Shown here: piece by piece, positions 1 to 64,000 of the stretch
Numbering within the stretch: position 1 is the first letter of the stretch
Layout: each line of letters begins with the position of its first letter
NCBI GenBank assembly: GCA_017536555.1
Contig: JAFXHE010000001.1
Location: 1 to 64,000 of the forward strand
Direction: 5' to 3'
DNA length: 64,000 bases
From: Alistipes sp.
GTDB lineage: Bacteria; Bacteroidota; Bacteroidia; Bacteroidales; Rikenellaceae
Position numbers and translations under genes: made by a program
The notes under the pieces: model-generated
The model's database searches: none
Seen by the model: only the letters and a program-made list of their open reading frames with translations
Told to the model about the DNA's origin: nothing

Positions 1-504
1 GTAGCCGCATATCTCCTGTGTATGGTTAGTTAGCTGCCACTCTATCTTTTCTACATTCTCTCGATACTCATATATGACATCATCAGAGAATGGAATATTG
101 TGGCGAATATATGCTTCGTTGTTTGTTATGTATATCTCGGTGGGTATTACGATTGTTGGCACGCCCGCAGCATAGAACTCATTCATCTCCTCCTCGCTCC
201 AATTATTTTTGTAGCGAGCCATGTTTTCATACCGCTGTGCTACGCTGTAAAAGAGTGTGGTGTGTTCTCCATATAGCAATTTATACCTCACATCAAGTTG
301 TGAATTGGGACTATTACGATACGACACTTTATAGGCGACAATGACTCTTGCCGTATCAAGCACTTCATAATCAGCATCTATATCGCATGAGCCAATCATA
401 AGCCTATCTGTTCGGCTATATGCAAATATCTGTTTTGGTATTTCTTGAGCTATGGCTGCCACCACCACGCATAGGGCAACAATGGTTGTTAAAAAGCTTT
501 TCAT
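1..504 (-). CDS. GLPGLI-family exported protein (partial, 3' end outside window)
   Basis: The reading frame opens with ATG at 502-504 and stays open for 168 codons to the window edge, so the C-terminus is missing. It starts with a signal peptide (MKSFLTTIVALCVVVAAIAQ). The following region, with its YKVSYRNS and LLYGEHTTLFYS stretches, resembles the GLPGLI family of Bacteroidota exported proteins, which have no established biochemical role and often sit beside outer-membrane barrel genes. It is the last gene of a minus-strand set, 6 bp after the 241-aa gene and downstream of an OMP gene, which fits that pattern. The family call is from memory of the pattern, not from a search. Confidence 0.7.
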   Translation of the reverse strand, partial: MKSFLTTIVALCVVVAAIAQEIPKQIFAYSRTDRLMIGSCDIDADYEVLDTARVIVAYKVSYRNSPNSQLDVRYKLLYGEHTTLFYSVAQRYENMARYKNNWSEEEMNEFYAAGVPTIVIPTEIYITNNEAYIRHNIPFSDDVIYEYRENVEKIEWQLTNHTQEICGY

Positions 505-510
505 AATCTA

Positions 511-1236
511 TCAGTATTGTTTTAGTATCTGGTCAAATCTATTCCTATCACGCTCGGAGCGTTCTGTATATTTATCACCTCGGACAGTGAAACTTTTAGC
601 GTGTGGTAGCCGTTCTGCAAAGGTTGTGCGCAGTGAGTCTAACTCTCGAAATGATGCCCCAGCTACCGACCTTATAGCTATTGCTTTTTGGACAAGATAG
701 ACACTTTGCGATAGCTTTGGATCATTAAGTATGTCGTATGGTAACTCGTTATAATAGTAAGTTTCGAACAACTTTATACTATCTTCTTTCTTTTTGTATC
801 TACGACTGCCATAGCGTTCGTTGTTGAGTCTTTCTTGCAAGTCATTATATTTACCCCTAACGGCTTGAACGCGAGCATACTCCTCTCTAAACTTTCTCTT
901 ATCCTCAACAATGGTCATGTTGCTATCGGTATAGTTAAGCACAATAGAGTCACCATGGCCTATGGTTAGACCGTGCATAGTCTTCTGCTTATCTGTTACT
1001 AACAACATTGTCACATCAGTGTCATCATCCATTGAGAAATTCAAATCGCCACGCCCAAGCTCTATGCGACAACTATCCTTGAACACGAATTCACAGCCTC
1101 CATCGTACTCATAGCCTTGAACATAGGCCATACCCATATCATCGCCACAGATGATGCGGATATGGGTCTGTTGTGCATTGGTGGTTATACAGGACAAAAT
1201 GGTTAGTATCACCAATAAAAATTTTACTCTCTTCAT
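511..1236 (-). CDS. Exported protein of unknown function (DUF4369-like start)
   Basis: 241 aa with a clear signal peptide (MKRVKFLLVILTILSCITTNAQ) and no lipobox cysteine after it. The first ~100 residues have the beta-rich look of the DUF4369-type N-terminal domain that precedes thioredoxin folds in Bacteroidetes, but no CxxC thioredoxin motif follows; the C-terminal half is helical and charged. It starts 2 bp after the outer-membrane barrel gene ends and stops 6 bp before the GLPGLI gene, so the three are almost certainly co-transcribed and probably act together at the outer membrane. The function is unknown. Confidence 0.65.
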   Translation of the reverse strand: MKRVKFLLVILTILSCITTNAQQTHIRIICGDDMGMAYVQGYEYDGGCEFVFKDSCRIELGRGDLNFSMDDDTDVTMLLVTDKQKTMHGLTIGHGDSIVLNYTDSNMTIVEDKRKFREEYARVQAVRGKYNDLQERLNNERYGSRRYKKKEDSIKLFETYYYNELPYDILNDPKLSQSVYLVQKAIAIRSVAGASFRELDSLRTTFAERLPHAKSFTVRGDKYTERSERDRNRFDQILKQY

Positions 1237-1238
1237 AA

Positions 1239-3881
1239 TTATCTAAAACTAAATTTAACTTTGAAAACGACTGATGCAGGGCGTAGTGCATAGGAGTAGG
1301 TGTAACCAATGTTATTGCTATTTGAGACATTTACAAACATATTGTTGTTTAGAATGTTGCGTGCCTCAACAGAATACTCCATACGCTTATGATTAACCCT
1401 TATACTTGCATCGACAAATACCGTATTGCGGTTTTTGCCCTCAATAGCAGTGTTTAGGAAGTGTTCTGCACCAATTCTACATACAACCTTTTGCGCAATG
1501 ATAAAGTCTATATCACCCCTTTGCCTGAATAAATTGATGGCTGAGGGTTTGTCGCTACCAATAGTTGAGATACTGCGATTGTATAAGGCATTATAGTCTA
1601 TTCTGACGGCCTTTGTGATTCGAGTATTAAAGCCCAACTCTGCGGTTATTAGCTGATATATTGAAGACATTAAGATGCTCTCTCGAAGTACTTCAGACCA
1701 CGATTGCATATACCCACCTTGTAGGTTTATGGTTGTAGCAATAGCGTTGAGACGCTTACTAAGGTTGCCTTTAAGATTATAACCATTGTTTCGGTTAGGC
1801 ATCTCAATTGCCTCAATCTCGCTCAGTAAGCCGTTGAAGTTAGTGTTATACATTAGGTTGGAACGACTATCGAAGTAATTAGCCTCGACACCTGCAAAGA
1901 TGGCATCTAAGGCATTACCATACGATAGTTGCACGCCATACATCTGACTTCTGTTGCTACTAATCTCTCCAGCCTTGCGCTGAATAACTCGATAATCAGT
2001 CATAATATAACCTGAGTATGAGTCATACAACGAGCCATAATGCTCATTATATGAAGCATGGGCAGAGAGTTTAAGATTGTGGGTAATAGCAGAGGTAAGA
2101 CTCAATGACGGCTGATAGAGAATTTTTGTCTTATTAGTAGTTGCCATATTGTTAATTCTATCCTCTGAGTAGAGCCACATTAAATCGAGTGGAATGTCGG
2201 CTTGTAACATAAACTTACTACCCAAAGAGTATTGAACCGATGGCGTTAATACAAAGTCGAAGCGAGAGTATAGGATGTCATTTTTGAGTTCGTTCGTAGT
2301 GGGGGCAATATCTCCGTTATCGCTGAGGGCATTTAGCGATGACTCCATACGCTCAACATTACCATTTAGCTGTGCTGACAGCATAAAGTTCCAACGCTTT
2401 ATCTTATAACTTGTTGTAAGATAGTTATTCGTTACAAGTCGCTTACCATATATAGCCTGAATAGCATTCGGATAGTCTGCATTGCCACAAACAATATCAT
2501 CATACAGCATTGGTCGCACCTCGAGTTGTGCAGGCTGCGTATCATAGTTTATGTCAGAATTAAAATTTAGCACCCACCTATCCCATCTTCTTACATTAGT
2601 GAAGTTGTTGTTAATCGATATTTTGGGCAACATAAAATATTGAGATACAATGTCACCATCGTTATCTACTATGCCATAGTCTCTATTCCATGTGCCACCA
2701 AACGAAATTTTCTCTTGGAGATAGCGTTTATCGGTGTTAGAGAGCAGATTTAGTGTTATATCACACCTATCCACAATATGACTTACTGATGTGCCCTCAG
2801 TGATTACTAAAGACTCACTGTCGGGAAGATAATATGTAGTTTGTGACGCTCCATCGGCTTGTTGCAGGTCGTGAATATACCCAGCGTTAATGCTAAGTTC
2901 CAAATCTTCTTTGAGTTTGGTGATAGCATTAAGTGACACTGCGTGGATATTGTTATCAAGGTAACGACTCTGTGTAATATTAGGTACTGTCGGATAGTGT
3001 ACGCCAAGCATTGACGATACACCACCGAAGCCACCGAAGTGCGATGTAAACTCTCGAGATACATCATCTCCAGTATTATTCGTTTTGTAGATGCTTATAG
3101 TTTGAAATTTCTTGCCAAAGTACATCGCACTAAGCTCCCCGTTCCACATCCAAGGCTTATAACCACCACCAAGTTGAGCTGTACCATTCCATGTGCCTTT
3201 GGCATCCTCCTTAAGGCGTAGGTTAAGGGCAGCTGCTTGTGGCATGGTCATACCTCTGAGTGCCCTTACAGACTCATGGTTTTCGTATAGCTCTACTCGC
3301 GCAATATCCCTTGCTTGAATGTTATTTGTTGCGATTCCATATCTGCCACCAAGCATATCCATACCCTCGATGTAGAGCTTGCTAATAGCAACACCATTAT
3401 ACTTTATATCTCCCGCTTCTCCTACGGTAAGTCCTGGCATCTTACGCAATACATCACCAATAGAGTGATCCGTAACATTTATAAAGGTGGCTACATTATA
3501 GGTAAGGGTATCAGATTGCCGTGATACCGACTCTGCATTTACCACGACCTCTCTAATCTCTAACGCCGAATATTCAATATTAAAATCTACTCGTTGCGAC
3601 TTTGCGGTAATGCTTTTTGACTGCCCTTGGATGTTAAAGCCCGTAACGACAATTTGCAGTGTCTGGGCATCACCATTGTATGATACCGTGTAATCACCAT
3701 TAGCATCATTTATTGCATAACCGTATAATATAGTGCGCTTGTCGTTTTGCAACATCACATTGACATCCGAGACACCCTCTCCAGAGTCTTGATCGCAAAT
3801 ATGTCCCGAAATGGTAATCTGAGCATAAGCATATGTAGCACATACGCCTAATAGCAGTAGAATTAATAGCAGTCGTCGCAT
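1239..3881 (-). CDS. Outer-membrane beta-barrel protein with carboxypeptidase-regulatory and TonB-plug-like domains
   Basis: 880 aa. A signal peptide (to about residue 20) is followed by a carboxypeptidase-regulatory-like beta domain (ISGHICDQDSGEGVSDVNV, residues ~23-105). Next comes a TonB-receptor plug-like segment (residues ~110-230, including the motif GDVLRKMPGLTV), then a long C-terminal barrel with alternating aromatic strands, ending in aromatic SFR at the C-terminus. This is the OMP_b-brl_3 type of barrel rather than a SusC: no SusD partner lies next to it. First gene of the minus-strand set with the unknown 241-aa protein and GLPGLI protein; a consensus Bacteroidota promoter lies 23 bp upstream of the start. 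The substrate is unknown. Confidence 0.85.
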   Translation of the reverse strand: MRRLLLILLLLGVCATYAYAQITISGHICDQDSGEGVSDVNVMLQNDKRTILYGYAINDANGDYTVSYNGDAQTLQIVVTGFNIQGQSKSITAKSQRVDFNIEYSALEIREVVVNAESVSRQSDTLTYNVATFINVTDHSIGDVLRKMPGLTVGEAGDIKYNGVAISKLYIEGMDMLGGRYGIATNNIQARDIARVELYENHESVRALRGMTMPQAAALNLRLKEDAKGTWNGTAQLGGGYKPWMWNGELSAMYFGKKFQTISIYKTNNTGDDVSREFTSHFGGFGGVSSMLGVHYPTVPNITQSRYLDNNIHAVSLNAITKLKEDLELSINAGYIHDLQQADGASQTTYYLPDSESLVITEGTSVSHIVDRCDITLNLLSNTDKRYLQEKISFGGTWNRDYGIVDNDGDIVSQYFMLPKISINNNFTNVRRWDRWVLNFNSDINYDTQPAQLEVRPMLYDDIVCGNADYPNAIQAIYGKRLVTNNYLTTSYKIKRWNFMLSAQLNGNVERMESSLNALSDNGDIAPTTNELKNDILYSRFDFVLTPSVQYSLGSKFMLQADIPLDLMWLYSEDRINNMATTNKTKILYQPSLSLTSAITHNLKLSAHASYNEHYGSLYDSYSGYIMTDYRVIQRKAGEISSNRSQMYGVQLSYGNALDAIFAGVEANYFDSRSNLMYNTNFNGLLSEIEAIEMPNRNNGYNLKGNLSKRLNAIATTINLQGGYMQSWSEVLRESILMSSIYQLITAELGFNTRITKAVRIDYNALYNRSISTIGSDKPSAINLFRQRGDIDFIIAQKVVCRIGAEHFLNTAIEGKNRNTVFVDASIRVNHKRMEYSVEARNILNNNMFVNVSNSNNIGYTYSYALRPASVVFKVKFSFR

Positions 3882-3903
3882 AATATCACCGATTTTGTTA
3901 TTG

Positions 3904-3934
3904 CAAAGTTATAGACTGACGATAAGAGCGGCAA
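3904..3934 (-). promoter_or_regulatory. Bacteroidota promoter for the outer-membrane barrel operon
   Basis: Read on the minus strand: TTG at 3932-3934, a 20-bp spacer, then TAACTTTG at 3904-3911, matching the -33 TTTG / -7 TAnnTTTG consensus. It lies just upstream of the start at 3881. Confidence 0.75.
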
Positions 3935-4182
3935 CAAATTTATGTTAAATAGTGTTAAGGCTTTTGTTAAATATTGTTAACAAATAGAGTATAAAACATA
4001 TAAAGCTTTTGAATAGATTTTTCGGGTGTCCCCCGGATTTTGCAGGTGATCCGGAATTTGCAGGTGATCCGGTGATCCGTAATTCAGTGCATTGAGTATA
4101 TACGATTGCGAAGCAATGCAAGACAAAGTCTTGCCATAAGTCCTCCTTATCAAAGGGAGGTTTGGAGGGATTGTATATATAG
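3935..4182. other. Host intergenic DNA with short GATCCGG repeats
   Basis: About 250 bp with no convincing gene. It is AT-rich at first and then has a direct repeat TTGCAGGTGATCCGG at about 4041 and 4057, with another GATCCG following. Open frames here have low-complexity translations and overlap the neighbouring repeat, so no gene is called. Confidence 0.5.
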
Positions 4183-4482
4183 TTGAGGACTCGAACGGCG
4201 AAGCCGTAGAGCCGATACCTAATAAAAAAAGCACAGACCGAAGGTCGAGCAATAAATCACTATCTTATCGGCTCAACCTCCGACCTATTTAGTGAGCAGT
4301 GCTCACTACGCCACAGATAGTTTATAGTTGCAAGCGCACCACTATTTGTGGCGTGGTGTAGTGGTGTAAGTTGTGGGCTTGCACACAATGCCACACACCA
4401 CTATACCACGATGGCTACGCAGTAGACTGCGCTTGCAAGCAAAAACAAAAAAACGGACAACCGAAGTTGTCCGTTAAGGTAG
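4183..4482. repeat. Direct repeat copy 1 (~300 bp), rich in nested inverted repeats
   Basis: Near-identical to 4611-4913, offset 428 bp. It holds several inverted repeats: GAGCCGATA with TATCGGCTC, GTGAGCA with TGCTCAC, a long imperfect hairpin bounded by TTGCAAGCGCA and TGCGCTTGCAA, and a perfect 10-bp stem AACGGACAAC-CGAA-GTTGTCCGTT at 4452-4475. Two 12-bp stretches (4185-4196 and 4275-4286) are identical to adjacent parts of the tRNA-fMet T-arm region. It may be a non-coding mobile or duplicated element; no protein is supported. Confidence 0.8.
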
Positions 4483-4610
4483 GAGATTGCATCGAAATCT
4501 CTAACCCATTCCTGAAAGACTTTGAAGTCGTTATCCTCTTTGTTGAGTGGATTGGAAATCCCCTCCCTTTGACAAAGGGAGGGGACATAGGGGAGGGAAT
4601 GTAAAAATGA

Positions 4611-4913
4611 TTGAGGACTCGAACGGCGAAGCCGTAGAGCCGATACCTAATAAAAAAAAAAGCGCAGACTGAAGGTCGAGCAATAAATCACTATCTTATC
4701 GGCTCAACCTCCGACCTATTCAGTGAGTAGTGCTCACTACGCCACAGATAGTTTATAGTTGCAAGCGCACCACTATTTGTGGCGTGGTGTAGTGGTGTAG
4801 GTTGTGGGCTTGCACACAATGCCACACACCACTATACCACGATGGCTACGCAGTAGACTGCGCTTGCAAGCAAAAACAAAAAAACGGACAACCGAAGTTG
4901 TCCGTTAAGGTAG
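4611..4913. repeat. Direct repeat copy 2 (~303 bp), ending at the prophage attachment site
   Basis: Second copy of the 4183-4482 repeat, differing mainly by a longer A-run and a few substitutions. It ends exactly where the tRNA-derived core of the left attachment site begins. In the pre-integration chromosome it therefore lay directly 3' of tRNA-fMet. Confidence 0.8.
4876..4906 (-). terminator. Original terminator of tRNA-fMet, now separated from it by the prophage
   Basis: On the minus strand a perfect 10-bp stem (AACGGACAAC / GTTGTCCGTT, TTCG loop) is followed by a seven-T run. It starts 4 bp beyond the attachment core, so before integration it terminated the tRNA-fMet transcript. The same hairpin occurs in the other repeat copy at 4452-4475. 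Confidence 0.8.
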
Positions 4914-4924
4914 CGGGGGGAGGA
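4910..4924. other. attL: left prophage attachment core
   Basis: GTAGCGGGGGGAGGA is identical to 49136-49150, the 3' end of tRNA-fMet. Identity stops on both sides, so the core is 15 bp. This copy is the remnant left on the side away from the intact tRNA. Confidence 0.85.
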
Positions 4925-5086
4925 TTTGAAACCCAACCCTTCAGACCGAATCATCGATAGGTTGATTATTGATTTTCAGTTATATACAATTTTTATACTT
5001 CGGCAGTTATTACTGTTTTTGTCCCAAATTTATCCCGGAAGAAGATCAGTATTTAGGTACTGCATAGCATCTTCCAGCGAACTCAA

Positions 5087-5461
5087 TTAACCGACATCTG
5101 CATTGGCGACATCTCCTTCCACTTGGACAGAACCCCCCTTACTATTCTCTATCATTCGTTGTTGGGACTCTATCGTTCGCTGTTGAGAGTTAATAGTATC
5201 CACCAACTGCTGGATAGAGTTAAAGACTTCCCTGCTCATAGTAACAGTATCAGATGCGATATCATCTGCGCTTGCTTCTACAATCATAGAGGTATCGTAT
5301 ATACCTGCCATTAAGAGAGCCTCTATCTTTTCAGTGGACAAATGTGATTTACCTTGGATTACCTGCGAAATGAAGGGTTGCCCTACTCCGAGAATTTTTG
5401 CCAACCCCTTTTGCGTCAATTTATTTTTTTTAATAAAGGTCTGTAAATCAATCTTATACAT
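5087..5461 (-). CDS. XRE-family repressor
   Basis: 124 aa from the internal ATG (MYKIDLQTF); the frame also opens at 5485, but the extra eight residues do not belong to the domain. Residues ~5-45 form a Cro/C1 helix-turn-helix (LTQKGLAKILGVGQPFISQV). The C-terminal half is a predicted coiled coil with repeated SQQR-type heptads, likely for oligomerisation. It is transcribed away from all early phage genes, as expected for the lysogeny repressor of a temperate phage. The intergenic region 5486-5591 holds its likely operators. A non-CI role such as a Cro-like regulator cannot be excluded. Confidence 0.8.
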   Translation of the reverse strand: MYKIDLQTFIKKNKLTQKGLAKILGVGQPFISQVIQGKSHLSTEKIEALLMAGIYDTSMIVEASADDIASDTVTMSREVFNSIQQLVDTINSQQRTIESQQRMIENSKGGSVQVEGDVANADVG

Positions 5462-5524
5462 AATACAACAAAAGTTTAGATGCAAAAATCACTAAATTAT
5501 GCGCATATATTAGCAATAATTTAC

Positions 5525-5550
5525 TATATTTGCATCGGTACTCACAAAGT
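5525..5550 (+). promoter_or_regulatory. Candidate early promoter -7 box with adjacent operator-like 13-mer
   Basis: TATATTTG at 5525-5532 matches TAnnTTTG; no good -33 box is visible. GTACTCACAAAGT at 5538-5550 follows and recurs exactly at 28150-28162, again just past a TAnnTTTG box. In this intergenic region between repressor and early genes it is a reasonable operator candidate. Confidence 0.45.
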
Positions 5551-5591
5551 ACGCACAAGTTCGGAACAAATATAAGCAAAAATTATTACAA

Positions 5592-5810
5592 ATGTGCGAG
5601 ATAATGAAAGAGATTAAATTTACAGACTTTTGGAAAGAGCTTGATGTGATGCAACGCAACCAGCTTCGCATATTGATTTGCCAAAAGGCAGAGTGTTCTC
5701 CTGCGACGGTGGACAAATATGGGATTGGTTATAGAAATCCAAACCCATACAAGAAAGTAAAAATCTGTAATCTGGTGCGAAAACATTTCAACACCATCGT
5801 AACCTTTTAA
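5592..5810 (+). CDS. Small early phage protein, possible DNA-binding
   Basis: 72 aa, first gene divergent from the repressor. The segment QRNQLRILICQKAECSPATV could form a helix-turn-helix resembling a Cro or transcription regulator, but there is no firm family match. It may start at the second methionine (MKEIKFTDFW). It is separated by 2 bp from the next small gene, suggesting an early operon with the primase gene. Position suggests a Cro-like or early regulatory role; this is inference. Confidence 0.6.
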   Translation: MCEIMKEIKFTDFWKELDVMQRNQLRILICQKAECSPATVDKYGIGYRNPNPYKKVKICNLVRKHFNTIVTF

Positions 5811-5812
5811 TT

Positions 5813-6004
5813 ATGTATTGGGACAAAGATAGCAGAGGCTTACTCTCAATAATGGAACTAACGCCAGACGAATTTGAAACGATCCGCCGAGCGTTATTAG
5901 CCTTTCGTTCAGGGATGGCGACGAAAGAACTAAATGAGTCTGAACCAAGCAGACAATATATTCGTGCGTCAAAGATTTTACGCACACTCTCTGATAAACA
6001 ATAA
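5813..6004 (+). CDS. Small early phage protein, unknown
   Basis: 63 aa, charged and mostly helical, with the segment ELTPDEFETIRRALLAFRSG. The tail (SEPSRQYIRASKILRTLSDKQ) is basic. It lies 2 bp after the previous gene and 24 bp before the primase gene. No recognisable domain; the gene is supported by tight packing and coding-like composition. Confidence 0.55.
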   Translation: MYWDKDSRGLLSIMELTPDEFETIRRALLAFRSGMATKELNESEPSRQYIRASKILRTLSDKQ

Positions 6005-6028
6005 TTTCGGGGGGGGGATTTTCCCTTT

Positions 6029-9000
6029 ATGATTATGATTACACAAGATGTAAAAGACCGCATACTTGACCAAGACATTGTAACAATCATCCAAAATGAA
6101 GGTGTGCATCTGGTTAAGAAAGGCGCAAACTATGAGTGCTGTTGTCCGTTTCACGGTGAGAAGACACCATCATTTATTGTGTCTATCAAGCGTAATCGAT
6201 ACCACTGCTTTGGCTGTGGTGTTGATGGAAACGCAATAGACTTTATAATGGAAACAAAACATATGAAGTTCTACGAGGCAGTAGAGTACCTCGCAGACAA
6301 ATATGATATTCCATATGAGAAGGTGGAACCGTCACCAGAAGAGAGAGAGCGAAGGTTCCTACACTCACAGCTCATAGAGATTAACCGTGTAGCGGTTGAT
6401 TATTTTCGTCAATGTTATGAGCATAGTCCAGGCGCACAAACATATGCAAAGAGTAGATGGAAAGACAACACAATAAGTCTATTTCAAATTGGTTATGCTC
6501 CTGCTAAATCTGGACTTCTTGAGTACTGCTTGGCAAAAGGTTATTCGAAGGATATTTTGCTCAGGGCTGGTCTTATAAAAAAGAGTGAGAATGATGGCTC
6601 TATCTATGATACATTTAGAGATAGACTTGTATTCCCAATTGTCAATCGCACAGGCAATGTGGTAGGGTTCACTGGAAGATATATTGGCAAGAAACAAGAT
6701 GTTGCAAAGTACCTTAACACCAGCGAAACAGAGCTATACTCAAAAAAGAACACTTTGTTCGGCTTGCACCTTGCATTACGAGAAATAAAGGTAAATTCGA
6801 CTGTCGTTCTTGTCGAGGGAAATCCTGATGTTGTAAGATTACACGAAATCGGAGTGGGAAACGCTGTGGCTCCGATGGGAACAGCCCTTACCAAAGAGCA
6901 GATTGACATTCTGCGACAATACGCAAAGAGTATCATTATCATCGGTGATACTGATAACGCAGGAGTCGAAGCAGTTGTGAAAAATGGTCGAACCTTACTT
7001 GAGGCAGGGTTTAATGTACGACTGATGGTGCTGCCAGATGGAAAAGATCCTGACGAGTATTTCCGCACGCACGCAAAGGATTATGAGGATTGTCTAAATC
7101 GTCATACCTACGATTATATCCCTTGGATATGTGAGCGTTTGATGGCTGATAAAAAATCACAGACTGAAATCGCCACAACCATCACGGAGCTCTCCGAATT
7201 GATGGCGTTATGCCAGGACACGCGAGCTGTCGAGATGTACATAGAACAATTCTCGAAAACATATAAGAATGCTCGTATTTGGCAAGAGGAGTATTACAAA
7301 GCTCGCAATAAGCGCGAACGCAGATTGACGAAAGAGGCAAGCGAAAATATGGAAGAGATGCTTGCTGAATATGGTTTTTATATCAAAGACAACTGCTATT
7401 TCGGAGCCGGCTCCCGAGCTACAGATAAACGATGGTCAAACTTTATACTTATACCGATAGTTCATATTCGCGACGAGCGTAACGCTCGACGCATATTCTT
7501 AATGCGCAACATTAAAAAGCAGGAGGCGGTCATCAAGTTTGCCCAAAGTGAATTGGTATCGTTCGCTGACTTCAAAACACGCATCGAAACAAAGGGTAAC
7601 TATGTATGGGAGGTATCGCAAGCAGAGCTTACGCTGCTGAAAAAACACTTGTACGACGACACACCTTCAGCCGACGAAATAAAGCAGCTCGGTTGGCAAA
7701 AGAGATATGGCTTTTATGCCTGGGGCAATGGAGGTCTTGATGATGGACATTTCGAGAAAGCAGACGACTACGGATTGATAACAATGCGAGGTCAGAAGTT
7801 CTATTTACCTGGTTGCTCTCGAGATACTCGAGATGACACACAGGGCTATCAGCACCAGCGCAAATTTGTATATGCAGTAACCAACGATATATCTTTAATG
7901 GAGTATTCCCAAATGCTGATACGATCTTTTGGGGATAATGCAAAGGTGGCTCTATGCTTCCTCTTTGCGACACTATTCAAAGATATTGTAGTGAGTGTTA
8001 CAACTTCGTTCCCAATCTTAAACTTATTCGGTCCGAAAGGAACAGGTAAGTCAGAGCTTGGGCACTCACTAACATCATTCTTTATTCCCAATAACATTGC
8101 ACCAAACATCAACAACACAACAAAGGCTGCTCTTGCGGAGGCTGTCGCCGAAGTGTCTAATGCTGTTGTTCACCTCGACGAGTATAAGAACTCTCTCGAT
8201 ATTGAGAAGCGTGAGTTCTTAAAGGGCTTATGGGATGGTGCAGGTCGCTCTCGAATGAATATGGACAACGATAAGAAAAGAGAGATTACCGCTGTCGATT
8301 GCGGAGTGGTTATGTCGGGTCAGGAGATGCCGACGGCTGATATTGCACTGTTCAATCGACTTGTATTCTTAACCTTCTCAAAGTCCGAATTTTCAGACGA
8401 GGAAAAGCGTAATTATGAGGCTCTAAAGATTGTAGAAAAGCGAGGGCTGACACACCTAACCGGAGAGGTACTGAAGCTACGACAAAAGTTTCAGGGCAAT
8501 TTCCGTTCTGCGTGGGATAGTGTCATTACTGACTTGTCGAACAATGTTCGCAAACACGCAGTCGAAGACCGAACACTCAAAAATTGGGCGACCATACTTG
8601 CTGCGTTCCGCGCGATTGAATCACAACTGTCAGTTCCGTTCAATTACGGTGATATGCTCGCCATCGCAACGAAGCTCTGCGTAGAGCAGAATAGCAAGAC
8701 CAAGCAGAACAATGAACTTTCGGGCTTCTGGGAGATTGTCGATATTCTTGTTGCATCGAGCAAAATATGGATTGAAGCCGATTTCCGAATCAAAATGGGT
8801 ACAGGTACTGGCAAGCCGATATCGATACAAGAATCGAGAACGGGTCTGGAACTCGACTCTTCAAAGAGGTATTTATATATCAACTTTGCAAGAATATCGC
8901 AGTTATATGCCAAAGAAGGAAAAGATGCAAATGGTAAGACCATTCCCCGAGAAACGCTAAAATACTACTTGGAACACTCGCCAGAATTTTGTGGTACCGC

Positions 9001-9187
9001 CAAATCGGTTCGATTTACTTTGATCGAAACACCTCAGGGATATATATCCGCCAGCGAGGAAACAAAGAAGTCGAAAGTAACAACTGCGATGATCTTCGAC
9101 TACGATATGATTTGCGAGAACTATAATATCAACCTCGATGTAACAACTGGAAAGATTGACGAAGAGGATGATGGAGAAAAACTATAA
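6029..9187 (+). CDS. Primase-helicase: CHC2 zinc finger, Toprim and P-loop ATPase
   Basis: 1052 aa replication protein. Residues ~10-90 carry a CHC2 zinc-binding domain (CCPFHGEKTPSFIV, then YHCFGCGVDGNAIDF). A DnaG-like catalytic core and Toprim domain follow: VVLVEGNPDVV at ~256 in place of the usual EGYxD, and IIIIGDTDNAG further on. The C-terminal half has a Walker A (GPKGTGKS, ~668) and a Walker B-like VVHLDEYKNS (~712), giving a helicase or initiator ATPase. Primase-ATPase fusions often replace separate dnaG and dnaB genes in phages and satellites. A run of nine G residues (6009-6017) lies just upstream of the start. The CTACA repeat cluster that may be the origin is 0.9 kb downstream. 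Confidence 0.88.
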   Translation: MIMITQDVKDRILDQDIVTIIQNEGVHLVKKGANYECCCPFHGEKTPSFIVSIKRNRYHCFGCGVDGNAIDFIMETKHMKFYEAVEYLADKYDIPYEKVEPSPEERERRFLHSQLIEINRVAVDYFRQCYEHSPGAQTYAKSRWKDNTISLFQIGYAPAKSGLLEYCLAKGYSKDILLRAGLIKKSENDGSIYDTFRDRLVFPIVNRTGNVVGFTGRYIGKKQDVAKYLNTSETELYSKKNTLFGLHLALREIKVNSTVVLVEGNPDVVRLHEIGVGNAVAPMGTALTKEQIDILRQYAKSIIIIGDTDNAGVEAVVKNGRTLLEAGFNVRLMVLPDGKDPDEYFRTHAKDYEDCLNRHTYDYIPWICERLMADKKSQTEIATTITELSELMALCQDTRAVEMYIEQFSKTYKNARIWQEEYYKARNKRERRLTKEASENMEEMLAEYGFYIKDNCYFGAGSRATDKRWSNFILIPIVHIRDERNARRIFLMRNIKKQEAVIKFAQSELVSFADFKTRIETKGNYVWEVSQAELTLLKKHLYDDTPSADEIKQLGWQKRYGFYAWGNGGLDDGHFEKADDYGLITMRGQKFYLPGCSRDTRDDTQGYQHQRKFVYAVTNDISLMEYSQMLIRSFGDNAKVALCFLFATLFKDIVVSVTTSFPILNLFGPKGTGKSELGHSLTSFFIPNNIAPNINNTTKAALAEAVAEVSNAVVHLDEYKNSLDIEKREFLKGLWDGAGRSRMNMDNDKKREITAVDCGVVMSGQEMPTADIALFNRLVFLTFSKSEFSDEEKRNYEALKIVEKRGLTHLTGEVLKLRQKFQGNFRSAWDSVITDLSNNVRKHAVEDRTLKNWATILAAFRAIESQLSVPFNYGDMLAIATKLCVEQNSKTKQNNELSGFWEIVDILVASSKIWIEADFRIKMGTGTGKPISIQESRTGLELDSSKRYLYINFARISQLYAKEGKDANGKTIPRETLKYYLEHSPEFCGTAKSVRFTLIETPQGYISASEETKKSKVTTAMIFDYDMICENYNINLDVTTGKIDEEDDGEKL

Positions 9188-9198
9188 ATAATATAGCA

Positions 9199-9555
9199 AT
9201 GAAAAAAACAATTGAAGTTCGATACAATGATGGTATTCATTTCATAGATGCTGAAATCTATAAGAGAGGAGATTATACCTTCGGTCTATATTGGGATTCA
9301 AAAAAATATGAATTCACTATAGTAGAAACCTCGACGGGGTTTATGGTCGGTTCTTTATCATATCGCGACACAAGATGCCCACGACAAGATATGATAAATA
9401 AAGTAATTGAATTAGTGGACACTGGAGAAATGGGGAGAGGAATTGCCAAGGCTAAAGAACGCTTAAGGCAGAAGGTCAGAACTCTAAAACAGGAGATAAC
9501 AAGTATAGAGCAAAAAATATATGATTTAGAGCGCACATTGAACACACACCTATAA
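9199..9555 (+). CDS. Hypothetical phage protein with C-terminal coiled coil
   Basis: 118 aa. The N-terminal half is beta-rich; residues ~78-118 form a charged coiled coil (RLRQKVRTLKQEITSIEQKI). It lies 11 bp after the primase gene in the same direction, so it is probably in the replication operon. No family recognised. Confidence 0.6.
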   Translation: MKKTIEVRYNDGIHFIDAEIYKRGDYTFGLYWDSKKYEFTIVETSTGFMVGSLSYRDTRCPRQDMINKVIELVDTGEMGRGIAKAKERLRQKVRTLKQEITSIEQKIYDLERTLNTHL

Positions 9556-9603
9556 TGTGAGAGATTTGAAAGTTTTGCATAAATCTTCAAAAAATTTCAA
9601 GCG

Positions 9604-9918
9604 ATGAAACCAATATATGTAATTACGAGGGCGCACAACAACCTCCCTCATAATAGGAAGCAAGCAGAGTTAGAGAATTATCTTCGAGGGCTAATACACA
9701 TTTCTCTTACCCAAGAGGAACGCAGACAGTTAGAGAGAGATATCGATGGCGTAGTGCGCTTCTTAAACTTGAAGTACCCTCGAGTTGCGGAGTATTTTAT
9801 TTCCAAAGATGAAGGTTGGATATCGATAAACGCAAAAGGAGGCGACAAAAGCATCTATATAGTCATCGAGCAAATAGGAAAGAGCTATTCCGAATATAAG
9901 AACGATATAGTTCATTAG
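9604..9918 (+). CDS. Hypothetical early phage protein
   Basis: 104 aa, soluble, no signal peptide or membrane segment. The middle (LTQEERRQLERDIDGVVRFL) is helical and the C-terminal third is beta-like. It lies in the early region between primase and the repeat cluster. No domain recognised; support comes from length and same-strand packing. Confidence 0.5.
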   Translation: MKPIYVITRAHNNLPHNRKQAELENYLRGLIHISLTQEERRQLERDIDGVVRFLNLKYPRVAEYFISKDEGWISINAKGGDKSIYIVIEQIGKSYSEYKNDIVH

Positions 9919-9955
9919 GTGAGCTAAAAAGTAAGCTTAAGAAAGACTTAAGAGG

Positions 9956-10231
9956 ATGAAAGAAAAGATGCTTTATTTAGCGTTTGTGATGCGAAATTTT
10001 GGGAGAAGCTTGCTTGATGCAAGCAAATCCCTTTCTGAAGAATCAAGGCTGTTAAAACGCTTAAAAATAGCAAAACCTAAAAAGTGCGACTACATTAACT
10101 ACATTCACTACATTACTAATAGAGAGAGAGTTAAACAAAAAATACAATGTAGTTTTTGCCTTCAAAAAAACTACACAAAACTACAAAGGAGAAGAAGGAG
10201 TGTCCTAAAAACTACAACCAAAAATGTGTAG
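9956..10231 (+). CDS. Doubtful small ORF overlapping the CTACA repeat cluster
   Basis: An open frame of 91 codons whose second half runs through the CTACA repeats and translates to a lysine- and arginine-rich low-complexity tail. The first ~45 residues (YLAFVMRNFGRSLLDASKSL) could be a genuine helical peptide. The repeats argue that at least the 3' half is not selected as protein, so this is reported only as possible. Confidence 0.25.
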   Translation: MKEKMLYLAFVMRNFGRSLLDASKSLSEESRLLKRLKIAKPKKCDYINYIHYITNRERVKQKIQCSFCLQKNYTKLQRRRRSVLKTTTKNV

Positions 10232-10279
10232 TTTTGTAACTAACTGATATACAGCAGTGTAGTTTTGTAGTTTGTGTAG
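10090..10279. repeat. CTACA/TGTAG repeat cluster, candidate phage replication origin
   Basis: Eleven copies of a pentamer core in 190 bp. CTACA starts at 10090, 10099, 10108 (9-bp spacing), 10171, 10181 and 10212. The reverse TGTAG starts at 10148, 10227, 10258, 10266 and 10275. Several are extended to ACTACA-AAAACTACA-like and TGTAGTTTTGTAG units, so direct and inverted arrays face each other. Iteron arrays of this kind near a primase/helicase gene are typical of replication origins; an operator array is the alternative. Confidence 0.55.
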
Positions 10280-10298
10280 TCGCAAAAAACAGTGTGAT

Positions 10299-10598
10299 AT
10301 GATGGATATTATGGATATACCAGAAGACGAATTTAATCGGTACTACAGGTTGCTGATTCCTCGATTGCTTCGCTATAAACCTCGAGAGTGGGTGCCTATT
10401 GCTATACTTGCAAAAGACCCAACTCGTTTTATGGAGGTCGTAGTTTGTATGAACAACCATCGCTTCTTCGACGACAATCAAGGTTTTAGTCTTATCGAGG
10501 TTAGTAATGACGAGAAGTGTATCCGCATATCTCCTTCAAACCTGGAACTCTACCATATCGACGACTATAGATGGAAATGGAAAAAATATATAAAGTAG
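10299..10598 (+). CDS. Hypothetical phage protein
   Basis: About 99 aa from the ATG at 10299 (MMDIMDIPEDEFNRYY); an upstream extension would run back into the repeat array and is unlikely. Acidic N-terminus, then a basic amphipathic segment (LLIPRLLRYKPREWVPIAIL) and a WKWKKYIK tail. It lies immediately right of the candidate origin and 9 bp before the next gene. No family recognised. Confidence 0.55.
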   Translation: MMDIMDIPEDEFNRYYRLLIPRLLRYKPREWVPIAILAKDPTRFMEVVVCMNNHRFFDDNQGFSLIEVSNDEKCIRISPSNLELYHIDDYRWKWKKYIK

Positions 10599-10607
10599 TA
10601 ATGCCTT

Positions 10608-11129
10608 ATGATAGTGAAATTCAAAGTGGACTCACAGATGTATGCTGACTATATGACATACCTCTTTCCTCCTGATGATGATGGTGTGCTGAAGATTACA
10701 TCAGAACACCTTTTGGGAAAATTGTTTATTGCACATTGTCGAGAAGCTCCCAGACCTATATTTGGTCTTGATGGCGAACTTATCGTAACTCTTCGCCTTC
10801 CTCAGTGTGAAGCAACCCAGAACCTACGAAGCAAATTTCTCTTTTATAATGCTGGAGATATGATCCAACTCAACAAAGCTTTGCAGGCAGTGTTTGACTT
10901 GGATTTTATGGGCTACTATCGCAAAGGGCAGGCTGCGGAATTTGCCAAGAAAGATATCGTAGAGGCATTCGTTGTGTCAAGAAAGCTCGTGTCTGCTGAT
11001 TATGTCGAAGCGTTGAATAAGCGAGCTTATCGCAGACAGCAAAGAGCAGCTGCCTCACTCGTCAAAAAACTGCTACGAAAATCATACTACATTGATGAGT
11101 CTATTGACGACTCTGGATTGAAAAAATAA
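10608..11129 (+). CDS. Hypothetical phage protein with basic C-terminus
   Basis: 173 aa. The first ~120 residues look globular; residues ~125-160 are strongly basic and helical (KRAYRRQQRAAASLVKKLL), which could bind nucleic acid. It lies shortly upstream of the first late-type promoter (11500), so it or the next gene could encode the factor that recognises that promoter class. That role is an inference from position and charge only. Confidence 0.6.
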   Translation: MIVKFKVDSQMYADYMTYLFPPDDDGVLKITSEHLLGKLFIAHCREAPRPIFGLDGELIVTLRLPQCEATQNLRSKFLFYNAGDMIQLNKALQAVFDLDFMGYYRKGQAAEFAKKDIVEAFVVSRKLVSADYVEALNKRAYRRQQRAAASLVKKLLRKSYYIDESIDDSGLKK

Positions 11130-11166
11130 TTTATCGCCAAATCGTAATTTTATCTCCGATTTAACA

Positions 11167-11490
11167 ATGATACAGATAGTTGAAAAAATCTACATTAAGA
11201 TTGCGGATGTTCCTTCTCCCGAGTGGTCAGAACTTCCCATTGTTCCAGCAACCGCCAAAATTGAAACTGAAATTTCAAAAGAAGAAGCAGGATGGCTACG
11301 GACAACCGAATTGAAAGCTACACTCTCTCGTAAACACCCTTGGTTATTTCGTAACTTGATTGTTAATGTGCTTCTGGATGATGGTAAAACCTTGTCAATT
11401 GGTAGCTCGGATATCCCCGTTCACTTCACTTTGGAGCGTTCTAATGCTCGTGAGGTTTCATTTAAGCATAAAACACGGGCTGATATGTAG
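11167..11490 (+). CDS. Hypothetical phage protein
   Basis: 107 aa, beta-rich, no signal peptide. It ends 10 bp before the GTCCTTTT box of the first late-type promoter and is the last gene before the head block. No domain recognised. Confidence 0.55.
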   Translation: MIQIVEKIYIKIADVPSPEWSELPIVPATAKIETEISKEEAGWLRTTELKATLSRKHPWLFRNLIVNVLLDDGKTLSIGSSDIPVHFTLERSNAREVSFKHKTRADM

Positions 11491-11499
11491 TCTTGTATA

Positions 11500-11534
11500 G
11501 TCCTTTTTGTGTGTTGCTTATGCCCTTACCTTTG
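11500..11534 (+). promoter_or_regulatory. Phage late-type promoter 1: GTCCTTTT-N19-TAnnTTTG
   Basis: GTCCTTTT at 11500-11507, exactly 19 bp, then TACCTTTG at 11527-11534. It stands ahead of the head gene block, and the first in-frame ATG after it is 11548. Same architecture as the sites at 28346, 35111 and 45055. Confidence 0.75.
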
Positions 11535-11547
11535 TGAAAAAAGATTT

Positions 11548-12417
11548 ATGGTCATAGCTAAACACTCAAAGAACAACCTTCAACTTGCTCTTGACATTTG
11601 TCGAGGGCAATGGCTTGTTGCTAATGCCGAGGCTCTTTTGCCGATAGCATTAGACTTCTTATCTCACATACCTCCACAAGTCGAAGCTGACGATTTTACT
11701 CCGACGGCATTTGCTTCAGATACTTTTGGGCGTTCTGCCCTTACTGATGGTGCTTCTCCTGGTCAAAAGTGCGTAGTGGTTATCCCTATGCACGGCACCA
11801 TCACAAAGTATGACACTTGTACCAGCACAGGCACTACCACAATTTCTGCCGAATTATTGAGGTTGGCAGCAGACAAGAATGTTGTCGGCGTAGTCCTCGA
11901 TATCGATAGTGGAGGTGGTGCTTGTAATGCAATTCCTCCTATGGTAGCAGCTATTTCCAAAGTCAAAGCAATGGGCAAACCCATTGTCGCACATTGCGAC
12001 TTTTGTGCTTCTGCTGCTTATTGGATTGCCTCACAGTGCGATGCTATATTTGCTGACAATAATATGTCTGAATTTGGCTCTATTGGTGTGATGGTTCAGA
12101 TTCTCGACTCTCGGGTAAATCGAGATGGAGAAAAGGTAATCACAATCTACGCTAATGAGAGTACCGATAAAAACCTCTCATACCGCAAAGCCCTCGATGG
12201 TGATTTTTCTCTGATTAAAGAAGAGATGTCGCCTATTGTTCAAGACTTCCATACCGCTGTTAAGGCTGGTCGCGAAAATCTTAAGTTCGATGCTCCAGGA
12301 GTTCTGTCAGGTGCTGTTTTTCGTGCAGCCAAAGCAATCGACCTCGGACTGGCTAATGCTATGTTAGATCTCGATGGCACCGTTGAGAATGTATTCGCTC
12401 GTGCTACATATAAGTAA
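11548..12417 (+). CDS. S49-family capsid maturation protease
   Basis: 289 aa from ATG 11548. The frame extends upstream to 11509, but that part overlaps the promoter -7 box, so 11548 is preferred. It has the SppA/ClpP-like crotonase-fold pattern of peptidase S49: VVLDIDSGGGACNA, then CDFCASAAYWIASQCDAIFA with the candidate nucleophile serine, and MSEFGSIGVMVQIL. Phage S49 proteins cleave the scaffold or capsid precursor inside the procapsid. It lies directly upstream of the capsid gene with a 19-bp gap, the usual place for such a protease. There is no signal peptide, as expected for a phage rather than a cellular SppA. Confidence 0.85.
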   Translation: MVIAKHSKNNLQLALDICRGQWLVANAEALLPIALDFLSHIPPQVEADDFTPTAFASDTFGRSALTDGASPGQKCVVVIPMHGTITKYDTCTSTGTTTISAELLRLAADKNVVGVVLDIDSGGGACNAIPPMVAAISKVKAMGKPIVAHCDFCASAAYWIASQCDAIFADNNMSEFGSIGVMVQILDSRVNRDGEKVITIYANESTDKNLSYRKALDGDFSLIKEEMSPIVQDFHTAVKAGRENLKFDAPGVLSGAVFRAAKAIDLGLANAMLDLDGTVENVFARATYK

Positions 12418-12436
12418 CATTTAATCCATTTTTCGT

Positions 12437-13939
12437 ATGTCTAAAATTAAAAAATTTCTCAACGAGAACAAGATGGGCAAACTGATTGCTCGCTTGTTAG
12501 GCAAAGAGGAACTTGCTGTTGATGACAACGGTAAGCCCGTGCTCTCGCAGGACGAGAAGACGAAGATCCTCAATCTCTATGGCGATGCCTTCCTCAAAAA
12601 GTTTGAGGAGATGTCGTTTGCTTCTGCTGATGCAGAATCTACCCACGATCTGTTTGATGCCGCAGTCGCTCACGCGCAGGAAGTTGTGCGCCAGGAGAAG
12701 GATGCTGTTATTGCACAGTTGCGTCAGACGATTACTCAGCTCACTGACGAGCCTGAGAATGCGCCTGCTGCCACAGCTGTATCAAGCACGGCATCAACTC
12801 GCCCTCTATTCCGCGCGAATATGACTTTGGGTCATAACAAAGCAGCTGCAGATTATCTCTCGAATGGCGTTCTCGCAGAGAGCACCACAATCGATGTTGC
12901 TGATCTGAAGCAGGAACTTGGTGCGTATTCATCGCAGGGCAACAACCTTGATATGTTGAACGAGGTTTATCAGTCGTTCACTACCAGCAAGGAACTCGAG
13001 TGGAAGCGTGCAGTAACCGAGTATAAGGCTGTATCGGCAAAATCGCTCTCGAATGTTGTGCAGCAGTTCAAAAAAGAGTGGAACGCAAAGGGTGGTGGTA
13101 AATTCACTCTGCTCACCGTAAAGAACTATCGCCACAAGGTTGATTTCCCGATTGACCCTGTTGATGTAGGAGAGAGCTGGTTGTTCCACCTTTACGACGA
13201 GGGCAAGACTCCTGACCAGATGCCGATCACTCGCTACATCGTGTCGCATATCCTTATGCCGCAGATTGGAGAGGATTTGGAGTTGGTTATGACGGGTAAA
13301 GCAAAGTATGTAGAGGGTTCGGATGAAACCTCTGCTACGATGAACGGTATCGAAACCCAGCTTGTCGAGGCTCTTGGAACTGGCACTACGGGTATTCAGT
13401 TCTTCAAGGGTGCTACCAATCTCCTCGAGGCAGATGATGACACAGTCCTCTCTGTTATCGATGACTTCGTTGCCAGCGTTGCTCCTCTCTATCGCAACAA
13501 GCAGATGCCCGTGTACTTGTCGGCAGACTTGTATCTGAAGTACAAGCGAGCCTACAAGAAAAAGTGGGGCGTAGGTAGTGGTACCGAGAATACCCAGTTC
13601 GGCTCTGACCGCGTGGACTTCTCGAACTTCTACCTCAAAGTTCTCGACTGCCTCACTGGCTCGCCTATCTTCTTCAGTACTCCTCGAGGAAACTTCGTTG
13701 GTCTGAAGCATAAGAACCCTCCGCAGTTCATCACTGACATCCAGCGTCACGACAGAGAGGTTCGCTTCTATCTTGAGTTCTGGTATGGCGTAGGTTTCTT
13801 GATTGGCGAGGCTGTGTTCGCATATGTTCCTGCCGGCTACGATCCTTCTACCGTTACCGTATCAGCTCGTCAGGGCGCAGCAGGTAAGTGGGTCACTTCG
13901 TCAGCAGCAGCTGCTAACAACGAGGTCGAGGGAGCATAA
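12437..13939 (+). CDS. Major capsid protein, HK97-like, with N-terminal delta domain
   Basis: 500 aa. Residues ~1-100 are helical and charged, with a predicted coiled coil (AHAQEVVRQEKDAVIAQLRQ), the pattern of a scaffolding delta domain removed by the protease. The rest is a mixed alpha/beta fold with the gene order and C-terminal features (RHDREVRFYLEFWYGVGFLI, then VFAYVPAGYDP) seen in Bacteroides phage capsid proteins. It follows the S49 protease directly. Codon use is more GC-rich at third positions than the neighbours, as often seen for highly expressed genes. The assignment is by context and overall look; no motif is diagnostic. Confidence 0.8.
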   Translation: MSKIKKFLNENKMGKLIARLLGKEELAVDDNGKPVLSQDEKTKILNLYGDAFLKKFEEMSFASADAESTHDLFDAAVAHAQEVVRQEKDAVIAQLRQTITQLTDEPENAPAATAVSSTASTRPLFRANMTLGHNKAAADYLSNGVLAESTTIDVADLKQELGAYSSQGNNLDMLNEVYQSFTTSKELEWKRAVTEYKAVSAKSLSNVVQQFKKEWNAKGGGKFTLLTVKNYRHKVDFPIDPVDVGESWLFHLYDEGKTPDQMPITRYIVSHILMPQIGEDLELVMTGKAKYVEGSDETSATMNGIETQLVEALGTGTTGIQFFKGATNLLEADDDTVLSVIDDFVASVAPLYRNKQMPVYLSADLYLKYKRAYKKKWGVGSGTENTQFGSDRVDFSNFYLKVLDCLTGSPIFFSTPRGNFVGLKHKNPPQFITDIQRHDREVRFYLEFWYGVGFLIGEAVFAYVPAGYDPSTVTVSARQGAAGKWVTSSAAAANNEVEGA

Positions 13940-13966
13940 AGTTTAACCGATTAACATTGTGATATT

Positions 13967-14524
13967 ATGGCTTATCAGAAAGTAAGTATTCCGAAGAATG
14001 GTGATGGCGCAGGTTGCGCCACCGCCAAAGCTTCCGAGATTATCATCATTGATGTTGATGATATCAAGGAAGAGCCTACTCGTACCGTCGGCAATCCTGC
14101 TATGGATGGCGACTACACGCTAAACGAGGGCGCAACTGCTATTGCAATCTATGCCACACCTTCGTCTATCGATTTGCCCGAGGAGTACTCGGGTGATGCC
14201 GATGCTCGAGGTGTTAAGCAGGGCGTGGCTTTCGAGCATCCTGGCAATAGTGTCGAGATTAAAGGCTTCACCGAGGCTTATATGAATAGAGGTGTTGTAA
14301 TCCTGGTGAAGGAGTGTGATGGCTCTGCAGCTGGTCGAACCCAGGCGTTCGGATCGAAGTGCAATCCTCTGTTTATGACCGTAGAGAGCACCAACAACAA
14401 GGATGCTACAAAGCGTAAGTTTACCTTCAAGCAGGAGCTTAACGACAAGTTCTTGCCCGGTGATTATTCTGGCACTGCTGTAACTGTAGCAGCAAAGGCT
14501 GGTGCAAATACGGAGGGTGCATAA
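13967..14524 (+). CDS. Putative decoration or tail-tube protein
   Basis: 185 aa, beta-rich with many small residues and an alanine-rich tail; no cysteine-based or enzymatic motif. It has the codon bias of the capsid gene, suggesting an abundant structural protein. It is 27 bp after the capsid gene and overlaps the next start by one base. A capsid decoration protein or a major tail protein both fit. Confidence 0.6.
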   Translation: MAYQKVSIPKNGDGAGCATAKASEIIIIDVDDIKEEPTRTVGNPAMDGDYTLNEGATAIAIYATPSSIDLPEEYSGDADARGVKQGVAFEHPGNSVEIKGFTEAYMNRGVVILVKECDGSAAGRTQAFGSKCNPLFMTVESTNNKDATKRKFTFKQELNDKFLPGDYSGTAVTVAAKAGANTEGA

Positions 14525-15243
14525 TGGGTAAGGCAAAGACTAAGACTGAATCGGTAGGGGCGGTTGCTCCTACCGCAGTTCAGCCAGAGGAAACCTCTGA
14601 GGTAACTACTTCTGCCACCGAGAGTGTAGCAGAAGAGTTGGCAGCAGCACAACCTGCATCCACTTCGACTAACCCATCATATGCGTTGGTAGTATGTGCT
14701 TATGCAGGTACTGAAGAGTTGGTGCGAAGAGTATGGGAGCAGATGTCGGATGAGCCCTTCCTTATCTTCTCTGTCGCTGATGGTGATGATGATGTGCGTA
14801 TGATTGCTACGCAGATTATTGCTGACGATAGAGTCAATGATGATTTCATTCTTGTTATGCCAAATACTATTCCGTGTTCGCGTATCAAGGGGGCAGAACT
14901 CACATTGCCTGTTGTCTATGTTGATAAGGCTGGCAAAGAGCATTATTCGCATCGCTTGCCGATGTTATTCAGCAAAAGCAAGCTTGTTGAGTTGTACAAC
15001 TCGCCTGAATATTCGGCAGACGAAGAGAGCGATGAAGCTTTTATGCGAGATTACGCAAAGCGTTATTATACTCGCCCTGTGCAGGTGTCGCATAACTTTG
15101 GCAACTATGTTACCATTGTGCAGCGAGGAGATCCTTGCACTGCAGTTGTTGCCGAAGGTATTAGGCGCAGAAAATTTATTTGCGCAAATGCTGTCGGTTT
15201 CAAGGCAATCGAACAGTTTATCGAAACTCTCTTGTCTAAATGA
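14524..15243 (+). CDS. Phage structural-region protein, unknown
   Basis: 239 aa. An alanine/threonine-rich linker (residues ~10-55) precedes a compact domain (YALVVCAYAGTEELVRRVWE). The latter half contains RRRKFICANAVGFKAIEQFI. It overlaps the preceding stop by one base and the following gene by four (ATGA), so the genes are translationally coupled. No family recognised; probably a minor head or connector component. Confidence 0.6.
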   Translation: MGKAKTKTESVGAVAPTAVQPEETSEVTTSATESVAEELAAAQPASTSTNPSYALVVCAYAGTEELVRRVWEQMSDEPFLIFSVADGDDDVRMIATQIIADDRVNDDFILVMPNTIPCSRIKGAELTLPVVYVDKAGKEHYSHRLPMLFSKSKLVELYNSPEYSADEESDEAFMRDYAKRYYTRPVQVSHNFGNYVTIVQRGDPCTAVVAEGIRRRKFICANAVGFKAIEQFIETLLSK

Positions 15244-15923
15244 TAGATGTGATTCATCGCTGGTTAATGTCGGGAGCCGAGGTTCAGGAAGGACTTCGGC
15301 TTCTCGATATTTATGCGCCTAATGCACATCTACATCGCTTGGTGTCTTTACGCCCTGACAAGTTTAAGCATTTGCTAATTCAGAAACTTTCTGCTCTGGC
15401 AGCACAATCTGCCTCTCCTGTTCTGCCGCACTCCAATCGTTCCTCTTTCCGTGAGCAATGGTCGTTTCTTGACGAGGAGGATTGTCCTAACGAGCTCAAG
15501 ATACTTGTGGCAGATAAAATTACAGCGTATCGTAATTACACCTCTGCCCATCGCGAACTTTTTAGCTGTACCTCTCGACAAGATTGTTTTGCAACAGCAA
15601 AAAAAGTAGTAGAAAATTTCCTTGAAAATCGGAAAATTCTCTCCGAGTTAGCATATTACAAAGAGCATCACGCTTTACTCGGGAAGCACCCTATTTTTGG
15701 AGAAGTTAAGCGAATTGCCAAACTTCGCCAATTACCAATCCCTGAACTATTCCGGATAAAAACAAATCTCGAGAAAGTAATATGGCGAATACAAAGTGAA
15801 ATTCGGAAAGGCAATAAGCCTCACTTGGACTCTTCTCGGGAGCAACGATTACAAGCGAAGCGACGAGAACTCGCCGAAATAGAACGAATAATATCTGAAT
15901 ATGGGACTCTTCAACATCTGTGA
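15240..15923 (+). CDS. Phage structural-region protein, helical, unknown
   Basis: 227 aa, almost entirely helical, basic C-terminal third with a coiled-coil segment (REQRLQAKRRELAEIERIIS). ATGA overlap with the previous gene and a 23-bp overlap with the PLD-like gene. No recognised domain; a role in head assembly is assumed from position only. Confidence 0.6.
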   Translation: MIDVIHRWLMSGAEVQEGLRLLDIYAPNAHLHRLVSLRPDKFKHLLIQKLSALAAQSASPVLPHSNRSSFREQWSFLDEEDCPNELKILVADKITAYRNYTSAHRELFSCTSRQDCFATAKKVVENFLENRKILSELAYYKEHHALLGKHPIFGEVKRIAKLRQLPIPELFRIKTNLEKVIWRIQSEIRKGNKPHLDSSREQRLQAKRRELAEIERIISEYGTLQHL

Positions 15924-16506
15924 AATGGTTAATGGTACTGCGACATCTCCTCCATCGGAGCGCAGTACTCGGTCCACTTCAACTATTGAAGCGTTTGAAA
16001 ATTTACACATAGAGAAAGTAAACAGCTTAAAACAACTGCTTGGTCGAGCACCTGGGCGTGGTGAGATATTTTTCCTTTGGACGCTTAATTCCTTCAATGC
16101 ATTCACCTTTATTACCTATGTAATCAAATATTTCGGCACTATCAGGCAGCTCACCTTCTCAACCTATTCGATAAATGAACGAATACTCACATCGTTAGTT
16201 CGATGGTATGACAAAGGTGCTATTGAAAATATCTATATCTGTATTTCTGACTCAATACGCAGTCGAGTACCGAAGGTGAACGACCAGCTTCAGGCTTTTG
16301 CTTCCACTCGTAACATTGAAATAGGCTATGCTTGGAACCACTCAAAGGTTACGCTGATAAGAACAGATGAACACTTTTTTGTCATAGCTGGATCTGGAAA
16401 TTTTAGTGAAAACGCATTAAACGAACAATATATCTTTTTGAACGATGAACGAATCTACAAATTCTTCGATGACTGTATCCGGAATAGGTCTGACAGCAGA
16501 GAATAG
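15901..16506 (+). CDS. Single-HKD phospholipase D-like protein
   Basis: 201 aa. The C-terminal half carries a PLD-superfamily signature: WNHSKVTLI, then VIAGSGNFSENALNEQYIFL, i.e. HxK followed by GSxN. The expected aspartate is shifted by two positions. A single HKD half, as in Nuc-type nucleases, would need to dimerise to form an active site. PLD-like proteins include endonucleases and lipases. It sits inside the head block just before the terminase genes, overlapping both neighbours, so it is likely produced late. Candidate roles are a packaging-linked nuclease or a carried anti-host activity. Confidence 0.65.
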   Translation: MGLFNICEMVNGTATSPPSERSTRSTSTIEAFENLHIEKVNSLKQLLGRAPGRGEIFFLWTLNSFNAFTFITYVIKYFGTIRQLTFSTYSINERILTSLVRWYDKGAIENIYICISDSIRSRVPKVNDQLQAFASTRNIEIGYAWNHSKVTLIRTDEHFFVIAGSGNFSENALNEQYIFLNDERIYKFFDDCIRNRSDSRE

Positions 16507-17395
16507 AGAAGAACTCCTTGCATTAGGAGCTCTTGGATGGTCGGAACACGAGCTTGCGGTATATTTCGGATGGGATGAAGGTGTATTCCACCAGGAGTAT
16601 TCCAATCCTAATAGTGAAATATCTAAACTGCTTCTGCGTGGCAAACTGCAAAAACGAGCAGAAATCGAAATTCGTTTAATGAACGATGCAATTGGTGGTA
16701 ATTTGACAGCTGCCAAGCAGTTCACTGAAGTAATGCGCGACAAAAGTTTCCAACTTTCAAAGCTCGATTTGTTTGGTGGTCCAGCTGACGAAGGTGCGAT
16801 GGAGCGTATTCAGCAGTACATTGATGGAGGTTGTAAGCATACCCTATCACCTGGTGAGCAGATATATATTGATTTGCTTGTTATGATATACTCGCTGGAC
16901 GGACAGCACGGTAAAAGAAATACTATTCGTTTTCTTACTCGACCTCCGTTTGGTTTTACATACTCGAGAGCCAGCGATTTGTATGCAGAGGCAATAGAAA
17001 TGTTCTTTGCCAATCGACAAGTGTCTAAAGATGCAATGAGGGCAAAAACCGCCGATCAATTCGACACTCTACACGCAGCTGCCGTCGCATCTGCAAAAAG
17101 CACTCGCGACTATGAGGTTGCTGCAAACATCTTGGCGCAGAAGGCTAAAGTCTTACGACTCGACCAACCTGACCCCGAGGTGTTACCTCCATCGCAGTAC
17201 CAAAAACAATTCAGAGTGCTATCCTTAACCCCCGAGTCGATAGGCTTACCCCCTGCGAACCGCGACATTCTTGCTGCCCAAATAGATTCGCTCGGGCTCG
17301 ATAGCAGTGTGCGCCGCCGATTGCGTATGGAGGCAGGAATTGACGATGTTGAAATTATAGAACTACTCGAAGATGTCGTACAGGAAGAAGGTTAA
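16445..17395 (+). CDS. Terminase small subunit-like protein
   Basis: 316 aa (or 308 aa from the ATG at 16469). The N-terminal ~100 residues hold a helix-turn-helix-like segment (LGWSEHELAVYFGWDEGVFH) and a helical array typical of DNA-recognising small terminase proteins. The C-terminal part continues the helical pattern. It overlaps the PLD-like gene by 62 bp and the large terminase by 23 bp; position right before the large subunit is the main evidence. Longer than most small terminases. Confidence 0.7.
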   Translation: MNESTNSSMTVSGIGLTAENREELLALGALGWSEHELAVYFGWDEGVFHQEYSNPNSEISKLLLRGKLQKRAEIEIRLMNDAIGGNLTAAKQFTEVMRDKSFQLSKLDLFGGPADEGAMERIQQYIDGGCKHTLSPGEQIYIDLLVMIYSLDGQHGKRNTIRFLTRPPFGFTYSRASDLYAEAIEMFFANRQVSKDAMRAKTADQFDTLHAAAVASAKSTRDYEVAANILAQKAKVLRLDQPDPEVLPPSQYQKQFRVLSLTPESIGLPPANRDILAAQIDSLGLDSSVRRRLRMEAGIDDVEIIELLEDVVQEEG

Positions 17396-19151
17396 AGCAG
17401 AGGTATCTGATATCGTTGATGTTCAGTACCAGAATAAATTTGCCCAAATTGCATCTTTGGTTGGACCTTGTCGATTGTTTGGTATTCTTGGACGAGGTTC
17501 TGCAAAAACTACGGATATCCAGGTTGAAAGGCTTATCGATATTATGTATGATATGCCTGGTGCTCCTTGTGCTTGGGTGGCTGACACATTTAGCAACCTT
17601 ACTGCCAATGTGTTGCCGGCGGTACTCGAAGGTCTGGAAAGAAAAGGCTTTCGAGAAGGAATACATTATGTCATAGAAAAAGAGCCTCCAACATTCACCG
17701 ACAAAGAAAAGGAAGCTTTACCCGATTGGCTTCGCCCTCACTTTTGGAAACCTTTTAACAAATTGGTTTCCTACAAGCGAACTATCATATTCTTTACCGG
17801 TATGAATGTGCGCTTCGGCTCTCTGGACAGACCTTCGTCGTTGGCTGGTTCGTCTGTGGTACACCTTTTCGGTGACGAGGCAAAATATTTCAAAGAAGAA
17901 AAAATTGCCAATCAACTCAAGGCTGTACGAGGATATCGCACTCAATATGGGCACTCTGTCTATTATCGTGGCGTTACTTTCACATCCGATATCGCAGATC
18001 CTTCGCATATCGGAGAATATGATTGGATGCGTAAAGAAGTACGCAATATGAATATTGACAAGATCCTCCTCATTATGAAGGTGGGACTTGTATATAATGA
18101 GGCTCTGCAGGAATTTATTGTAGCAAAGCAAGAGTACCAAAAAAATCCTACTGCAGCCAATGCCACCACATATAAAAACAAACTCAAGACAGCAAACCTT
18201 TGGAAAGCTCGCTGGGTTGAGTTGCGAAGGATGGACGATGCTCGAACTTTCTTCTTACGAGCCTCGAGTTATGTTAATGTCGATATCCTTACAGAAGGCT
18301 GGTTTGCCGATGCAATAGCCGCAGACTTTAACGATCTGCGAACGGCTATTCTTTCGTGCAAGCCCTCCTTGAAAAGTGGTGATAGATTTTATGCAGCTCT
18401 GGGTGAACAGCACTTCTACAAAGATGGTATCAATGAAGATGCTTATGACCAATTAGGTCTGCTCGACAAAGAGGATTGCCGAGTTCTAAAATATCTCAAT
18501 CTCTACAAGCCCCTACATCTCGGTATTGACTTCGGTAATATGTGTTCACTTTCTGTCGCACAAGAAGATCGCGTGCAAGGTCGAGAGTGCCTTCGTGTCT
18601 TGAAGTTCTTGCACACCCTTGCTCCCGAGTACCTTGTCGAACTTGGAGAGAAATTCAGAAATTATTTCGCTCCTATGCAAAACAAAACGGTACACCTATT
18701 CTATGATCGTGCTGGTAATAGTTATAAGATGGTGCAAAAAGATCAGGCTACCGAGTTTAAGAGAGCTATCGAGCGTGATAAGGATGGTAAGCGTACTGGT
18801 TGGACTGTTATCCTCGAGTCTATCGGTCAAGGTAATATCGGACAGCCTGAAGAGTATGATTTTATGCTGAAGCTCTTATCTGGAAGTAATCCCCGACTTC
18901 CTATCATACTTATTGACTACTATGCAGCCAAACATCTTCGTCAATCTCTCGAAGGGGCGAGGACGAAGATTAAATCTGGCGTTGTTTTCAAGGATAAAAG
19001 AAGTGAGCAGCTCCCGATTGACCAGCTGCCATCACAATCAACGAACCCTTCAGATTCGTTTAAGTACCTTCTTATGACAAAACAACGCAGAAAGATTGCC
19101 AAAGGCAAAGTGCCAATTGCAGGTACCTTTGCAGATCCTTCAATTGTCTAA
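17373..19151 (+). CDS. terL: Terminase large subunit
   Basis: 592 aa DNA-packaging motor. A Walker A-like P-loop variant GILGRGSAKTT lies at ~36-46, as often seen in large terminases, and a Walker B-like hydrophobic stretch (VVHLFGDEAKYF) at ~165. The C-terminal RNase H-like nuclease starts with LHLGIDFGN (~380) and continues with VHLFYDRAGNSYK. The length is typical. It is the last gene of the head transcript: an intrinsic terminator follows at 19175-19212. The portal gene does not follow directly; a 2.8-kb accessory segment intervenes. Confidence 0.85.
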   Translation: MSYRKKVKAEVSDIVDVQYQNKFAQIASLVGPCRLFGILGRGSAKTTDIQVERLIDIMYDMPGAPCAWVADTFSNLTANVLPAVLEGLERKGFREGIHYVIEKEPPTFTDKEKEALPDWLRPHFWKPFNKLVSYKRTIIFFTGMNVRFGSLDRPSSLAGSSVVHLFGDEAKYFKEEKIANQLKAVRGYRTQYGHSVYYRGVTFTSDIADPSHIGEYDWMRKEVRNMNIDKILLIMKVGLVYNEALQEFIVAKQEYQKNPTAANATTYKNKLKTANLWKARWVELRRMDDARTFFLRASSYVNVDILTEGWFADAIAADFNDLRTAILSCKPSLKSGDRFYAALGEQHFYKDGINEDAYDQLGLLDKEDCRVLKYLNLYKPLHLGIDFGNMCSLSVAQEDRVQGRECLRVLKFLHTLAPEYLVELGEKFRNYFAPMQNKTVHLFYDRAGNSYKMVQKDQATEFKRAIERDKDGKRTGWTVILESIGQGNIGQPEEYDFMLKLLSGSNPRLPIILIDYYAAKHLRQSLEGARTKIKSGVVFKDKRSEQLPIDQLPSQSTNPSDSFKYLLMTKQRRKIAKGKVPIAGTFADPSIV

Positions 19152-19174
19152 AAAGGTATTTTGTTAAACAAAAT

Positions 19175-19212
19175 GAGAGATACTCCGCTGGCGCAGGGTA
19201 TCTCTTTTTTTT
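19175..19212 (+). terminator. Intrinsic terminator after terL
   Basis: Stem AGAGATAC / GTATCTCT with a 14-base loop, followed by a run of eight T residues. It lies 24 bp past the terminase stop codon. Confidence 0.8.
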
Positions 19213-19678
19213 CGATATTTACCCGTTTCGTATTCTCATTGCTTTGGTTGGAATTGTACATCAGTACACGAACCATTCTATATCCACCCTCGGTTCTTGC
19301 CCTATTCAGATACAAAGGAACAACGCCGCTTTTCACCTGTTCAATGAACCTCGACAATTTTTTCAAGTCTTATCGATGAAGAAATTTACCTACGGTACTC
19401 TGAAGAAATTTCATCAAAAAAATTTCGAGAACCCTTGCAAGCAGGTTTATAGGTGCTACGCATTTATGCTGATTATGTAAAGTCGGTGTTGAATTCCTGT
19501 ATCAGAAAGGTTCACGAAACGAGGCTGGACGATAGTTCAATGGTTCTTTGACATACTGACAAACAATTCATCGAAGCCCGATGAATAGACTCCGAAACGA
19601 ATATCGAATTGATAAAAAGGTTACTCACTCGGCAGTCCGATAGAGCCGAGAAAAACAAACTCAAAAAAATTAAAACCT
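19213..19678. other. Non-coding leader of the accessory island
   Basis: About 470 bp without a convincing gene. It holds TGGTTCTTTGACATA (19541-19555), resembling the boxA antitermination element of Bacteroidota rRNA leaders. Two hairpins follow: TTCATCG-AAGC-CGATGAA near 19569 and CTCGGC/GCCGAG near 19627-19654. A long untranslated leader for the gene at 19679 is the best reading. The short open frames here have no coding character. Confidence 0.5.
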
Positions 19679-20059
19679 ATGTACACAAACGAAGAGATTA
19701 ACTCAATCGTGGGAACTATCCACGAGCAACTAACAGCCACCACGACACTCGCAGTCCGTTGGTCGTGGGGTATCAGCAAACAAAAAGCAACGATTTACGA
19801 GGGTATGCCTACACTCGCATTAAAGGTAAGCGGAGCATTGCATAAGGGGTGGGTTTATATCGCCTACGATGGCGCAGCAGACCTCTACAACATTTACACG
19901 CTATCCGATAAGGGCGAGGTAAGGCACAAAGTCGAGGGGGTATATTTCCCCGATATGGGCGCAGTCATTGACGGCATTATAGAGCGTGACCCCTCTGCAA
20001 CTGATGAAGAATATCTCGAGGTTGCAATGGCAGACAGCAATCGCAAACTTTCGGCATAG
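19679..20059 (+). CDS. Accessory protein of conjugative-element type, unknown
   Basis: 126 aa, acidic, soluble; composition and high GC at third positions differ from the phage structural genes. The opening MYTNEEINSIVGTIHEQL and the internal YDLSDKG-like region resemble small accessory proteins seen on Bacteroides conjugative elements, but that is an impression. It is the first of three genes in the island between terL and the portal. Confidence 0.55.
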   Translation: MYTNEEINSIVGTIHEQLTATTTLAVRWSWGISKQKATIYEGMPTLALKVSGALHKGWVYIAYDGAADLYNIYTLSDKGEVRHKVEGVYFPDMGAVIDGIIERDPSATDEEYLEVAMADSNRKLSA

Positions 20060-20127
20060 AGCCACACCCCAAGTCGGTGGGGGTAGTCATCGACAAACAC
20101 AATAACAATTTTAATTTCTAAACAACT

Positions 20128-20691
20128 ATGAAAAAGAACGAGAAAACCGCTACAACCGTAGCACAGGCAACCACCAACGAGAACACCGCACCCAAGACCG
20201 CAACCGCAAAAGCGGAGCAGACCGCACCCCAGGCAGAACAGCCGACAACCCAAGCGGAGCAGACCGCACCGACAGCCACACCCCCTGCAACCCCCGAAAA
20301 GGAGCAGGTTTTGGACAAGGCGAAAAAGGTTATTGAACTCTCCAAGCGTATCGAGGAGTTAGAGGAGCAACTGCGCAAAGAGCCTCAAACCATTGAGGAG
20401 CGCATTGCGTATTACGAGCGCAAGCAGGCTCTTACGGAGCGATACAAGAAACTGCAACAGCAGGTGCGCAACCTCGACAACCTCCGCAAGCGTGTAGAGG
20501 AAGAAAACATCGATGCGGACGATTTCGAGGACACACGAGATTATTACCGCTTGCAGTTGCTCACTCCTGGATATAGGGACGAGGTGGCAATCTCAATCGG
20601 CAACCAGGCACTTATCGATAGCGTTCTCGACCTGCTCAAAAGTCGAATGCTCGACAAGGCAACCGCATTGCAGGAGGAAATCGCAGCATAA
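20128..20691 (+). CDS. Accessory protein with alanine/glutamine-rich head and coiled coil
   Basis: 187 aa. Residues ~1-60 are a low-complexity A/T/Q/P-rich region built on repeats of AEQ and TAP. Residues ~65-125 form a coiled coil (KVIELSKRIEELEEQLRKEP). Higher GC than the flanking phage genes. No enzyme motif. Possibly a partner of the next, ArdC-N-like protein. Confidence 0.55.
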   Translation: MKKNEKTATTVAQATTNENTAPKTATAKAEQTAPQAEQPTTQAEQTAPTATPPATPEKEQVLDKAKKVIELSKRIEELEEQLRKEPQTIEERIAYYERKQALTERYKKLQQQVRNLDNLRKRVEEENIDADDFEDTRDYYRLQLLTPGYRDEVAISIGNQALIDSVLDLLKSRMLDKATALQEEIAA

Positions 20692-20753
20692 CACCAAGCA
20701 GGGGCGGAACTCCGCCCCTCTTCCAAATGTTTAATATCAAAAAATCAAATACT

Positions 20754-21257
20754 ATGGCAACCACGAACACACGCCCCACCAGCAAACTACAAGAGAAAAG
20801 AGCAATGCTTATCGAGTTATCGCAGAAAGCAAAGGCATTGCGCAAGGAAAAGATTGACAGCGCACAAACCACCGAAGAAGCCCTCTTTTGGTCCTCTCGC
20901 AGTGTAAATTATATGCTCCTCAATCACATATACAAGAGCGAGAGAGTGCGCTTTGAAACCTTCAAAGAGTGGAAAGCGCAGGGCGCAACAATCAAGAAAG
21001 GTGCAAAGGCTACGGTAATATGGGGACAACCTCGTCAGGGTGTGGCTACCCTCGAACAGCGTTTACAGAAAGACCCCCACACTTTGCCCGTTGATGATAT
21101 CGCAGTCGAGGAGTACGAGTTTTTCCCTCTTTGCTACCTCTTTTCAGAGGATGATGTATATTTTACCAACGCAGAGCAGAGCGACACCAACGAGGAACAG
21201 CAGACCCCTGCGCCCATTGCGCCTATCATTGACGAGGATACTTTTGACGAAATATAG
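20754..21257 (+). CDS. ArdC N-terminal-domain-like protein (candidate anti-restriction or ssDNA-binding)
   Basis: 167 aa from ATG 20754; the upstream in-frame extension is not needed. Residues ~60-100 read FETFKEWKAQGATIKKGAKA, followed by TVIWGQP and later EYEFFPLCYLFSEDDV. This resembles the ArdC N-terminal domain, where a TFKQW...KKG pattern leads into a beta strand; in plasmid ArdC this part binds single-stranded DNA. The metalloprotease domain of full ArdC is absent. In a phage, such a domain could protect entering DNA or act in a satellite-like function. The call is pattern-based and moderate. Confidence 0.55.
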   Translation: MATTNTRPTSKLQEKRAMLIELSQKAKALRKEKIDSAQTTEEALFWSSRSVNYMLLNHIYKSERVRFETFKEWKAQGATIKKGAKATVIWGQPRQGVATLEQRLQKDPHTLPVDDIAVEEYEFFPLCYLFSEDDVYFTNAEQSDTNEEQQTPAPIAPIIDEDTFDEI

Positions 21258-21265
21258 CACAGCAT

Positions 21266-21337
21266 ATGGGAGGGTTAGCACTTATTTTCTTAATCATTAT
21301 GTTGGGTGCTGCATCGGCTAACGCAAGCAACGACTAA
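21266..21337 (+). CDS. Possible 23-aa hydrophobic peptide
   Basis: ATG at 21266 encodes a 23-residue peptide opening MGGLALIFLIIMLGAASA, with one membrane-length segment. It lies 8 bp after the ArdC-like gene. Such short hydrophobic peptides can be holin- or toxin-like, but at this length chance is a real alternative. Confidence 0.3.
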   Translation: MGGLALIFLIIMLGAASANASND

Positions 21338-21367
21338 CATACGGAGCGCATCGGGCATCGGGAGCAA

Positions 21368-21386
21368 GCCGCCGAAAATCGGCGGC
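21368..21386. other. Strong GC hairpin
   Basis: GCCGCCGA-AAA-TCGGCGGC, an 8-bp perfect stem with a three-base loop. It lies between the accessory island and its terminator. There is no T-run after it, so it may stabilise the 3' end of the transcript. Confidence 0.5.
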
Positions 21387-21410
21387 GGCTCAAAGCGGTA
21401 TCTCCATTAA

Positions 21411-21439
21411 CGCGACAGTCTATGACTGCCGCGTTTTTT
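21411..21439 (+). terminator. Intrinsic terminator closing the accessory island
   Basis: CGCGACAGTC-TAT-GACTGCCGCG: a 10-bp stem with one A/C mismatch, followed by six T residues. It isolates the island transcript from the portal operon. Confidence 0.75.
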
Positions 21440-21862
21440 GTTTTGCCTTTGAGTGTAATATAAGGCAAGCCCAAAACCATTTCGATAATTGTAGTTTACT
21501 TTGACTACCTACATTCCGTTAGACTCGTCGAGCCTCTACATTGCGATACATCAAAGGGTTAAGTGTGGTGTTGCGATGCAACATCTATGTTTATGGTGGG
21601 ATTTTGCGCTGGGCGCAATAGTAGAGAGGAGTCGCAAGGCGACAGCTGTGCCTATGGTGGCATTTTGCCATATATCACCTTTTGCGTGAAGTGCGACCGC
21701 AAATGCTCGAGAGGGCGGGTCGGGGTCATCTTTGACTGCGTATCTGCGTTTTTCCCAAAACGCAGATACAAAAGGCACAAATTCATATAGTTATCAAATT
21801 TGTGGGGTAAAAATAATGTAAAAAATCAGCTTTTTTCTTGAAAAAATCGGCTTTTTTGGCTG
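21440..21862. other. Non-coding stretch with stacked hairpins
   Basis: About 420 bp with no supported gene. Successive hairpins occur: GTTGC-GAT-GCAAC, TTGCGC/GCGCAA, GTCGC-AAG-GCGAC, TGGCA/TGCCA, and TATCTGCGTTTT-TCCC-AAAACGCAGATA (perfect 12 bp, near 21737). The density suggests an untranslated structured RNA or an insulating region rather than a protein. Confidence 0.45.
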
Positions 21863-21877
21863 TTGTAGCCAAAAAAG
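21851..21877. promoter_or_regulatory. Perfect inverted repeat overlapping a -33 box (operator-like)
   Basis: CTTTTTTGGC (21851-21860) and GCCAAAAAAG (21868-21877) form a perfect 10-bp inverted repeat. The TTG of the promoter at 21863-21893 lies in its loop. It could be an operator, or a bidirectional terminator. Confidence 0.5.
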
Positions 21878-21893
21878 GTCAGCGGTATCTTTG
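21863..21893 (+). promoter_or_regulatory. Vegetative-type promoter upstream of the portal operon
   Basis: TTG at 21863-21865, 20 bp, TATCTTTG at 21886-21893. Matches the Bacteroidota consensus and lies 53 bp before the start at 21946. Confidence 0.65.
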
Positions 21894-21906
21894 ACCGTCG
21901 TGCGCG

Positions 21907-21941
21907 TGTCCTTTGCATCGGCGTTCTTCGATGTAATTTTG
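21907..21941 (+). promoter_or_regulatory. Late-type promoter variant ahead of the portal operon
   Basis: GTCCTTTG starting at 21908, then TAATTTTG at 21934-21941, one base closer than in the four exact sites. The ATG at 21946 is four bases past the -7 box, so the mRNA could be leaderless. Confidence 0.5.
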
Positions 21942-21945
21942 TACT

Positions 21946-22218
21946 ATGGATTTATACGATGCCATAAAGGAGATGCGCCGCCTATCGGCAGAGAACCGAC
22001 CCTTCGGGTTCTCCTTTATGTCGTGCAATCTAACGAGTCGCCAGAGTGAGGGTGTTGTTACGGTTCGTAGAGCCAAGTTGCTCAAACGAGAAAGCGAGAA
22101 ACACCATAAGAACGCAGAAATAGTAGAAGCCTACCTTGACCTTGACACAATGGAGAGCAAGCGTTTTTATCAACCTCTGCTGATGTCGTTTAATGGAGAA
22201 ATAGTAGTTTTACAATGA
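21946..22218 (+). CDS. Hypothetical phage protein upstream of portal
   Basis: 90 aa, basic middle section (VVTVRRAKLLKRESEKHHKN). Its last four bases overlap the portal start (ATGA), giving translational coupling. Two promoter candidates lie directly upstream. No family recognised. Confidence 0.6.
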   Translation: MDLYDAIKEMRRLSAENRPFGFSFMSCNLTSRQSEGVVTVRRAKLLKRESEKHHKNAEIVEAYLDLDTMESKRFYQPLLMSFNGEIVVLQ

Positions 22219-23573
22219 GCACAACGAAACAAATATCCGACAACTCTTATGCGCTCCATCTTGACGATGGGCGCGTGTTTACACTCTCAAATAAAAGAGG
22301 TGATGATATGAACTCCGTATTGTGGAGTGTAGGGCGTTCCTACAATTGGGAGGCTGTCCCTCAATTTGTAGGTGATTATCGCATTGTTCCCTATGGACCA
22401 AACAACCTACTTCCCAGTGAGCTGCGCTCAACGGTTGATGACAACAACCTTGCACCTGGCATCATTGAGCGTCAGTTAGGTTTACTCTTTGGTCAGGGGG
22501 TGTTCTTGTACCAGCTTGCATTTGACAACGGAGAGATAAAGCATTTGTGGCAGCAGGATGCAGAGATAGAGTCTTGGTTGGCTGATTGGGACTATTTGTC
22601 TTACATCAAAGGCATTACGACAGATTACCTATATCTCAAAGGCTTTTTCAATGCTATATATCTTACCAGAGGCCATCGCATAGGAGCTACTGCAAAGATT
22701 GCTCGCTTGGAGCATATCCCAGCGAAAAACGCTCGTCTGGAGTGGACTGATAGCCGAAGAATTGAGGATGTTAAGCATATTTTGGTTGGCAACTTCGAGC
22801 AGAATTGCTTTGATACGGGAGTCCGAGCTTTCCCCGTTTATGATCGTCGTAACCCTGCACGGCACTCCGCTTCGGCAGCATACAACCGAACATATTCGTT
22901 CTCTCGAGATTTCTACTCTGTACCTCCCTATTGGGGTGCGCTTCGATGGATTGTGAGAGGTTCCGAGATACCAACCATCTTCAAGTATGTAACCGATAAT
23001 GGTTTGAACTTGGCGTATCATATCCACTCGCCTAATGAGTATTGGGATAACAAACGAGATGTTCTCAAACTCCTCCACCCGGATTGGGATGAGGCACAAG
23101 TTGAGAAAGAGATATCAAAACTTTCTGTGCAGCTGCTCGACAGCTTAACAGAGGTGCTGTCAGGTAAGGAAAATGCTGGTAAGTTCTTCCATACAGTTGA
23201 TATTACCGACGAAACAGGTAATACCCACGCTTGGAAGATTGAGGCGATAGACCAAAAGATAAAGGACTTTGTTGATAGTCAGCTGAAGATAGCTGAAGCA
23301 TCTTCGTCTGCTATTACCTCGGGTATGGGATTGCACCCATCTTTGTCAAATGTAATGGTCAATGGCAAGTTGGCAAGTGGTTCGGAAATGCTTTATGCTT
23401 TCCGTTTGCATCTGTTGTCTAATGTTGCTATCGCAGAACAGGCTATATTGGAGCAGATTAACCAGGCTATCGCCTTCAACTTTCCAAAAAAGAATTTGCG
23501 TTTGGGCTTCTATCATCAGTCGCTCAAAGCAGAGGAAGCTCTATCATCTTCAGACCGCATAAAAAATCAGTAG
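22215..23573 (+). CDS. Portal protein (putative)
   Basis: 452 aa. Segments such as YGPNNLLPSELRSTVDDNNL, followed by a long central domain and ITSGMGLHPSLSNVMVNGKL, match the look of Bacteroides phage portal proteins, with a helical C-terminal region. The portal is the dodecameric DNA gate of the head. Its operon position, coupled to the 90-aa protein and followed by connector-like genes, fits. It is displaced from terL by the accessory island. Confidence 0.7.
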   Translation: MSTTKQISDNSYALHLDDGRVFTLSNKRGDDMNSVLWSVGRSYNWEAVPQFVGDYRIVPYGPNNLLPSELRSTVDDNNLAPGIIERQLGLLFGQGVFLYQLAFDNGEIKHLWQQDAEIESWLADWDYLSYIKGITTDYLYLKGFFNAIYLTRGHRIGATAKIARLEHIPAKNARLEWTDSRRIEDVKHILVGNFEQNCFDTGVRAFPVYDRRNPARHSASAAYNRTYSFSRDFYSVPPYWGALRWIVRGSEIPTIFKYVTDNGLNLAYHIHSPNEYWDNKRDVLKLLHPDWDEAQVEKEISKLSVQLLDSLTEVLSGKENAGKFFHTVDITDETGNTHAWKIEAIDQKIKDFVDSQLKIAEASSSAITSGMGLHPSLSNVMVNGKLASGSEMLYAFRLHLLSNVAIAEQAILEQINQAIAFNFPKKNLRLGFYHQSLKAEEALSSSDRIKNQ

Positions 23574-23574
23574 T

Positions 23575-24504
23575 ATGTTTTTCAATAAAGACAATAATGG
23601 TGCGCTCGAGCTGCACAACTTAACGGGTATTTACTTCGCCAGCAACGATTTTAAGGCTATCGAGGGTGAATTGCTCGATGCAGAGCGTGAGGTAGTCAGT
23701 ATCGTAGGAACAGATATTCTCTCGAAAGCTGAAGATGCTTATGCCAATGGCACTGACGAGGAGTTCGTGAGGGCAGTACAGCTACCTATGGCGTGCCTGG
23801 CAATGCAACGATATTTCCAACAGACAAGTGTGTCGCACGAAGACGCTGGTCGTAAGATTAAGGCTGGTGATGACGAGAAAGTACCCTTTGAGTGGATGCT
23901 TGACCGTGATGACCGAGCTTTGCGCGAAAAGTATTATCGTGCGCTCGATGCCCTCTTTGCTTATCTCGAGAAATCGGAAATGGAAGAGTGGCAGAACTCT
24001 TTTGTGTACCAGAACAAAAAACGCTCAATTGTCAAAGATATTCACACCTTTGAGTCTGTCTATCCTATTGAGCAGTCGCATTACACCTTCTTTATGCTCT
24101 TACCTCTCATAGTAGAGGTGCAGACCACAAAACTCAAAAGGGCTTTGGGCGATGCTTGGACACGCATCAATGGTGAGTCTGTCGCCGATGGAGATGCAAC
24201 CTTGCTCTTCTGCGCTCGTCGAGCAGCTATTCTCAACGCTATTGTTCTTGCGGTGGAGCGATGGTCAATCGAGGTGTTTCCTCAATCTGTTGCCCGTCGA
24301 TTTATGCCTACTTATCAGGGTAATAGAGCTAATAAATCAGCATCCATCGAGGAAATGGAGTGGTATCTTGGTAAGCTGAAAGGGCAAGCTAATGAAGCAA
24401 TGCAGGATCTTCTTTCCGAAGCAGCAGGCGAAAACCTGTATGCCGAGTACCCCTTGATGCCCGAGAATGACCGTAGTAAGAAATACTTTGATGCAGGAAT
24501 GTAG
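23575..24504 (+). CDS. Head-tail connector-region protein (DUF6712-like, uncertain)
   Basis: 309 aa, helical, no signal peptide. It begins 1 bp after the portal stop. Order and size resemble the head-tail connector proteins after portal genes in Bacteroides phages. The family name is a recollection and not certain. No catalytic motif. Confidence 0.55.
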   Translation: MFFNKDNNGALELHNLTGIYFASNDFKAIEGELLDAEREVVSIVGTDILSKAEDAYANGTDEEFVRAVQLPMACLAMQRYFQQTSVSHEDAGRKIKAGDDEKVPFEWMLDRDDRALREKYYRALDALFAYLEKSEMEEWQNSFVYQNKKRSIVKDIHTFESVYPIEQSHYTFFMLLPLIVEVQTTKLKRALGDAWTRINGESVADGDATLLFCARRAAILNAIVLAVERWSIEVFPQSVARRFMPTYQGNRANKSASIEEMEWYLGKLKGQANEAMQDLLSEAAGENLYAEYPLMPENDRSKKYFDAGM

Positions 24505-24505
24505 T

Positions 24506-25426
24506 ATGACAACAATTGAGATATCGCAAACGGGAGCTAAATGCTCTATCCCCTCTTCTTGGGATGAATTATCGCCAGACCAGGTGTGCCACATCTTGCA
24601 GCTGTACGACAAGTCTGTTCGTTTAGGATGGTCTTTGCTCGATTTCAATGTTAGAGTGCTGTACTACCTTATGGGGATAAAATACAATTGGCGTAGTGTT
24701 AGATGGGAAAAACTCGCAGACAAGGCTGTTGTTGCAGAGCGTAATGCCAATGTCTATATGTTATGCGAAAAGTGTCTTGGCTGGCTACTCAAAGAGTATG
24801 ATGACCCAGATGCTGAAGGTAACGAGAAGAAAAGGGTATTGCTTGCATATAACTCGGTTGTTAATGCACTACCATCGATTAAACCTGGTCTATTCCGTCG
24901 TCGATTATATGGACCAGCTGATGCCTTGCAGAACTTGTCGTTTGGAGAGTTCCGACACGCATCGACTGCACTGAACACATTTTTCAAGACTCATAACATC
25001 GATGATCTTGACGAGTGTATTGCACATCTGTATCGAGTCCGGGCAAGACGACCTAATCGAGCAGGTCGTTATGTTGCCGCCATCGACAACGAGAATATAA
25101 CGGTTGCTCGTCGTCGGGTTGCTCGTTTGCACTCCTGGCAGAAAACTTTGATTATGTTGTGGCTCTCGTCGTGCATCAACTTCTTGCAGACGGGTACCGT
25201 GTCTATTGATGGGGAGGATATAGATATGTCAAAGCTCTTCTCGGGAGGTAAAAGCGACAGTTCTGTCCTCTCTTGTACCTGGCAAGACCTCGCCATTGAG
25301 ATAGCAAAGGAGCAGACCATCGGCAATATCGAGCGTGTCAATGAAGAGCCTCTGTACTCAATTATCAGCATAATGTGGCACAACCATAAAGAGAATAAGC
25401 GTAATGAGAAGATTGGAAAAGCTTAA
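24506..25426 (+). CDS. Tail-completion/connector-region protein, unknown
   Basis: 306 aa from ATG 24506 (MTTIEISQTGAKCS), chosen because it directly follows the previous stop; an upstream in-frame start would overlap. Mostly helical, with a basic arginine-rich region (RVRARRPNRAGRYVAAI) near residue 190. It overlaps the next gene by 23 bp. No family recognised. Confidence 0.55.
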   Translation: MTTIEISQTGAKCSIPSSWDELSPDQVCHILQLYDKSVRLGWSLLDFNVRVLYYLMGIKYNWRSVRWEKLADKAVVAERNANVYMLCEKCLGWLLKEYDDPDAEGNEKKRVLLAYNSVVNALPSIKPGLFRRRLYGPADALQNLSFGEFRHASTALNTFFKTHNIDDLDECIAHLYRVRARRPNRAGRYVAAIDNENITVARRRVARLHSWQKTLIMLWLSSCINFLQTGTVSIDGEDIDMSKLFSGGKSDSSVLSCTWQDLAIEIAKEQTIGNIERVNEEPLYSIISIMWHNHKENKRNEKIGKA

Positions 25427-25844
25427 TAATTTGACCAACTACCTGACTGCCCTCCGAGCACCAGGTTTGGATATTGAGCCGCTTCGAGTTATTGATGAGG
25501 CTCAAACTACTACCCGTCTGGCACGGCGTAGTGGAAAACAGATTGTAATTGCTCGACCCGAGTTCAAGCAGGAGGGTTCCGCAGACTCATATACAACTGA
25601 ATATAGCACTGCCATCTTCGTTGTAGAGAAAGCGTTGGGTGCTGCATCTACCGATGAGCGTGAAGATGCTCAATTCAGCGATTTGGTTGGTGTCGCCTGT
25701 GGACTTCTAACCAAGATTGAGCAAGATGTGTCCTCGTGTGTCCCTCTACTCTTGGGTCTTGACCTTATCAATGTAGAACTATTCCCCGTTTCCTCTATTT
25801 TTGGAGGGTGGAATGGGTACTCCATAGTATTAGCCTTCAAGTAA
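25404..25844 (+). CDS. Small tail/connector protein, unknown
   Basis: 146 aa, last gene of the portal operon: a strong terminator follows 64 bp downstream. Size and position resemble tail-terminator or neck proteins. No motif seen. Confidence 0.55.
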   Translation: MRRLEKLNNLTNYLTALRAPGLDIEPLRVIDEAQTTTRLARRSGKQIVIARPEFKQEGSADSYTTEYSTAIFVVEKALGAASTDEREDAQFSDLVGVACGLLTKIEQDVSSCVPLLLGLDLINVELFPVSSIFGGWNGYSIVLAFK

Positions 25845-25907
25845 TAGGTACTTCATTTGTTTAGGAATTTTTACCAACATTACCGCCGTGAGGCAGCGAT
25901 TAGGTGG

Positions 25908-25937
25908 CGAGTCGATGAAAATCGGCTCGTTTTTTTT
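25908..25937 (+). terminator. Intrinsic terminator closing the portal operon
   Basis: CGAGTCGAT-GAAA-ATCGGCTCG, a 9-bp stem with one G-U pair and a GAAA tetraloop, followed by eight T residues. Confidence 0.85.
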
Positions 25938-26300
25938 GTTTAGGAAGTTATCTTCCCGATGAAAGGGCGTAATATGGTGGCTAAAACAAAAAGAATCACA
26001 TAAAATTAAATGCTTTTTCTTTGGTTAAAGTTTATTTATCAAATAAACACATCGTTGATTATTAGCCATATAACATACCTTTTAAGTTTTGAACTTAAAA
26101 AGGTATCAAATAAAATAAAGTAAAAAGAAAGGGCGTAATCACATTACCGTCACATATGATTAGACAACCCATTAAGCAACCTATTAGACAACCGCCCAGC
26201 TTGCAACCTTACTTGCAACCTTACTCGCTATATGGCTACTTATGTTGCAAGTTCTCCATTCTTATATACTACGAAGCGTGACAGATTGAAAGAAAATCAC
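25938..26300. other. Non-coding region with an AT-rich hairpin and 12-bp repeats
   Basis: No supported gene. GAAAGGGCGTAAT occurs near 25960 and again near 26128. A long inverted repeat (ATACCTTTTAAGTT, TTG, AACTTAAAAAGGTAT) spans 26075-26106. CAACC recurs at 26165, 26177, 26189, 26204 and 26216, mostly at 12-bp steps. A 41-codon frame from 26157 reads these as QP repeats (RQPIKQPIRQP), which may be coincidental. Confidence 0.5.
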
Positions 26301-26308
26301 TATCTTTG
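26301..26308 (+). promoter_or_regulatory. -7 box for the BRCT gene
   Basis: TATCTTTG, 22 bp before the ATG at 26331. No -33 box at the usual distance. It favours the 26331 start over the upstream in-frame ATG at 26232. Confidence 0.45.
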
Positions 26309-26330
26309 GGAAAGTTTTTTTCCTAAACAT

Positions 26331-27206
26331 ATGAAAACCATTGCTTATCTAAATGTTAGGTACACCGACTACAATCCCGAGTTAGTGTATCTTATTGAGA
26401 TACTTACGGTATCTGACGACCAGCATAACCTCTACCGTACTTATGTCAATCCCGAAGATGAAATTTTTGACTATGGTCTAATCTACGAATTTGGCGGCAC
26501 CGCTGAAATATTGGAGTCTGCTCCGATTTTCCCCGATGTGTATTCGCAGATATGCTCCTTGCTGCAAGGTAAAACGGTACTATTCCATATGCCGAGTAGT
26601 AAACTTGCTTTACAAGCTGCTTGCAATCGATACGGGCTACCTCTGCCTGATGCCGACTACATCAACAGCGAAAGGATTGTTCGTCGAGTCTGGACGGAAC
26701 ACTCTCGTAGCGGTTATGGACTTGGCAGTATGAGAGCAGCTCTCGATATCCCTTCAGACCTATCGAGCGCAGAGGCGACCTACGAGATTATCCAGCGAGC
26801 CATTGCACATACGGGCTCCTCACTCGAGGAATTGATTGAGTTGGCAAACAAACCTCGAATACGACTGCGAGATAATAGCCGCATCGAGAGTGCAGAGGGC
26901 AATCCTGATGGCCCTCTATATGGCGAAACAATCGTGTTTACGGGTAGCCTCGATAGACCACGCAAGGAACTGAAAGATGTTGTTGTGGCTCTTGGTTGTA
27001 ACTTTGCTGACTCTTTAACGAAAGACACCACTATCCTCGTCGTTGGCAACTATAACAATCCAGCGGTTCTTACTACCGGCAAGAGTGGTAAACTTACCAA
27101 AGCAGAGAAGTTGAATAAAGAGGGCAAGGCTCATATTGAGATTATGTCATCGGATAGCTTCTATATGATGATGTCAGAGCTTACGGACGCTTTTGACGAG
27201 GCATAA
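26331..27206 (+). CDS. DnaQ-like fold protein with lost catalytic residues, fused to BRCT
   Basis: 291 aa from ATG 26331. The N-terminal ~165 residues follow the layout of a DEDDh exonuclease (strand I YLNVRYTDYNPELVYLIEIL, then VLFHMPSSKLALQAACNRYG and SSAEATYEII). The acidic and histidine residues expected at the Exo I, II and III motifs are replaced, so nuclease activity is unlikely. Residues ~205-285 are a BRCT domain (GETIVFTGSLDRPRKELKDV with TTILVVGNYNNPAVL). Bacteroidota chromosomes carry exonuclease-BRCT proteins; this copy appears repurposed. It stands alone between terminator 25908 and the structured RNA at 27297, in a tail-gene region, as a cargo gene would. Confidence 0.75.
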   Translation: MKTIAYLNVRYTDYNPELVYLIEILTVSDDQHNLYRTYVNPEDEIFDYGLIYEFGGTAEILESAPIFPDVYSQICSLLQGKTVLFHMPSSKLALQAACNRYGLPLPDADYINSERIVRRVWTEHSRSGYGLGSMRAALDIPSDLSSAEATYEIIQRAIAHTGSSLEELIELANKPRIRLRDNSRIESAEGNPDGPLYGETIVFTGSLDRPRKELKDVVVALGCNFADSLTKDTTILVVGNYNNPAVLTTGKSGKLTKAEKLNKEGKAHIEIMSSDSFYMMMSELTDAFDEA

Positions 27207-27263
27207 ACACGCATAGAATAACAATTTTAAGGAGGGGCGAAACAAAAAATCTTCGCTCCTCTA

Positions 27264-27293
27264 TTGTTTTTTAACAAATAATGCTTACCTTTG
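27264..27293 (+). promoter_or_regulatory. Promoter of the structured RNA / small-gene operon
   Basis: TTG at 27264-27266, 19 bp, TACCTTTG at 27286-27293: a full consensus Bacteroidota promoter. Transcription would begin about 27297-27300, precisely where the long P1 stem starts. Confidence 0.75.
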
Positions 27294-27296
27294 TAG

Positions 27297-27432
27297 TGCT
27301 AAACCATATTTGAGGTGCCGAGGTTGCACCAATTAGGTGCTTTTTTTGTGCCTATATATATTCGTACACGGCGATTACCCCCGTGCCACAACCGTAATAG
27401 TTGTGGCAACTCACCTCAAAAGTGGTTTAGCA
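27297..27432 (+). ncRNA. Multibranched structured RNA or riboregulatory leader
   Basis: A closing stem pairs 27297-27317 with 27412-27432 (21 positions, 19 Watson-Crick, one G-U, one A-A). Inside lie three hairpins: GCACC/GGTGC at 27326-27340 followed by seven T; CACGG/CCGTG at 27367-27385; and GCCACAAC/GTTGTGGC at 27385-27407, which shares one base with the previous one. The 3' arm GTGGTTTAGCA (27422-27432) can alternatively pair perfectly with TGCTAAACCAC at 27471-27481, beside the start codon of the next gene. GGGTCGCCG plus seven T (27441-27456) can also pair with the CGGCGATTACCC loop. The layout looks like a switch; no known family was recognised. Confidence 0.65.
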
Positions 27433-27484
27433 GCGGGAAAGGGTCGCCGTTTTTTTGTACCCTAATTTAATGCTAAACCACATT

Positions 27485-27754
27485 ATGTCAAACAAATCAG
27501 AAGAGCGTAAAATCTTACGCACCGATTGGAAAGAACTACCAATCGACAAAGAACTCTCCCAGATTCTTTTACAAATTGCAAATGCCCGAGCTGCATTGCT
27601 GAACTATCTCGAGGCAATCCCAGACCGTGCCACTTACGACTCGTACAAGGGGTGCGTCAGTACAGCTGAAGAGCATCTTATCAATGCTATGATGGAGGTC
27701 GGCGGCGACCTATTGGCACAGCAATTCGTTGGTAAACTCATTGAACCGAAATAG
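27485..27754 (+). CDS. Small helical phage protein behind the structured RNA
   Basis: 89 aa from ATG 27485 (MSNKSEERKILRTDW); an in-frame ATG at 27470 lies inside the TGCTAAACCAC repeat and is an alternative start. Helical with many alanines (LQIANARAALLNYLEAIPDR). First gene after the RNA element, so probably controlled by it. No family recognised. Confidence 0.6.
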   Translation: MSNKSEERKILRTDWKELPIDKELSQILLQIANARAALLNYLEAIPDRATYDSYKGCVSTAEEHLINAMMEVGGDLLAQQFVGKLIEPK

Positions 27755-27758
27755 CCCT

Positions 27759-27992
27759 ATGAGAAGATTTTTGAAGTATTGGGCAATACGATTGCTCGGT
27801 CGTGAGTGGATGGCAATTTCGTTAAAGTCAAAACTTTTTGGGATTTGGGTCATTTTGTCTGTTATCTTAATGGCTGGCTCAATGAATGAGAATGCGACAC
27901 CAGAGTTAATATTCCTCACGACCACGAATTGTTTCGGTTCTTTGGGTATAGTTATCCGCAATCAAAACTCAAGTAAGAAGACAAATTCCTAA
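27759..27992 (+). CDS. Small membrane protein, unknown
   Basis: 77 aa from ATG 27759, 4 bp after the previous stop. One clear membrane segment (KLFGIWVILSVILMAGS) after a basic N-terminus. It could be a superinfection-exclusion or holin-like protein, but there is no direct evidence. Confidence 0.5.
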   Translation: MRRFLKYWAIRLLGREWMAISLKSKLFGIWVILSVILMAGSMNENATPELIFLTTTNCFGSLGIVIRNQNSSKKTNS

Positions 27993-28004
27993 ACAGATAG
28001 AACT

Positions 28005-28127
28005 ATGAAGCAGAAATTGATATATGAGATACTCGTCGAGAATGAGGAGCAGAAGACACGAATGATAGCCGAAATCGAGTCGGTTCTTGGTATGCAACCC
28101 ACTCGAATTGAGGATATCGACGAATAA
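28005..28127 (+). CDS. 40-aa acidic peptide
   Basis: Starts MKQKLIYEILVENEEQKTRM and ends RIEDIDE: short, acidic, helical. 12 bp after the previous gene in the same operon. Small size limits confidence. Confidence 0.45.
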   Translation: MKQKLIYEILVENEEQKTRMIAEIESVLGMQPTRIEDIDE

Positions 28128-28142
28128 TTGAATAATTTTTGT

Positions 28143-28162
28143 TAAATTTGTACTCACAAAGT
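28143..28162 (+). promoter_or_regulatory. -7 box with the repeated 13-mer
   Basis: TAAATTTG at 28143-28150, with GTACTCACAAAGT at 28150-28162, the same 13-mer as at 5538-5550 beside the repressor. It lies just ahead of the membrane protein gene at 28173 and may be a second repressor-controlled site. Confidence 0.45.
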
Positions 28163-28172
28163 CAAGTTTACT

Positions 28173-28331
28173 ATGGAGATTTGGAGTTTTATAGGTTACG
28201 GAATAATGATTTTGATTGCTCTCGTAGTGATTGTGCTTGTTGGTTATGGCATACTATGCTTCCTCGGGGCAACCATCGGCGGTATTTTGACACTATTTGA
28301 CAAAATAAAAGCCGACTCCAACGACCAATAA
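28173..28331 (+). CDS. 52-aa membrane protein
   Basis: Begins MEIWSFIGYGIMILIALVVI and continues with a second hydrophobic stretch, so one long or two short membrane helices, then a charged tail (DKIKADSNDQ). It sits between the operator-like 13-mer and the late promoter at 28346. If repressor-controlled, a superinfection-immunity role would be natural; this is inference. Confidence 0.5.
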   Translation: MEIWSFIGYGIMILIALVVIVLVGYGILCFLGATIGGILTLFDKIKADSNDQ

Positions 28332-28345
28332 TCGCCACAACCTCT

Positions 28346-28380
28346 GTCCTTTTGTAGCCGCCTTCGGGCGGCTATTTTTG
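28346..28380 (+). promoter_or_regulatory. Phage late-type promoter 2, with terminator hairpin in its spacer
   Basis: GTCCTTTT at 28346-28353, 19 bp, TATTTTTG at 28373-28380. The spacer is the perfect hairpin TAGCCGCC-TTCG-GGCGGCTA, followed by the T-rich -7 box, so the same DNA can act as an intrinsic terminator for the upstream genes. It drives the tail operon starting at 28397. Confidence 0.75.
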
Positions 28381-28396
28381 TTGCAAAAAGGCAACA

Positions 28397-28762
28397 ATGT
28401 CAATCAAAGAAAGGTTTGTGAAATCTATTCTCGAGGACGAGGGTCGCCGCTTGATGGAGAACCAGGCAGCTGCTCTTGGTCGGAAATTGCAGTTCCGAAC
28501 AGGGCGACTCTTCAACACTCGAAAGACAAGTGTATCGGGAGGTGCTGAAATGGACGGGCAACTCTCGTTCTCGCACACCGTATATCAGCGTTTCCTCGAT
28601 ATGAAACGACTTCAATACAAGTCGAAAGAGGTGCGTCGTAATCGACAAATCCACAACCGTTTCGTATTCGGACACTACTCGTCAATCGCATATCGATTGA
28701 TGTATGACCTCACAGATGAAGTTGTTGCCACTTTCCGTGAAGAATTAAAATCCGAAAAGTAA
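28397..28762 (+). CDS. Small tail protein upstream of tape measure
   Basis: 121 aa, basic and helical (KSKEVRRNRQIHNRFVFGHY). First gene of the tail operon and 1 bp before the tape measure. In siphoviruses this place is usually held by tail assembly chaperones; no frameshift extension is visible here. Function unknown. Confidence 0.6.
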   Translation: MSIKERFVKSILEDEGRRLMENQAAALGRKLQFRTGRLFNTRKTSVSGGAEMDGQLSFSHTVYQRFLDMKRLQYKSKEVRRNRQIHNRFVFGHYSSIAYRLMYDLTDEVVATFREELKSEK

Positions 28763-28763
28763 T

Positions 28764-31700
28764 ATGGCAAAGATTATCCGTGACGAAGATTTGCGCTTAA
28801 ACATCATCATCAATGGCGATAATGGGCGCAAGCAGATGGGCGAGCTGGAGCGTGCAATCCACGACACCAACTCGAAACTCGAAACATTGTATGCCAAGCG
28901 CAAGAAGCTCGAACAACAGGGCAAGCAGGACACCCAGGCATATCGTAACCTATCAGCACAGATTGGCAAGAACACTAAAGCCATCGAGGGCTATCGAGAG
29001 AAGCTGGAGGCACTACGCCGCCAGCAGTCCGTCAATACGATGACGCTCTCCGAGCTAACCTCTCACATCAATCGTGTCCGGGCACAGCTTGCAAAGACCG
29101 ACCCGAAGACTCCTCTATGGAAACAACTCAACGCAGAACTGAAGACCTCGAGCGCACGACTTGCAGAACTCCGAGCGCAATCGAAGGCGACAGGTGGTGC
29201 GATCTGCACGATGGCAGAACGAGCCAACCGTTATATCGGTCTTATTACTGCTGGTTTTGCCACCTTGACCGCTGTGTTCTCGGGAGTGAACCGAGCAAAA
29301 GAGTCGTTCAAAGAGTGGGACGAGGCTATTGCCGATGCAATGAAGACCACCCAGCTCTCCCGAGAAGAGATGCTACTTCTGAATGCAGATCTGAAGAAAA
29401 TAGATACACGCACCTCCCAGAATAGACTTTTGGGGCTTACTCGTATTGCAGGAAAGCTCGGTATCGATGGACGAGATAGCATCTTGCAGTTCGTGGGTGC
29501 TGCCGATAAAATTGACCTGGCATTGGGCGAAGATCTTGGGGGCGATGCCGAGGATGCAATCAGAGAGATTGGTAAGCTCGTCGATATATTCAACCTCGAG
29601 GGTCAGTACGGTTTGGAGCAGTCTATGTTAAAGACTGGCTCGGCTATTAACTCCCTCGGTATGGCATCCACTGCTAACGAGGGCTATATCGTAAACTTTA
29701 CAAAGCGTATCGCTGGTATTGCTCCTAATGCCAATATCGCTATCGACAAGGTGCTCGGTTTGGCAGCTACACTCGACAAGTATGGTCAAATGAGCGAAAC
29801 CGCTGCTACCGCAGTAGGTCAGACTATTACAGGTATGTATAAGCGCACCGAGGACTTTGCTCGTGTTGCTCATATGAGTTTTGGCGCGTTTAAGGAGTTG
29901 TTGGAGAAAGATGCGAACGAGGCGTTCATACGAGTTTTGGAGGGTATGAATAAGGGTGGTGAGGGTATGACCACCGTCGTCAAAGCTCTCGATTCGTTAA
30001 ACCTTCAGGGACAGCGTGCCTCTACGGTTCTTGGCTCTTTGGCGAAGCACTCGGACGAGCTGCGTAACCAGCAGCTGCTCGCAAACCAGGCATTTGATGA
30101 AGGCACATCTATTATTGACGAGTTCAACACCAAAAACAATACCGTAACAGCACAATCGGAGAAGCGCAAGAAGGCTCTCGTCGATGAGGCTGTGGCTCTT
30201 GGTGAAACTCTCGTACCTGCGATAAATGTGTCGCTCTCGACAGGTACCTGGATGATTCGAGTGCTGAATACGCTCGTAACAGTTGGCATCAAACATCGAG
30301 CAATCATCATTGGACTTGCTGCCACCTACGCCGCATATGTTGCACAGCAGAAGGCACAGGTGGCGTGGTCGAAATTGCAGGTGTTTTGGTCCGCTGCAAA
30401 TCGTGCTGCGCTGGCAAATGAGGTTGTGGCTCTCAATGGAGCAAAGAAATCAACAATGTTGTTGTGTGCAGCCAAGAATTTGCTTGTCGGCAATCTCAAA
30501 GCCGCAGGAGCAGCCTTCAAGAGTTTCTTTGCGGCTATGGGTCCCATCGGCTGGGCGACGCTCGCGATAGGAGCAATAGTTACAGCATATAATGCCTGGA
30601 AACAATCTGCAGACGAAACCAACGAATCTATGGAGGCAATGGAGCGCATAAATAAGCGTGTTGCCGAAGAAACAGGTGACGAAAGAGCCAAGATTGCTTC
30701 TTTAACCAATGTTATCCACGACAATAAACGCGGCATTCTTGCCCGCAAAGCGGCTATTGAAGAACTGCAGAAAATCATTCCAGAATATAATGGCTCTTTA
30801 ACTGATGAGGGCGAGTTAATTAACGATAACACCACAGCTATCAATAATTATATAACTGCCTTGGAACGCAAGATTAGACTTCAAGCTGCTGAAGCTGAAC
30901 TTGCCGAACTATACACAAAAAAGCGAAAACTTGAACAAGAGCAAGAGTCTGCCCGAAAAGATAGAAATAATGCAACACCTGATGGTCCTTGGAATCAAAG
31001 TCTGTTTGAACAATGGACGGGTATTGATTTAGTCAAGAGTGATTACAAAAAAGCAGATGAGCGTTTCTCAAAAGCAACTGATGAAATAGCGGAAGTCAAT
31101 CGCGCGATCTCCGTTCTCGAGAAAGAGGTCGCTGATGGATATGAAACCACTTTGACCGTTAATGTAACCACGACAGGTGGAGATAGTGATTCGGGAGATG
31201 ACGATGATAATAATGATGATGATGATGATGGGGGTAATGGTAGCAGTTGGTCGCTTGGCTCTGATGCTGACTTTTTGAAAAAGCGTCTTGCGCTGAAAAA
31301 CCAATTTTTGAGTGGAGAAATAGCTACAGAGGAGGCGTATAATGCACAGCTTCTTGACTTGGAAATTGCAACTTTACAGAAGCGTTTGGCAGCCGATGCA
31401 GACTCGGCTGAAGATCGTCTGGCTATACAAGAGCAACTTACTGACAAATTGTTAGAGAAGCAACAGGCAGCAACCAAAGAGCAAGAGCGACAAACCAAAG
31501 AGCAAGAGCGACAAACCAAAGAGCAACAACAGCAGAGAGAACAGGCATTGCGAGAGCAAGAAGAGCTGGCGATGGAGATTGCTCGAATGAGTGATGACCG
31601 TGTTGCTATCGAGAACGCCAACTATGAAAAGTTAAAGCGCAAGTATGAAGGCAATGCGGAAGCTTTAGAGGCGTTGGAACGCGCCCATCAAGCTCGATTG

Positions 31701-33077
31701 AATAAAATCAAACTTGATGAGTTTGATGATGACACAGAGAAGCGTCAAGCTCAATACCAGGTCGAGCGTAGAATGATGGAGAGCCGCCATCGTCAGGAGT
31801 TAGAGTCTTTCAAGGGTTCGCAGCGAGGACTTCGGGAGTTGCGTAAAAAGCAATGGAAGGAGCTAAATGACCTTGACGAACAATATCTGACTGAGATGAT
31901 TGCCCAACTCTCAAATTTGGTCAATAATGGCAAGATTGGCGATATTGAGATAGGCATAGCCCTTTCGGATGCTGACAAGGCAAAGCTCCTTCAGCAAATT
32001 GCCGAGCTTCAAGAAGAACTGGACAAACTCCGAGGAGCATCGCAGAATACGCAAGAAACATCATCGGGAGGCGGTGAATTCTGGGGACTCTCTCAAGACG
32101 AGTGGGAAGAAATGTTCGAGGGCAACCTTGAAGGTTGGGAGAATTGGACGGCTAACATCACAGAAATTGTAGGTGCTGCAGCTGACCAGATGATGCAGTT
32201 GTGGGGTGCTGTCGATAAATATATGACTGCAACCGAGAACCATCAACTCAAGCTTTTCGAGAAGAACAACGACAAAAAGAAGAAGGCTCTCGAGAAACGC
32301 CTTAATGCAGGTCTGATCACCGAAGCACAATACAATTCGGAGGTCGAGGCAATGGATGCGGAATACGATGCTTTTCAGGAAGAGTTGCAGCTAAAGCAAG
32401 CAAAACGCCAAAAAGCAATGAACATCACACAAGCGATCATCAACACCGCCCTCGGTGTTACGATGACTCTTGCACAATGGGGTGTTCCGTGGGGTCTTAT
32501 CCCAGCAGGAATTATGGCGGCTATGGGTGCTGCCGAAATTGCCTTAATTGCAGCAACGCCCATCACAACCGGTGCTGAAGAGGGAGGACCCATCGGAGGT
32601 GGAGATCCTATCTCGGTGCGTCGAGCGCAGGATGGCAAACCGTTCCGTGCGCGGCTCAACCCAGGTAAGCGAGGGTTTGTCAGTACACCAACGGTCATTG
32701 TTGCAGAGAACGGAACCGAGTATGTTATGCCAAATGAGGCTTTGCAGAACCCAACAGTATATCCTCTGCTGTCAGCGATGGAAACAGCTCGTCGAAATGG
32801 AACTCTGGACACTCTCGACTTCTCTGCGATATACTCCCCTTATAGCGTCGTAGGTCGTGCAATCGGAGGATATATTGGTCAAAGCGGCAATGCTTCATCG
32901 ATTAGCCCATCAGGAGGAACACCAGCAGATATTACATTTCTTTATAAGATGCTCGAGAGGGTACTAACTCGATTGGATGAACCTCTTAACGCACAGGTTG
33001 TGATGCTTGGCAAGAACGGGTTTGTAGAAAAGTGGGAGCAATACCAAAAACAAAAAAATCGTGGAAAAATAGGATAA
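28764..33077 (+). CDS. Tail tape measure protein
   Basis: 1437 aa. Long predicted coiled coils at the N-terminus (residues ~20-150) are followed by a TP901-type tape measure core (residues ~155-500) and hydrophobic helices around 510-630 (ATLAIGAIVTAYNAW). A low-complexity acidic insert rich in D, N and G lies near residue 815, and a heptad-like repeat TKEQERQ occurs three times near 905. Further coiled coils fill ~850-1250. Glycine-rich membrane-like helices (LGVTMTLAQWGVPWGLIPAG) lie near 1230. Tape measure length sets tail length; at about 1.5 angstroms per residue this predicts a tail near 200 nm. Confidence 0.9.
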   Translation: MAKIIRDEDLRLNIIINGDNGRKQMGELERAIHDTNSKLETLYAKRKKLEQQGKQDTQAYRNLSAQIGKNTKAIEGYREKLEALRRQQSVNTMTLSELTSHINRVRAQLAKTDPKTPLWKQLNAELKTSSARLAELRAQSKATGGAICTMAERANRYIGLITAGFATLTAVFSGVNRAKESFKEWDEAIADAMKTTQLSREEMLLLNADLKKIDTRTSQNRLLGLTRIAGKLGIDGRDSILQFVGAADKIDLALGEDLGGDAEDAIREIGKLVDIFNLEGQYGLEQSMLKTGSAINSLGMASTANEGYIVNFTKRIAGIAPNANIAIDKVLGLAATLDKYGQMSETAATAVGQTITGMYKRTEDFARVAHMSFGAFKELLEKDANEAFIRVLEGMNKGGEGMTTVVKALDSLNLQGQRASTVLGSLAKHSDELRNQQLLANQAFDEGTSIIDEFNTKNNTVTAQSEKRKKALVDEAVALGETLVPAINVSLSTGTWMIRVLNTLVTVGIKHRAIIIGLAATYAAYVAQQKAQVAWSKLQVFWSAANRAALANEVVALNGAKKSTMLLCAAKNLLVGNLKAAGAAFKSFFAAMGPIGWATLAIGAIVTAYNAWKQSADETNESMEAMERINKRVAEETGDERAKIASLTNVIHDNKRGILARKAAIEELQKIIPEYNGSLTDEGELINDNTTAINNYITALERKIRLQAAEAELAELYTKKRKLEQEQESARKDRNNATPDGPWNQSLFEQWTGIDLVKSDYKKADERFSKATDEIAEVNRAISVLEKEVADGYETTLTVNVTTTGGDSDSGDDDDNNDDDDDGGNGSSWSLGSDADFLKKRLALKNQFLSGEIATEEAYNAQLLDLEIATLQKRLAADADSAEDRLAIQEQLTDKLLEKQQAATKEQERQTKEQERQTKEQQQQREQALREQEELAMEIARMSDDRVAIENANYEKLKRKYEGNAEALEALERAHQARLNKIKLDEFDDDTEKRQAQYQVERRMMESRHRQELESFKGSQRGLRELRKKQWKELNDLDEQYLTEMIAQLSNLVNNGKIGDIEIGIALSDADKAKLLQQIAELQEELDKLRGASQNTQETSSGGGEFWGLSQDEWEEMFEGNLEGWENWTANITEIVGAAADQMMQLWGAVDKYMTATENHQLKLFEKNNDKKKKALEKRLNAGLITEAQYNSEVEAMDAEYDAFQEELQLKQAKRQKAMNITQAIINTALGVTMTLAQWGVPWGLIPAGIMAAMGAAEIALIAATPITTGAEEGGPIGGGDPISVRRAQDGKPFRARLNPGKRGFVSTPTVIVAENGTEYVMPNEALQNPTVYPLLSAMETARRNGTLDTLDFSAIYSPYSVVGRAIGGYIGQSGNASSISPSGGTPADITFLYKMLERVLTRLDEPLNAQVVMLGKNGFVEKWEQYQKQKNRGKIG

Positions 33078-33078
33078 T

Positions 33079-35106
33079 ATGATTGAGATTATAACAACTT
33101 CGGGAGTGTCGCTTGATATCGACCCATCGTATGAATTTGAGATAGAAATGGAGAATCCTATGCTTGATGATACGCATATCCCCATTGCGTACTCGACAAG
33201 CATAGCGTTCCTCCCCACTGCGAAGAACAAATCTGTCTTCGGCTACCTTGCGGCAATGTATCGAGAGCCTGATGTAAAGCAGCTTTCTGTGTCGATACAC
33301 GCTGGAGGCATCCCTCTGTTCTGGGGACGACTGGAGTATGAGAGTATGGAGGATGGCAAACTAAACTACACCTTTGCAGGTCGAGATTTAGAGGATGAGT
33401 GGAGTGGGTATATTCATAAACTCACGCATTTATCGAGAATGGAAATAAATAGAGGCAACTCATACCTTATACAATTTGATGGTTATCTCAAATCTATCCG
33501 TGATGGCGATACAGCGTTCATCAAAGATTTTGAAATCCCTATGATTGTAGGTGAAGAGAACATCACTGATGTTGAGTATACAAAAAATGATATTGGAGCG
33601 GAACAAGTGGGGTATCTTGTAAAATACCACAACTACTATTGGGCTCCAATGATGAGTGTTGTAACCCCAGCAGTAAAAGTTGCAAGCATCCTGGCAGAAG
33701 CGTTCAAAAATGTCAGTATTAGTGATAATATCTCAACTTTATACGAAGCCCTTGCAATTCTCGGCTTACATAGGAGCAAGCAGTTATGCGCTCTTTATGG
33801 TTTACAGCAGACTGATAACTACAATCTTTTGTTGGATGTAGCAGATATGCTACCTGACTGTACTGTATTGGATTTAGTGACCAATATTGCCAGGCTTTTT
33901 TGCGCATCAATATTTAGAGATGGGCAATCATTTGTGTTGAAAACGAATAGGGAGGTGTTGGCAGATAGCACTGTCACCGACTGGACTGATAAAGTGTCAG
34001 ATGAATATTCCCTTTCGCGAGAGGAGGAGGCTTCCTATTCGTTTGGGTTCTCAAATGATGATAGCGAGAATACATATACAACGGAGAGCGAGTCGTCAGG
34101 GACTACTGGAGGGTCTATCGTGGATGTCGGGACTATGTTGGATGTCATTCAAACAATCAAGAATAGTAGCGATTATGTCGCTGTGCGTAATCTTGCAACA
34201 GGCGATATGTATTCTGGCAAGAAGATGACAGTTACCACTGCAACAAATTCACAATATACTCTGCCGTATATGGATATGTTGCTACACAAACTGCACAAAG
34301 TTTCATCTGACGATGACAAGGAGAACTCGTTTGATAATAGTGTAGATTTCAAATGTGTAAGATGTATTCCCGTTACCTCTGTACACGATTTGGGTCCCAC
34401 TATCACATTGCACCAGATGTGTCCTATCATTAAGTTCCCAGCTGCTGAAGATGAAAGGTCTTCTGATGTTTGGATTGGAGCCTTGATAAATAATCAGTTG
34501 GTAAACAAGGGCGTCTATTTTGAACGCCCAACCAGCACAATCCACTCCAATACTGGCGAGTGGGCAAATAGTAATTTGTCGCTCGACCCTGCTGTATTAT
34601 ACAGAAGATATCACCGACCTTTTGCAGAATGGTTGTCAGAGAATAGACGAGTAATCACAACAGATGTATTTTTATCATTGCAAGAGATAGCTGATTTGCG
34701 ACTTTATCGTAAGATTATGCTATATGGGCAAGTTTTCTTTATAAAGAAAATTACTCACACATTTATTGCTAATATTGAGAACATCACGACCCGAGTTGAA
34801 CTCATTGAGGCTCCAATGACCATTTCTGAAGATGACAAAAATATTATTTATGTAGAGTATTGGGGCGACTATGAGGTTATGTATTTTAAGGCTGTATCTA
34901 AATACAAAGTAACCTCTGAAATAGTTGTTACGGTGGAAGTGTATGACCAAAGTTCAGACACATTACAATCTGCCGTTACATTAACTATCCCTCTTAATAG
35001 TACACAGAGTGAAACCAAGACGGGAGTTCCATTTGCAATAACGAATATCTCACCTCGAGAAGACTCGTCACAGATATATGCTCAGGGAGGATTAAAGAGG
35101 GTGTAA
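33079..35106 (+). CDS. Tail/baseplate protein, large, unknown
   Basis: 675 aa, starting 1 bp after the tape measure stop. Beta-rich N-terminal ~120 residues (IEIITTSGVSLDIDPSYEFE) suggest a distal-tail or baseplate hub fold; a serine/threonine-rich linker (ENTYTTESESSGTTGGSI) lies near residue 340. In siphoviruses the two genes after the tape measure usually encode the distal tail protein and the tail hub. A promoter follows its stop, so a new transcript starts there. Confidence 0.65.
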   Translation: MIEIITTSGVSLDIDPSYEFEIEMENPMLDDTHIPIAYSTSIAFLPTAKNKSVFGYLAAMYREPDVKQLSVSIHAGGIPLFWGRLEYESMEDGKLNYTFAGRDLEDEWSGYIHKLTHLSRMEINRGNSYLIQFDGYLKSIRDGDTAFIKDFEIPMIVGEENITDVEYTKNDIGAEQVGYLVKYHNYYWAPMMSVVTPAVKVASILAEAFKNVSISDNISTLYEALAILGLHRSKQLCALYGLQQTDNYNLLLDVADMLPDCTVLDLVTNIARLFCASIFRDGQSFVLKTNREVLADSTVTDWTDKVSDEYSLSREEEASYSFGFSNDDSENTYTTESESSGTTGGSIVDVGTMLDVIQTIKNSSDYVAVRNLATGDMYSGKKMTVTTATNSQYTLPYMDMLLHKLHKVSSDDDKENSFDNSVDFKCVRCIPVTSVHDLGPTITLHQMCPIIKFPAAEDERSSDVWIGALINNQLVNKGVYFERPTSTIHSNTGEWANSNLSLDPAVLYRRYHRPFAEWLSENRRVITTDVFLSLQEIADLRLYRKIMLYGQVFFIKKITHTFIANIENITTRVELIEAPMTISEDDKNIIYVEYWGDYEVMYFKAVSKYKVTSEIVVTVEVYDQSSDTLQSAVTLTIPLNSTQSETKTGVPFAITNISPREDSSQIYAQGGLKRV

Positions 35107-35110
35107 TACT

Positions 35111-35145
35111 GTCCTTTTAACACTTAGAATAGAAGCATAATTTTG
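35111..35145 (+). promoter_or_regulatory. Phage late-type promoter 3
   Basis: GTCCTTTT at 35111-35118, 19 bp, TAATTTTG at 35138-35145, 15 bp before the ATG at 35161. The spacer has no hairpin here, so the GTCCTTTT box and the distance are conserved independently of secondary structure. Confidence 0.75.
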
Positions 35146-35160
35146 TAGTAAAAATTATAT

Positions 35161-36291
35161 ATGGGTGCGATCAAACAAACCAAATCGATATTCTCTTATA
35201 ATATGGCAGACATCCTTGCTGATGCAGGCGAAGATGTTAGTTGCCCTATTGTTATTAAATCAGATGAATCTCCGACAACTATTTTTCGACTCATTGCTGT
35301 AGATGGAAGAATCCGTTTATGTATATCTGACATCGTCGAGAGTTACAGAAAAGAATACGAACCACACATAGGTAATATATCCCTTGTGTCGTGCCCACTT
35401 GACAGAATATCCATTCAAATCCGAAATGAGTCGGATGAATATACTGCATACAGCTATTCAATTCGCACAATTTTTGGCGGATATGATAGGCTTCGAGTGC
35501 AAGATGAGTACGACTTTATCGGGCACAACTTTTTGACCTGGCGACCACAAATCTGCTACACATCTCCAGGGGTGAAAGAGCAGCTTTCGTTTGTTATCCA
35601 CAACGAGGGTCCAGACGAAAGTGTAACTTACCCCACCTCAAGCAGCCGAAAAATCTTTGTCAAAATTTACTTCCGTACAAAAGGGAGTGTTTATCAAGGA
35701 CTCGAGGTGGCTTCTACGGATATGACTTTATATAGGGTTGATTGTTCTTATGACAGAATAGCAACACTGGCTAAACAGCTTCAGTATGATGACGATATTG
35801 TTGCGTATGACATTTATGGTGGAATAGATGTAAACACCCTCGATAGTTTCATTATAAAACCTCAAAGGTTTGTTGTACGACCTCGTAGCAGTTCTCATAC
35901 GCATTTCTTCTTTCAGAATACACTTGGGGGCTTTGATACGATTACTGCGACGGGTGAGGTGGTAAGCTCCGCAAAAGGAGATATTCAAACCTCAATGGTG
36001 CGTAGAAAGGAAACAGAGGTACATAATGCCTATGTAAAGTCGTGGGAGGTAAACACTGGATATATCGTAACGGCGCAGGAAGAAAACTTGTGGCACGAGT
36101 TCCTGCGTTCAACAAACAGATACATCCTTCTTGATAATGGCACATATCGAAAGATTATTGTCGAGGAGTATAAGGCAGAAAGAGCCACGATGGAGGCAGA
36201 TAGTTTCACTTTCAAATTCCACTATGCAGAAGCTGCGGAGGGAAGCGGATTTAATAAGGCTGAATCGTTACCTGAATTTTATATAGGATAA
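35161..36291 (+). CDS. Baseplate/tail-tip protein, unknown
   Basis: 376 aa, beta-rich, no signal peptide. The C-terminal ~100 residues (VTAQEENLWHEFLRSTNRYI) resemble a compact domain found at the end of tail-tip proteins in Bacteroides phages, though this is an impression. First gene of the transcript leading to the receptor-binding protein. Confidence 0.6.
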   Translation: MGAIKQTKSIFSYNMADILADAGEDVSCPIVIKSDESPTTIFRLIAVDGRIRLCISDIVESYRKEYEPHIGNISLVSCPLDRISIQIRNESDEYTAYSYSIRTIFGGYDRLRVQDEYDFIGHNFLTWRPQICYTSPGVKEQLSFVIHNEGPDESVTYPTSSSRKIFVKIYFRTKGSVYQGLEVASTDMTLYRVDCSYDRIATLAKQLQYDDDIVAYDIYGGIDVNTLDSFIIKPQRFVVRPRSSSHTHFFFQNTLGGFDTITATGEVVSSAKGDIQTSMVRRKETEVHNAYVKSWEVNTGYIVTAQEENLWHEFLRSTNRYILLDNGTYRKIIVEEYKAERATMEADSFTFKFHYAEAAEGSGFNKAESLPEFYIG

Positions 36292-36292
36292 T

Positions 36293-36823
36293 ATGGCTAC
36301 AAGAAAACAAAATAGCAGAGGCGACTTCACCGTGTCGCACAAATTCTATAAAGATGGCGCACAGGTCGATGTGCCGGCACACCTCGAGGTGCAATATTAC
36401 ACTGACGAGATGTGTGGCAAGTTCATCGTGGAGCGAAATGGCGACAAACGAAAATACTGCTCGATTTCGGATGATGGGAAGATATTATCATCGCACCTGG
36501 CACTATCTGAAAAATATATCGGCAACGGGCAACTACGATATATTCTCATAGAGTATGTTATTGATAGTGCTTTCCCAAAGGGAGAGCGAGCTTGCCCTGT
36601 TCCTGGGGCTCTCGATGTGCTATTATGGACGGGTGCAACCGATGATGACACGAGTGTTCTGGAAACATCAACACTTCAATCGGTGGTTAATAACATACAA
36701 GGCATCCAAGCTCAAATAAAATTACTCACGCCCCAGCGAGTGGAGAGTGAAGAGGTAATGGAAAAGATGATTGCCGACAACACATTTGACCCAGGACAAC
36801 TTTATTATATTGAGGAGGAGTAA
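36293..36823 (+). CDS. Tail-tip accessory protein, unknown
   Basis: 176 aa: an N-terminal beta domain (residues ~8-115) and a C-terminal helical tail (VVNNIQGIQAQIKLLTPQRV). Domain plan, beta head plus helix, is like upper baseplate or fibre-attachment proteins (BppU-type). Starts 1 bp after the previous stop. Confidence 0.55.
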   Translation: MATRKQNSRGDFTVSHKFYKDGAQVDVPAHLEVQYYTDEMCGKFIVERNGDKRKYCSISDDGKILSSHLALSEKYIGNGQLRYILIEYVIDSAFPKGERACPVPGALDVLLWTGATDDDTSVLETSTLQSVVNNIQGIQAQIKLLTPQRVESEEVMEKMIADNTFDPGQLYYIEEE

Positions 36824-36826
36824 GAT

Positions 36827-36997
36827 ATGCTTTTTGTGGGCAAAGAAAAAGTTGGGCGACTGTATTATGGAAAAATCGCCATAAGAACGCTATATCTCGG
36901 GGCAAAGAAAATTTGGGAGGCTGTAAGCTCTTGTTTTGGTTCAGGATGGTGGCGCAGTGATAAAGCTTGGAAGGGTTCTGATTCTTGGAAATACTAA
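36827..36997 (+). CDS. 56-aa tryptophan-rich phage protein
   Basis: Starts MLFVGKEKVGRLYYGKIAIR and ends with a W-rich segment (GSGWWRSDKAWKGSDSWKY). Between two structural genes with 3- and 12-bp gaps, so clearly in the operon. Possibly a small connector for the large receptor-binding protein. Unknown family. Confidence 0.6.
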   Translation: MLFVGKEKVGRLYYGKIAIRTLYLGAKKIWEAVSSCFGSGWWRSDKAWKGSDSWKY

Positions 36998-37009
36998 ATA
37001 ATCAATACT

Positions 37010-40000
37010 ATGGCTGAAAAAATCGAAAAGGATATTCTTGACATCTCAACACCCTGGGAGGGCTATTCGGGAGAATTTGTCGAGAAGTTTATCAAAAAGC
37101 TTTTTGGAGAAAGATTAGGATATTTGGATAAAACATCTGACGAAACGGGCAAGGCAACGGTGCGTGGTTTCGCCAGTGTTGATTCTTATAACGAGTGGGC
37201 TGCAGATCCAGACAACAAACAAAGTTTGATATTGACGCAGATCGAGTTCTATGAGCAGACAGGTAGTGCAGACTACACTCTCGCAGCACGAATAACGCAA
37301 CAACCAGCTTCAACGGTTGTGAAGGGTGCCAGCAACATTGTCAAGTTCACATACAACTCATACTATGGTTCAGATAGCGCAGATTTGGATAGTGAGCCAG
37401 GTTATGCTCGAGTTATTATCAACTCAACAGTTGTCGATGCCTTATCGATGAGCCTCCCAGCTGGCGGACAAGAGTTCTCCATCGACCTCGGTCCATACCT
37501 GACGCAAGAAACGAACTCTGTGCAATTGACTATCGGCAATGCACACGGCAAATCGCGCCAATGGACTTTCACCCTCGACACTCGAGAAATCATATTGGCA
37601 ATTGATGACAGCTACGATGAGAGTTCTGTGCGTGATGCTGGATGGCTCCTCCGTGTCGCTTGTCGTGGTACTTCGGCTGAAGTACACTTGATAATTGATG
37701 ATGATCCTCTGACCGAGCAGCTGGCAACAATCAACAACTCAACATATGATTTTATTATTGATGCCGCTGATGCTTTGGCATACGGTTCTCACACCATTAA
37801 GCTCTATGCAACAAATGCAGAGTATGGAATCACCACAGATGTTATCACAACCTCGTTTATCAAGCGAGGTTTATCATCGCCTTCGGTTTGTATCGGAAAA
37901 GATACAGCCCGAAAAGCAAAGCTTTATGGCACGGCATCAATTCCCTACTACTTCTATTTCCCAACGGGCAATCCTGGTGATATCGTAACCGTAAACTTTG
38001 TCGTACTCGACAAGTCTGGTACTGCGCTATCGAGTGTTACATCACAGCAAGTGCAGCTGCTCGATGATCTTACCTCAGGAATGCAGGAGTGGAGATTAAC
38101 ACTTGGCGATAATGCCTATCTTGGCACCATCGTACCAACCATTCAGGTAGGTACTGCAAGTACATCGTTTGAGTTGGAGGTTATATCTGCAGGAGTAACA
38201 TTGGAAGCTGCTTCAGAATGTAAGGTGCATCTTTCGGCAGCAGGTAGAACTAATGCTGATAGCGATGCGGAGGATTGGCACTCGGAATACGGAGGTGTCC
38301 GAACTTGTACGGTTGTGCGCTCTGACAACTTCGACCTTATTGGTGATAACGGTTTCCATAACGACGGTTTCCACATTAAAGCTGGCAAGAGTATAACACT
38401 ATCGGGATTATCGCCTTTTGCGGCAGATTTTGGCGTTAATGCTGAAGCTTCGGCTGCTCGTACAGGAAAGACTATCGAATTTGAGTTTGAAACGGGAAAC
38501 TGCACCAATATCGATGCCCAGATTATTCGTTGTTTGAATGACGGTGTCGGTTTTGTAGTCTATGCAAACCGAGTAGAACTTCATTGTGCTGCTGGAGAGA
38601 TACACACTTTGTACTGCGATGAACAGCGTGTTCGCGTTGGTTTCTGTATTGATGGACAAACAACAACTTGCGTGAACGACACAGGAAACTCGGAGCAAGG
38701 TTCAACAACAACATATGCGAATATCGCATATATGTATGTTAATGGTGTCATCGTGCGTATGATGAACTATGACACCTCCGAGTGGAGGCAAACAACACCT
38801 CAAGAGGTCGTAATCGGCTCGCCCGATTGCGATGTTATACTCTATACCGTTAGAGTATATGACAAGAGCCTGAACTATCGTCAAATGATTGACAACTACG
38901 CCTATGATACCCCTGATTTGGAGGCAAAGATTGCAATAGCAAAAAGAAACGATGTTCTTGATAGTGCTGGTGCTGTAAGTTTGGCAAAGGTTCTTACAGC
39001 TCTCCCGAACACACCATACATCATTTGGGAGATGAAGCAGTTGCCCACTTCAAAGAACGACCCACGCACCTGCGATAGGACTGTATTTGTCAATCCTCAA
39101 TGGAATGAGGAGTTGGGCTATGCTCGAGCAAGTTTTACAGCTGGAGCGCACGAGATAAATGGCGATGGCACATCGTCAAACAACTACCCCCTGCCTTATA
39201 AGAATTGGGCAGAAACATTCGAGTTTAATAGTGATAATGCTTGGGTTGTCAATCTTCCTGAAGGTGATGTAGTGATAACAAAGTTTTCTATCACTCCTGG
39301 TGTGGAAGCCGCTGAAACCGACTTTGTCCACAAGGTAAACTTTGCGTCTTGTGAAGGCATTTTCAATATGCTTGCAATGAATGTGTACCAGGATATATTG
39401 GTGGCAGTCGCTACTGCTGCCAGCGGTTACCCAAGCATCTTGACAGCTCGCCAAGCAGAACAAGATGCAGCAGGTCTGGATATCACATTTAGACAGTCTT
39501 TAAGTGGCTTCCCCGAGATAGGTTTTCGCAGAACTTTTGATAACGCTGGAAATCCCACCGTTTCGTTCTTGTCGCTCTACAACTTCATAAACAACAAGTA
39601 TAGCCCATCAATGTTTGGGTACTCGAAAAAATCGGATAAGAATCAGATTTGGGAGGTAGATGACAATATCAACTTCTTTATGAGTCATCTTGACGAGGCT
39701 AAATGGAACGATGGCTTTGATAGCCTTACAACCACTTTGTACTATGCTCGAGTACCGAAAAAGTCGCTCGTGACAGGGGAGAAACTTGGTATTGCAGGAT
39801 CTTCAGACCAGGTGTCGCAAGCCAATGTAGAAACAGCTGCTCTTCGTCGCTTTCACAATTGGATTCAGTCTTGCAATCCTACCGTCGCCGAGCGATATCG
39901 ACTGCGCTATGGCAATTATCGAAAGTTGTCGATAGCAGAAGATGGCTACGAGCAGTACACCTATGGAGAGGAGGTATTTACAACCGATACCCCAGCATAT

Positions 40001-42727
40001 CGATATGCCAAGTTTGCCACCGAGTACTCGAAGTATCTTAACAAGTGGAGTGCTATATTCTACTTTATTTTCCTTACATACCACCTCGGCACTGACTCGA
40101 TGGATAAGAATATGTCTATCGCGTGTGATGATGTAACGGTAGATAATGCAAATTGGCTCGTATTCATACGAGATACGGACACCATCAACCTATTTAACAA
40201 CTCTGGTCTGCTTCGATGGATGTTCTTCCACGAATGGGGAGATTCCTTTGATGCTACAACGGGGCAGACAGGAACAGTTCTCGGGGAAACATACGATGCC
40301 ACCACAGGAACATATACTGCCACCACTTCTGCTGGCACACCAATCTTCAACGGGCGATTGTCGGGTTTATGGGATTGTGTTGCCAAAGTCTGGGAAGCTG
40401 ATATCAAGGCGATGTATGTAGCAATGCGTAGCGGAGGACTTAACGCTTCAGCTCTTTTTGCTAAATACAAAGAGTATTGGTCGCATTGGTGCGAGGCTCT
40501 TTACAATGTGGATGGTATGGGGTATGCAAATACGGGCAACTTCTCGATGGCGTATGGAGATAAGCTCGAGCTTACTCGATACTTCTACAAGTACCGACAG
40601 CGTTATTGGGACTCGAAGTGTGCCACAGGCGAAAGTTCTTCAAATGTATTGATGCTTCGTTTGTGGAAGAGAGGCGCAGGTGTCGCACTACGCCACTATT
40701 GTCCTATCTACGCATCACTCAACTGGGGCTCGGGAGGTGTTAAATCTCAACGAAACATTGAGGCTGGAAGTCCTGCATATTTCGAGAACGGTATCACTGC
40801 AAGCGGCGCAAACGAGGTTACTTTCTCTATCTATGATGCAGATTTGCTGACCGAGATATCAACCTATACCGTTGGTGCTGATGGCACAACAATAGAGAAA
40901 GGCTTGGAAGGTCTTGGGCAGATTGACATCCAAACTAATCTTCCCAAATGTCGGCGCTTAAAGAGGCTCATCCTGGCACATACTGCCGATACACCGAATA
41001 CGCAGCTCTCCAATTCAGGCTTCGATTTATCTGCGTGTACGATGCTCAAGGAGGTCGTTGTTACCTATAACACCTCTCTAACTCGAGCTGTAACCATTGC
41101 CAGCGAGATGATCGAGCGAATAGACTTCCGAGGCACGCCAATAGTCGGCATTACACTACCTTCAACAGATAGTCTGACCGAAATGCGACTACCTGCAACT
41201 ATCCAACGCCTTCGTCTATCAGGATTGGCGAAACTCTCAACATTTACCATTGAGGGTGCTGACTCGATGACCCAGGTACATATTAGCGGCTGTCCAGGAG
41301 TGAATAGTCAGATTATCATTGAAGCGTGCCTAAATAGAGAGAATCGTATCCTCGCAGCAGTAGAGATAGATGGTGTTGCTTGGACAAACTTCTCGGTTGA
41401 TCATCTGCTCTATCTTGCCCAGATAGGGGCTAAACTCTCGGGACGAATAGATTTGGCAACTTCGTCAAGCTCTACCATCAACTATGAGCAAAAGGCTATC
41501 CTGATGCAAGCCTTTGGAAATATTGACAACGAAAGCAATGGATTGTATGTAACCTACACAACCAGAAATATCAGTGAACTGAATATTACTGGTTCAAGTT
41601 ACATTTATATTGCAGGACAATATGAGTACAAGGCTGTGCCATCTCCAGCCTCTGCAAACTACTTTACGCCTATTAAATGGAGTATTAACGATGAAACATA
41701 CGCCACCATCGACGAGAACACTGGCGTAATAACGCTCAAGAATAATGCAACAGTTGGAGAGCCTACGGCAGTCATCACAGCGAAGACCACACGACTGAAT
41801 GATGGGGTAGAAGTATCGACAACAAAAACGATTGGCTTCTATAAGCGAGAAGTGAGAGTAGCGGACTTTGCTTACGCAGATGGTACATTTGACGATGTGC
41901 TTGACCGTAAAAAGACGGTAATAGGTATTGTTTACCAAATTGATGAGGACGAAAATGGCTTGATTCGCATTGTGGGCAAGGCTCGACCTGCAAGAACAAC
42001 TTGGGGTATCAATACACAAACAAATCCGACAGGTGATATACCATCGCTCAAGAACTATACGAACTACGATGGTACAAATAGTTATGTGCCAAGTGGAGCA
42101 AATTGGGAGTCGTTGTATCTCACACCTGATGGAGATGCATTCAAAAAATTTACAGGAGGGTCTTTTTCGGATTGGGACGGGCGAGGCAATACACAAAAGA
42201 TAATAGCATATCGTAATGAGATGCTACTTGCAGCGGATTTGGATATTCCTAACACACTGGAAGAACTCGATGAGCGATATAATGAGTTTGCCGCAGATAG
42301 CTCAAGTGAAGATTACATCCTTCGATTGTACTATTATAGGGCTGCTTCTGTCTGCAACTTCTATGAGCCAGCAGTAATGGAGGGAGAGGAACTTATAGAT
42401 GAATATAAGCAGGGTAATTGGTATTTGCCAGCAGAGGGAGAGTTGTCGCGCCTATATTGGTACCATCGTAAGGGCTATACGATTCCAGAAACACCCCCCG
42501 AGTATGAACACTCTATTCCAATTTTTGCAAAACCACGCAATCTGCTTGATGCTAACGGCGACACTTTGTTTCCTCAATTTATTGCCGATTGGCATTGGAG
42601 TTCAACCGAGTACAATTATCAAACATCCTGGGGCATCTACTTCTACAGTGGTTTCGCCTACGGCAGCCACCGTGGCAACAATTCCTTGGTGGTGCCCGTT
42701 GTAGCAATCGAAAAGTCAAAGGTTTAA
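37010..42727 (+). CDS. Receptor-binding tail protein, DGR target with variable C-type-lectin-like end
   Basis: 1905 aa. Visible parts: Ig-like beta domains (residues ~100-390), a LamG/concanavalin-like lectin domain (~400-625), and a central enzyme-like or CotH-kinase-like region (~830-1180, with HLGTDSMDKNMSI near 1025). LRR-like strands (~1300-1440) and a BIG2-like domain (~1530-1605) follow. A C-terminal C-type-lectin-fold domain (~1800-1905) has the DGR-target features GNWYLPAEGELSRLY and WHWSSTEYN. The last 28 variable residues (1873-1900) are encoded by VR 42626-42708. The 13 mutable AAC/AAT template codons currently encode G, Y, Y, S, F, Y, G, S, H, G, N, N, S. It is likely the adhesin that binds the bacterial surface. 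No signal peptide; only five residues follow the VR. Confidence 0.88.
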   Translation: MAEKIEKDILDISTPWEGYSGEFVEKFIKKLFGERLGYLDKTSDETGKATVRGFASVDSYNEWAADPDNKQSLILTQIEFYEQTGSADYTLAARITQQPASTVVKGASNIVKFTYNSYYGSDSADLDSEPGYARVIINSTVVDALSMSLPAGGQEFSIDLGPYLTQETNSVQLTIGNAHGKSRQWTFTLDTREIILAIDDSYDESSVRDAGWLLRVACRGTSAEVHLIIDDDPLTEQLATINNSTYDFIIDAADALAYGSHTIKLYATNAEYGITTDVITTSFIKRGLSSPSVCIGKDTARKAKLYGTASIPYYFYFPTGNPGDIVTVNFVVLDKSGTALSSVTSQQVQLLDDLTSGMQEWRLTLGDNAYLGTIVPTIQVGTASTSFELEVISAGVTLEAASECKVHLSAAGRTNADSDAEDWHSEYGGVRTCTVVRSDNFDLIGDNGFHNDGFHIKAGKSITLSGLSPFAADFGVNAEASAARTGKTIEFEFETGNCTNIDAQIIRCLNDGVGFVVYANRVELHCAAGEIHTLYCDEQRVRVGFCIDGQTTTCVNDTGNSEQGSTTTYANIAYMYVNGVIVRMMNYDTSEWRQTTPQEVVIGSPDCDVILYTVRVYDKSLNYRQMIDNYAYDTPDLEAKIAIAKRNDVLDSAGAVSLAKVLTALPNTPYIIWEMKQLPTSKNDPRTCDRTVFVNPQWNEELGYARASFTAGAHEINGDGTSSNNYPLPYKNWAETFEFNSDNAWVVNLPEGDVVITKFSITPGVEAAETDFVHKVNFASCEGIFNMLAMNVYQDILVAVATAASGYPSILTARQAEQDAAGLDITFRQSLSGFPEIGFRRTFDNAGNPTVSFLSLYNFINNKYSPSMFGYSKKSDKNQIWEVDDNINFFMSHLDEAKWNDGFDSLTTTLYYARVPKKSLVTGEKLGIAGSSDQVSQANVETAALRRFHNWIQSCNPTVAERYRLRYGNYRKLSIAEDGYEQYTYGEEVFTTDTPAYRYAKFATEYSKYLNKWSAIFYFIFLTYHLGTDSMDKNMSIACDDVTVDNANWLVFIRDTDTINLFNNSGLLRWMFFHEWGDSFDATTGQTGTVLGETYDATTGTYTATTSAGTPIFNGRLSGLWDCVAKVWEADIKAMYVAMRSGGLNASALFAKYKEYWSHWCEALYNVDGMGYANTGNFSMAYGDKLELTRYFYKYRQRYWDSKCATGESSSNVLMLRLWKRGAGVALRHYCPIYASLNWGSGGVKSQRNIEAGSPAYFENGITASGANEVTFSIYDADLLTEISTYTVGADGTTIEKGLEGLGQIDIQTNLPKCRRLKRLILAHTADTPNTQLSNSGFDLSACTMLKEVVVTYNTSLTRAVTIASEMIERIDFRGTPIVGITLPSTDSLTEMRLPATIQRLRLSGLAKLSTFTIEGADSMTQVHISGCPGVNSQIIIEACLNRENRILAAVEIDGVAWTNFSVDHLLYLAQIGAKLSGRIDLATSSSSTINYEQKAILMQAFGNIDNESNGLYVTYTTRNISELNITGSSYIYIAGQYEYKAVPSPASANYFTPIKWSINDETYATIDENTGVITLKNNATVGEPTAVITAKTTRLNDGVEVSTTKTIGFYKREVRVADFAYADGTFDDVLDRKKTVIGIVYQIDEDENGLIRIVGKARPARTTWGINTQTNPTGDIPSLKNYTNYDGTNSYVPSGANWESLYLTPDGDAFKKFTGGSFSDWDGRGNTQKIIAYRNEMLLAADLDIPNTLEELDERYNEFAADSSSEDYILRLYYYRAASVCNFYEPAVMEGEELIDEYKQGNWYLPAEGELSRLYWYHRKGYTIPETPPEYEHSIPIFAKPRNLLDANGDTLFPQFIADWHWSSTEYNYQTSWGIYFYSGFAYGSHRGNNSLVVPVVAIEKSKV
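42626..42708 (+). repeat. DGR variable region (VR)
   Basis: 83 bp at the 3' end of the tail protein gene, aligned without gaps to TR 43715-43797. All 53 template non-A positions are identical; 16 of 30 template A positions differ. Changes include AAC to GGC, TAC, TTC, AGC, CAC and TCC, and AAT to AGT. The final 24 bp, CTTGGTGGTGCCCGTTGTAG plus CAAT, are identical and likely contain the homing-initiation site. Confidence 0.95.
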
Positions 42728-42764
42728 CTCTTTAACTCTTTAACTCTTTAACACTTTAACTCTT
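42726..42764. repeat. 8-bp microsatellite after the DGR target
   Basis: AACTCTTT repeated about five times (one copy AACACTTT), beginning at the stop codon of the tail protein gene and 17 bp after the VR. It separates the VR from the hairpin at 42768-42782. Confidence 0.8.
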
Positions 42765-42767
42765 AAT

Positions 42768-42782
42768 ACTCCCGAAGGGAGT
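42768..42782. other. Hairpin downstream of the VR (DGR target-recognition or terminator)
   Basis: ACTCCC-GAA-GGGAGT: a perfect 6-bp stem and 3-base loop, 59 bp past the VR. Several DGRs need a short hairpin or cruciform just downstream of the VR for homing. It is further from the VR than in the Bordetella phage case. The A/T run after it also allows a weak terminator. Confidence 0.5.
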
Positions 42783-42801
42783 CGAAAAAATTTTTGGAAA
42801 A

Positions 42802-43188
42802 ATGGATATTCAAAATTTTCAAACTTTTGAGGTGCGCCCTCCGTTAGTTCAGATGTCAGAGAGCAGACTTCGTCGCAAATATAAAATTTCGTGGGGCGAA
42901 GAAAAGTTTGTGAATGACGACGGGGTCGAGGTTTATAAAATATTCTCTGTCGAAATCGGACGAGAGTTTTCCTATGGCTCAATAATTTCAGCAATCATAT
43001 CGCAGAGGTACTCTAATGACGATGTTACGGCTATCAGCCTTAATTATCTGAACAAGGAGTGCGCTTCAGAAACAAAACGCATAGAGTATTCAGCAGAATA
43101 CCAAGCTCTGCAAGACTGGCGTTCAATGGCTAAAGAGGTGGCTGCTAAAGCAGTCGCCTATGCCAAAGAACGACAATGGATTGAGTGA
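42802..43188 (+). CDS. Unknown protein inside the DGR cassette
   Basis: 128 aa, between target and avd-like gene. Mixed alpha/beta N-terminus (YKISWGEEKFVNDDGVEVYK) and a helical C-terminus (WRSMAKEVAAKAVAYAKERQ). No recognised family. It may be a chaperone or trimerisation factor for the tail protein, or a DGR accessory; position is the only clue. Its 3' end overlaps the promoter of the avd-like gene. Confidence 0.6.
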   Translation: MDIQNFQTFEVRPPLVQMSESRLRRKYKISWGEEKFVNDDGVEVYKIFSVEIGREFSYGSIISAIISQRYSNDDVTAISLNYLNKECASETKRIEYSAEYQALQDWRSMAKEVAAKAVAYAKERQWIE

Positions 43189-43212
43189 GTTTAGAAATTT
43201 TTGCTACCTTTG
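43181..43212 (+). promoter_or_regulatory. Vegetative-type promoter for the avd-TR-RT transcript
   Basis: TTG at 43181-43183, 21 bp, TACCTTTG at 43205-43212; ATG at 43230. It matches the host consensus and lacks the GTCCTTTT box of the phage late promoters. Confidence 0.7.
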
Positions 43213-43229
43213 TGGCAAATTCCTAAACA

Positions 43230-43622
43230 ATGGCAGTTGCACAAAAGTTAGATGTGTACCGCGATATGTACTCGTTGCTGATGACAATCGAGGACTTGCG
43301 CGTACACTTTCCAAAGATGTATAAATACGACTTCGGCAACGAACTCTTTATGACTGGAGTCGCTTGCTGTGAGTTGATACAATCAGCAAATATGACACGA
43401 GGTTTGGAGCGATTCAAACTTCTTCAACAGTTCATTGTTAAATTCGGTACGCTGAAATTGCTTCTACGGATATGTAAAGACAGGCGTATAATCAGTATTG
43501 ACGATAATGCCAATGTTATCTTACTACTGGAGAACATAGGTCGTCAAGCAACTGGTTGGAAAAATGCTACGCTGGCAACACTGCCAGATAGCGTTAAGAA
43601 GACCTTAAATCCAGAGCCATAA
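43230..43622 (+). CDS. avd: DGR accessory variability determinant (Avd-like)
   Basis: 130 aa, all-helical and basic, with the segment FPKMYKYDFGNELFMTGVAC. Size and pattern match the four-helix-bundle Avd/S23-like family that forms a pentamer, binds the DGR reverse transcriptase and template RNA, and is needed for mutagenic retrohoming. It lies directly upstream of the TR and RT, the standard cassette order, with an 8-bp gap. Confidence 0.82.
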   Translation: MAVAQKLDVYRDMYSLLMTIEDLRVHFPKMYKYDFGNELFMTGVACCELIQSANMTRGLERFKLLQQFIVKFGTLKLLLRICKDRRIISIDDNANVILLLENIGRQATGWKNATLATLPDSVKKTLNPEP

Positions 43623-43630
43623 TCGTTACG

Positions 43631-45052
43631 ATGGTTATGGGAGAGAAACTCGACTTTTCGATTGGGTCGCCCACCGACGAGCAGTCGGTTAAGACCAAGA
43701 CAGTGGCGACAGCCTCCTGGAACATCAACTTCAACAATGGTAACGCCAACAACAACAACCGTAACAACAATAACTTGGTGGTGCCCGTTGTAGCAATTGG
43801 GGAGAGAGTCTATGACATTCCATTTGTGGAGGTGCTGAAAGCGTATGCTGATTGCATCAAACACAAGAAGTCAAAAGGTCAGTGTATCGAATTTTCGATG
43901 AACGCAGAGGAAGAACTCGTGCAACTTCATCGAGAACTCTGCGATGGCACCTACCAGCCAGCGCAGAGTTATTGTTTTATAGTCGATAGACCAGTTAAGC
44001 GAGAAATAATAGCCTCTGCTTTTAGAGATCGCATTGTGCATCATTTCTTGAAAATGCGACTAAATCCCCTATATGAAGCCTGGTACCACGAATGCGGCAA
44101 TGTGTCAAAAAACTGCCGAAAAGGCGAAGGACCAGACTCTGCAGCCAATGAATTAGAGCGTATGATATACGAGGAAAGCAATGCCTATACGAGGGATTGC
44201 TGGGTACTCTCGTTCGATATTCATAGCTATTTTATGAGTATCGACAAATCTATCCTATGGGAGATGATGGAGCAATTTATTCGCGACAAATATGAGGGAG
44301 AAGATATTGACCTCGTATTGTGGCTTGCTCGTATTACTGCGTTCCATTGTCCACAGAAGAATTGTCGTCGTATGTCCCCATTATCAGCGTGGGAGGGTCT
44401 GCCTCCAAGCAAAAGCTTACGCTACAATGATCCGAACATAGGTATCGCTCCGGGCAACCTTTCATCACAAGATGAAGCCAACTTTTATCTTACCCCCCTC
44501 GACTATTTTATCGTAAAGATTAAAAAGTTTGAGAAGTATGTGCGGTTTATGGATGATGGGAAGATTGTCAGCAACAATCTGGAATCTTTGAGGGGGTTGC
44601 AGGGGGAGATTGACGAGTTCTTGAAAGAACAGCTCCGAGTGCAGCTGCATCCAAAGAAGTGTCATATCACTCATTATTCAAAGGGGATTAAGTTTGTTGG
44701 CAGGATATTGAAACCTGGAAGAAAATACATATCCAATCGCATTTTGGGACATTTCTACGACACAATACATCACTACAATCAGATAGCAGAAAATGGAGAT
44801 GCCGAAAAGTTTGTGGACAAGTTTGCAGCATCCATCAATAGCTATTGGGGAATGATGGTCCACACAAACAGTTATAGTCGTCGAATGAAAACAGCAAAGA
44901 TGATATCCCCGATATGGTTCAAGTATATTTACATTACAGCGTGCTGTACAAAGGTTGTCATACGCAACCGCTACAAGCCCAAGAACCGAGCAAAGCGAAT
45001 AGTAAAGAGTAAATCTTATGCAGAATTTTTAACGCCTGAAATGTTCCAATAA
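43631..45052 (+). CDS. DGR reverse transcriptase (reading frame includes the TR)
   Basis: 473 aa as drawn. RT motifs: VLSFDIHSYFMSID (motif A aspartate, ~196), GIAPGNLSSQDEANF (the DGR-type GxxxSQ motif, ~270) and FMDDGKIV (catalytic motif C, FMDD at 306-309, in place of YxDD). Conserved length for a DGR RT is about 300-400 aa; the first ~55 residues are encoded by the TR (asparagine-rich, SWNINFNNGNANNNN) and its upstream flank. An ATG start coupled to avd (8 bp after its stop) makes translation through the TR plausible. A later start near residue 45-60 (GTG/TTG at the TR end) is the alternative. It copies TR RNA with adenine errors into VR. Confidence 0.9.
   Translation: MVMGEKLDFSIGSPTDEQSVKTKTVATASWNINFNNGNANNNNRNNNNLVVPVVAIGERVYDIPFVEVLKAYADCIKHKKSKGQCIEFSMNAEEELVQLHRELCDGTYQPAQSYCFIVDRPVKREIIASAFRDRIVHHFLKMRLNPLYEAWYHECGNVSKNCRKGEGPDSAANELERMIYEESNAYTRDCWVLSFDIHSYFMSIDKSILWEMMEQFIRDKYEGEDIDLVLWLARITAFHCPQKNCRRMSPLSAWEGLPPSKSLRYNDPNIGIAPGNLSSQDEANFYLTPLDYFIVKIKKFEKYVRFMDDGKIVSNNLESLRGLQGEIDEFLKEQLRVQLHPKKCHITHYSKGIKFVGRILKPGRKYISNRILGHFYDTIHHYNQIAENGDAEKFVDKFAASINSYWGMMVHTNSYSRRMKTAKMISPIWFKYIYITACCTKVVIRNRYKPKNRAKRIVKSKSYAEFLTPEMFQ
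43715..43797 (+). repeat. DGR template repeat (TR)
   Basis: 83 bp containing thirteen AAC/AAT codons in the VR reading frame. It is also open in the frame of the RT gene, which is the same codon frame. Adenine content 30 of 83. It differs from VR only at adenines. Confidence 0.95.
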
Positions 45053-45054
45053 GT

Positions 45055-45089
45055 GTCCTTTTGTAGCCGTCAATCGACGGCTACTTTTG
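45055..45089 (+). promoter_or_regulatory. Phage late-type promoter 4, with hairpin in its spacer
   Basis: GTCCTTTT at 45055-45062, 19 bp, TACTTTTG at 45082-45089. The spacer is the perfect hairpin TAGCCGTC-AATC-GACGGCTA and, with the following T-rich box, can terminate the RT transcript. The ATG of the lysis-region gene is only 4 bp past the -7 box. Confidence 0.75.
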
Positions 45090-45093
45090 CACT

Positions 45094-45720
45094 ATGGAAC
45101 AGGTATTAAAAGAATTTGCACCCTACATTTCGCCAATCATCACAGCGATAGGCGTAATATTGATTGCGTGGTGGAAGCACGACCAGCCACGCCAAGAGGC
45201 TCGTATCAAGTTGGAACTTCAAAAGAAAGAAGCAGAGTTGCAAGAGAAGAGCAAACGACGCAATCAATATGTATCTCAAATCTACGGACTTTTATGGCAA
45301 CTGCTACACGACCTCAAGGCAGATCGTGTGTATATAGTGCAGCCCCACCCTTTGACACATAGAGAGTATTTATCTATCTCACTGGAGGTCGATAGGACAG
45401 GTGCATCAGGGATGAAATCTCGCATCCAAAACCTCCCGATGGAAGATGTTGCAAAGTTCTCTTCTGAATTATCGTCAAGAGATTTCTTATACTATAAAGA
45501 TGTTGCGAACAATGTTCGTGACAAAAGAGCAAGGGCATTACTACTCAATGCTGGTTCGATGTCCGCTATCATACGGAAACTTGCGACAGAGGATGATGGT
45601 TGGGTGGGCAACATTTTTTGCGAGTTCAATCATATAACAGAAACATCACCTGACTATGCAAGGGGACGACTCGAGGCAGTTGCAGAACAAATCCAATACA
45701 TATTACCTCCTATTCAATAA
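45094..45720 (+). CDS. Membrane-anchored coiled-coil protein with GAF-like domain (lysis region)
   Basis: 208 aa. One membrane segment (YISPIITAIGVILIAWW, ~12-28), a charged coiled coil (~32-58), then a domain with LKADRVYIVQPHPLTHREYL that recalls a GAF fold (~65-200). It precedes the amidase, where a holin would be expected, but one membrane helix plus a large cytoplasmic domain is unlike typical holins. The mRNA is probably leaderless. It could control or assist lysis. Confidence 0.6.
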   Translation: MEQVLKEFAPYISPIITAIGVILIAWWKHDQPRQEARIKLELQKKEAELQEKSKRRNQYVSQIYGLLWQLLHDLKADRVYIVQPHPLTHREYLSISLEVDRTGASGMKSRIQNLPMEDVAKFSSELSSRDFLYYKDVANNVRDKRARALLLNAGSMSAIIRKLATEDDGWVGNIFCEFNHITETSPDYARGRLEAVAEQIQYILPPIQ

Positions 45721-45723
45721 ATT

Positions 45724-46347
45724 ATGAGCAGATTACGAATACTTCTCGACAATGGGCACGGAAATAACACCCCTGGTAAGCGTAGCCCAGAGTGGGCTGA
45801 TGGCTCTCAACTCCTCGAATATGAGTGCAACAGAGATACGGTGCGCAGAGTGGCTCTTAAACTTGACCGAGAGGGCATTCCGTACCACATTATCACTCCC
45901 GAGGAGTTTGATGTACCACTTGCTACGAGAGCCAACAGAGTGAACGCATTGTGTCATAAGTACGGTAGAAATAATTTGTTGCTCCTCTCCGTACACTCCA
46001 ACGCAAGCAAAAATCACAATGCCTCGGGTATAGAGGTTTACACGAGTAAGGGTGTAACGGAGTCTGATGAGTATGCGGAGATTTTCTATGAGCAATCTTT
46101 GGAGCAATGCCCAGATGCTCGAAAGCGTTGCGATATGAGCGATGGCGACCACGACAAGGAAGAGGCTTTTTATATGCTCCGCAAAACATTGTGCCCTGCT
46201 GTACTCATAGAGAGTTACTTCTTCGATTATGAGCCAGATTGTCGTATCCTGATGAGCGAGGAGGGCAGAGAGCAAATTGCAGAATGGTACTTCGAGTCCA
46301 TAAAGAAATGTATAGAATTGTATAACCAAAAACATCAAAACAAATGA
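45724..46347 (+). CDS. N-acetylmuramoyl-L-alanine amidase (endolysin)
   Basis: 207 aa, Amidase_3 fold: RILLDNGHGNNTPGKRSP (first zinc histidine), a zinc glutamate around LEYECNRD, LLSVHSNASKNHNASGIEVY (second histidine), and VLIESYFFDYEPD (catalytic glutamate). It cleaves the bond between muramic acid and the peptide stem of peptidoglycan for host lysis. No signal peptide, so export needs a holin or similar. It overlaps the Rz-like gene by 4 bp (ATGA). Confidence 0.88.
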   Translation: MSRLRILLDNGHGNNTPGKRSPEWADGSQLLEYECNRDTVRRVALKLDREGIPYHIITPEEFDVPLATRANRVNALCHKYGRNNLLLLSVHSNASKNHNASGIEVYTSKGVTESDEYAEIFYEQSLEQCPDARKRCDMSDGDHDKEEAFYMLRKTLCPAVLIESYFFDYEPDCRILMSEEGREQIAEWYFESIKKCIELYNQKHQNK

Positions 46348-46982
46348 AAACACTAATTTTACGACTGCTCAAATCGGTGCAGTTTTGGCTCATTGTAGCC
46401 CTTGTAATCTCAATCGGTATCATCGCCCTACTCTCGCATCAAAACAGCGAGAAACGAGAGGAAATTGACCGTTTGGAGAGTAATCAAACATCGCTGTTGG
46501 CTGATGTCGAGTATTACACCGCAGAGAACGGGCAGCTGGTAGCATCTATCAACGCCCTATCTCTGCGTAAAGCGGAGTTGGAAAATCTTATGCCGCAGTA
46601 TGAACGAGAAATCAAAAATCTACGGTTGAAGGTGTCCGACCTCGAAAGTATGGCTCATATTAGCACGGAAACAAAAATTGAAGTAACCGCACCCATAATC
46701 GAGGAACCCATAAAGATAGACAGTATTACTACACCATCAAAACCTATAATTTTTGAGCGAGCATTCCATTTTACTGATGAGTGGGTTACACTTGACGGAG
46801 TAGTAAAAGAGGACACCGTAGATGTCGATATTAAGGTTGTCGATAGTTTGACCATAGTAGCATATCGTAAGCCAAAGAAATGCCTATTTAAGCGTAAAGG
46901 CAAGATTGTCCGTTACGATGTGGTGAGTGCAAATCCTCACACCAGAGTTAATGATATCCAATATATTGAGTTAATGGAATAA
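46344..46982 (+). CDS. Rz-like membrane coiled-coil protein (spanin candidate)
   Basis: 212 aa. N-terminal membrane anchor (FWLIVALVISIGIIALL), then a periplasmic coiled coil to about residue 110 (RLESNQTSLLADVEYYTAEN), then a beta-like C-terminal domain with WVTLDGVVKEDTVDVDIKVV. Position after the amidase suggests an inner-membrane spanin of Rz type, though the C-terminal domain is longer than usual. Last gene of the lytic transcripts: a strong hairpin follows. Confidence 0.65.
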   Translation: MKTLILRLLKSVQFWLIVALVISIGIIALLSHQNSEKREEIDRLESNQTSLLADVEYYTAENGQLVASINALSLRKAELENLMPQYEREIKNLRLKVSDLESMAHISTETKIEVTAPIIEEPIKIDSITTPSKPIIFERAFHFTDEWVTLDGVVKEDTVDVDIKVVDSLTIVAYRKPKKCLFKRKGKIVRYDVVSANPHTRVNDIQYIELME

Positions 46983-46986
46983 TAAA

Positions 46987-47011
46987 GCCCCGACGGAAAT
47001 CCCGTCGGGGC
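46987..47011. terminator. Terminator between the lysis genes and HicAB
   Basis: GCCCCGACGG / CCGTCGGGGC, a perfect 10-bp GC stem with a 5-base loop. No long T-run follows on the plus strand. It separates convergent transcripts. Confidence 0.7.
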
Positions 47012-47044
47012 GCACTCTTTGAAGAAAAAGCTGTCAAACAATAA

Positions 47045-47449
47045 CTACAAAGAGAGTAATGATAGTTGGGCTACAATTGCTCTAATACCCTCTCGCATCC
47101 TTTCCATTTGGCGAGGACGAGGAACGCTTACCCCAGTAGAATAATGACCCAGCTGACGCTCATTTATCCCTGAAGCCTTTGATAGAGCAGAACGAGATAC
47201 CAAAGACTCTGCACAATGAATTAGAGCCCTGCCCGACAACTCAAATTCCAACTCATATTCTCCTTGAAAATCAGCAGGGATAGTATCTCCTTCCTCACGC
47301 ATCCAGTCGAGGTGTAAGCGTAAAGACTCTGCCATATTAGCTTTTACCTCTTCAAGTGTTTTACCCGTAACAACACAGGCGATATCCTCATTGGCTGGTG
47401 CTGCGCCATAGTTGTCATCCCAATCAACATTGATTTTAACCTTTGCCAT
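47045..47449 (-). CDS. hicB: HicB-family antitoxin
   Basis: 134 aa. Residues ~1-60 are the HicB partial RNase H-like domain, with the pattern ANEDIACVVTGKTLEEVKAN and an ESLRLHLDWM helix. The C-terminal ~60 residues are a helix-turn-helix (VSRSALSKASGINERQLGHY), as expected for an antitoxin that represses its own operon. It follows hicA on the minus strand with a 30-bp gap. Likely helps stabilise the prophage. Confidence 0.85.
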   Translation of the reverse strand: MAKVKINVDWDDNYGAAPANEDIACVVTGKTLEEVKANMAESLRLHLDWMREEGDTIPADFQGEYELEFELSGRALIHCAESLVSRSALSKASGINERQLGHYSTGVSVPRPRQMERMREGIRAIVAQLSLLSL

Positions 47450-47479
47450 ATCTTTTTACTTTTTTTATGCAGGGTGGTG

Positions 47480-47674
47480 TTATTTCCACCCTGCTTGTTT
47501 CCAAATGCTATTTAACAAAAACTGGTCTAAAACATCGCTTAATTTACCTCTTACGGTAACCTTCCCCGATTTATTCGGATTCTTGAATTGGCGATGATCT
47601 CCAACCGTGTTGTGTAGATACCACCCATCGGCTTCTAACAACTTGATGATTTCTCTTACTTTGTATCGTTTCAT
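47480..47674 (-). CDS. hicA: HicA-family mRNA interferase toxin
   Basis: 64 aa, a double-stranded-RNA-binding-fold toxin: KVREIIKLLEADGWYLHNTV, then GDHRQFKNP with the catalytic histidine in the usual GxHxxF context, and KVTVRGKLSDVL. HicA degrades mRNA when free of HicB. Promoter at 47703-47733. The pair sits between the lysis genes and the integrase, so it is expressed from the lysogen. Confidence 0.85.
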   Translation of the reverse strand: MKRYKVREIIKLLEADGWYLHNTVGDHRQFKNPNKSGKVTVRGKLSDVLDQFLLNSIWKQAGWK

Positions 47675-47702
47675 TTCTACTATTTGTTATTGTTTGACAC
47701 TG

Positions 47703-47733
47703 CAAAGATAGTAAAAATACTACGATTTACAAA
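47703..47733 (-). promoter_or_regulatory. hicAB promoter
   Basis: Minus strand: TTTG at 47730-47733, 19 bp, TATCTTTG at 47703-47710. The spacer starts with palindrome TAGTA-AAAA-TACTA, a candidate HicB operator. Confidence 0.75.
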
Positions 47734-47826
47734 TAAAATCATACTTTTTTTACTACTATTGCAAAATTCTTTCCAATCCTCAATGTTTTGGAAAGAATTG
47801 GAGGAGCTCTCAATCTTCCCATGTAC

Positions 47827-49008
47827 CTATAATATGCCGTTGTAGTTTAACAATAGAGGGTTGGCATCTCGTATATCCTGCGGAGTATAAACATCGGTCA
47901 TCAGCAACGACGAGTGCCGAGCCTGTTCCTTAACAGACAGAGCATCATAGCCAGCTCGTAGCATCGAGGTAATACCCGTATCTTTGAGCGAATAAAATTT
48001 GTACTCCCTCGGGAACTTCAAAGCAGGTCGTACTTTTCGACTCCAAAAATCTCGATAAGTTTTTTCGTTCACCCAATCTGGACCTGGTTTGAACCCGTGC
48101 GAGAAAATGTAGTAATCGTTTGGATAGTTGAAATAACCGAGTTCCAGCATCAGTTGAATGATCTTCGCAGGCATTGTAACCGTAGCCGACTTTTTATTTT
48201 TCGATACGATATCTGAAACAAAGATTGTCTGTTTCGCCACACATATATCGCTCAAACGGAGTTTCGCCATCTCACGAGGACGAATAAGCATATAATGCAA
48301 GAAATAACATACAAGCAGATAGTTCTTATTGTTCTCAACCAACCAATCGTGCAGACGCTGCATATCTGCAGGAGCGATAACCTTACGCTCTTTAATAAGA
48401 AGAGCTTTACCTATACTCTCGAGTCCATCTGTTGGTTTCTCCTTCAAGTACAGGTGCTGCACCAGGAAAGAACTGAAGGTGCGGAGCCACGCCAGATAAT
48501 TGTTACGAGTTCTCGGGGAACTTTGCCTATCTATATATATGTAGTCCAGAAATCGAACACAAAACTCTCTATCGAATTGATATATGTAACGGATAGGCAC
48601 CTTCTGATTGCTATTCCAATCCTCGAGTATTCGAGCGAAACAGATACAATCGTGATGGGTGGACATACGATGTACACCATCATTCAGGAGTTTAGTTACA
48701 TAGTTGCGATAATGCTGAAGAGCATCAGCAAAGAGTTTGTATGTGCGTTCCGCTTCAGCCTCCACCCACGGATTCCAACCTCCCTCGAGCTTCATCGATA
48801 GACGATGGCAGAGCTGTGCAGCATAGCGTTTCTTTTCCTTGTCAGTCCCTACGGAGTTTATCTTGATACGCTTTCGGCGCATTATACCCAGAGCTGGGTC
48901 GTATGCGTTGAAAGAGATATACCAACACGCTCCAGTATGTAATCTCGGATAGGTAAACGAGAGAATTGCATTTAGCGTAGAGTTACGCGCGTTTTTTACA
49001 GGCAACAT
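47827..49008 (-). CDS. int: Tyrosine-recombinase integrase
   Basis: 393 aa. N-terminal arm-binding and SAM-like core-binding regions (residues ~1-220), then a catalytic domain with LIRPREMAKL (first arginine, ~245), a beta-hairpin lysine (SKNKKSATVT), ARHSSLLMTDVYT (histidine ~365 and nucleophile tyrosine ~373). Box II reads YSLKDTGITSML instead of the usual HxLRHTFAT, as is common in Bacteroidetes phage integrases. It lies 128 bp from attR and is transcribed away from the tRNA, the usual integrase arrangement. Confidence 0.9.
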   Translation of the reverse strand: MLPVKNARNSTLNAILSFTYPRLHTGACWYISFNAYDPALGIMRRKRIKINSVGTDKEKKRYAAQLCHRLSMKLEGGWNPWVEAEAERTYKLFADALQHYRNYVTKLLNDGVHRMSTHHDCICFARILEDWNSNQKVPIRYIYQFDREFCVRFLDYIYIDRQSSPRTRNNYLAWLRTFSSFLVQHLYLKEKPTDGLESIGKALLIKERKVIAPADMQRLHDWLVENNKNYLLVCYFLHYMLIRPREMAKLRLSDICVAKQTIFVSDIVSKNKKSATVTMPAKIIQLMLELGYFNYPNDYYIFSHGFKPGPDWVNEKTYRDFWSRKVRPALKFPREYKFYSLKDTGITSMLRAGYDALSVKEQARHSSLLMTDVYTPQDIRDANPLLLNYNGIL

Positions 49009-49091
49009 TTTTTTTACATTTTCGCCGAAGCAAAAATGTATATTCCTGAAAATATAGGGTTGTCCCCTTTTTGTCCCGTCGTTTTTACGGG

Positions 49092-49133
49092 AAAGACCGC
49101 AATCAACTGATTTTCAGTATGATTACGGTCTTT
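49092..49133. terminator. Imperfect inverted repeat next to attR, replacing the tRNA terminator
   Basis: AAAGACCGCAATCA (49092-49105) pairs with TGATTACGGTCTTT (49120-49133) at 13 of 14 positions. It lies 3 bp from the attachment core, in the place where the tRNA terminator stood before integration. It may terminate the tRNA transcript, or be an integrase/attP arm site. Confidence 0.55.
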
Positions 49134-49135
49134 TA

Positions 49136-49150
49136 GTAGCGGGGGGAGGA
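49136..49150. other. attR: right attachment core within tRNA-fMet
   Basis: GTAGCGGGGGGAGGA, identical to 4910-4924. It covers the 3' acceptor and T-stem of tRNA-fMet, so integration leaves the tRNA complete. Confidence 0.85.
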
Positions 49151-49209
49151 CTCGAACCTCCGACCTCCGGGTTATGAGCCCGACGAGCTGCCAACTGCTC
49201 TACCCCGCG
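49137..49209 (-). tRNA. Initiator tRNA-fMet (CAT)
   Basis: 73 nt, cloverleaf with acceptor CGCGGGG / CCCCGCU, D-arm GAGC/GCTC, anticodon stem TCGGG-CTCATAA-CCCGG, and T-arm GGAGG-TTCGAGT-CCTCC. Three G-C pairs in the anticodon stem and an unpaired C1/U72 mark the initiator. CCA is not encoded. Its 3' end is the prophage attachment site. Confidence 0.95.
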
Positions 49210-49256
49210 ATGTATCGTCAAATGGTCTGTGACCGATTTATCACTGTTAGCAGGTG

Positions 49257-49288
49257 CAAAGATAAGTCAAATATTCTGTTTACGCAAA
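49257..49288 (-). promoter_or_regulatory. tRNA-fMet promoter
   Basis: Minus strand: TTTG at 49285-49288, 20 bp, TATCTTTG at 49257-49264, about 48 bp upstream of the tRNA. Fully consensus. Confidence 0.8.
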
Positions 49289-49577
49289 TATTTTTTGCTA
49301 CAACATTTAACTTTTATTACTATAAACAACACAATACGCTACTATTCAGATAATTAACACAATAAATATTTTTCAAGCCTACTCTATTCAAAAATCACAA
49401 CACATATCTCACGTGTTCTTACAATCTCAACCCTACGCCTCAAAAACCGAGCCTAATGCAGCGCAATACACCGAGTAACGTGTAAATATTACTCCACAAA
49501 AAGACGATATTTATAATGTCGTATCGGAATATTTATGCACGCATTTAAGAAAAATACGCGCGCACAATATTAATATC
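49289..49577. other. AT-rich intergenic region
   Basis: About 290 bp between the divergent tRNA promoter and the lipoprotein operon promoter. No gene or clear structure seen. Confidence 0.5.
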
Positions 49578-49608
49578 TTGTATGATTGGACAATTTTACA
49601 TATCTTTG
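49578..49608 (+). promoter_or_regulatory. Promoter of the host lipoprotein operon
   Basis: TTG at 49578-49580, 20 bp, TATCTTTG at 49601-49608. Consensus; about 135-nt leader before the ATG at 49745. Confidence 0.75.
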
Positions 49609-49744
49609 CAATATAGGAGTTTGAATAACTATTTTTTTAAATAGAACAGACAACCCTAAAAACCATATTACCATTTATCACGGCATACATCACCAAGTGT
49701 GGTGATTGAGCCTGATAAGAACTTCAAAAATAGAGAGCGAGACG

Positions 49745-50626
49745 ATGAAAAAGAACATTATCAAGAGCCTTATCTTGTTTCTCTCGGTATGTACAGTGAT
49801 AGCCTGCAACCACGAACAGACGACAGACAACGGGCGCGACTACATCTACTTCTCCGAGAGAAGCTACGACCTCGAAGTCCTCGACAGTGAGGAGTGGTTC
49901 AACATCGAGGTAACCGCGACACGCAAGAGTGACCACGACCGCCTCATAGGTGTTGAGATTGTCGACAGCCGCAGCAATGCTATCGAGGGCTACCACTACA
50001 CTTTGGAGTCCAGCACACTCAAGATTAAGGCAGGCGAGCTCAACTGCTCGGCACGCATCAAGGGTATACCCGAGAATATCGAGTTAAGCGACTCGCTGGG
50101 TATTGCTCTACGCCTTGTCATCGACGAGCAGAATGAGTGGAATGCCTATGGCGTAGATGCCAACGTCCATCTGCACAAGTGCTGCCCCATAAACCTCGAC
50201 GCCTTCACGGGCTACTGCAAGCTCACCTCGACGTGGATTATGCAGTATATGAATGGCGATGCACGCCTTGTGCTTACCGAGCGCGATGCTAATGACCCAA
50301 ATATCATCGTTGTTAAGGATATGTTCTACGACGGCTACGATATACGACTACGCTTTGACACCGAGGCACGCTACAACCCTGCTGTGGAGATTGAGGAGCA
50401 GGTGCTCAGCTCTACAGGCGAGGCATTTGGCACTATATACGGCAATGGTAAGCTTATGGTGATGCAGGCGCAGGAGTATCCTTCGTACTATAGTCCCTGC
50501 GAGAGTTTTATGCTACAGTATGTTACTATGTATGTCGAGGAGGTGGGCACCGTCGGCACCTTTGTCAACATCTTTGAGTGGATATCTGATGATGAGGCGG
50601 AGCGCATTATGCGTGAGGGCTTCTAA
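49745..50626 (+). CDS. Surface lipoprotein, DUF4843/DUF4984-like
   Basis: 293 aa from ATG 49745 (MKKNIIKSLILFLSVCTVIA then lipobox cysteine at ~21); an upstream start would place 13 charged residues before the signal peptide. After the cysteine, NHEQTTDNGRD gives a long acidic linker. The N-terminal ~110 residues (RDYIYFSERSYDLEVLDSEE) resemble DUF4843-type beta domains of Bacteroidota lipoproteins. First gene of the eight-gene operon. Family call from memory. Confidence 0.7.
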   Translation: MKKNIIKSLILFLSVCTVIACNHEQTTDNGRDYIYFSERSYDLEVLDSEEWFNIEVTATRKSDHDRLIGVEIVDSRSNAIEGYHYTLESSTLKIKAGELNCSARIKGIPENIELSDSLGIALRLVIDEQNEWNAYGVDANVHLHKCCPINLDAFTGYCKLTSTWIMQYMNGDARLVLTERDANDPNIIVVKDMFYDGYDIRLRFDTEARYNPAVEIEEQVLSSTGEAFGTIYGNGKLMVMQAQEYPSYYSPCESFMLQYVTMYVEEVGTVGTFVNIFEWISDDEAERIMREGF

Positions 50627-50658
50627 CAATGAATAACGAATAAAAATCGAATCACAAT

Positions 50659-52206
50659 ATGAAAAATTCTGCTTTACGTCTATCAATCAGCTCAATAGCA
50701 ATTATGCTCATTGCTGCCCTCGCCCTCACATCGTGCAGTGACAACGAGAGGGGCAAAAATGGAGCATTCCCCGAGCCACAGACCATAGAGTGTCAGGCTG
50801 GCGAGCTTCCCTCGTTCAGCTTTACCGTCGATGAGTCGTGGCAGCTCACCTCAAACGCTATATGGTGTACCTTCCGCACGCCCTCTGGCAAGCTACAAGA
50901 TATGTCGGGTGGCGCGGGCAAGCATACTATAACGCTCGATATCTCGGAGGATGGCATCAAGCGTGAGCCTACCACAGCTACTATAACTATGAAGATGGCG
51001 GGTAAGGAGGCTGTTGTTGCCACGGTGATACGTGCTGGCGAGAGCCTTGTGCTGACGGTGTACGATGCCGCGGGCAAGCGTTCAGAGGTCATTGAGCTTG
51101 GCTACGAGGAGTATATAAAATTCAGCGTCGAGGCAAACTTCCGTTTTGCCGCAACCGACTTCCCCGCGTGGGTGGAGTTTGAGGGCGGTGCTGCTACGGG
51201 AGGTAGCGGCGAGAGAGTAGAGTGTGCAGCACGCATCGTCAGCAATGGTGACCGCGAGCGTTATGCTATTAGCAGGGAGGATGGACACGTTATTACCTTT
51301 GCCGATGAGATGGGCAAGACCACCTTCGACATCCCCGTAATCTTCAACGGCATGGGCGACGACGACATAACAATCGTATCCCCCACAGGCACTACCTTCG
51401 GCTGGGAGGTGTCGCTCGACGGCAAGAGCTACCGTCAGGCAGATAGCGAGGAGGAGTATGGCGGCAAGCTGCAGTATAAGATTGCGGCACGCAACGACGA
51501 CTACGAGGTTATCTGCTTCGAGATGAAGGTTGAGCGCGGCATACCCTCATACATCCCCGACGCAGAGTGGATAGAGTATGACTATGCCACATCGACAATA
51601 AGCATTGATGCTGCCACCGAGACCCGCTACGGTATGGTTATGGCGTTCCCGATGGGTATCTACAACGATATTAAGTCCGATATTATGGCCGCCATCTTTG
51701 AACTCGACTACTCCTCTGGTATCGGCATCGAGACCATTAAGTATGACTACCTCAAGTACACTCTTATCGACTTTGTACAGAGGGATTTTTCTGCGATTGG
51801 CGAGGAGGATGGTATGTATGTATACCACTCTCTTACCGCATACGAGATACCCTGCGTGGAGTATCACGACACAGCCATTATGGAGCAGTACGGTGTGAGC
51901 GAGGGCTATGAGTGTCCCTTTGTCAACTCCGTAGAGGGTAAGAAGCCTGGTGTTATCATCGACCCACGTATTGAGAATTGGAACTCATCGACACAGGAGA
52001 CAGGCCGAGCTACCGCCGAACTTTGGTATAAGGGTGAGCCGCTGAAGATTAGCGAGAACGAGTACTACATAGGTGAGAATAAGGATGAAAATATGGCGGT
52101 ACACCTCTGGGGGCCCGCTACGGACTATACCGAGAATGTATACATCGTCTTTAAGCTCGATGGCGTTGCCAAGAAGTTGCTCGTGGTGACACCTCCCCTA
52201 AAGTAA
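50659..52206 (+). CDS. Surface lipoprotein with BACON-like and DUF5003-like regions
   Basis: 515 aa; signal peptide and lipobox (IAALALTSC, cysteine at ~26) followed by SDNER, an outer-surface-type signal. Residues ~40-120 form a beta domain like BACON (SFTVDESWQLTSNAIWCTFR). The C-terminal half continues as beta domains. No enzyme motif. Downstream of the DUF4843-like gene with a 32-bp gap. Confidence 0.7.
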   Translation: MKNSALRLSISSIAIMLIAALALTSCSDNERGKNGAFPEPQTIECQAGELPSFSFTVDESWQLTSNAIWCTFRTPSGKLQDMSGGAGKHTITLDISEDGIKREPTTATITMKMAGKEAVVATVIRAGESLVLTVYDAAGKRSEVIELGYEEYIKFSVEANFRFAATDFPAWVEFEGGAATGGSGERVECAARIVSNGDRERYAISREDGHVITFADEMGKTTFDIPVIFNGMGDDDITIVSPTGTTFGWEVSLDGKSYRQADSEEEYGGKLQYKIAARNDDYEVICFEMKVERGIPSYIPDAEWIEYDYATSTISIDAATETRYGMVMAFPMGIYNDIKSDIMAAIFELDYSSGIGIETIKYDYLKYTLIDFVQRDFSAIGEEDGMYVYHSLTAYEIPCVEYHDTAIMEQYGVSEGYECPFVNSVEGKKPGVIIDPRIENWNSSTQETGRATAELWYKGEPLKISENEYYIGENKDENMAVHLWGPATDYTENVYIVFKLDGVAKKLLVVTPPLK

Positions 52207-52237
52207 TATCACACCTAAACAGAGACAACACAAGACT

Positions 52238-54877
52238 ATGACACAATATATCAGAGTGATAATCGGCTTGGTGCTATCGCTGTCGATGCTTGTTATGGTT
52301 GGCTGCGAGAGTAACAATGGCGATGACGTAGCAAAATATGGCTACGTGCAGTTCAAGCTTATCAAGAGTGGCTCCGAGGCACAATCAGCCACACGCCTAA
52401 CCGACGAGTTGGAGTATCTGTCGGAGGCTCACAAGATTAAGGTCGTTATGCAGCACGATGGCTCAACCATCACGCAGACCTTGCAGCTAAACGCCTATAA
52501 TGACCATACCGCTGCGTGGGGTATGCGTAGCGACAAGCTGCGTCTGCTCACGGGTCGCTACGACATCATTGGCTACTATCTATACGACAACCTCGACCAG
52601 GAGCTACTTGTGGGTGATGCCTCTGGCGACTTTACTGTGGAGCACGGTGGCTTGGTTGTAAAGCCTGTCGAGGTAAATGTCGTTAAGCGCGGCTGGGTGC
52701 AGTTCAACCTCCAGAAGGAGTTTACACGCGCCGAGGGCGACTATCAGTTTGGAGATATACGCAGCGTGGACATCTCCGTAAAAAACAAGTTTACGCAGCA
52801 GATAACAACCTTCAAGCGACTCCCTGTGAGCCACGTTGAGGAGTTTCGCAACGAATCGGCAGACGAGAGCCTCTATCCCGAGCAGAACGCAATGATGTCG
52901 TATGCCGTGTGCGATACGCTGCTTAATTTGGTTGCTGGCAACTACATCATCACCGACTACACCACCTACTCTGACGTGCGCGCCACGGCACGCCTTGAGA
53001 CAGCCTCGGTGAGCGCACACGACGTCAACTTCACTATCGAGGATAACAAGGCAACAGAGGATGTCAACCTACCCGTGCTACTATCAACCACAGCCGAGCA
53101 TATCAAGGACTACATAGCACTTAAAGAGATATGGATGGCTATGGATGGGGAAAATTGGTCTTTCCACGGCGAGGAGTATGTGGCAGGTGCCAACTGGAAC
53201 TTCAACAAAGATATAGATATGTGGGGCGAGCAGCCTGGAGTTACACTCGATGGTGATGGCCGTGTCGCAATGCTCAATATATCTGGTTTTGGAGCACGTG
53301 GTGTTGTGCCCGACGCAATAGGTCAGCTCACCAAACTCAAGACACTATACCTGGGCAACCACAACGAGATGCTCGGTGGCTTCAGTAACACCACACGTAC
53401 CAATAACGACCACGAGCGCATTGACGCTATGGACTACTACCACAAATGCGTCAAGCGCGACGCACGCGAGGATCTCTCCGCAGAGCTTAAGGAGGTCATC
53501 AACCGTGACCCCGAGCAGCGACCAATACTCTCTTCGCCACACATCGAGCCTATGGATATGTCGTTTGGTGAGCTTACGAGCCATATCAGCGGCATTTCGC
53601 GCGCCGTGATGCGTCTGACGGAGCTTGAGCAACTCTTCATTGCCAACTGCCCCATCACCGCCGAAGACTTCTTTGTCGACGTTAAGCCCGACTCGGAGTT
53701 TTATGCCGAGCGCGATAAGTGGTCGTGGAGCAAGTTTAATATGCTCACCGACATCGAGATATATAACTGCCCCAACCTCACACGCCTGCCGTTAGAGATG
53801 TTGGCAGAGCTTCCAGCTATGCAGTCGCTCAACGTATCTGTGAACAAGAGCATATCGGGTGAGCAGCTCAAAGCCGACTGGGAGGCTCTTATAGATAGCC
53901 CAGCAGGTAGCACGTTGCAGATACTCTATCTCGGCTACAACAACCTTGAGGAGACACCGTCGTACGACTATATGAAGCGTATGGTAAAGCTCGGTCTGCT
54001 GGACTGCACCAATAATAGGCTACGCGCCGTACACCCCTTTGGCAAGGAGGTAACACCCGCAAAAATCTACTTCGACTTCAACCAGATTGAGCGTATATAT
54101 GCCGCCGAGGATGGGTACTTCTGTGGCGTGAGCCAGTTGGAGGAGTTCTCGGCACGCGACAATAAGCTAACTGTGCTTCCCGACATCTTTACGGCACGCT
54201 CGATATATGTTATGGGCAGCATCAACTTCTCGAACAACCGCATATCGACTATCGAGAATGGCGACTCTTGGCGCGGCATAAACGCCTCGACACTCAACCT
54301 CTCGAACAATCGCTTCAATACACTACCGCCTGTCATTATAGGCTCGGGCAGTGCTATTGAGGTGCTTATGCTCAGTGGCAATGGCATACGCCATATTGAG
54401 GAGGGCGCACTCAAGGGTAAAAACAGTGCCGTGCTGTCAACTATCGACTTGAGTTTCAATCGCCTTTCGGAGATACCCTACGATGACTTTAGTGCCAATA
54501 ATATACCCTATCTATACGGTATAGACCTGTCGAGCAACGCCTTTGCGGCATTCCCATTTGCGCCACTTACCATAGAGAGCCTTACCGTAATGAGCATACG
54601 TCAGCAGCGCGACGACGAGGGTAACCGCACACTGCGCGAGTGGCCCACAGGCTTGCATAAGTGCCCACGTATGTCGGCATTCTACATCGGCTCGAATGAT
54701 CTGCGCGAGGTGAATGATGTCATATCGCCCTACATCTTGCTCTTCGAGATTAAGGACAACCCCAACATCTCTATCGACTTAAGTGGCGTGTGCTCCTATA
54801 TCAAGGCGGGCTACTATGAACTTATATACGACTCTACGCAGGATATACGCGGCTGCGATGCCCTTAACCTCGACTAA
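52238..54877 (+). CDS. Surface leucine-rich-repeat lipoprotein (DUF4458 type)
   Basis: 879 aa. Signal peptide, lipobox (SMLVMVGC, cysteine at ~25) and surface-export-like ESNNGDD. N-terminal beta region ~30-270 matches the DUF4458 look (YGYVQFKLIKSG). Residues ~300-860 are leucine-rich repeats with LNLSNNRF, IDLSFNRLSEIP and IDLSSNAFAAFP. Probably a binding protein exposed on the cell surface. Confidence 0.8.
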   Translation: MTQYIRVIIGLVLSLSMLVMVGCESNNGDDVAKYGYVQFKLIKSGSEAQSATRLTDELEYLSEAHKIKVVMQHDGSTITQTLQLNAYNDHTAAWGMRSDKLRLLTGRYDIIGYYLYDNLDQELLVGDASGDFTVEHGGLVVKPVEVNVVKRGWVQFNLQKEFTRAEGDYQFGDIRSVDISVKNKFTQQITTFKRLPVSHVEEFRNESADESLYPEQNAMMSYAVCDTLLNLVAGNYIITDYTTYSDVRATARLETASVSAHDVNFTIEDNKATEDVNLPVLLSTTAEHIKDYIALKEIWMAMDGENWSFHGEEYVAGANWNFNKDIDMWGEQPGVTLDGDGRVAMLNISGFGARGVVPDAIGQLTKLKTLYLGNHNEMLGGFSNTTRTNNDHERIDAMDYYHKCVKRDAREDLSAELKEVINRDPEQRPILSSPHIEPMDMSFGELTSHISGISRAVMRLTELEQLFIANCPITAEDFFVDVKPDSEFYAERDKWSWSKFNMLTDIEIYNCPNLTRLPLEMLAELPAMQSLNVSVNKSISGEQLKADWEALIDSPAGSTLQILYLGYNNLEETPSYDYMKRMVKLGLLDCTNNRLRAVHPFGKEVTPAKIYFDFNQIERIYAAEDGYFCGVSQLEEFSARDNKLTVLPDIFTARSIYVMGSINFSNNRISTIENGDSWRGINASTLNLSNNRFNTLPPVIIGSGSAIEVLMLSGNGIRHIEEGALKGKNSAVLSTIDLSFNRLSEIPYDDFSANNIPYLYGIDLSSNAFAAFPFAPLTIESLTVMSIRQQRDDEGNRTLREWPTGLHKCPRMSAFYIGSNDLREVNDVISPYILLFEIKDNPNISIDLSGVCSYIKAGYYELIYDSTQDIRGCDALNLD

Positions 54878-54883
54878 CAACCT

Positions 54884-56590
54884 ATGATTATGAGACACAA
54901 CAAAATATACGTTATTTTAGCAGCCTTACTCTGCGTATACGTGGTAGGCTGTAAGGAGGATGCACCCTCATTTGTCGGCTTCGAGAGCGACACCTCGACC
55001 ATTGAGGCGGGTGCTACGGGCGGCGAGTATGATGTGGCTATACGCTCCTCAAAGGAGTGGACAGCTGTCGTTGCCGACCCGTGGGTGATGGTATCGCCAG
55101 CAAATGGTCGCGGCGAGGTCAAGTGTATCATCAAGGTCGACTCGTCGCTCGTCAACGATACTCGCACTACCGACATACGTTTCTCGGCAGGTGGCGAGCT
55201 GTTGCAGCAGATTGCTATCAACCAGTCGGGATTTGCCAAAAGCATAACTCCCGAGAAGCCAGAGTGTAGGATTGATGCCTGGGCAAAGCGCGAAGATAGA
55301 TGGTTTGAGACAGAGGTTACAACAAATATCGAGTTTAGCGTAACCCCCGAGTACGACGGCGATGAGCAGTGGCTCACGGTTAAGGAGCACGTAGTAGACC
55401 TTGATCGTGGTGCTCGCCCACGTAGCACACGCCTACACATCGAGTGGAAGATGAATCCCGAACCTGCGGAGCGTGTGGCACGCTTGCTTCTTCAGGCACG
55501 CAACAGCGATGACACGCTCGACGAGCCTGTCATCATCACAGTACGTCAGCACGCAGCACCCGTCATTGAGGATAACCGCTCTGGCGACTCGTTGGCGGTG
55601 CTCACCATCTTTGATCGTTTGGAGTGCTGGAGTGACAATGGCATATCTACCGACAAGAGTATGGATGAGTGGGAGTGCTTACGTTTGTGGAGGGCTAACG
55701 ACGTGTCGCTACCAGCAGCCGAGGCGGTAGGTCGTGTGCGCGACCTCGACTTGAGCTTCTTCCGCACCGAGGAGGGCATACCACAGGAGATACGCTACCT
55801 AAAGTATCTTGAGACGCTGTCGCTCTTTGGCAACACCAACACTATGCTCAAGTCTATACCTATGGGCGAGGAGGTATGCGAGCTACGCTATCTCAAGGCT
55901 CTGCGCGTTGCAGCGTATGGCATATCGGAGCTTCCCAAGAACTTTATAAAGCTCGGAGCAAATCTCGAGACACTCGACCTCAACTCCAACAACCTCAACA
56001 ACATTCCCGAGGTGCTTACACGCGAAAACTTCCCGAAGCTACGCTCATTAAATCTGTCGAGCAACCGACGCAAGTCACTCAGCGACCTACGCACGCGCAG
56101 CTCTGTGGCTGGCGACGAAGGTATAGGTCTCTATGAGGATATGGCAGCAAGCGACGCTATACGCCAACTGCTGCTATGGGAGGAGCTTGAGGAGCTTGCG
56201 CTGTCGTATAACTACATCGAGGGCACTCTTCCCGACTTCCGCGTAGGCGAGGAGGGCGTACGCGGCTACACGTATGACGATGTGCGCGACCACGGTGACA
56301 CGCTGACGTGGGCAGTTGAGCAAAATCTACCACGCATACTCCCCAATATGCGCAGCCTGCGACTTAACCTAAACTTTATGACAGGCAACATCCCCGACTG
56401 GCTACTCTACCACCCGCGACTTATGGAGTGGGGTGCCGAGGTGCTTGTGTTCCAGCAGCAGGAGCCTGGCATTGATAGCTACGGGCGTGTTGTGCGCTTT
56501 GATAACGCACCCACATCGTTTGAATACTACTTCCAGCGATATCCGCTCTATCGTGGCAGATATGAGTTTAACGACGAAATAGAGAGGTAA
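54884..56590 (+). CDS. Surface BACON-LRR lipoprotein
   Basis: 568 aa; start at 54884 (MIMRHNK), or at the second methionine. Lipobox YVVGC (cysteine at ~23) followed by KEDA, matching the K-(D/E)2 lipoprotein export signal of Bacteroidetes. A BACON-like domain (~35-115, GGEYDVAIRSSKEWTAVVAD) precedes leucine-rich repeats (~270-540, LETLDLNSNNLNNIP). 6 bp after the previous gene. Confidence 0.8.
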   Translation: MIMRHNKIYVILAALLCVYVVGCKEDAPSFVGFESDTSTIEAGATGGEYDVAIRSSKEWTAVVADPWVMVSPANGRGEVKCIIKVDSSLVNDTRTTDIRFSAGGELLQQIAINQSGFAKSITPEKPECRIDAWAKREDRWFETEVTTNIEFSVTPEYDGDEQWLTVKEHVVDLDRGARPRSTRLHIEWKMNPEPAERVARLLLQARNSDDTLDEPVIITVRQHAAPVIEDNRSGDSLAVLTIFDRLECWSDNGISTDKSMDEWECLRLWRANDVSLPAAEAVGRVRDLDLSFFRTEEGIPQEIRYLKYLETLSLFGNTNTMLKSIPMGEEVCELRYLKALRVAAYGISELPKNFIKLGANLETLDLNSNNLNNIPEVLTRENFPKLRSLNLSSNRRKSLSDLRTRSSVAGDEGIGLYEDMAASDAIRQLLLWEELEELALSYNYIEGTLPDFRVGEEGVRGYTYDDVRDHGDTLTWAVEQNLPRILPNMRSLRLNLNFMTGNIPDWLLYHPRLMEWGAEVLVFQQQEPGIDSYGRVVRFDNAPTSFEYYFQRYPLYRGRYEFNDEIER

Positions 56591-56596
56591 CAGAGT

Positions 56597-58642
56597 ATGA
56601 AAAAGTATATATCTATTCTTGTGGCGGCGACCACTGTCGTTGCCTGCGTGAAGGATGTAGAGCCACAGATATCTACACCCGACACCCCAAAAACAAGTGT
56701 TGTTATACCCGAGGGGGCAAACCTCGGCGAGGCTATCATCAAGTTTTCAGCCGAGATGGAGCCTATCCTCTCCGAGACGATGACTCGCTCGGGAGGTGTT
56801 GCCACACGCTCGGGCATACCCTCCACTGATGAGGTACTCGATATTCTCGGGGCATACTCCTTTGAGCGTGTCTTCCCTGTTGACGAGCGTCACGAAGCAC
56901 GCACACGCGAGGCGGGACTTCATCTATGGTATATCGTGCGCTTTGACGAGGGCGAAGACCTCAACCACGCCTTCGAGCGACTTTCACAGCTCGGCGAGGT
57001 CGATAAGTTGCAGTGCAACCGCCCTATTGAGCGCGCATACAACCCATCGGCACCTGTTCACTTTATCACGTGCGACGAGGCTCACAGCCGTGCTGCAACG
57101 CGCACAACAGATATGCCATTTAACGACCCCGAGATGTATCGTCAGTGGTGCTATATCAACAATGGCGACTACGCTTTTGCGCAACCCTACGCGCCTGTCG
57201 TAGCGGGGTGCGATGCAGGCTGTAGCGAGGCTTGGGAGCTCACCACAGGTGACGAGGAGATTATCGTGGCAGTCCTCGACGAGGCTGTTATGTGGAGCCA
57301 CCCAGACCTTGCTGACAACATCTGGGTAAACGAGGCAGAGCAGCTGCACGCAGGCGTTGATGCCGATGGCAACGGTTATAAGGATGACCGCTACGGCTAC
57401 AACTTTGCTCGTAACACGCCTATAACATCGTGGACATCTACGGGAAGCACAGGTCACGGCACACACGTTGCAGGCACCATTGCCGCTGTAAACGACAATG
57501 GCATAGGTGTCGCAGGTATAGCTGGCGGCGGCAAGGGTAAAGGCGGTGTCAAGATTATGACGTGCCAGCTCTTCGACGGCAAGTACTCGTGCTCGCTGGC
57601 TCTGGAGGCACGTGCTATGAAGTATGCCGCCGACAACGGAGCGGTTATATTACAGTGCTCTTGGGGCTATAACTCCGCCAAGTCAAACCTTATTATGGGC
57701 TATACGCCAGGGCCTGCTACCGAGGAGGAGTGGGCTGCGCTATATCCCCTTGAGAAGGAGGCTCTCGACTACTTTATACACAATGCAGGCTCCCCTAATG
57801 GGGTTATAGATGGCGGTTTAGCAATCTTTGCATCTGGCAATGAGTATGCCGCACAGTCATCGTTCCCTGCTGCCTACTCGAAGTGTATCTCTGTGGCGGC
57901 ACTTGCTGCTGACTACACACCTGCCTCATATTCAAACTACGGCTCGGAGGTGCTTCTATCTGCTCCAGGCGGTGATACAGAGTACTACGGCACAGTGGGC
58001 GAGGATGACAATCAATATGACGAAAATGGCGTACTCTGCGAGCAGGGCAGCATCTTCTCGACACTTGTCATAGATGGCGTTGCAGGCTATGGATACTATG
58101 AGGGTACATCTATGGCGTGCCCTCACGTTTCGGGCGTTGCGGCACTCGGTCTTGCTTATGCCAAGCAACAACACCGCCACTTCACCAGCGAGGAGTTCCG
58201 CGACTTGCTGGTAAGCACAGCACGCGACATCGACCACTACTTCACAGGCGAGAAGCTCTTCTATATGAACCACACGGCGGCAGGTGCTGCCCCCGTGAAG
58301 ATGAATCTTGAGGAGTATCGTGGCAAGATGGGACGACTCATAGATGCGGGTGCGCTGCTCAAGACAATAGATAGTAGCGGCAGAGATATGCGCCTACCCA
58401 ACCTCTACATAGCACCTAACAATAGCACAACACTGCGCCTTTCGGACTACCTACAAAAGAGCGTAAAGAGCATATCAATAAAGGATGAGAGCATAGCCAC
58501 GGCAACCGTTGTGGGCGACATACTCACCGTAACAGGCGTTGCTGTAGGCTGGACACCGCTCACCATAGAGTGCTCTGATGGCACATCGCACACCATAACA
58601 GTAACGGTGCGCGAAGGGGCAGCAGATAATGGTTGGTTCTAA
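56597..58642 (+). CDS. Subtilisin-like (S8) surface lipoprotein protease
   Basis: 681 aa. Lipobox TTVVACVKD (cysteine ~17) then VKDVE, a surface-export type signal. An N-terminal region (~20-180) looks like a propeptide or inhibitor-like domain. The S8 triad is intact: AVLDEAVMWSHPDL (Asp ~225, with DEA instead of DTG), GHGTHVAGTIAA (His ~286), GTSMACPHVSGVAAL (Ser ~505), and oxyanion asparagine in FASGN. A C-terminal beta domain (~600-681) is Ig-like. It may process the neighbouring lipoproteins or host proteins on the surface. Confidence 0.9.
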   Translation: MKKYISILVAATTVVACVKDVEPQISTPDTPKTSVVIPEGANLGEAIIKFSAEMEPILSETMTRSGGVATRSGIPSTDEVLDILGAYSFERVFPVDERHEARTREAGLHLWYIVRFDEGEDLNHAFERLSQLGEVDKLQCNRPIERAYNPSAPVHFITCDEAHSRAATRTTDMPFNDPEMYRQWCYINNGDYAFAQPYAPVVAGCDAGCSEAWELTTGDEEIIVAVLDEAVMWSHPDLADNIWVNEAEQLHAGVDADGNGYKDDRYGYNFARNTPITSWTSTGSTGHGTHVAGTIAAVNDNGIGVAGIAGGGKGKGGVKIMTCQLFDGKYSCSLALEARAMKYAADNGAVILQCSWGYNSAKSNLIMGYTPGPATEEEWAALYPLEKEALDYFIHNAGSPNGVIDGGLAIFASGNEYAAQSSFPAAYSKCISVAALAADYTPASYSNYGSEVLLSAPGGDTEYYGTVGEDDNQYDENGVLCEQGSIFSTLVIDGVAGYGYYEGTSMACPHVSGVAALGLAYAKQQHRHFTSEEFRDLLVSTARDIDHYFTGEKLFYMNHTAAGAAPVKMNLEEYRGKMGRLIDAGALLKTIDSSGRDMRLPNLYIAPNNSTTLRLSDYLQKSVKSISIKDESIATATVVGDILTVTGVAVGWTPLTIECSDGTSHTITVTVREGAADNGWF

Positions 58643-58657
58643 ACGTAGTGCAGCGAT

Positions 58658-59428
58658 ATGAGGATGTGGCGAGTGATATGTATGGTGTGTATGGTGCTGC
58701 TGTTGTCGGAGTCCCTGACAGCACAGGGTCGCACACTGCTTTCTCGCGCAGCTCTTGACTCGTTGGTAAACCCAGCACTGTCGACTACAGCACAAGGTAA
58801 GCTCGAAGCCAAGAATGGTGTAATATCGCTTGGCACAATCAAGGATAACACCCGCCCCACAGCCCGCTTCACGCTACGCAATACGAGTAGCAGCACAATA
58901 GAGATAACATCGCTCTACTCGACGTGTGGCTGCGTGACGTGTGCGGCATCTACACAGAGTGTTGCTGCGGGCGAGTGTATGAGCGTAGAGGCAATCTTCA
59001 ACCCCGCAGGGCGCAACGGCGACTTCAAGATTGATGTACTCGTCTACACATCGCTCGACACGAAGCGACCTACCGTGCGCCTTACAATCGAAGGTGTGGT
59101 AGAGCCAGCCACAAGCTATCCGCGCCTAAAGGTACAGATGGGCGAGTTGTCGCTGAGTCGTCGTGAAGTGGTACTCGACAGCCGCACGCGCACAGAGCGT
59201 ATTGCCTGCATAAACCACTCCGACAGGGAGCTACGCATAAGCGCAAAGCCCACGACGCAGCTCACGCTACGCTGCGAGCCCGAGGTGATAGCGGCAGGTG
59301 GCGAGGGCGACATTGTGATAAGCCTCCGCGGAGCAATGCCCACATCAGAGCTTCGCACAATGCTTATCATAGAGGGTGTGACGGCAACACCCGCCGAGCG
59401 TATGATAAAGGTGACAATAAAAGAGTAA
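58658..59428 (+). CDS. DUF1573 exported protein
   Basis: 256 aa with signal peptide (VCMVLLLSESLTAQG) and no lipobox at the cleavage point. The core ~55-165 is the DUF1573 Ig-like domain with its cysteine motif STCGCVTC and TLRNTSSSTIEI. DUF1573 proteins are common in Bacteroidota surface operons; function unknown. A second beta domain fills the C-terminus. The only non-lipoprotein in the set. Confidence 0.8.
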   Translation: MRMWRVICMVCMVLLLSESLTAQGRTLLSRAALDSLVNPALSTTAQGKLEAKNGVISLGTIKDNTRPTARFTLRNTSSSTIEITSLYSTCGCVTCAASTQSVAAGECMSVEAIFNPAGRNGDFKIDVLVYTSLDTKRPTVRLTIEGVVEPATSYPRLKVQMGELSLSRREVVLDSRTRTERIACINHSDRELRISAKPTTQLTLRCEPEVIAAGGEGDIVISLRGAMPTSELRTMLIIEGVTATPAERMIKVTIKE

Positions 59429-59446
59429 AAGATAATCAGAGAAGAT

Positions 59447-59899
59447 ATGGAACTTATAAAGAGAATTACTACACTCATCCTTGCAGCGACAGCACTTCTG
59501 GCTGTGAGTTGCGAAAGCCCCACTGAAGAGGAGACACCACAGAGTATGGATGTGACATACTCGACACTCGACGGCGCGTGGCAGCTTACAGCGTGGCAGG
59601 GTAAGCCACTTGCGGAGGGGCTATACTGCTACGTGGCATTTAATGGTGAGACGAGGCGTTTCGAGATGCACGATAACCTCGGCTCAATGTATGATAATCT
59701 GACAACAGGCAGCTTCTCTCTTGAGCAGGATGACACAAAACGCTACATCATCAGCGGCACATACGACAATGGCGTAGGCGACTGGAATAGCGCATACGTG
59801 GTTACAATGCCCAAGGGTGGCGACAGTATGGTATGGAGCTCAACAACAAGTGATGACCTATCAACATATAGTCGCATAGATGCTATTCCTGAACTGTAA
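59447..59899 (+). CDS. Small lipocalin-like lipoprotein
   Basis: 150 aa. Lipobox LLAVSC (cysteine ~24) followed by ESPTEEE, an acidic surface-export type signal. The rest, starting DGAWQLTAWQGKPLAEGLY, has the beta-barrel pattern of Bacteroidota lipocalin-like proteins. Ligand unknown. Confidence 0.7.
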   Translation: MELIKRITTLILAATALLAVSCESPTEEETPQSMDVTYSTLDGAWQLTAWQGKPLAEGLYCYVAFNGETRRFEMHDNLGSMYDNLTTGSFSLEQDDTKRYIISGTYDNGVGDWNSAYVVTMPKGGDSMVWSSTTSDDLSTYSRIDAIPEL

Positions 59900-59919
59900 A
59901 CACATAAAACACAAATTAT

Positions 59920-62307
59920 ATGAAGAGTATTTATAGATTATTGACCCTGCTTCTGGTCTCTACTGTGGCACTTGGAGCTTGGAGTTGCAACAAAGGCGGC
60001 GATGACGTTCAGAACGTACCCGCACCTACCATAAGTATTGAGGAGGCTATCCTCTGCCCCGATGATATGGTAGCGCAAATAACCATCATCCCCTCGTCAG
60101 ATACCGAGGCGTGGTACTGGAAGATAGAGCGTGCAGGCGAGAGCACCGCCTACAACAAGGTTGAGGGTGCTGCTGGCGTAATCATCGAGGGTGAGGTTGA
60201 GTATGGCGTGGAGTATACAGTGTCGGCATACGCCGAGAATGGAGGTGGCACAAGCGATGTTGCTACCAAGAGGTTCTGCTTCCTGCCCGAGGAGGCTGCC
60301 GACATCATTATCGGTGAGGTTCTACTCGACGCAGAGACTATGCGTGCATATACCACTATGTACCCATCAAAGATGAGCGAGAAGTGGTACTGGCGCGCTT
60401 ATGACGCGACGACGACTGCCCCCGCTTGGAACGATGTAGTTGGCAATAGCGAACAAAAGATTGAGTTTGACTATGTATACGGCAAGAGCTACATCCTGGA
60501 GGCATACGCCGAGCACGTTGGCGGTAAGAGCGATCTGCGCCAAGTAGAGGTGTACTTTGAGCCAAATAGTGCAACCATAGAGCTCTCGGAGGCTATCTTC
60601 AATGAGGAGGCAATGACCGTTAGCTTCAATGTCACCCCCTCACAGGAGACCGCTATTTGGGGCTGGGCAGTAAATGGTGCCGAGCCTACAACTGTCGAGG
60701 GCAATGCCCCCAACAGCTTTACCTTCGACGTGGAGTATGACACCGAGTATAGCGTAAGCGTGTTTGCAGAGAATGTTGTTGGCAAGGGCGAGAGCAAGAG
60801 CGTAAAGGTTAAGTATGATGCCCCTATCGTTGAGCCACTGGTGAGCATCGCCATAGACAACCTCACAGCCTACACACTTGATGCCATAGTCACCAAGGCA
60901 GACCACTGTGTGCGCTACGTAGCAGGTGCTATGCACAGCGACGCCTTCGACCGTGACACATTTATCGAGCAGGCTCTATCGTCACTCTCTCCCGATGAGA
61001 GCTACCCGCTTATGGTCTTCAACACCGCTACCGAGAGCCGCACATTCTCGGAGCAAGACCTCGTGCGTAACACCAAGGTTGACAGTAATGACAATGCTGG
61101 TATTATACTTATGTCGGGCGACAAATACACTATAGCCGTATATGGCGAGGACGAGAAGGGTCGCTCGGATGTATATACCTGCGAGGTCACTATCCCCGAG
61201 GCAGAGATAGATGGCGATGTAACGGTGAATATCAATATTGACGAGTCTGGCGAGACCTCGGCAGCAATGACAGTCACTGCCGACACCGAGTGCAAGATGC
61301 TCATTGGTTATATGCCCTACTCATCAAACTCTGACGGTCTTATATATGACTTCGGCACGATGTCTAACGACGAGATATGCGAGTATATCGCACAAAACAG
61401 CTTTGACATACCCGCTATCTATAAGGAGCCTATATCACGTCGTATGAACAACCTCGCCCTCGACAGCAAGTTTATGGCATACGCCATCGCTATCAAGGAT
61501 GGCAAGGTGGGTAAGATTGCCTTTAAGGAGTTTGAGACAAAGACCTCGTCACTACGAGGCACCGCAAAGATTACCGCTGCAACCATTGAGGAGCAGAAAT
61601 CTTATGAGACACTCAACGTCACACTTACGGCTGATGATAACGCACGCAAGGTTCGTCTCTATGCTGCCCCCTCTAACGACCATTTGTCGTATGCCGACAA
61701 CCTGGAGTATGTTATGGGTAGCGACACCTACCAGAACTACCGCGAGGAGTACGCTTATGACACCGCCGCAGGCTCTATCAGCATCAATATCGACATCCAC
61801 CACCCTGGCGATAAGTACTATCTCTATGCCGTGGCTGTTGATGAGGCTGGCGAGGCTGGCGAGATGGTCTGCGTAGCACAGCTTGCAGGCTTTGACACCG
61901 AGTACTACCAGACTATCGAGGAGACAACCGACTCAAATATTACCCTCGGAGGTACAGGCGAGGTTAAACTTACCGCAGAGGTCACCCTCGAGACTGCCGA
62001 TCAGATTGATGCTAACATCAGTGTTAAGTTCCTCTCAACAAATATTGAGAAGGTGTGGCTCTATCGTATAAATGAGGGTAAGACAGAGAGTATACGTGAC
62101 CGCATCCTTACAGCCTATGCCAACTACCCCTCAATCGTTGGAGCCAAGCAGGAGGTAAAGGATGGCGACACAAAGGCATACCAGTATATGATACCCTACT
62201 CGGAGACATACGGTGGTACTATCGTTGTTGCCGTAGTCCTCGACACTGACGGCAAGTTCAACATCAGCTACTGCTACGTTGCTGGTAAGGGCGTTCAAGA
62301 GCTGTAA
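59920..62307 (+). CDS. Large surface lipoprotein with repeated fibronectin-like domains
   Basis: 795 aa. Signal peptide with lipobox GAWSC (cysteine ~23), followed by NKGGDD. Three related beta domains of ~90 residues occur early (residues ~35-310; each ends in a SAYAEN-, EAYAEH- or VFAENV-type motif and includes ETAIWGW- or EKWYWRA-like strands). Longer beta domains follow. Likely an adhesin or surface scaffold. Last gene of the operon; a terminator lies at 62329. Confidence 0.75.
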   Translation: MKSIYRLLTLLLVSTVALGAWSCNKGGDDVQNVPAPTISIEEAILCPDDMVAQITIIPSSDTEAWYWKIERAGESTAYNKVEGAAGVIIEGEVEYGVEYTVSAYAENGGGTSDVATKRFCFLPEEAADIIIGEVLLDAETMRAYTTMYPSKMSEKWYWRAYDATTTAPAWNDVVGNSEQKIEFDYVYGKSYILEAYAEHVGGKSDLRQVEVYFEPNSATIELSEAIFNEEAMTVSFNVTPSQETAIWGWAVNGAEPTTVEGNAPNSFTFDVEYDTEYSVSVFAENVVGKGESKSVKVKYDAPIVEPLVSIAIDNLTAYTLDAIVTKADHCVRYVAGAMHSDAFDRDTFIEQALSSLSPDESYPLMVFNTATESRTFSEQDLVRNTKVDSNDNAGIILMSGDKYTIAVYGEDEKGRSDVYTCEVTIPEAEIDGDVTVNINIDESGETSAAMTVTADTECKMLIGYMPYSSNSDGLIYDFGTMSNDEICEYIAQNSFDIPAIYKEPISRRMNNLALDSKFMAYAIAIKDGKVGKIAFKEFETKTSSLRGTAKITAATIEEQKSYETLNVTLTADDNARKVRLYAAPSNDHLSYADNLEYVMGSDTYQNYREEYAYDTAAGSISINIDIHHPGDKYYLYAVAVDEAGEAGEMVCVAQLAGFDTEYYQTIEETTDSNITLGGTGEVKLTAEVTLETADQIDANISVKFLSTNIEKVWLYRINEGKTESIRDRILTAYANYPSIVGAKQEVKDGDTKAYQYMIPYSETYGGTIVVAVVLDTDGKFNISYCYVAGKGVQEL

Positions 62308-62328
62308 TCAATAGAGTATATAAACATC

Positions 62329-62363
62329 ATAGGCTGCCTTCGAATGAAGACAGCCTATTTTTA
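62329..62363 (+). terminator. Terminator of the lipoprotein operon
   Basis: ATAGGCTG / CAGCCTAT with an inner CTTC/GAAG stem extension, followed by TTTTTATG. 22 bp after the last stop codon. Confidence 0.8.
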
Positions 62364-62466
62364 TGGTATAGGTAGATTCTGCTGTGGCTAATATCTTGTA
62401 TTGTACTCTTCTCGTACACCGTAGATGGGTATTCCTTGAAGTGAATGAGGATTCCCTGAAGTAAAT
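62364..62466. other. Intergenic leader to the tandem repeats
   Basis: About 100 bp with GAGGATTCCCTGAAGT-like half-units (near 62447) that look like decayed copies of the repeat start. No gene. Confidence 0.45.
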
Positions 62467-62884
62467 GAGGATTCCGAGAACAAGCGTAACAACAAAATCG
62501 TCCTTTATACACTACCCGATAAAAACGGGTATAAACGAGGAATTTTTAGGCTTGCGTAGTTCGAGAAACCGCAGTTTACAAAGCGTCAATAAGGATTTCG
62601 TGAATAAGCGTAACGACAAAATTACCGTTCATACACTACCCAATATAAACGGGTATAAACGAGGAATTTTTAGGCTTGCGTAGTTCGAGAAACCGCAGTT
62701 TACTTAAGCGTAAATGAGGATTTCGAGAACAAGCGTAACGACAAAATTACCGTTTATACACTACCCAATAAAAACGGGTATAAACGAGGAATTTTTAGGC
62801 TTGCGTAGTTCGAGAAACCGCAGTTTACTTAAGCGTAAATGAGGATTTCGAGAACAAGCGTAACGACAAAATTACCGTTTATAC
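62467..62884. repeat. Tandem repeat array, 3.3 units of ~125 bp
   Basis: Units start at 62467, 62591, 62716 and 62841 (last partial); periods 124, 125 and 125. Each has GAGGATTTCGAGAACAAGCG, an inverted pair CGTTTATAC / GTATAAACG flanking ACTACCCAATAAAAACGG, and TTTTTAGGCTTGCGTAGTTC. Copies 3 and 4 are almost identical, copy 1 most diverged. No protein is supported across the units. The array ends 6 bp before the antiporter stop codon. Confidence 0.85.
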
Positions 62885-62890
62885 GTGTTT

Positions 62891-64000
62891 TTACACCTTG
62901 TGTATATGCTTTATACCCAAAGCCTGAACCTGCTGTATAAGTTCCTCATTATTATCAGACACGACAAGTAACTTATCGCCAGGGAGCAACTTTGAGAAGC
63001 CCTTGGGAACGAAGTAGCTATTGTCACGATACACCATCACAACGAGGGTGTTACCTGGTAGTCTGATATCTTTGAGCGTGTCGCCATTATGAAGCATCGA
63101 GGCGGTAACGCCAATCTCCGAGAACTCGCTACGTATATGGTCAGGCACCGTGAGCTTGAAGGTCTTATCGGGCATCTCATACGATAGTGAGAGCCAGTTA
63201 GCCATCGCGCTTACGGTAGAGCCCTGTACAAGTAGCGAGATTATAGTAACGAGGAAGACCACATTGAAGATGTAGTCGGCACCCTCGATACCAGCAGCTA
63301 TGGGGCTCAATGCAAATATGATGGGCACAGCACCACGTAGACCCACCCACGACACATATACGCGTGCTTTGGGTGTAAAATCTCTAAATGGTATCATACA
63401 GGCAAATGTCGATATGGGACGTGACACGAAGATCATAAAAAGACCTACGGCGAGACCCATATATAGCACATCGGGCTGGAGCAACTCTTCTACATCCACA
63501 AGCAGACCCAAAGCAAGGAACATTACGATTTGCAGCAGCCACGTGAAACTATCAAAGAAGGTACCGAGCATATTGCGATAGACAATACGGCGGTTACCTA
63601 CGACAAGACCTGCGATATATACAGCAAGGTATCCGTTACCACTCGAGATAGTGGTAAACGAGAATGTAAAGAAGGCGCAAGCCAACAGTAGCACCGAATA
63701 GAGTGATGGGTTGCTACGTATGTTGATTCGATTGATAATCCACACCGTGACACGTCCAAAGGCGTAGCCAAGAACACCACCTACGGACATCTGTATAATG
63801 AAGGTTATCATCGCCTGCTGCCAATCCAACTCGGCACCACTTGCCGCAATACCAACCAACATAACGGTAAGTATATACGCCATAGGGTCGTTACTACCAC
63901 TCTCCAACTCAAGCAGCGGACGCAGATTCTCACGCAGACCCTGTTTCTTGGCTCGAAGAATCGAGAAGACCGATGCCGAATCGGTAGATGACATCGTCGC
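62891..64000 (-). CDS. Potassium/proton antiporter (CPA1 family), partial
   Basis: 370 codons in the window, the 5' end lying beyond 64000. It starts inside the conserved transmembrane stretch SSTDSASVFSILRAKKQGLR, with about seven further membrane helices (ISSGNGYLAVYIAGLVVGNR; SWVGLRGAVPIIFALSPIAA). The last ~120 residues are a cytosolic TrkA-C/RCK_C-like domain (DTLKDIRLPGNTLVVMVYRD). This is the layout of NhaP2/CvrA-type K+/H+ antiporters, which use the proton gradient to export potassium. Confidence 0.85.
   Translation of the reverse strand, partial: ATMSSTDSASVFSILRAKKQGLRENLRPLLELESGSNDPMAYILTVMLVGIAASGAELDWQQAMITFIIQMSVGGVLGYAFGRVTVWIINRINIRSNPSLYSVLLLACAFFTFSFTTISSGNGYLAVYIAGLVVGNRRIVYRNMLGTFFDSFTWLLQIVMFLALGLLVDVEELLQPDVLYMGLAVGLFMIFVSRPISTFACMIPFRDFTPKARVYVSWVGLRGAVPIIFALSPIAAGIEGADYIFNVVFLVTIISLLVQGSTVSAMANWLSLSYEMPDKTFKLTVPDHIRSEFSEIGVTASMLHNGDTLKDIRLPGNTLVVMVYRDNSYFVPKGFSKLLPGDKLLVVSDNNEELIQQVQALGIKHIHKV

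Follow-up and report, generated by a model that had tools for sequence, protein, structure and literature searches.

A leader RNA segment complementary to the variable-repeat edge in a prophage diversity-generating retroelement, and its possible role as a homing guide

In diversity-generating retroelements (DGRs), a complex of reverse transcriptase (RT) and the accessory protein Avd copies the RNA of a template repeat (TR) with errors at adenines, and the resulting cDNA replaces the variable repeat (VR) in a target gene. How this cDNA finds the VR yet spares the closely similar TR was stated to be open in the pertinent passages of a 2026 article (PMC12875486). The same question is raised by a DGR in the window, by which we mean the entire 64,000-nucleotide stretch of Alistipes sp. 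DNA analyzed here, where a short segment encoded upstream of the TR is the exact complement of the sequence spanning the edge of the VR.

The retroelement and signs of recent copying

The window has prophage-like content, including a primase, a head maturation protease, a minor tail protein, an amidase, an integrase and a tRNA-Met (49136-49209), and the locus is a DGR within an Alistipes-type prophage of a gut bacterium. The target gene (37010..42727; + strand, as are all DGR features described below) is a tail-region open reading frame of 1905 aa that carries the VR at its 3′ end. It matches PHROG 14959 and 24896, whose function is unknown, and its C-terminal part matches Pfam Lcl_C at 31.2 bits, below the cut-off of 34.9; the C-type lectin fold of DGR targets is a candidate for this part. 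Downstream lie a 128-aa ORF of unknown function (42802..43188), for which Pfam and PHROG searches returned no matches at E<=0.1, the bAvd accessory protein gene (43230..43622), and the RT ORF (43631..45052). The accessory protein scores 39.9 bits against Pfam bAvd (cut-off 40) and matches PHROG 3206, ‘Avd protein of DGR’, at E=2.2e-20, whereas the RT matches Pfam RVT_1 and PHROG 1423 and contains the sequences GNLSSQ and FMDD. Among solved structures, the chain nearest to the RT is 8ub7_A (‘Reverse transcriptase’, E=4e-14), which we take to be the RT of phage BPP-1. The first-pass annotation of this DNA had named an Avd-like gene and an RT with GxxxSQ and FMDD motifs, and both identifications hold; its placement of a DGR in a prophage is supported, the DGR by the VR/TR pattern, the target gene, bAvd and the RT.

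The VR (42626..42708) and the TR (43715..43797) form a gapless alignment of 83 bp, recovered at exactly the coordinates first proposed, with 67 identical and 16 different positions. As had been claimed, the changes in the VR are confined to template adenines, with all 16 occurring at TR adenines and none at the 53 non-A positions (hypergeometric P = 2.8e-9). Eight of these are A>G, six A>T and two A>C, and 14 of the 30 TR adenines are unchanged. We likewise counted 13 AAC/AAT codons in the TR and, as NNC specifies 15 amino acids, arrive at a theoretical diversity of 15^13, or about 2e15, in agreement with the earlier figure of more than 10^14.

The first-pass annotation had further proposed that the system acted recently in this prophage lineage, and had suggested that VRs of relatives be examined for change restricted to TR adenines. 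Two close relatives, L026 (RT 99% identical to that of the window, with a different VR) and L030 (RT 93% identical), were examined in this way. TR adenines account for 13/13 differences in L026 and 15/16 in L030, the sixteenth being the first base, which lies outside the 82-bp repeat of L030. At positions that distinguish two TRs without an A in either, each VR matches the base of its own TR (4/4 for the window and L026, 5/5 for the window and L030, and 4/4 for L026 and L030). Because each VR has the non-A bases of its own TR, the VR appears to have been overwritten from the TR after these three lineages split, which is consistent with the proposed recent action and points to homing since that time. 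A further record, L241, is probably a duplicate of L026 and was given no separate count. We excluded L027 (70% RT identity) from the counts; here the VR runs directly into the TR and Avd is absent, a layout that reflects recombination or assembly collapse, and the frame of the RT shifts.

A leader segment complementary to the VR edge

A repeat search revealed a perfect 13-nt inverted match between a segment located 51 to 63 nt upstream of the TR (43652..43664; GACUUUUCGAUUG), which we designate the proposed guide in the leader RNA, and a proposed guide-binding site (42705..42717; CAATCGAAAAGTC) that comprises the last 4 nt of the VR and 9 nt downstream and so spans the 3′ edge of the VR. L026 and L030 retain the match, over 13 nt and 15 nt, respectively. 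Within 3 kb, a single exact 13-mer could arise by chance, and the locus might on that account be an ordinary DGR with fortuitous leader complementarity; however, 0/5000 shuffles of the leader reach 13 nt, and the match is placed exactly at the VR edge. Judged from the sequences, base pairing between the guide and the VR flank in the window is very likely to be real.

The guide is followed by a leader stem, GGUC/GACC, with an inner hairpin, ACCGAC-GAGCA-GUCGGU (43665..43696), in the predicted minimum-energy fold, and the same structure is found in L026 and L030. In the minimum-energy fold of 43640-43810 (-51.3 kcal/mol, z -2.2; 5/200 shuffles as good), the guide is paired with the 3′ end of the TR and its flank (43794..43804; CAAUUGGGGAG) through 11 bp, several of them G-U, and the TR is closed into a loop. 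This guide:TR-flank helix is also present in the minimum-energy structures of L026 and L030. By RNA parameters, the duplex energy of the guide is -15.7 kcal/mol with the TR flank and -21.3 kcal/mol with the VR flank. The guide, the leader hairpin and the TR all lie in frame within the first 56 codons of the RT ORF, and about 30 nt separate the end of the TR from the start of the conserved part of the RT. The window thus departs from the BPP-1-type layout, in which a non-coding spacer separates TR and RT, recruits RT-Avd and serves in priming, as here the RT frame is open through the TR.

We consider it rather probable that this leader segment sets the cDNA start on the TR and then guides the RNA-cDNA to the VR. 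As the predicted fold would imply, the guide might first fold onto the TR 3′ end and flank, thereby fixing the cDNA start opposite G43793. This nucleotide is TR 79, two bases beyond TR 77, the last non-A difference between TRs that has been copied to a VR. The cDNA would then remain joined or close to the guide, a step suggested by analogy with reports on BPP-1. Finally, the guide would bind CAATCGAAAAGTC and the cDNA the VR body, so that both occupy adjoining stretches of the VR top strand and the copy is delivered to the VR. Target and template would be told apart by the perfect pairing of the guide with the VR, as opposed to the G-U pairs or mismatches in its pairing with the TR. There is precedent in group II introns, retroelements with a related RT whose RNA recognizes its DNA target through EBS-IBS base pairing. 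The proposed guide would work in the manner of this interaction, although we do not claim membership of that class: the window has neither ribozyme nor reverse splicing, and its guide is a single short segment.

Alternatively, the segment might be structural only, with pairing to the TR 3′ flank setting the cDNA start and the match to the VR reflecting the shared ancestry of VR and TR without any use in targeting. The window itself argues against this explanation, in that the guide forms 13 perfect pairs with the VR but 11 with the TR, including G-U pairs; other DGRs contribute evidence on both sides.

Leader complementarity in other DGRs

TR/VR pairs were detected in 97 of 118 sequences. When leaders were compared with VR flanks without an anchor, using windows from the same locus as the control, 7/142 VRs had p<0.05 and 3/142 had p<0.01. 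The latter three are the window lineage, and beyond this lineage no overall excess was found among the 142 VRs in this test. In a shuffled-flank test, p<0.05 was obtained for 13/165 VRs and 8/165 TRs, and p<0.01 for 5/165 VRs. The little excess that unanchored tests gave over all loci is compatible with chance complementarity. The standouts were L034, L065, L066, L070, L083, L139 and L140, in each of which the locus's own VR flank is matched by a different segment. Complementarity by itself does not equal function.

Five RTs from standouts and their near relatives (L140, L139, L138, L070 and L083) were used to fetch an independent set of 80 viral loci (class B). Sixty of these have a TR/VR pair and 57 have an anchor motif located from the RNA sequence alone, yielding 34 distinct guides; 20 loci lack a TR/VR pair, and no anchor was located in L065 and L138 (discovery) or in L160, L176 and L200 (test set). 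The discovery loci L070, L083, L139 and L140 were removed before counting, and 2 of the 57 test loci, L172 and L193, share contigs with L083 and L070 and so are not independent. In most class B leaders, a variable segment is followed by a constant motif, CATAGG or CACAGG.

The mean perfect run of the 34 guides is 10.6 nt with their own VR flanks and 4.6 nt with swapped flanks, and the own flank is the best or tied best for 30/34. None of 20,000 permutations reaches the observed sum of own-flank runs. Single-linkage clustering left 12 clusters, and one guide from each was tested over the 13 variable nt most distant from the anchor; runs of at least 7 nt occur in 8/12 own pairings and in 1/132 swapped ones. 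The leader fold immediately after the guide covaries, with compensatory changes in 20/26 pairs (18 leaders picked from 38). Complementarity and conservation of the guide are thus shown, as is covariation in other DGRs, and on these comparisons the base pairing of guide and VR flank in class B is beyond reasonable doubt. The recurrence of the same relation in an independent set also makes chance a very improbable source of the match in the window.

Class B bears on the structural explanation as well. The run with the VR exceeds that with the TR for 32/34 guides and is shorter for none, and the flanks of the two repeats diverge in sequence; common descent alone would not hold the VR in step with a changing guide.

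Another possibility is that the pairing occurs between RNAs, within or between transcripts, with the leader contacting the end of the target mRNA in, for example, regulation or processing. Both in the window and in 61/61 class B loci, the VR precedes the leader on a common strand, and VR and leader could therefore share one transcript. We nevertheless regard this alternative as improbable. The site always starts at the VR edge, as homing would predict; in class B, it begins, usually at the stop codon, directly after the last base that the two repeats have in common. In addition, the VR of L042/L043, a single weak case, lies on the other strand, yet the anchored stretch of the leader still fits it (7 nt) better than the TR. 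In BPP-1, moreover, the match lies in the spacer 3′ of the TR (see below).

Leaders of the window type (class A) were represented by 31 lineages hand-chosen by RT type and layout, from which class B, RT-15-type and duplicate loci had been dropped. These leaders pair with their own TR flank, with 0/50,000 permutations reaching the observed value, and less strongly with their own VR flank (423/50,000). The leader score is nonetheless higher for the VR end than for the TR end in 19 lineages, lower in 10 and equal in 2, and windows from the RT gene exceed the mean VR-minus-TR difference in 58/20,000 cases. On visual inspection, non-A differences between VR and TR near the end are often matched on the VR side by the 3′ part of the segment (L147, L149, L242 and L126), and the 5′ part of the same segments pairs with the TR flank; L248 runs the opposite way.

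RT-15-type DGRs exhibit a related pattern. The Rfam RT-15 RNA (RF03018), a structured leader immediately 5′ of the TR in proteobacterial DGRs, resembles the window leader in its position; its model matches the leader of L060 at 5694-5882, where the TR extends from 5880. The covariance model had no match in 41800-45300 of the window at E<=10, and an Rfam search of the window leader returned no family, the best E value being 6.8, from unrelated families. For 27 distinct RT-15-type segments, own flanks match better than swapped ones, with permutation counts of 0/20,000 for the TR flank and 16/20,000 for the VR flank. The segment of L096 matches each of its two VRs, over 8 and 7 nt, but does not fit the TR (4 nt). 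The stronger TR-flank signal in window-type and RT-15-type leaders favors the structural explanation, as does the TR-flank pairing of 14-16 nt in L126, L036 and L002. Set against the better fit to the VR in the window and in class B, these observations leave a structural role without targeting unlikely in our estimation.

Bacteroides uniformis phages F2 and F4 (L149 and L150) share with the window the order target, bAvd, RT, amidase, and a leader segment (UAAAAAUG) that pairs with the VR end (CATTTTTA). They differ in that their RTs are about 35-36% identical to that of the window and in that it is the TR flank, rather than the VR flank, to which the leader segment pairs through its 5′ part.

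BPP-1 (NC_005357; L152) resembles the window in its adenine-only TR/VR differences, Avd, RT, VR-ended target and inverted repeat after the VR. It differs in where the match sits: the proposed guide of the window is 5′ of the TR, whereas in BPP-1 the match is in the 144-nt spacer between TR and RT. There, AGGTGGTCA at spacer positions 48-56 complements VR 118-126, within the VR-specific IMH, where the TR differs. This 9-nt match is equalled in 9/3000 shuffles, and 9 nt are also reached by 5/165 overlapping 144-nt windows of a 12-kb BPP-1 stretch. In work by Handa in 2018, BPP-1 cDNA was reportedly primed at spacer A56 and started at TR G117, and the 9-nt match presumably ends at this priming adenine. 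If so, RNA and cDNA would together constitute one complement of the VR across their junction. PMC12875486 confirms that an adenine inside the spacer, within IMH*, serves in priming, and calls the homing step incompletely understood. As a family, the BPP-1-like spacers of 13 phages give a weak signal (VR, 895/20,000, p ~0.045; TR, 1451/20,000, p ~0.07). Among 15 fetched phages, the 9-nt match is repeated in the BPP-1 relative L274 alone, and L269, L271 and L279 have runs of 7 nt that abut the end of the VR. The repeat pair of L269 looks unreliable, having 6 differences and lying far from the annotated target.

Marks on the target and implications for homing

A candidate target hairpin, the inverted repeat ACTCCC-GAA-GGGAGT (42768..42782), follows the VR by 59 bp and is present in L026 and L030. 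It has a 6-bp stem and a loop, GAA, of the GRNA/GRA type; GRA loops are reported for DGR hairpins in the portion of PMC4372165 that treats them. The distance of 59 bp exceeds the 4-34 bp given for the downstream hairpins of a phage set in the corresponding part of PMC3240598. Between VR and hairpin, a repeat search detected repeats with an 8-bp period (42723..42764; TTTAACTC), and a lag-8 excess is likewise found in other class A and in RT-15-type flanks. Such hairpins occur in 15/28 window-type loci (controls 0/28) and 9/11 of the BPP-1 type (controls 1/11), as compared with 3/20 in class B (controls 1/20) and 1/26 of the RT-15 type (controls 0/26). The rarity of the hairpin in class B, where guides are longest, hints at two ways of marking the target.

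Because the match sits at the edge of the VR, fits the VR more closely than the TR and has a parallel in BPP-1, we infer that the guide probably acts in homing. Whether DGRs at large are RNA-guided is in our judgment an evenly balanced question. In such a scheme, a segment beside the cDNA start would position that start and double as the guide, and RNA and cDNA would complement the VR top strand without interruption across their junction. The difference between IMH and IMH* would then be that between guide match and guide mismatch, and the long guides of class B would replace the target hairpin of other DGRs.

The DGR itself is of a known kind, and a leader guide that pairs with the VR edge is provisionally a new feature: no earlier report of such a guide was found in the open-access journal literature searched. 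A guide that is readable from sequence would help to explain how the target is found and the template spared, and would provide a rule for predicting targets and cDNA start sites. It may also make the targeting of DGRs programmable.

Sequences between VR and Avd

The interval separating the variable repeat (VR) from the Avd gene contains, on the window's forward strand, a series of T-rich repeats with an 8-bp period (42723-42764), which lies between VR and the hairpin (42768-42782). Self-match at a lag of 8 reaches 0.38 in the flanks of class A (window-type) loci and of RT-15-type loci alike, with controls at 0.25 and 0.23. The interval also holds a 128-aa open reading frame (42802-43188), for which searches of Pfam and PHROG returned 0 matches; a start resembling that of this frame follows VR on its 3′ side in the two nearest relatives, L026 and L030.

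VR matches in the leader

In six loci (L159, L165, L166, L169, L170 and L186), the final 7 nt of VR, GGTTCAG, are repeated in the leader immediately 5′ of the guide. At L042 and L043, the template repeat (TR) and VR occupy opposite strands, and the leader's match to VR (7 nt) nevertheless exceeds its match to TR.

Irregular loci and the RT reading frame

At L027 (8960-9120), VR passes directly into TR and then into RT, and Avd is absent, an arrangement representing either VR-TR recombination or assembly collapse. The RT copy of L030 (10002) may be broken, because its open frame stops ~415 nt short of the end of the tblastn match.

Among 28 window-type loci queried, 2 lacked any frame; the RT frame is open across TR in 16 of the 26 scored, and the frame used varies between loci. 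In the window, TR and the RT ORF share one reading frame (43631-43797), and thus RT may possess a TR-encoded Asn-rich N-terminus.
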